Shown: positions 1 through 17,349 of the stretch, piece by piece | How positions within the stretch are numbered: the first letter of the stretch is position 1 | Layout of the letters: each line of letters begins with the position of its first letter | Translations under genes and position numbers: made by a program | Notes under the pieces: model-generated | What the model was told of the DNA's origin: nothing | What the model saw: the letters and a program-made list of their open reading frames with translations, nothing else | Database searches by the model: none | Origin: Asticcacaulis sp. | GTDB taxonomy: Bacteria; Pseudomonadota; Alphaproteobacteria; Caulobacterales; Caulobacteraceae | NCBI RefSeq assembly: GCF_020217185.1 | Contig: NZ_JAIWNX010000282.1 | Span: 1-17,349 of the forward strand | Length of the DNA stretch: 17,349 bases | Direction: 5' to 3'

Positions 1-1
1 C

Positions 2-553
2 AGCGGACGCAACCTGTTTTCCGACCCCAAGACCGGTGAGCCGACCGACCTCTTCTTCAGCTTCATCGCCGGTCAGCAAACCTATATGCCCGCCGCCGTG
101 TCGCTGCTGGCGCCCTATGTCAACTCTTACCGCCGCCTGTCCAAGGGCTCCGGCGCCCCGGTCAATACGCACTGGGGCTTCGATAACCGCACGGCGGGCC
201 TGCGCGTGCCGCCGTCGGACGCCGACAACCGCCGTCTGGAAAACCGCCTGCCCTCGTCGGATGCCAACCCCTATCTGGCCATAGCGGCGGTTCTGGCCTG
301 CGGCTATCTGGGCATGGTCGAAGGGCTGAAACCCTCCGCCCCGGTCGATACGGACGTGTCGAACGACCCGTCAGCGGAACTGCCCTATTCGCTGATCCAG
401 TCGGTGATCAAGCTGGAACGCTCAGAAGCGTTGAACGCCATTCTCGGTCCGGCCTTTGTGACCGCCTATGCCCGCGTCAAGCACCACGAGTATGAGACCT
501 TCATGCGCACCATCAGCCCGTGGGAGCGTGAGTTCCTGCTGCTGAATGTGTAG
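2..553 (+). CDS. puuA: Glutamine synthetase family protein, probable gamma-glutamylputrescine synthetase (3' end only)
   Basis: This is the C-terminal 183 residues of a GlnA-fold ligase; the start lies outside the window and frame 2 is open from the first base. The run NTHWGFDNRTAGLRVP is the substrate/nucleotide loop of the glutamine synthetase catalytic domain, and SSDANPYLAIAA is the conserved C-terminal helix. The ending (ETFMRTISPWEREFLLLNV) resembles the PuuA/GS-III-like branch rather than GlnA-I, which usually ends near an adenylylation loop and a longer tail. PuuA joins glutamate to putrescine using ATP in the cytoplasm, the first step of the Puu pathway. A PuuB-like oxidase gene follows about 420 bp downstream on the same strand, which supports this sub-family. 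Other polyamine- or amine-specific glutamine synthetase homologues remain possible. Confidence 0.85.
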   Translation, partial: SGRNLFSDPKTGEPTDLFFSFIAGQQTYMPAAVSLLAPYVNSYRRLSKGSGAPVNTHWGFDNRTAGLRVPPSDADNRRLENRLPSSDANPYLAIAAVLACGYLGMVEGLKPSAPVDTDVSNDPSAELPYSLIQSVIKLERSEALNAILGPAFVTAYARVKHHEYETFMRTISPWEREFLLLNV

Positions 554-628
554 TTCTGCCCTCACAGATCCGGCAGGAAGGTCACTTCACTTTTGCCGGC
601 CTGACTTATTGGCAAAACTGAGCTGTTA

Positions 629-925
629 ATGAAAATGTCACACAAACAGATGCCAAAGGCATGGATGTACTTCATGCTACAAAGCCCAAAGGTTTTTTCA
701 GATCGGGACAAACTTATAAAGTCTCTCCAATCCTTCAAACTGTCTTTAGACGAGTCTGAAAAATCGGATGTAATGACTTTCTTAGAAACCGCATCGCGGC
801 TCACAGAAAAAGAATGCAAATATTTTGCGTCTTACCCAGATGAAGGCCTCGATGAGCACCTTATTAAACCAATGAAATACAGAAAATTTTATATGGATAT
901 GAAATCTATTTTTAAGTCCATTTAA
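629..925 (+). CDS. Small hypothetical protein, AT-rich orphan
   Basis: Product of 98 residues, not recognised. It is charged and helical-looking with many Lys, Ser and Met, and has no signal peptide, membrane segment or Cys pair. Its base composition is clearly more AT-rich than the flanking genes and its codons include many A/T-ending ones (aaa, ttt, tct, ata), which suggests recent transfer. The SD is weak (TGAG at 619-622); an in-frame ATG at 635 is an alternative start. It splits the puuA-like and puuB-like genes. A competing 85-codon ORF runs antisense at 562-819 but has less plausible composition. That this is a real gene is likely but not certain. Confidence 0.5.
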   Translation: MKMSHKQMPKAWMYFMLQSPKVFSDRDKLIKSLQSFKLSLDESEKSDVMTFLETASRLTEKECKYFASYPDEGLDEHLIKPMKYRKFYMDMKSIFKSI

Positions 926-970
926 CACTAAACCTCCACTTGTCTTAGCCCAAAGGAAATGCCCGAAGGA

Positions 971-2254
971 ATGACCACAGCCCGCAATACCGGCCATCCC
1001 GAAGGCTGCTGGTACGCCGATACGGCGGGCCGGCTGAACCGGCCTGCCTTTGCCGGTGAGGCCGATACCGATGTGGCGATTATTGGCGGCGGTTATACGG
1101 GCTTAGGCGCGGCGCTGGAACTGGCCCATAAGGGTGTGTCGGTCACCCTGCTCGAAGGGGCGGAGATCGGCTCAGGCGCGTCCGGGCGCAATGGCGGGCA
1201 GTTGCACACCGGTCAGCGCGTCGATCCGCAAACCCTGGAAACCCAACTGGGGGCCGATGCGGCGCGCGAACTGTGGGAGATGGCCGAAACCGCCAAGGCG
1301 CACCTGAAAGGGCTGATTGCCACGCACGCTATCGACTGCGACCTGCGCCCCGGCCTGATCCACGCCTGGCATCGCCCGCGCTTTGCCGAAGATGACCGCG
1401 CCTATGCCGACTTCGTGTCGCGCCGCTACGGTTACGATCAGGTGCGCTTTATGAATAAGGCCGAGGTCGCCGCCGAGCTGGGCACCGAGGTCTATCACGG
1501 CGGCACGTTTGACGCGGGCGGCGGGCACCTGCACCCGCTGAAACTGGCGCAGGGGCTGGCCAAGGCCGCCCTATCGGCGGGGGCCCGCCTATATGAACAC
1601 AGCCGCGTCAAACGCTATGAGACGACGGCGGACGGCGTGACGCTTTTTCTCACAAACGGACGGCTGCGGGCGCGCCACCTGCTGATCTGCGGCAATGGCT
1701 ATATGCCGGGGCTCGATGCTGATATCGACGCGCATGTGCTGCCCATCAACAACTTCATCCTGACCACCGCCCCCCTGCCCGATGATCTGATCCTGCCTAA
1801 CAAGGTCGCGGCAGCGGACTCGCGTTTCGTGGTCAATTACTGGCGCAAGACGCCGGACAACCGCCTGCTGTTCGGCGGGGGCGAAAACTATACGCCGTGG
1901 TTTCCAAAGGACATCCGCGCCTTCGTACGCCGCAACATGCTGAAGGTCTATCCGCAACTGGCCGACATCGAAATCACCCACGGCTGGGGCGGCACTCTGG
2001 CTATCACACTGAGCCGCTCGCCCTATGTGCGCCAGTTGTCGCCCCACGTCTGGGTCAGCGCCGGCTATAGCGGTCAGGGGGTGGTTCTGGCCCCCTACTT
2101 CGGGACGCTGCTGGCGCGCGCCGTGACGGGCGACCGCCGCGACGCCGAGCTTCTGATGCGGTTGCGCACACCGCCTTTTCCGGGCGGAAAATGGCTGCGC
2201 ATCCCCGCCATGATCGCCGGTCTGAGCTGGTACGCCTTAAGGGACAGATTATAA
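971..2254 (+). CDS. puuB: FAD-dependent oxidoreductase (DAO family), probable gamma-glutamylputrescine oxidase
   Basis: The protein has 427 residues. An N-terminal Rossmann FAD motif reads DVAIIGGGYTGLGAALELA, followed by the acidic end of the second strand (LLEGAEIGSGASGRNGGQ). The GASGRNGGQ run is typical of PuuB-like and related DadA/glycine-oxidase amine oxidases. The C-terminal WGGTLAITLSRSPYV and VSAGYSGQGVVLAPYFG segments match the second FAD-contacting region of this family. PuuB oxidises gamma-glutamylputrescine to the aldehyde, releasing ammonia and peroxide. The start is ambiguous: ATG 971 gives the N-terminus most like PuuB, while ATG 959 adds four residues. An AAAGGA lies at 952-957, too close for 959 and rather far for 971. 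The stop codon lies inside the palindrome cluster that follows. Confidence 0.85.
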   Translation: MTTARNTGHPEGCWYADTAGRLNRPAFAGEADTDVAIIGGGYTGLGAALELAHKGVSVTLLEGAEIGSGASGRNGGQLHTGQRVDPQTLETQLGADAARELWEMAETAKAHLKGLIATHAIDCDLRPGLIHAWHRPRFAEDDRAYADFVSRRYGYDQVRFMNKAEVAAELGTEVYHGGTFDAGGGHLHPLKLAQGLAKAALSAGARLYEHSRVKRYETTADGVTLFLTNGRLRARHLLICGNGYMPGLDADIDAHVLPINNFILTTAPLPDDLILPNKVAAADSRFVVNYWRKTPDNRLLFGGGENYTPWFPKDIRAFVRRNMLKVYPQLADIEITHGWGGTLAITLSRSPYVRQLSPHVWVSAGYSGQGVVLAPYFGTLLARAVTGDRRDAELLMRLRTPPFPGGKWLRIPAMIAGLSWYALRDRL

Positions 2255-2380
2255 TACCAAGAGTCATTAAAAATGACTCTTGGTATGCCTTTCGAGACTG
2301 TCTCATGTCGTTGGCACATATGAGACAGTCTCGAGTTTTTAACGGCCGGATGCGGTCAGCATCTTCGGCCGTTGGTATAA
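2252..2380. repeat. Cluster of three palindromes with ATACCAA-type ends (MITE- or REP-like)
   Basis: Three hairpins lie back to back. Hairpin 1 has 15-bp perfect arms at 2254-2268 and 2272-2286 with an AAA loop. Hairpin 2 has 15-bp arms at 2292-2306 and 2320-2334. Hairpin 3 has AACGGCCG/CGGCCGTT outer arms (2341-2348, 2366-2373) and GATGC/GCATC inner arms. The left end reads TAATACCAA and the right end TTGGTATAA, so the cluster has near-inverted termini. The 33 bp at 2346-2378 recur exactly at 5804-5836. The termini and the dispersed copy suggest a non-autonomous repeat, but no target duplication could be defined. The left end supplies the puuB stop codon. Confidence 0.6.
2292..2340 (+). terminator. 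Rho-independent terminator downstream of the puuB-like gene
   Basis: A 15-bp perfect stem (TCGAGACTGTCTCAT with ATGAGACAGTCTCGA) and a 13-nt loop are followed after one G by TTTTT at 2336-2340. This would end transcription from the oxidase gene. It is also the central palindrome of the repeat cluster. Confidence 0.75.
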
Positions 2381-2674
2381 CATATCCATATCTGCGGCTG
2401 AGATAGTTTCACCCGCACCCGGAAAAGTTGCGATAGATACCATAGCGTGTCCCTGGGGAAACATTCCCCGACAGATTGACCCAAAACGTCTCAAAAATCC
2501 TTGCCGGCCCTTGCGATGCGGCACCTGCGAACCGCATAGGTTGTGACGCGAGTCGTTCGCATAACGCGGATACGTGCCCACCCGCACACCCAATTTTTTG
2601 CCTATCGCCTGCCGCGTACCCGATGACCATCGGGCCACTGCACATGATACGCTTGCAACGAAGGAAGCCGCTTC
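2381..2674. other. Gene-free leader upstream of the first Cache/MCP gene
   Basis: No credible gene was found here; the long antisense ORF reaching in from the following gene is a shadow. Visible structure comprises GGGGAA-ACA-TTCCCC at 2455-2469, a 7-bp hairpin CCCGATG-AC-CATCGGG at 2619-2634, and an ATGCGG/CCGCAT pair near 2515-2540. No promoter with both boxes at good spacing could be assigned. The SD AAGGA at 2661-2665 serves the next gene. Confidence 0.4.
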
Positions 2675-3697
2675 ATGTCCTCCGCCATCACCCTGTCGGA
2701 CATCCTGTCGCAAACCCGCCGCGCCAAGACCATCACCCATACCAAGGTGCAGGACATCCGCGCCGTGACGGCCAAGCTGCGCATACTGGCGCTCAACGCC
2801 CTGATCGAGGCCAAACACGCGGGCGACAAGGGGGCCGGTTTTTCGGTGGTGGCCGATGAGGTGCGCGCCATATCGACGGAGGTCGAGGGGCTGGCGCGCG
2901 ATCTGGGCAACGAGATCATCAATCTCGACAGTCTCACTCAGGACATGGCGCTGGCCAGTCAGGGGGCGCGCCTGACCGATATGGCGCTTAACGCCATCGA
3001 GCTGATCGACCGGAATCTGTATGAGCGCACCTGCGATGTGCGCTGGTGGGCCACCGACTCGGCCCTGTGGCAGGCGGCCGCCGACCCCACCCCGGCGCAC
3101 ACCGCCTATGCCTCGCGGCGGCTGGGGGTCATACTCGACTCCTACACCGTCTATATCGACCTGTGGCTTTGCGACCTCGATGGCCATATCCTCGCCAATG
3201 GCCGGCCGGAGCGCCACCACGTGCAGGGGCAGAATGTGCGCGACCGCACCTGGTTTAGCCGCGCGCTCAGCCTGCGCAACGGTCAGGAGTTTGCCGTCGC
3301 CGACATTACGACCGAGCCGCTGCTGGGTAACGCGCAGGTCGCCACCTATGCGACGGGTGTGCGGCAGGACGGCGACCCGCATGGCGCGCTTCTGGGCGTA
3401 CTGGGCATCCAGTTCGACTGGCAGCCACAGGCCCTGACCATTACGCAGGGTGCACGCCTGTCCGAAGAAGAACGGGACCGCACGCGCGTCCTGCTGACCG
3501 ACGCGCAGGGGCTGGTGATCGCCGCCTCCGACGGACAGGGCCTGCTGAGCGAGCGGGTGCGCCTGCTGACAGAAGGGCGCGTCATGGGCCATTACAGTGA
3601 TCCGCACAGCGGCGCACTGGTCGCCTTCCACCGCACGCCGGGCTACGAAACCTATCATGGGTTGGGGTGGTATGGGGTTATTGTACAACCCCAATGA
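2675..3697 (+). CDS. Soluble MCP-tip/Cache-domain protein, copy 1
   Basis: The protein has 340 residues and no signal peptide or membrane segment. Residues 37-64 hold a methyl-accepting chemotaxis signalling tip ([19 protein letters not shown] then FSVVADEVR), the CheA/CheW-contacting hairpin. The flanking helices are short, about 35 residues on each side, so the usual methylation helices are absent. A linker ([33 protein letters not shown]) leads to a Cache-like region from about residue 150: a first lobe with [31 protein letters not shown] and GVLGIQFDW, and a second with [17 protein letters not shown] ending in [10 protein letters not shown]. The sensor follows the output tip, the reverse of usual chemoreceptors. 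A close paralogue follows in tandem. The role is inferred: cytoplasmic ligand or energy sensing coupled to a chemosensory array. SD AAGGA lies 9 nt before the ATG. Confidence 0.85.
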
Positions 3698-3723
3698 GTC
3701 CTCCACAGGTTCGCGTTACATCG

Positions 3724-3742
3724 TATACATATAAATTGTATA
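3724..3742. promoter_or_regulatory. AT-rich palindrome with a TATAAA core between the two Cache/MCP genes
   Basis: TATACA (3724-3729) and TGTATA (3737-3742) flank TATAAAT. This is an AT-rich island in GC-rich DNA, about 80 bp before the second gene. TATAAA could be a -10 box, but no good -35 sits 16-18 bp upstream. It may be an operator or promoter core; this is tentative. Confidence 0.3.
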
Positions 3743-3778
3743 TTTTGGGCGTTGGTTGGGCTTGAAACCATCGTCAAA

Positions 3779-3814
3779 CCCTTGTTGTCTCTCGTCCGCA
3801 GTGACAACAAGGGG
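3779..3814 (+). promoter_or_regulatory. Hairpin covering the Shine-Dalgarno of the second Cache/MCP gene
   Basis: CCCTTGTTGTC at 3779-3789 and GACAACAAGGG at 3803-3813 form an 11-bp perfect stem with a 13-nt loop. The right arm contains the ribosome binding site (AAGGGG, 3809-3814), 6 nt before the GTG start at 3821. The folded form would hide the SD, suggesting translational control by structure, temperature, protein or sRNA. No U-tract follows the stem, so it is not a terminator. Confidence 0.5.
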
Positions 3815-3820
3815 TGATTC

Positions 3821-4900
3821 GTGGACGCACTTTCGACGATCAGCGCATCCGGAACGCAGACCGCCGGTTCCGACGAAGCGGTTTCGGTCAACGACATCAT
3901 CGCCCGCACCGCGCGGGCGCGCGACCTTACCCAGCATAAGGTCCGCGACATCCGTCAGGTGACCAATACCCTGCGTATTCTGGCGCTCAATGCCCTGATC
4001 GAAGCGCGGCGCGCCGGTGAGCTGGGGGCCGGTTTCGGCGTCGTCGCCGATGAGGTGCGCAACATCTCTACGCAGGTCGAAGGCCTGTCTTCGTCACTGG
4101 CCTCGGAACTGGGCGGCGAGATCGAGGCGCTGGAAAAGCTGACGCGCGACATGGCGCGGCAGGCGCAGGGCGCGCGCCTGACCGATCTGGCGCTCAATGC
4201 CATCGAGCTGATCGACCGGAATTTGTATGAGCGCACCTGCGATGTGCGCTGGTGGGCCACCGACTCCGCCGTGTGGGAGGCGGCGTCGCATCCAACAAAG
4301 GACAATTGCCACTACGCCTCTTCGCGTCTGGGGGTCATTCTCGACGCCTACACGGTCTATATCGACCTGTGGCTGTGCGACCTTAACGGTAACATTCTGG
4401 CCAATGGCCGCCCCGATCGCTTCTCTGCGACAGGTCAGAACGTTGCCTCGCGCGACTGGTTCCAGAAGGCGCTGAGCCTTGGCAGCGGCAATGATTTCGC
4501 CGTCGCCGACATCACCACCGAACCCTTGCTGAAGGGGGCGCAGGTCGCCTCCTACGCCACCGGCGTGCGCGTCGGCGGTCAGGCCGATGGCGAGCTGATC
4601 GGCATATTGGGCGTGCATTTCGACTGGCAGCCGCAGGCGGAAACCATCGTCAGGGGCGTGCGCCTGAGCGAGGCCGAAAAGCGCCGCACGCGCGTCCTGC
4701 TGACCGACGCGCAGGGCCTTGTCATCGCCGCCTCCGATGGCCGCGGCAGCCTGAATGAGCGCATCCCGCTCGATACGCAGGGCCGCACCTCCGGTCACTA
4801 CGTGGACCGCCACGAGCGGCTGGTGGCCTTTCACCGCACACCGGGCTACGAAACCTATGCCGGGCTGGGCTGGTACGGGGTGATCGTTCAGGAGGGGTAA
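3821..4900 (+). CDS. Soluble MCP-tip/Cache-domain protein, copy 2
   Basis: The protein has 359 residues, starts at GTG with SD AAGGGG and has no membrane segment. It is paralogous to the preceding gene along its whole length. The signalling tip is at residues 53-80 ([19 protein letters not shown] then FGVVADEVR), the linker reads [20 protein letters not shown], and the Cache-like region starts at about 170 ([56 protein letters not shown]) and ends [10 protein letters not shown]. It carries about 17 extra N-terminal residues. The linker DNA is almost identical in both copies (about 2994-3058 against 4200-4264), pointing to recent duplication or gene conversion, while the tip flanks and Cache surfaces have diverged. 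The pair may sense different signals with one output, or form heterodimers; both are inferences. Confidence 0.85.
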   Translation: MDALSTISASGTQTAGSDEAVSVNDIIARTARARDLTQHKVRDIRQVTNTLRILALNALIEARRAGELGAGFGVVADEVRNISTQVEGLSSSLASELGGEIEALEKLTRDMARQAQGARLTDLALNAIELIDRNLYERTCDVRWWATDSAVWEAASHPTKDNCHYASSRLGVILDAYTVYIDLWLCDLNGNILANGRPDRFSATGQNVASRDWFQKALSLGSGNDFAVADITTEPLLKGAQVASYATGVRVGGQADGELIGILGVHFDWQPQAETIVRGVRLSEAEKRRTRVLLTDAQGLVIAASDGRGSLNERIPLDTQGRTSGHYVDRHERLVAFHRTPGYETYAGLGWYGVIVQEG

Positions 4901-4921
4901 AAGTTGTTTACCCCCTCGCCG

Positions 4922-4995
4922 GGCGGTGGCTCCGCCACCTTGGCCGCCGCCTCAATGGCGGCTTGAGAGGAACGATTTCATAGAAATCATTCCTC
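4922..4995. terminator. Hairpins between convergent genes
   Basis: Three palindromes fill the gap between converging genes: GGTGG/CCACC at 4925-4939, GCCGCC-TCAAT-GGCGGC at 4946-4962, and a 13-bp arm pair at 4967-4979 and 4983-4995 with one mismatch that becomes a G-U pair in the minus-strand RNA. None has a clear T-tract, so termination here is an inference from position and structure. Confidence 0.4.
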
Positions 4996-5754
4996 TTAGT
5001 TCCAGAAGGTAAAGCGATCAAACGCCGGGCGCATCCCGTCCAGATCGAGCCCCAGCGTGCCCGCCACTATCCCCAGCAGCGCATAGATTAGCGGAAAGCC
5101 GAAGAAGAAGATCAGCACCACGGCCAGCAGGCTGATCCACGGCAGGCGCTCCAGACGCTCGGCCATGCTGCGCAGGGGCTGCGGCAGCAGAGGTGTAATC
5201 ACCCCAAACCCGTCAAAGCCCGGAATGGGCAGCAGGTTGAGCACAAAGGCCATCAGGTTGAAAAAGCTGAGCAGGATCAGCGCCTGCCAAAACACGTCCG
5301 GTGCCGCCTGCGCGAAGGCCACCTGCGCCGCGCCATAGCTGATCAGGGCGAAGATCAGGCTCATTACCGGGCCGGCCAGCGCGATCAGCGACGACTGCCA
5401 GCGGTAACGGATCAGGTCGGGCCGGATCAGCACCGCCGCCCCCGGCAGGGCGATGCCGCCCAGCACCAGGATCAAAACGGGCAAAACGATGCTGTTGGGA
5501 CCGTTGATATAGACGACCGGATCGAGCGTCAGATAGCCCCGCGCCTTAACTGAATAGTCGCCAAAGGCCGCCGCCGAGGCCGCGTGGCCGAACTCATGCA
5601 GGCACAGGCCGATCACCCAGCCCAGCAGCACAAAGCCAAAGGTGGCCAGCCCCGACACTTCCGGGCGCATCCACAGCACAAGCCCCGCCGCTCCGAACAG
5701 GGCCAGCAGGACGATAAAATTCAACGGCGTCGCCGGGCGGGTCTCGGTTTCCAT
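4996..5754 (-). CDS. M50 family zinc metalloprotease (site-2 protease-like membrane protein)
   Basis: The protein has 252 residues with about five or six membrane segments. The zinc site HExxH is HEFGH at residues 53-57, inside the second hydrophobic segment. The third ligand motif is N173-LLPIPGFD-G, the compact form of the NPDG-type motif, with D181. No PDZ domain is present, so it belongs to the short, minimal M50 group rather than RseP. Such proteases cut within the membrane; the substrate is unknown here and the neighbours give no anti-sigma factor as a hint. The start is supported by AGGG four nt before ATG. It converges with the second Cache/MCP gene. The family call is firm, the physiological role open. 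Confidence 0.88.
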   Translation of the reverse strand: METETRPATPLNFIVLLALFGAAGLVLWMRPEVSGLATFGFVLLGWVIGLCLHEFGHAASAAAFGDYSVKARGYLTLDPVVYINGPNSIVLPVLILVLGGIALPGAAVLIRPDLIRYRWQSSLIALAGPVMSLIFALISYGAAQVAFAQAAPDVFWQALILLSFFNLMAFVLNLLPIPGFDGFGVITPLLPQPLRSMAERLERLPWISLLAVVLIFFFGFPLIYALLGIVAGTLGLDLDGMRPAFDRFTFWN

Positions 5755-5803
5755 ATCACCCTAATGGCAGACGCCGCCCCACCGTGCAATCGCCCTTATG
5801 CGC

Positions 5804-5836
5804 CCGGATGCGGTCAGCATCTTCGGCCGTTGGTAT
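5804..5836. repeat. Second copy of a 33-bp dispersed repeat
   Basis: This is an exact copy of 2346-2378 and includes the GATGC-GGTCA-GCATC hairpin and the TTGGTAT end. The outer AACGGCCG arm of the first copy is missing. It lies between the divergent M50 and lipoprotein genes, upstream of both. Confidence 0.75.
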
Positions 5837-5903
5837 TATTAAGCCTTGCAATCCGAATGCGATCCGTGCGCGTATAGAGTAAATTAAAAACACAGGAAAA
5901 AAC

Positions 5904-6710
5904 ATGCGGCTTGCGCTCACCTTCACGGCCCTCGCCCTTAGCCTGACCGCCTGCGCCAGCGCCCCGGATGGCCACGACTCCAGCCTGTCTTCGACCGAAC
6001 AACTGAAACCCGGCAAGAGCGGGCGCACCACGACGCGCGAATACCGCGATACGGCGGCGCTCAATCAGGTGAAGCGCGTCTATCTGCACCCCACCCAACT
6101 GGCGACCGGCAAAACCACGCGCTATACGCTGAAAGACAATGAGAAAGCGCTGGTCCTGACCGAGGTCGAGGCGCAGCTCTGTTTCGAACTGGCCGAGCGC
6201 TATGAGATGGTCAGCGACCGCACACAGTCCGATGCCGAAGTGCATTCGGCCGTGACGTGGTTTGAGCCGACCGGCACCGCCGGCTCAGGCGCTGCGGCCG
6301 TCGCCAACTTCTTCATTCCGGGCCCTCTGGGTATCCGCTTGCCGGGGTCTCTGGGTGGTCTGGGGGCCGAGGCCGAAATGAAGGTCAAGGACCGTCAGGT
6401 CGCCGCCATCGTCTGGGCGCGTCAGGCGCAGGCCCTGGGCACCGACTCGCCGTCCCTGTCGCGGCTGGGGGACGCGCTGCAATTTGCCGAGCCCTTCGGT
6501 GACGATGCGGCGCGCGTCATGTCGCCAGACCCCCTGCCGCCCAGCCGCACCTATACGCCGGCAACCGATCCCTGCGCGGCCTATGGCGGGCGGATCAACG
6601 AAACGGGCTTTATTATCGACCGTGTGACCGGCCTGTATGTTCCGGCCACGCGCCCGCAAAAGACACCTGAAAAAGCCCCCGGCACGACGCCGGAGGCTCA
6701 GCAGGATTAG
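5904..6710 (+). CDS. Putative lipoprotein, DUF3313-like
   Basis: The protein has 268 residues. The N-terminus is a lipoprotein signal with lipobox L14-T-A-C17, so the mature protein should be lipid-anchored in the envelope. The body has the features I associate with DUF3313 lipoproteins: a strand-rich start (VKRVYLHPTQLATG), VEAQLCFELAERYEMV, a middle Gly/Pro-rich hydrophobic stretch (FFIPGPLGIRLPGSLGGLGAEAEMKV) and RQVAAIVWARQAQAL. A proline-rich tail ends the protein. SD AGGA lies about 8 nt before ATG. The function is unknown. Its stop overlaps that of the converging next gene by 4 nt. The domain assignment is moderate; the lipoprotein call is strong. Confidence 0.75.
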   Translation: MRLALTFTALALSLTACASAPDGHDSSLSSTEQLKPGKSGRTTTREYRDTAALNQVKRVYLHPTQLATGKTTRYTLKDNEKALVLTEVEAQLCFELAERYEMVSDRTQSDAEVHSAVTWFEPTGTAGSGAAAVANFFIPGPLGIRLPGSLGGLGAEAEMKVKDRQVAAIVWARQAQALGTDSPSLSRLGDALQFAEPFGDDAARVMSPDPLPPSRTYTPATDPCAAYGGRINETGFIIDRVTGLYVPATRPQKTPEKAPGTTPEAQQD

Positions 6711-7543
6711 TTATTGCCACCGATCAGGTCGCCAAGGCCGCCAAGGACCGAGCCTTCGCCGCGGTTGGGGCCTGCGCCACTGGCGGCCGCCAGCACGCGA
6801 CCGGCCAGACGTGAGAAGGGCAGAGACTGAATCCACACCTTGCCCGGCCCGGTCAGTTGCGCAAAGAAGACGCCTTCGCCACCGAACAGCATCGACTTGA
6901 CGCCGCCCGCCTGCACCAGGTCGAAATCGACCGTATCGGTGAAGGCCGCCACGCAGCCCGTGTCGATGTGAAGCTGCTCACCGGGGGCCAGCGTGCGTTC
7001 AATCACCGCGCCGCCAAACTGCACGAAGACCCAGCCATCGCCTTCCAGCTTCTGCATGATGAAGCCTTCGCCACCGAACAGGCCGGTCATCACCTTGCGC
7101 TGAAACGCGATGCCCAGCGACACGCCCTTGGCGGCGGCGAGGAAAGAGTCCTTCTGGCAGATCAGGCGACCGCCGACGTCGGACAGCTTGAGCGGGATGA
7201 TCGAGCCGGGCACCGGGGCCGAAAAGGCCACCCGCGCCTTACCCTGACCATTGTGGGTGAAGACGGTGGTGAACAGGCTTTCACCCGAAATCAGGCGCTT
7301 GCCCGCACCCAGCAGCGCGCCCATAAAGCCCTTTTGCTGACCCGATCCGTCGCCGAACACCGTGGTCATGCCGACGCTGGCATCCTTCCACACCATGCCG
7401 CCGGCTTCGGCGATGGCGCTTTCGCCGGGATCCAGTTCGATCTCGACGAATTGCAGTTCTTCGCCCTTGATCTCGAAGTCGATGTCGTCGGCCACCCCGG
7501 CCTGACGATGGTGGGTGGTGGGAACGGACGCATTGCCGAACAT
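6707..7543 (-). CDS. TIGR00266 / AIM24 family protein
   Basis: The protein has 278 residues and starts at ATG 7543 with SD AGGAG six nt upstream; a longer reading to 7591 has no such support. It is glycine-rich, beta-strand-rich and full of the repeats typical of AIM24-like proteins: GGMVWKDASVGM, GAGKRLISGESLF, GSIIPLKL, FLAAAKGVSLGIAF, GLFGGEGFIMQKLEG, GGEGVFFAQLTGPGKVWIQSLPFSRLAGRV. The C-terminal Gly-rich tail (GLGDLIGGNN) is also usual. There is no signal peptide. The family is widespread in bacteria, without a settled biochemical role. Convergent with the lipoprotein gene (stops share TTAG). Confidence 0.9.
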   Translation of the reverse strand: MFGNASVPTTHHRQAGVADDIDFEIKGEELQFVEIELDPGESAIAEAGGMVWKDASVGMTTVFGDGSGQQKGFMGALLGAGKRLISGESLFTTVFTHNGQGKARVAFSAPVPGSIIPLKLSDVGGRLICQKDSFLAAAKGVSLGIAFQRKVMTGLFGGEGFIMQKLEGDGWVFVQFGGAVIERTLAPGEQLHIDTGCVAAFTDTVDFDLVQAGGVKSMLFGGEGVFFAQLTGPGKVWIQSLPFSRLAGRVLAAASGAGPNRGEGSVLGGLGDLIGGNN

Positions 7544-7659
7544 GGGTATCTCCTGTGACTGACCCAGAAGATGTAGCGTGCACGGGCGCAAAAGGAAGAC
7601 CGGTTTTCGTTAAAAATCGGACAGGTCGCGCCGCATCCCCAACGCAACCGATTCCACAC

Positions 7660-8148
7660 CTACTGCGCCAGATGTACGCGCACCTCTTTCCAGTGGGTCT
7701 TGAAGAACCACACCCGCCCGCCCTGCTTGGCGACGGCCAGTTCGCCATCCGACACCCAGCGTAGCTTGACCTCGGTCCCGGCCTCAAAAGCCGACACGGC
7801 GGGCGCTTCGGCGCTGTCTCCGGCATTATGCACGATCAGCCGCAAATCCGGCGCACCGCCCAGACAGGACACTTGGCGCACCTCGGCAATGCGGCCACCG
7901 CTGGGGGAAACGGAGCGATCGACAAAGCTGGACGTACACACAGGCGCCGCCCCGCGCGCATACAGTGCATAGCCCCAGAAGACGGCCCCCACCAGCACCA
8001 GCGACGCCGCTATCCCTGCGAACCAGTACCAGTGATGGCGTTCCTTGGCATAGACATAGCCGTGGGGGTGGCGCAGTTCGTCATAGGCGCCGACCTTCAT
8101 ATGCAGTTCCTGCTCCGATACGGTACGCAGAGGCTCACCTGCGGGCAT
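7660..8148 (-). CDS. Hypothetical one-TM membrane protein
   Basis: Product of 162 residues, not recognised. A hydrophilic, His/Tyr-rich N-terminal 40 residues precede one membrane segment at about 42-63 (FAGIAASLVLVGAVFWGYAL). The C-terminal domain of about 95 residues should be outside (CTSSFVDRSVSPSGGRIAEV, then C95) and contains two Cys, C71 and C95, which could form a disulfide. It ends in WFFKTHWKEVRVHLAQ. The SD GGAGG is 7 nt before ATG, so the start is good. It lies downstream of and divergent from the thiC riboswitch region. Confidence 0.7.
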   Translation of the reverse strand: MPAGEPLRTVSEQELHMKVGAYDELRHPHGYVYAKERHHWYWFAGIAASLVLVGAVFWGYALYARGAAPVCTSSFVDRSVSPSGGRIAEVRQVSCLGGAPDLRLIVHNAGDSAEAPAVSAFEAGTEVKLRWVSDGELAVAKQGGRVWFFKTHWKEVRVHLAQ

Positions 8149-8199
8149 CGTCTTTCCTCCGGGCGTAACAGTCCCTGTGGATAAGTTTGCGCCCGGAAG

Positions 8200-8215
8200 T
8201 TTACCAATGGGTAAA
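8200..8215. promoter_or_regulatory. Operator-like palindrome in the thiC/8148 divergent region
   Basis: TTTACC-AATG-GGTAAA is a perfect 6-4-6 inverted repeat located between the two divergent genes and upstream of the riboswitch. It may be a protein binding site; no known regulator motif is recognised. Confidence 0.25.
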
Positions 8216-8290
8216 GAAGGGGAAGGCCCTCAGCAATGCGACATTCCCCCTTGCTCCCCTGCGCCCGTTCCTCTAAATTCCGGCCATCGT

Positions 8291-8384
8291 TCACCGGGGT
8301 GTCCGCGCGCAAGCGGGCTGAGAATCGGACCAGCGTCCGTAAACCCGCCGAACCTGATCCGGGTCATGCCGGCGAAGGGAGTGA
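8291..8384 (+). promoter_or_regulatory. TPP riboswitch (THI element)
   Basis: The core of the thiamine pyrophosphate aptamer is plain: GGGGTG near 8296, GCTGAGA at 8317-8323, a variable P3a stem CGGAC-CAGC-GTCCG at 8326-8339, GAACCTGATC at 8350-8359, and GGGTCATGCC with GGCGAAGGGA at 8361-8380. TCAC (8291-8294) pairs with GTGA (8381-8384) to close P1. It precedes thiC, its usual target, so TPP should lower thiC expression. Confidence 0.95.
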
Positions 8385-8388
8385 GTAA

Positions 8389-10353
<1,965 letters not shown>

Positions 10354-10378
10354 TCGGAAAGACGAAAAGGAAAAGGTC

Positions 10379-10398
10379 TTGGGGCCGGTTGGCCCCAA
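10379..10398. repeat. Hairpin after thiC
   Basis: TTGGGGCC-GGTT-GGCCCCAA is a perfect 8-bp stem 25 nt after the thiC stop. It has no T-tract and may help stabilise the mRNA 3' end ahead of the terminator. Confidence 0.4.
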
Positions 10399-10409
10399 AC
10401 CCCATAACC

Positions 10410-10439
10410 GGGCGCAGGTGACACCATCTGCGCCCTTTT
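10410..10439 (+). terminator. Terminator after thiC, also the left end of repeat copy 1
   Basis: GGGCGCAGGTG and CATCTGCGCCC form an 11-bp stem (one G-U pair) with an ACAC loop, followed by TTTT. Nearly the same hairpin recurs at 11701-11730 with the same downstream sequence, so it seems to belong to the repeat. Confidence 0.8.
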
Positions 10440-10451
10440 CTTGCGCGGCCC

Positions 10452-10721
10452 GAGCCCCCCTCCGTCATCTTCGCTACGCTCAGATGCCACCTCCCCCGGC
10501 ACGCCGGGGGAGTAGGTGTGCCGAAGGCGCCGTAGCTGTGGGAGGGTTACCTGCATCAGACACGCCGGGAGGAGTAGGTATGAGGAAGGGCTTGCCTTAA
10601 GCCTACTCCCCCAGTTTACTGGGGGAGGTGGACCGGCACCGACAGGTGCCGGGACGGTGGGGGAGGTGGACCGGCACCGACAGGTGCCGGGACGGTGGGG
10701 GGCCTTCGACAGATGACGCCT
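10452..10721. repeat. Palindromic intergenic repeat, copy 1
   Basis: This fills the gap between thiC and the DUF559 gene. In order it holds: GAGCCCCCCTCC; an imperfect hairpin around ATCTTCGCTACGCTCAGAT; a perfect 10-bp palindrome (CTCCCCCGGC 10491-10500 with GCCGGGGGAG 10503-10512); AGTAGG; about 66 bp not found in copy 3; GGGCTTGCCTTAAGCCTAC; CTCCCCCAG-TTTA-CTGGGGGAG; then a 38-bp unit with CCGGCACC-GACA-GGTGCCGG, present twice. It ends in CCTTCGACAGATGACGCCT, which includes the start codon of the next gene. Copy 3 (11743-11909) shares all of these blocks except the noted extra DNA. Confidence 0.85.
10621..10696. repeat. Perfect 38-bp tandem duplication
   Basis: Positions 10621-10658 and 10659-10696 are identical. 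Each unit starts GGGGGAGGTGG and carries an 8-bp hairpin (CCGGCACC/GGTGCCGG). Repeat copy 3 has the unit once (11847-11884), so the number varies. Confidence 0.9.
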
Positions 10722-11072
10722 AAATACAAGCTGGCCAGACGCATGCGTCGCGCCCTGACGCCACCGGAATTCATGCTGTGGGACCGCCTGAAAACGCGAC
10801 ATCCGGATGGCCCGATCTTTCGCCGACAATACGCCCTCGGCCCCTATGTGCTGGACATGTATTGCTACAGGGCGCGGCTGGCCATTGAGGTCGATGGCCA
10901 GCATCACGGCGTCGATGAGGTAGCGGCCCGTGATGCCCGGCGCGATGAATGGCTTCGTAATCAGGGCATCGAAACCTGCCGGATAAACGCAGCGGATATT
11001 TATCGCGATCCCGATGAGGTTGCCGATGGGGTTTACCGTCTGGCCGTAGAGCGTATGAACAGTGGGGGTTAG
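10713..11072 (+). CDS. DUF559 endonuclease-like protein (Vsr-like fold)
   Basis: The protein has 119 residues, the usual size for DUF559 proteins. The family hallmarks are in order: KLARRMRRALTPPEFMLWDRLK, FRRQYALGPYVLDMYC, LAIEVDGQHH, RDEWLRNQGIETCRI. Probable nuclease residues are E19, D48, E59 and D61, in line with the restriction-endonuclease-like/Vsr superfamily. The cellular role of DUF559 proteins is not settled. ATG 10713 is preferred; a GTG at 10695 would lie in repeat DNA. No clear SD is seen. Both the start codon context and the TAG stop lie in copies of the intergenic palindromic repeat, so the gene looks like cargo of, or partner to, that repeat. Confidence 0.85.
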   Translation: MTPKYKLARRMRRALTPPEFMLWDRLKTRHPDGPIFRRQYALGPYVLDMYCYRARLAIEVDGQHHGVDEVAARDARRDEWLRNQGIETCRINAADIYRDPDEVADGVYRLAVERMNSGG

Positions 11073-11183
11073 CCCCCCTCCGGCGCTGCGCGCCACCTCC
11101 CCCGGCACGCCGGGGGAGTAGGAATGAGGAAAGGGCTTGCCCGAATTCTACGCCCCTCGTTTTCTGCGAGACGATGGGGAGTA
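11071..11183. repeat. Palindromic intergenic repeat, copy 2 (divergent)
   Basis: It starts at the TAG stop of the DUF559 gene. It has AGCCCCCCTCC, a GGCGC-TGC-GCGCC hairpin in place of the ATCTTCGCT one, the same 10-bp palindrome (CTCCCCCGGC 11097-11106 with GCCGGGGGAG 11109-11118), AGTAGG and GGGCTTGCC, then a divergent CCCCTCGT...ACGATGGGG pair. The 38-bp block is absent. Confidence 0.8.
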
Positions 11184-11265
11184 AAAATTTCACTGGCCAA
11201 CGGGATCATTGCGCCCTTAAATCAGAACCGTCCGAAGGGCGGACGCTTTCTCAGGGGGATACTCA

Positions 11266-11673
11266 ATGCGTAAATCACTCAGCGCTGTGGCGCTCGGCCT
11301 TGGCATGGTCATGCTCACCCAGCCTGTGCTGGCGCAGAACAAGCCGACCTCACCGGCAACGGAGCAAAACGCATTGCCGGAGGATATTGAGGCAAAAATG
11401 AAGGCGCTTGTCACCCGCATGCAGGCGACGGCGAGCAAGCTGAAAGAAATTGCAGAAAAGATGAAGCCCGCCATGGAGGCCAACGACGGGGTAACTGTGT
11501 GCAATCTGACCAAGGAAATGTATCCGCACATGGTCGATCTGCGCGACGGCTTGAAAGAAATGGCGACCTACGCTCCGGCGGGGGCCGATAAGGACAAGAT
11601 GAACGCTCAGATCGAGCAGATGGATGTAAATCTCAAGTCTATGGCAGAGGCGATCAAGACGCCTTGTACCTGA
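11266..11673 (+). CDS. Small exported hypothetical protein
   Basis: Product of 135 residues, not recognised. The N-terminus is a signal peptide (RKSLSAVALGLGMVMLTQ) with a likely cut after V21-L-A23. The mature part is about 112 residues, mostly helical and rich in Lys, Met and Glu (AKMKALVTRMQATASKLKEI, AEKMKPAMEAN). Two Cys, C79 and C134, could pair in the periplasm. The SD AGGGGGA lies 7-8 nt before ATG. It is bracketed by repeat copies 2 and 3, and ends about 30 bp before the copy-3 terminator. A periplasmic role is inferred from the signal peptide; nothing in the sequence gives a function. Confidence 0.75.
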   Translation: MRKSLSAVALGLGMVMLTQPVLAQNKPTSPATEQNALPEDIEAKMKALVTRMQATASKLKEIAEKMKPAMEANDGVTVCNLTKEMYPHMVDLRDGLKEMATYAPAGADKDKMNAQIEQMDVNLKSMAEAIKTPCT

Positions 11674-11700
11674 TTACCGCCAAGAGCTAACTTCATGATC

Positions 11701-11731
11701 GGGCGCAGGTGGTACCATCTGCGCCTTTTTC
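11701..11731 (+). terminator. Terminator, left end of repeat copy 3
   Basis: GGCGCAGGTG-GTAC-CATCTGCGCC followed by TTTTT. It is nearly identical to the hairpin after thiC at 10410-10439, and both are followed by the same CCCGAGCCCCCCTCC block. Confidence 0.8.
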
Positions 11732-11742
11732 TTGTGTTGCCC

Positions 11743-11909
11743 GAGCCCCCCTCCGTCATCTTCGCTTGCGCTCAGATGCCACCTCCCCCGGCACGCCGGG
11801 GAAGTAGGGATAAGGGCTTGCCTTAAACCTACGCCCCCAGTTTACTGGGGGAGGTGGACCGGCACCGACAGGTGCCGGGACGGTGGGGGGCCTTCGACAG
11901 ATGACGCCT
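11743..11909. repeat. Palindromic intergenic repeat, copy 3
   Basis: It has the block order of copy 1 without its 66-bp extra piece and with one 38-bp unit (11847-11884). The large palindrome has one change (right arm GCCGGGGAAG). It ends in CCTTCGACAGATGACGCCT exactly as copy 1 does, but no DUF559 gene follows. The rest of the gap (11910-12037) shows no other repeat; TATAAG at 12000-12005 could be a -10 box without a clear -35. Confidence 0.85.
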
Positions 11910-12041
11910 GAGCCAGAGCCGGCCACAGGTGAGTGCCTTGCCCTTTCACATCTCTTGCCAGATCACGTACCCATCCGCATGGCTTTCGCCGCCACAGGGT
12001 ATAAGGCTCGCGCAGAGGCCATCAAAAGGAGGGCACGATGA
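11901..12041 (+). CDS. Possible 46-codon ORF starting in repeat copy 3
   Basis: The ATG in repeat copy 3, equivalent to the DUF559 start codon, opens a frame (MTPEPEPATGECLALSHLL...) that runs to a TGA overlapping the next gene's ATG as ATGA. The peptide is not DUF559-like after the first three residues. It may be chance in GC-rich DNA or a translationally coupled leader; no SD is evident. Confidence 0.2.
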   Translation: MTPEPEPATGECLALSHLLPDHVPIRMAFAATGYKARAEAIKRRAR

Positions 12042-12799
12042 AAGATCAGCCCAAAATCGCCACGCTCTATCGCATGGTCATGCCGACGCACACCTGTCCC
12101 TACGGCTTGAAGGCGTTACACCTGCTGAAATCCAAAGGCTTTACGGTCGAAGATCACTGGCTGAAAACCCGCGAAGAGACCGACGCCTTCAAAGCCCGGC
12201 ATGAGGTCAAAACCACACCGCAAACCTTTATCGGCAGCGAGCGCATCGGGGGTTATGACGATCTGCGGCGGTATTTCGGGCAGCGCGTTCCGGACCCCAA
12301 GACACCCACCTATACCCCGGTGATCGCCGTTTTTGCCCTGATGGCACTGCTGGCGCTGAGCGTGTCCTATGCGGTGTTTGGCACACCCTTTACCGGCCGG
12401 GCGGCGGAATGGTTTATCGCCTTCAGCATGGTGGCCCTGTCGATGCTGAAGCTCCAGAATGTCGAAACCTTCTCCACCATGTTCCTCAACTACGACCTGC
12501 TGGCCAAACGCTGGGTGCCCTATGGCTATATCTATCCCTTTGCCGAAGGCAGCGCGGGCCTTTTGATGGCCGCAGGGGCGCTTAGCTGGCTGTCCGTACC
12601 GGTGGCGCTGCTGATCGGCAGCATTGGGGCTGTGTCGGTTTTCAAGGCCGTCTATATAGACCGGCGCGAACTGAAATGCGCCTGCGTCGGCGGCGACAGT
12701 CATGTGCCGCTGGGCTTTGTCTCACTGACGGAGAATGTGATGATGGTCGCCATGGCTTTGTGGATGGGCTTTACGGCTTTGAACTCTGGGGCGATGTAA
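12038..12799 (+). CDS. Glutaredoxin-MauE/DoxX-type membrane fusion protein
   Basis: The protein has 253 residues. Residues 1-85 look like a glutaredoxin: ATLYRMVMPTHTCPYGLKAL with active-site C20-PYG, VKTTPQTFIGSERIGGYDDL containing the cis-Pro TTPQ and the GG motif. The second active-site Cys is Gly, so it is a monothiol form. Residues 90-253 hold four or five membrane segments resembling MauE/DoxX-like redox membrane proteins, with a C214-A-C216 pair (LKCACVGGDSHVPLG) between the last two. MauE-type proteins are linked to disulfide chemistry in the envelope. An attractive inference is electron transfer from the soluble thiol domain to the CxC site; the substrate is unknown. SD AAAGGAGGG precedes ATG. 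Confidence 0.8.
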   Translation: MKDQPKIATLYRMVMPTHTCPYGLKALHLLKSKGFTVEDHWLKTREETDAFKARHEVKTTPQTFIGSERIGGYDDLRRYFGQRVPDPKTPTYTPVIAVFALMALLALSVSYAVFGTPFTGRAAEWFIAFSMVALSMLKLQNVETFSTMFLNYDLLAKRWVPYGYIYPFAEGSAGLLMAAGALSWLSVPVALLIGSIGAVSVFKAVYIDRRELKCACVGGDSHVPLGFVSLTENVMMVAMALWMGFTALNSGAM

Positions 12800-12874
12800 G
12801 CGCCATCGCTTTTTGACGCCCTGACGGGGCATAGGAAGGGCGGGCGGGGTCAGCCTTTCAAGAAAGAGCACCGC

Positions 12875-13858
12875 ATGACCCTCGATGACCGCTTTACGTA
12901 CTTCGCCGCCGAAGCCGAACAGACCGCCGAACGTCACCGCGCCCTTCAGCACGCCGTGGGTCAGGAACAGACCGCGCCGGACGAAGACGCCGTGCCGCAG
13001 ACCGGGGCGCGGCCCTATCCCGTGCCGCCCCTGCCCGATCAGACGCTCGACAAACCGGGTCAGGAAGCCGATCTTGAGCTGCAACCGATGTATGACGCCC
13101 CCTATTACAAGGGCTCTGACAAGCTGAAGGACAAGGTGGCGATCATCACCGGCGGCGATTCCGGCATCGGGCGCGCCGTCGCCGTGCTGTTTGCCCGCGA
13201 AGGGGCGGATGTGGCCATCGTCTATCTCAATGAGCACGAGGATGCCGAAAAAACCAGAGCGCTGATCGAGGCCGAAGGGCGCAAGGCCTTGCTGTTTTGC
13301 GGGGATGTCACCAATCGCGACTTCTGTTTCGCGGCGGTGGACGCTACCATCGAAGCCTTTGGCCAACTGGATGTGCTGGTCAATAATGCGGCGTTTCAGA
13401 TGCACGAGATGCAGTTTGAAAAGCTCAGTCCCGAACACCTCGACACGACGCTGAAGACCAATCTCTACGGCTATGTCTATATGACTCAGGCGGCGCTGCG
13501 CCACATGCGGGCCGGGGCGGCCATCGTCAATTCCGGCTCGATCACCGGCATAGAGGGTTCAAAATCCATCATTGACTACTCGATGACCAAGGGCGGCATC
13601 CACGCCTTTACGCGCGCCCTGTCGGGGCAGTTGCTCGCCAAAAGCATCCGCGTCAATGCCGTGGCCCCCGGCCCCGTATGGACGCCGCTCAACCCGGCGG
13701 AAAAGCCGTCGAAACAGGTCGAACAGTTTGGCGCGCAAACCCCGATGAAGCGCCCGGCCCAGCCAGAAGAACTGGCCCCCGCCTATGTGTTTCTGGCCTC
13801 GAACCACTGCTCCAGCTACATTACGGGTGAAGTCCTGCCGGTGATCGGGGGGTATTGA
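12875..13858 (+). CDS. SDR family oxidoreductase (YghA-like)
   Basis: The protein has 327 residues, including an N-terminal extension of about 85 residues ahead of the Rossmann domain, as in YghA and GSP39-type stress dehydrogenases (note PPLPDQTLDKPGQEADLELQP). The cofactor motif is TGGDSGIG at residues 92-99. NNAA is at 170-173, the catalytic Ser in NSGSIT at 220-222, and Y235-SMT-K239 completes the site; VAPGPVWTPL follows. It should reduce or oxidise small carbonyl/alcohol substrates with NAD(P); the physiological one is unknown. The SD is weak (AGAAAGAG). It is preceded by the redox membrane protein gene and followed closely by an XRE regulator. Confidence 0.92.
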   Translation: MTLDDRFTYFAAEAEQTAERHRALQHAVGQEQTAPDEDAVPQTGARPYPVPPLPDQTLDKPGQEADLELQPMYDAPYYKGSDKLKDKVAIITGGDSGIGRAVAVLFAREGADVAIVYLNEHEDAEKTRALIEAEGRKALLFCGDVTNRDFCFAAVDATIEAFGQLDVLVNNAAFQMHEMQFEKLSPEHLDTTLKTNLYGYVYMTQAALRHMRAGAAIVNSGSITGIEGSKSIIDYSMTKGGIHAFTRALSGQLLAKSIRVNAVAPGPVWTPLNPAEKPSKQVEQFGAQTPMKRPAQPEELAPAYVFLASNHCSSYITGEVLPVIGGY

Positions 13859-13889
13859 TCTTGACCCGCGCCCCTGCCACAGTCGGGCT

Positions 13890-14414
13890 ATGTCCCGCCC
13901 CCATTCCCCGCTTCGCCGTCTGCGGCTGTTGAAAGGCCTAAAGCAGAGCCATCTGGCAGAGCTGATGGGCGTGACGCAGACGACGGTGTCGCGCTGGGAA
14001 AGCGGGGCTCTGGCCCTGCCGGATGATCAGTGGCAGCGGGCGCAACGGCTTCTGGCCGACTCGGCGCAGGACGCCATCCTCAAACGGCTGGTGGAAACGT
14101 CGCAGCTCAGCGTGCACCTGATCGACGACCGAACGCACGATCTGCTGGCGGTTTCGCCGTCGCGCGAAGGCCTGTGGCGGGCCGAGCCGGGGGCGTTTCT
14201 GGGCAAGTCCCTGATCCGCTATGCCTCTGAGGACATACTGGCCGCCGAAGCCTCGCTGGAGGGTTTGGGCTGGCGCGACGGACGCCTTAGCCGCATCGAG
14301 GTCGCTACCGGCCCCAATCACCATCCCATCGTCCCCATTGTCCAAAGCCGCCTGATCTGGGAGCGGCTTTTGCTGTCGGACGGACGCGCTGCGCGGCTGG
14401 TGACGACACTCTGA
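13890..14414 (+). CDS. XRE family transcriptional regulator with a C-terminal sensor-like domain
   Basis: The protein has 174 residues. The HTH_3/Cro-C1 domain is at about residues 8-55: LRRLRLLKGLKQSHLAELMG, VTQTTVSRWESGALALPDDQ. The remaining ~110 residues (LSVHLIDDRTHDLLAVSPSR, LWRAEPGAFLGKSLIRYASEDI, SRIEVATGPNHHPIVPIVQS) look PAS-like in pattern, but this is not certain. The gene lies 31 nt after the SDR gene and just before an MFS transporter gene; a perfect palindrome sits right after its stop codon. It lacks a clear SD. It may regulate the transporter or the SDR gene, or both, by analogy with such neighbourhoods. Confidence 0.85.
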   Translation: MSRPHSPLRRLRLLKGLKQSHLAELMGVTQTTVSRWESGALALPDDQWQRAQRLLADSAQDAILKRLVETSQLSVHLIDDRTHDLLAVSPSREGLWRAEPGAFLGKSLIRYASEDILAAEASLEGLGWRDGRLSRIEVATGPNHHPIVPIVQSRLIWERLLLSDGRAARLVTTL

Positions 14415-14417
14415 TCG

Positions 14418-14432
14418 CGCATAAAATATGCG
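14418..14432. promoter_or_regulatory. Operator-like palindrome between the XRE and MFS genes
   Basis: CGCATA-AAA-TATGCG is a perfect 6-3-6 palindrome, AT-centred, 4 nt after the XRE gene stop. It directly abuts a weak promoter-like pair (TTGATC 14433-14438, 17-nt spacer, TATCGA 14456-14461) 7 nt before the MFS start codon. It is a plausible binding site for the adjacent regulator. Confidence 0.4.
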
Positions 14433-14468
14433 TTGATCCCCCGCGCACACGCCCGTATCGACGCAGGC

Positions 14469-15623
14469 ATGATCCGCATCGACTCGCATTGGCGTCCCAT
14501 CCTGCTCCTGTGGTTTACCGGCGTGCTGGCCGCTGCCGCGCTGGGCAAGTTTGCCTCCCTAAGCCCGGTCATCTCCGCCGACCTTAGCCTGTCGCGCGTC
14601 GAAGCTGGCTGGCTGGTGTCGCTGATCGAGACCGGCGGGGCCAGCCTCGGCATCATTGCCGGCCTCCTCATCGCCCGACTGGGCAGTCGCAAGGCACTGT
14701 TGTACGGCATGGGGTTACTGACCGCCGGCGGTCTGATCGGCGCGCTGATCCCCGGCCTGTGGACGTTGTTTGCCGCCCGCCTGATCGAAAGTGCGGGCTA
14801 TCTGATGGTGGTCATCGCCGCGCCATCCTTGATCGCCACGGTCGCGCGGCCGCAGGATCAGGGCGCAGCGCTCACCCTGTGGAGCACCTTTGTTCCGGCA
14901 GGCTTTGCCATCGGCATGGGCCTGAGCGGCGTTCTGTTGCTCTTTACCGGCTGGCGCGCCGTGCTGGTCGTGTGGGCGCTGCTGGCCGGGGCCGCCCTGT
15001 TCGCCGCCGTCCGCACCCCGGTGGTCGAGACGAAAAGTGAAACCCGGCTCGTATGGCCGCCCCTGCCCGTCTGGCTGATGTGCGCCGGGTTTGGCTGCTA
15101 CACCACCCTGTTCGTCGGTCTGATCGCCATGTTCCCGCTGTTCCTCACCGAACAGGGGCAGTCGCCATCGGTCGCCGCCACCGTTACCGGCCTCGCCTCG
15201 GCCGCGACCTTAGGCGGGGCGTGGGCCGCCGCGCAGGCCCTGCACCGCGGGGAGCGGGCGCGCTGGATCGCCTTATGCGCAGGCCTGCTGGTGCCCGCCG
15301 TTCTGGCCTGCCTGATCTTTATCGGCGGTCCTCCGCTGTGGCTGGCGGGGCTGATTATCGCGCTCAACGCCGTGTCAGGCATAGGTTCAAGCCTTGTCTT
15401 CGCCCGCCTGCCGCATATGAGCCCCGGCCTTAATGTCGCTGCCGCTAATGGCGTGCTGACGCAGTTCGGGGCGGGCGGCTCGCTGATCGGCCCGCCGTTA
15501 CTCGCAGCCATTGCCGGGCACTGGGGCTGGGCGGCGCTGGGCCCGGCGGTCGTAGTCGGTTCGCTGGCGGCGCTGGGCCTGATGATCGCCGCCGAACTCA
15601 CCGCCAGACGCGATCATAAATAA
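14469..15623 (+). CDS. MFS transporter
   Basis: The protein has 384 residues with about 12 hydrophobic segments, the usual MFS layout. The loop between segments 2 and 3 reads LLIARLGSRKALLYGMGLL, a version of the MFS motif A (GxLaDrxGrkxxl). LWSTFVPAGFAIGMGLSGVLL is in the middle of the N-terminal half. The substrate cannot be told; the sequence resembles the cyanate/CynX-like or general efflux group only loosely. ATG 14469 is chosen; a TTG at 14433 would add 12 polar residues. No SD is seen, and a weak promoter-like pair just upstream would give a leaderless message. The XRE gene upstream is a probable regulator. Confidence 0.88.
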   Translation: MIRIDSHWRPILLLWFTGVLAAAALGKFASLSPVISADLSLSRVEAGWLVSLIETGGASLGIIAGLLIARLGSRKALLYGMGLLTAGGLIGALIPGLWTLFAARLIESAGYLMVVIAAPSLIATVARPQDQGAALTLWSTFVPAGFAIGMGLSGVLLLFTGWRAVLVVWALLAGAALFAAVRTPVVETKSETRLVWPPLPVWLMCAGFGCYTTLFVGLIAMFPLFLTEQGQSPSVAATVTGLASAATLGGAWAAAQALHRGERARWIALCAGLLVPAVLACLIFIGGPPLWLAGLIIALNAVSGIGSSLVFARLPHMSPGLNVAAANGVLTQFGAGGSLIGPPLLAAIAGHWGWAALGPAVVVGSLAALGLMIAAELTARRDHK

Positions 15624-15658
15624 CGTATGAGCGCTTGCCTCTACCGTGCACTAGTGGC

Positions 15659-15687
15659 TTGACGCCCGTCGAAACCCCCGGAATAAC
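15659..15687 (+). promoter_or_regulatory. Candidate housekeeping promoter giving a leaderless mRNA
   Basis: TTGACGC at 15659-15665 and GGAATAAC at 15680-15687 are separated by 14 nt. This agrees with the Caulobacter housekeeping consensus (TTGACGS, 10-14 nt, GCTANAWC): full match in the -35 and five of seven fixed positions in the -10. Transcription would start at or next to the ATG at 15694, and there is no SD. Confidence 0.5.
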
Positions 15688-15693
15688 GGTCTC

Positions 15694-16710
15694 ATGTACA
15701 GGGTTGAGGGCTTTTTCCGGGAGATAACGCGCTGGTTCCGCGAACGCGAGGACCAGACGGCGTTTCGTTATGGCGTGGCCGTGGCCTTCTTCGGCGTGGC
15801 GCTGGGCCTGCGCTTCGTCAGTGACAAGGCCCTGCCGCCCGGCTTTCCCTTCCTGACCTTCTTCCCGGCCGTCATGCTGACGGCGTGGCTGGTCGGCCTC
15901 TGGCCGGGGATCGTCTGCGCCGCGCTCAGCGCGCTGGCCGCGTGGTTCTTTTTCATCCCGCCGGTTTTCAGTCTGGACGTCAGCCCGCCGGTGCTGGTGG
16001 CTTTGGGCTTTTTCCTGCTGGTCTCGGCTGTTGATATCGCGGTCATCCACGGTATGCGACTGGCGCAGGAAAAGCTAGCAGCCGAACGCAACACCAATGC
16101 CGCCCTGGTGGTGCATCAAAAGACGCTCTATGCCGAGCTTCAGCACCGCATCGCCAACAATCTGGCCTTCGTGGCCAGTATGCTCACCCTGCAATCGAAA
16201 AAGCTGGAAGGCAATCGCGAGGCCACCGACGCCCTGACCGACGCCCGCCTGCGTCTGGAAACCCTGTCGCGCATCCATCGCAAGCTGTACGACCCGGACA
16301 ATGTCAATGTGCCGCTGCGCACTCTGCTGCGCGACATTGCCGAGGACGTGCTTCACACCCGCGACGGACGCATCCGGCTGGAGGTCGAGGTGCCCGACAT
16401 CACCCTGCCCGCCGAACAGGTGATGACCCTGTCGCTGTTCGTGGTGGAGGTGCTGACCAATTCGCTGAAACACGCCTTCAGCGCCGGTCAGGGCGCGGTC
16501 ACCATCCGCCTCGATGACACGAAGCCCGACGTGTTTGTGCTGTCGATCCGCGACGATGGCCCCGGCCTGCCCAGCGGGTTTGACCTCGCGGCCTCCAAAA
16601 GTCTGGGGATGCGCATTTTGCACAGCTTTGCCCGCACGCTGAAAGGCGATGTGGCCTTCACCAGCGACCGCGGCCTGAAAACCTGCCTGACCTTCGCCCG
16701 AATGGCCTGA
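15694..16710 (+). CDS. Sensor histidine kinase, DUF4118 plus HisKA_2/HWE-type
   Basis: The protein has 338 residues. Residues 22-120 contain four membrane segments matching the DUF4118 (KdpD-like) membrane module: GLRFVSDKALPPGFPFLTFF, FFPAVMLTAWLVGLWPGIVC, ALSALAAWFFFIPPVFSL, then a final hydrophobic segment. The dimerisation and phosphoacceptor helix has ELQHRIANNLAFVASML with H151. The ATPase domain has the N box VVEVLTNSLKHAF (N256), and DDGPGL (D287). The H-R-x-x-N-N form is typical of HisKA_2/HWE kinases. There is no PAS or periplasmic sensor domain. No response regulator is adjacent, so it is an orphan kinase within this window. Alphaproteobacterial kinases of this class often feed PhyR/EcfG stress signalling or light responses; that is an inference. 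Confidence 0.9.
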   Translation: MYRVEGFFREITRWFREREDQTAFRYGVAVAFFGVALGLRFVSDKALPPGFPFLTFFPAVMLTAWLVGLWPGIVCAALSALAAWFFFIPPVFSLDVSPPVLVALGFFLLVSAVDIAVIHGMRLAQEKLAAERNTNAALVVHQKTLYAELQHRIANNLAFVASMLTLQSKKLEGNREATDALTDARLRLETLSRIHRKLYDPDNVNVPLRTLLRDIAEDVLHTRDGRIRLEVEVPDITLPAEQVMTLSLFVVEVLTNSLKHAFSAGQGAVTIRLDDTKPDVFVLSIRDDGPGLPSGFDLAASKSLGMRILHSFARTLKGDVAFTSDRGLKTCLTFARMA

Positions 16711-16715
16711 AAAAT

Positions 16716-16747
16716 AGCCCTCCGAAGCAACTTCGGAGGGCTTTTTT
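16716..16747. terminator. Bidirectional rho-independent terminator
   Basis: A 12-bp perfect stem (AGCCCTCCGAAG / CTTCGGAGGGCT) with a CAA loop has a T run on the right and an A-rich run (GAAAAATA) on the left. It therefore can end both the kinase transcript (+) and the CsbD transcript (-). Confidence 0.92.
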
Positions 16748-16763
16748 GCACAAGACACATGGT

Positions 16764-16994
16764 CTAGCGAACGTCGGGGATGACTGAATCCACCGTGTCG
16801 TCTTCGTCGTTCCAGCGGCGAATCTGAAGCTCCGCCTCATCCTGAGCGACGCCATAGCGTTCCTGAATCTTGCCGGCCAGCAGCTTGCGGTCGCCTTCGA
16901 TCTGATCCAGATCGTCATTGGTCAGCTTGCCCCAGGCCTTCTGAACGTGACCCTTGAGCTGCTCCCAGCTGCCTTCGATTCGATTGCGGTTCAT
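16764..16994 (-). CDS. CsbD family protein
   Basis: The protein has 76 residues, the standard small size. MNRNRIEGSWEQLKGHVQKA, WGKLTNDDLDQIEGDRKLLA and GKIQERYGVAQDEAELQIRR are the classic CsbD features. ATG 16994 is chosen because AAAGGAG lies 7 nt upstream and the family begins here; the longer reading to 17075 has no support. CsbD proteins are small, charged and stress-induced (sigma-B in Bacillus, general stress response in alphaproteobacteria); the exact role is unknown. The upstream region has no clear GGAAC-type EcfG promoter that I could identify. Confidence 0.95.
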   Translation of the reverse strand: MNRNRIEGSWEQLKGHVQKAWGKLTNDDLDQIEGDRKLLAGKIQERYGVAQDEAELQIRRWNDEDDTVDSVIPDVR

Positions 16995-17103
16995 GTCGTA
17001 TCTCCTTTCAGTGAAGTCCGGAGGATACAAAGCCTTGTCTAAGGTTTCGCCGCGCCATCCCGCCCGGCTTATCAAGGTTGGACAAAGATAGAGCCTCCGG
17101 CGA

Positions 17104-17122
17104 GCAGGGGCACGGCCCCTGC
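17104..17122. repeat. Short hairpin between divergent genes
   Basis: GCAGGGGC-ACG-GCCCCTGC is a perfect 8-bp stem between the csbD-like gene and the last gene. It has no T-tract. It might be an mRNA leader structure; nothing more can be said. Confidence 0.35.
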
Positions 17123-17182
17123 ACCCGGTTTAGGGGCGCGAAATCTATCCCCGCCATAAAAAGCGCGGTTACCCTTTGGGGC

Positions 17183-17349
17183 ATGACCGAGACGACGGAC
17201 ATGGCAGGCTCTCTAACCCCCGAACGGCGGCGCGAACATTTGCGCGCCTATGCGGATCGGATGCTGCTGGCCTTAAGCGCGATGGACGCGCCTGAAACGC
17301 CGGACGCGGTCACCAAGGGCATCCGCACGGCGCTGATGATCGAGCGCCT
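17183..17349 (+). CDS. Unrecognised protein, 5' end only
   Basis: The first 55 codons are seen: MTETTDMAGSLTPERRREHL, RAYADRMLLALSAMDAPETP, DAVTKGIRTALMIERL. The rest lies beyond the window. The part seen is helical and charged, with high-GC codon use and no stop in frame. GGGG at 17178-17181 is too close to be a good SD; a later ATG (residue 7) is an alternative. The length and composition are compatible with the hypothetical N-terminal helical regions common near regulators in Caulobacteraceae, but no family can be assigned. Confidence 0.6.
   Translation, partial: MTETTDMAGSLTPERRREHLRAYADRMLLALSAMDAPETPDAVTKGIRTALMIER

Follow-up and report, generated by a model that had tools for sequence, protein, structure and literature searches.

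A DUF559 nuclease gene of Asticcacaulis between inverted palindromic repeats: a candidate REPtron-like unit

The origin and spread of bacterial palindromic repeats is an open question outside the GTAG/RAYT systems, and the locus considered here puts it in a compact form: is a small nuclease gene that lies among such repeats connected with them, and if so, what does it do to them? The locus belongs to a stretch of 17,349 nucleotides, hereafter the window, from a metagenome-assembled Asticcacaulis genome (3.44 Mb, 320 contigs, 95.8% completeness). A preliminary description of the window had likened the pair of gene and repeats to RAYT transposases with their REP elements, or to a homing unit, and we have followed this suggestion within the window, across the genus and in more distant bacteria.

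The repeat array and its nuclease gene

The array lies 3' of an ORF at 8446-10353, which we take to be thiC, and from there it runs in the order A, B, DUF559 gene, A, decayed B, small ORF and a final A-B pair. The A repeat, with the consensus AGCCCCCCTCCG...CACCTCCCCCGGCACGCCGGGG(G/A)AGTAGG, has three copies on the forward strand (10453..10516, 11071..11122 and 11744..11808), and B, its inverted partner, has two on the reverse strand (10602..10702 and 11812..11890) besides the decayed copy at 11131..11171, which is also on the reverse strand, stands 3' of the unit and is of repeat family D5. The DUF559 (PF04480) gene itself, intact and with an ATG start, occupies 10713..11072 on the forward strand and encodes 119 aa, so three palindrome-rich copies do lie close to it and it falls between the first and the second, as had been described. 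Its left end is the B copy at 10602..10702, where an outer hairpin (10606-10627) is followed by an inner one within a tandem 38-bp duplication (10624-10661/10662-10699), and its right end is the A copy at 11071, where the inner hairpin comes first and the outer one (11097-11118) follows. The 38-bp unit, which reads CGTC-stem-loop-stem-TCCA on the opposite strand, has one further instance near 11850, the single one in the second B copy. That start and stop codon are themselves repeat sequence holds as well: the start codon is contained in CCTTCGACAGATGACGCCT (10703..10721, forward strand), which recurs at 11891-11909 and has a counterpart ahead of the downstream gene in genome G010, and the stop TAG and the A copy at 11071 have bases in common.

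The 3.44-Mb genome has 10 sites of the exact hairpin CTCCCC-N10-GGGGAG, of which this array accounts for 3 in a span of about 0.6 kb, and 0 sites of the reversed control pattern, so the cluster is not due to chance; nor is the exact pattern scattered over hundreds of unrelated sites, an outcome that had been named as counting against the proposed link. Compared with shuffled sequences, folding gives z values of -4.66 for the left end (10602-10703), -2.41 for the right end and -2.56 for the A copy at 10453, and the copy at 11744, folded as a single strand, does no better than the shuffles (z -0.59). A known RNA element is rejected, as Rfam has no match within 10300-12050 up to an E-value of 1. 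The small ORF (11266..11673, forward strand, 135 aa), with a start that looks signal-peptide-like by eye and no match in Pfam or NCBIfam, is enclosed by the same repeats as the DUF559 gene, and the two are retained together in G023. Moreover, a larger block, 87% identical between 10398-10475 and 11689-11766, stands on both sides of the DUF559 gene and the next ORF; it holds a terminator-like hairpin and reaches past the repeats.

The encoded protein matches PF04480 with an E-value of 2.2e-23 (82.6 bits against a curated cut-off of 20.6). Its AlphaFold model (pLDDT 92) has structural matches to 3hrl, 3r3p, PvuRts1I and 1vsr, the nearest being the putative endonuclease-like protein 3hrl and, with its catalytic domain, the homing endonuclease I-Bth0305I (3r3p, TM 0.66/0.79), while the match to Vsr (1vsr) is weaker (TM 0.61/0.55, E 0.4); sequence profiles give 3hrl at 8e-32, PvuRts1I at 1e-4 and 3r3p at 9e-4. 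Twelve residues are invariant in an alignment of 32 proteins, among them E19, D48, E59, D61 and H65, presumably of the active site, and by modelled fold and conserved acidic and histidine residues the protein is predicted to belong to the PD-(D/E)XK / EDxHD-type nucleases. Orthologous DUF559 genes are under purifying selection: with both flanks orthologous, dN/dS is 0.05-0.21 in 7 pairs (from 12 computed; 3 of the 7 are drawn from the same three loci), and it is 0.10 in L105/L111, where one flank is orthologous. The pair L104/L109 was left out, its codon alignment being out of register after an in-frame stop in L109; three more pairs, one again with L109, had saturated dS.

Inverted ends at DUF559 genes in other genomes

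Bracketing was scored by local alignment of the 300 bp upstream of a gene with the reverse complement of the 300 bp downstream, with a threshold of 18. For the genus we took 40 of the 111 DUF559 matches beyond the window genome, from the best-scoring, in regions of up to 20 kb and mostly omitting listed places with open frames above 300 aa; the loci of the family searches are also the best-scoring ones and no random draw. Inverted ends are found at 34 of the 40 genus genes against 2 of 567 other ORFs of the same regions, and a 250-bp version measured from start and stop codons gives 30/40 against 1/571; with 350-bp flanks, 23 of 30 loci reach 18. In the named genomes the figures are 64/76 for DUF559 and 0/170 for ORFs. 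Six named loci (L113, L114, L117, L121, L129 and L130) coincide with genus regions and all pass; when they are set aside, 58 of 70 named loci have inverted ends. Thus the flanks whose lack in related genomes would have spoken against the preliminary description are present there, and the association of DUF559 with inverted repeats is firm.

The bracketing recurs across alphaproteobacteria and in some other phyla. Bracketed loci in the named genomes include those of Caulobacter, Brevundimonas, Phenylobacterium, Sphingomonas, Sphingobium, Novosphingobium and Planctomycetota; five other genomes with several DUF559 copies have 18 of 20 bracketed, the class sample 18/25 and the phylum sample 12/22, and five of eight plasmid loci (L313, L314, L315, L317, L319) reach 18 while L316, L318 and L320 stay under it. 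Inverted ends at this threshold are missing at 6/40 genus, 12/76 named and 10/22 phylum-sample genes. As control, the ParE toxin genes, a small non-nuclease family, show them at 0/29. ParE took the place of the GIY-YIG genes, which had been picked for this purpose and turned out to have inverted ends at 27/56 (14/28 and 13/28 in two samples). Loci left unscored number 4/80 in the named, 5/30 in the class and 4/26 in the phylum set, and 2/30 and 2/30 for GIY-YIG and 1/30 for ParE among the controls.

A CTCCC or CTTCCC hairpin stands on both flanks of 30/40 genus and 53/76 named DUF559 genes and of 0/535 random windows, the repeat classes of DUF559 being counted over the 40 genus loci and all 76 named loci having flanks (116 units). 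Among the genus regions listed, many show the series outer hairpin, GTGG or GGACC, inner hairpin, AGGGG, mirrored at the opposite end. A generic scan of the 40 regions for inverted pairs yields 39 pairs against 43 in the direct-repeat control at threshold 18, with two outer hairpins in 9 of the 39, and a stricter scan yields 1 against 1. Within the genus, G004 and G010 have the repeats and no DUF559 match, and G006 and G024 have DUF559 and lack the exact hairpin pattern.

Within a unit the two ends match each other. Where a genome has two or more sampled units, the best partner of a left end is its own right end in 30 of 35 cases, as counted in a 105-unit set that lacks 15 of the 80 rows from named genomes, low scores being common among the 15, and the median end score is 31.5 for own ends against 10.0 for the ends of other units in the same genome. 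So low a similarity across units rules out a single repeat family common to all DUF559 genes. As to the link of repeat and nuclease first proposed, RAYT/REP-like or homing, the association stands, but not its tie to one repeat, since the units carry differing versions matched end to end. Protein and end similarity are also correlated: over all units the Mantel r is 0.21, exceeding 500 of 500 permutations, for units scoring at least 18 in the same 105-unit set with its 15 omitted rows, and within the genus alone r is 0.23, with 2 of 2000 permutations as high. The correlation is carried by close pairs; at large distance the co-variation of subfamily and repeat is weak, and in the genus end similarity is flat under about 70% protein identity. 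For example, the unit L084 (3.4 kb as a query) has at least 19-28 matches each in G001, G003, G008, G012 and G013 and at least 1-5 each in the remaining 20 genus genomes, and among the matches listed in those five, many are the end of about 70 bp, on both strands. Each of the five holds a full or decayed copy of the L084 subfamily, and as the five resemble one clade, common descent may account for the abundance of this end.

Presence, absence and inversion of the units

A comparison of strains at orthologous sites had been recommended from the outset, and it revealed both presence/absence and inversion of the units. The thiC site of G019 and G005 contains an A-B pair without DUF559, the same gene-less pair as the 10453 A copy and its B copy in the window, whereas G023 has the window's unit, with an in-frame stop in the gene; G009 has a different DUF559, 40% identical, and in G010 one A copy stands beside a decayed partner. 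Another site has the unit in G008, G012 and G001, an internally deleted form of it in G013 and none in G003. Two sites, L083/L075 and L104/L109, have the unit inverted end to end between collinear flanks, and plain recombination between inverted repeats could be the source of both inversions. Moreover, gene-less pairs of about 120-200 bp are found in one species and missing from its sister at several orthologous sites, and at one such site a single outer hairpin is left over. Far from the genus, a plasmid of Deinococcus psychrotolerans carries between paaD and paaZ a unit whose ends measure about 70 bp, where Deinococcus sp. QL22 has no unit and the genes are 83 bp apart, and a plasmid of Sphingomonas parapaucimobilis carries one within its transhydrogenase operon.

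No target-site duplication can be read at the compared insertions, where the sites are diverged. Nor was a recent burst found, with near-identical copies at several sites of one genome: over 38 within-genome pairs of the genus the highest protein identity is 0.79 (L083/L084, at two places of G008 and with the same end type), and over the 20 genes of the five other genomes it is 0.59. With the closest pair at 0.79, duplication is old at best.

The units as proposed nuclease-driven elements, and other readings

In our reading, to which we give a probability of roughly 0.7, the DUF559 gene makes up, with the hairpin end on either side, a compact, REPtron-like unit, namely a solitary homing-type nuclease with cognate inverted repeats as its substrates. 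The nuclease would recognise or cut its cognate hairpins, or adjoining sites, and host repair of the break would copy, invert, shorten or remove the element; through such repair the unit would act as a homing element with the repeats as its ends, and the gene-less end pairs would be its non-autonomous versions. Repair-driven homing as the specific route is a more tentative proposal, for which the odds seem to us somewhat below even. PD-(D/E)XK nucleases are not known to join DNA on their own, so another activity would be needed for insertion. An action of DUF559 on its repeats is probably the most economical reading, given the specific ends, the selection, the polymorphism and that no other enzyme was found, and the recurrence of the arrangement in other bacteria suggests that such nucleases are the long-missing partners that spread or maintain repeats. 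The repeat class thereby gains a candidate enzyme, a nuclease family bracketed by its own repeats in most sampled cases and open to purification and to assays with synthetic hairpins. If the reading is true, many DUF559 and solitary GIY-YIG genes that now lack an explanation would acquire a function, and a new kind of small element that shapes genomes would be described.

The layout resembles that of a REPtron (RAYT/TnpA-REP with GTAG REPs and REPIN/BIME): a small enzyme gene is flanked by inverted palindromic repeats (34/40), these also occur elsewhere as inverted pairs without the gene, and enzyme and repeat co-vary, weakly in the case of DUF559. However, the enzyme is a PD-(D/E)XK-type nuclease in place of the HUH tyrosine transposase, and each end is a double hairpin whose outer stem is rich in C/G, with no GTAG tag established, so the unit is REPtron-like and not a REPtron, the defining HUH enzyme being absent. 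With MITE and insertion sequence pairs it shares terminal inverted repeats, gene-bearing and gene-less versions and presence/absence polymorphism, but not a known transposase, a readable target duplication or a recent multicopy burst with near-identical genes at several sites. The nearest fold with a known mobile role is that of I-Bth0305I, although the catalytic domain in 3r3p comes from a mobile-intron protein and the DUF559 domain stands alone in an intergenic unit.

The repeats that bracket GIY-YIG genes differ from those of DUF559 and are in part CGTC-REPs. CTCCC/CTTCCC hairpins on both flanks are seen at 0/56 GIY-YIG genes and 0/109 off-gene windows in their loci. GTC-tagged hairpins on both flanks are seen at 12/56 GIY-YIG, 1/116 DUF559, 2/535 random and 0/109 off-gene windows. 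The strict formula CGTC-stem-loop-stem-CCA, adopted in place of a laxer motif that matched 66/511 random windows, occurs on both flanks of 2/56 GIY-YIG, 7/116 DUF559, 0/29 ParE and 0/520 random cases, so CGTC-REPs are recognisable at only part of the GIY-YIG genes; when an AT-first stem is added to the formula, 1/116 DUF559 units keep it on both flanks. CGTC-tagged REPs, as presented in PMC3733652, are alphaproteobacterial palindromes mostly in inverted pairs and have no association with transposase genes. Some DUF559 ends, among them the one with the 38-bp unit in the window, have an inner hairpin of the CGTC-stem-loop-stem-CCA form, whereas DUF559 ends usually add an outer CTCCC hairpin. As these REPs are reported to be without a transposase and the nuclease genes are bracketed, the DUF559 and GIY-YIG families are candidates for the gap. 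The main text of a 2006 GIY-YIG survey (PMC1564403) does not mention palindromes, inverted repeats, repetitive sequence or flanking, and GIY-YIG and repetitive extragenic palindromic sequences are nowhere mentioned together in the PMC literature, outside which most subscription papers lie and in which DUF559 occurs in 14 papers. With only slightly less than an even chance in our estimate, DUF559, being I-Bth0305I-like, might be the enzyme of the CTCCC double-hairpin class and GIY-YIG that of classes including the CGTC-REPs, the repeats being miniature homing elements. If so, there would be a second, HUH-independent origin of REPs through small solitary nucleases of two homing-enzyme folds.

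Several other readings have to be weighed against that of a unit with cognate ends. It is unlikely, but deserves attention, that the nuclease cuts gene-less repeat pairs and that the gene is then inserted by repair in which the repeats serve as homology arms, the repeats themselves staying unmoved by the nuclease. The thiC site would fit this, with the pair gene-less in G019 and G005 and the gene inside the array in the window and G023, as would the start and stop joined to repeat sequence and the fold match to a homing endonuclease; but gene-less pairs occur at sites empty in sister species, so the repeats too come and go, and the Deinococcus and Sphingomonas units sit in operon gaps.

A clearly less probable view makes the gene a passenger: another enzyme or replication slippage would move the repeats, and DUF559 would be a Vsr-like repair gene that tolerates them or was captured between them. 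According to PMC12907096, VsrA of Caulobacter crescentus, of the same DUF559 domain family, is a putative mismatch-repair nuclease resembling Vsr; it has a functional link to a cytosine methyltransferase and is required for the SOS response in cells without the methyltransferase, and the main text of that paper does not mention palindromes. The likeness of the window's protein to the Vsr mismatch endonuclease is by fold alone. The repeats in G004 and G010, where no DUF559 match was found, would also suit a passenger; the specific bracketing (34/40 against 2/567 neighbouring ORFs and 0/29 ParE) and the ends peculiar to each unit would not, and a cargo gene has no need of matching ends of its own.

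More improbable again is repeat-mediated duplication and deletion alone, whereby a block of terminator and REP was doubled around the two genes and no mobile unit exists. The 87% identical block of the window, reaching past the repeats, speaks for it, and so do G010, with one such block ahead of the downstream gene, and the window flanks (L002), which are more similar as direct repeats (31.5) than as inverted ones (18.5, barely above the threshold of 18). Such a process could cover the extra copies in the window, but not the bracketing at other sites in other genomes.

Finally, it is very improbable that a tyrosine transposase encoded elsewhere in the genome spreads the repeats as ordinary REPs: inverted pairs of REP-like hairpins are typical for RAYT systems as described in PMC3733652, but the HUH transposase profile PF01797 has matches in only 4 of the 25 genus genomes and none in the other 21, including the window's own, at 95.8% completeness, and the repeat-rich G011 and G017, so RAYTs are unlikely as a general driver and are rejected for most of the genus.

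As a side observation, the window's own ends rank among the weaker inverted matches, and the second DUF559 gene of the same genome (L001) is flanked by palindromic repeats of another version, with scores of 23.0 as inverted and 76.0 as direct repeats.

The gap downstream of thiC

The gap 3' of thiC is a hot spot, both in the window (10353-12038), where the upstream open reading frame is presumably thiC itself, and in the sampled loci L103, L271, L272, L273, L274 and L275. Its content varies from one Asticcacaulis genome to another: it may hold one DUF559 gene or a different one, a pair of repeats with no gene, or an unrelated insert. Between repeats in the window lies a 135-aa ORF (11266-11673) with a signal-peptide-like start, which has no match in Pfam or NCBIfam and which genome G023 keeps together with DUF559.

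Fused, duplicated and plasmid-borne DUF559 genes

In locus L042, a single open frame (1483-2556) joins a DUF559 domain to a ribD-like deaminase, with translated repeat-like sequence between them; L076, L094 and L095 have flanks in common and look similar. At L101 (G023:C52), a close copy stands in tandem with the DUF559 gene, repeats included (direct score 135.5). A plasmid of Sphingomonas parapaucimobilis carries another DUF559 unit (L313:1192-1587), with a transhydrogenase subunit gene on either side.

Other palindromes and inverted repeats

Inverted palindromes often lie on both sides of solitary GIY-YIG genes, the nuclease family chosen as a control, in 27 of the 56 scored (loci L351-L410), and in a subset these are CGTC-REPs. 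Besides, the L104/L109 comparison revealed a short inverted-repeat element of 146 bp with GTGGGTCCACAGATTACACAG ends, other than the DUF559 type, at about 18231 of L104, present in genome G006 and absent from G009.
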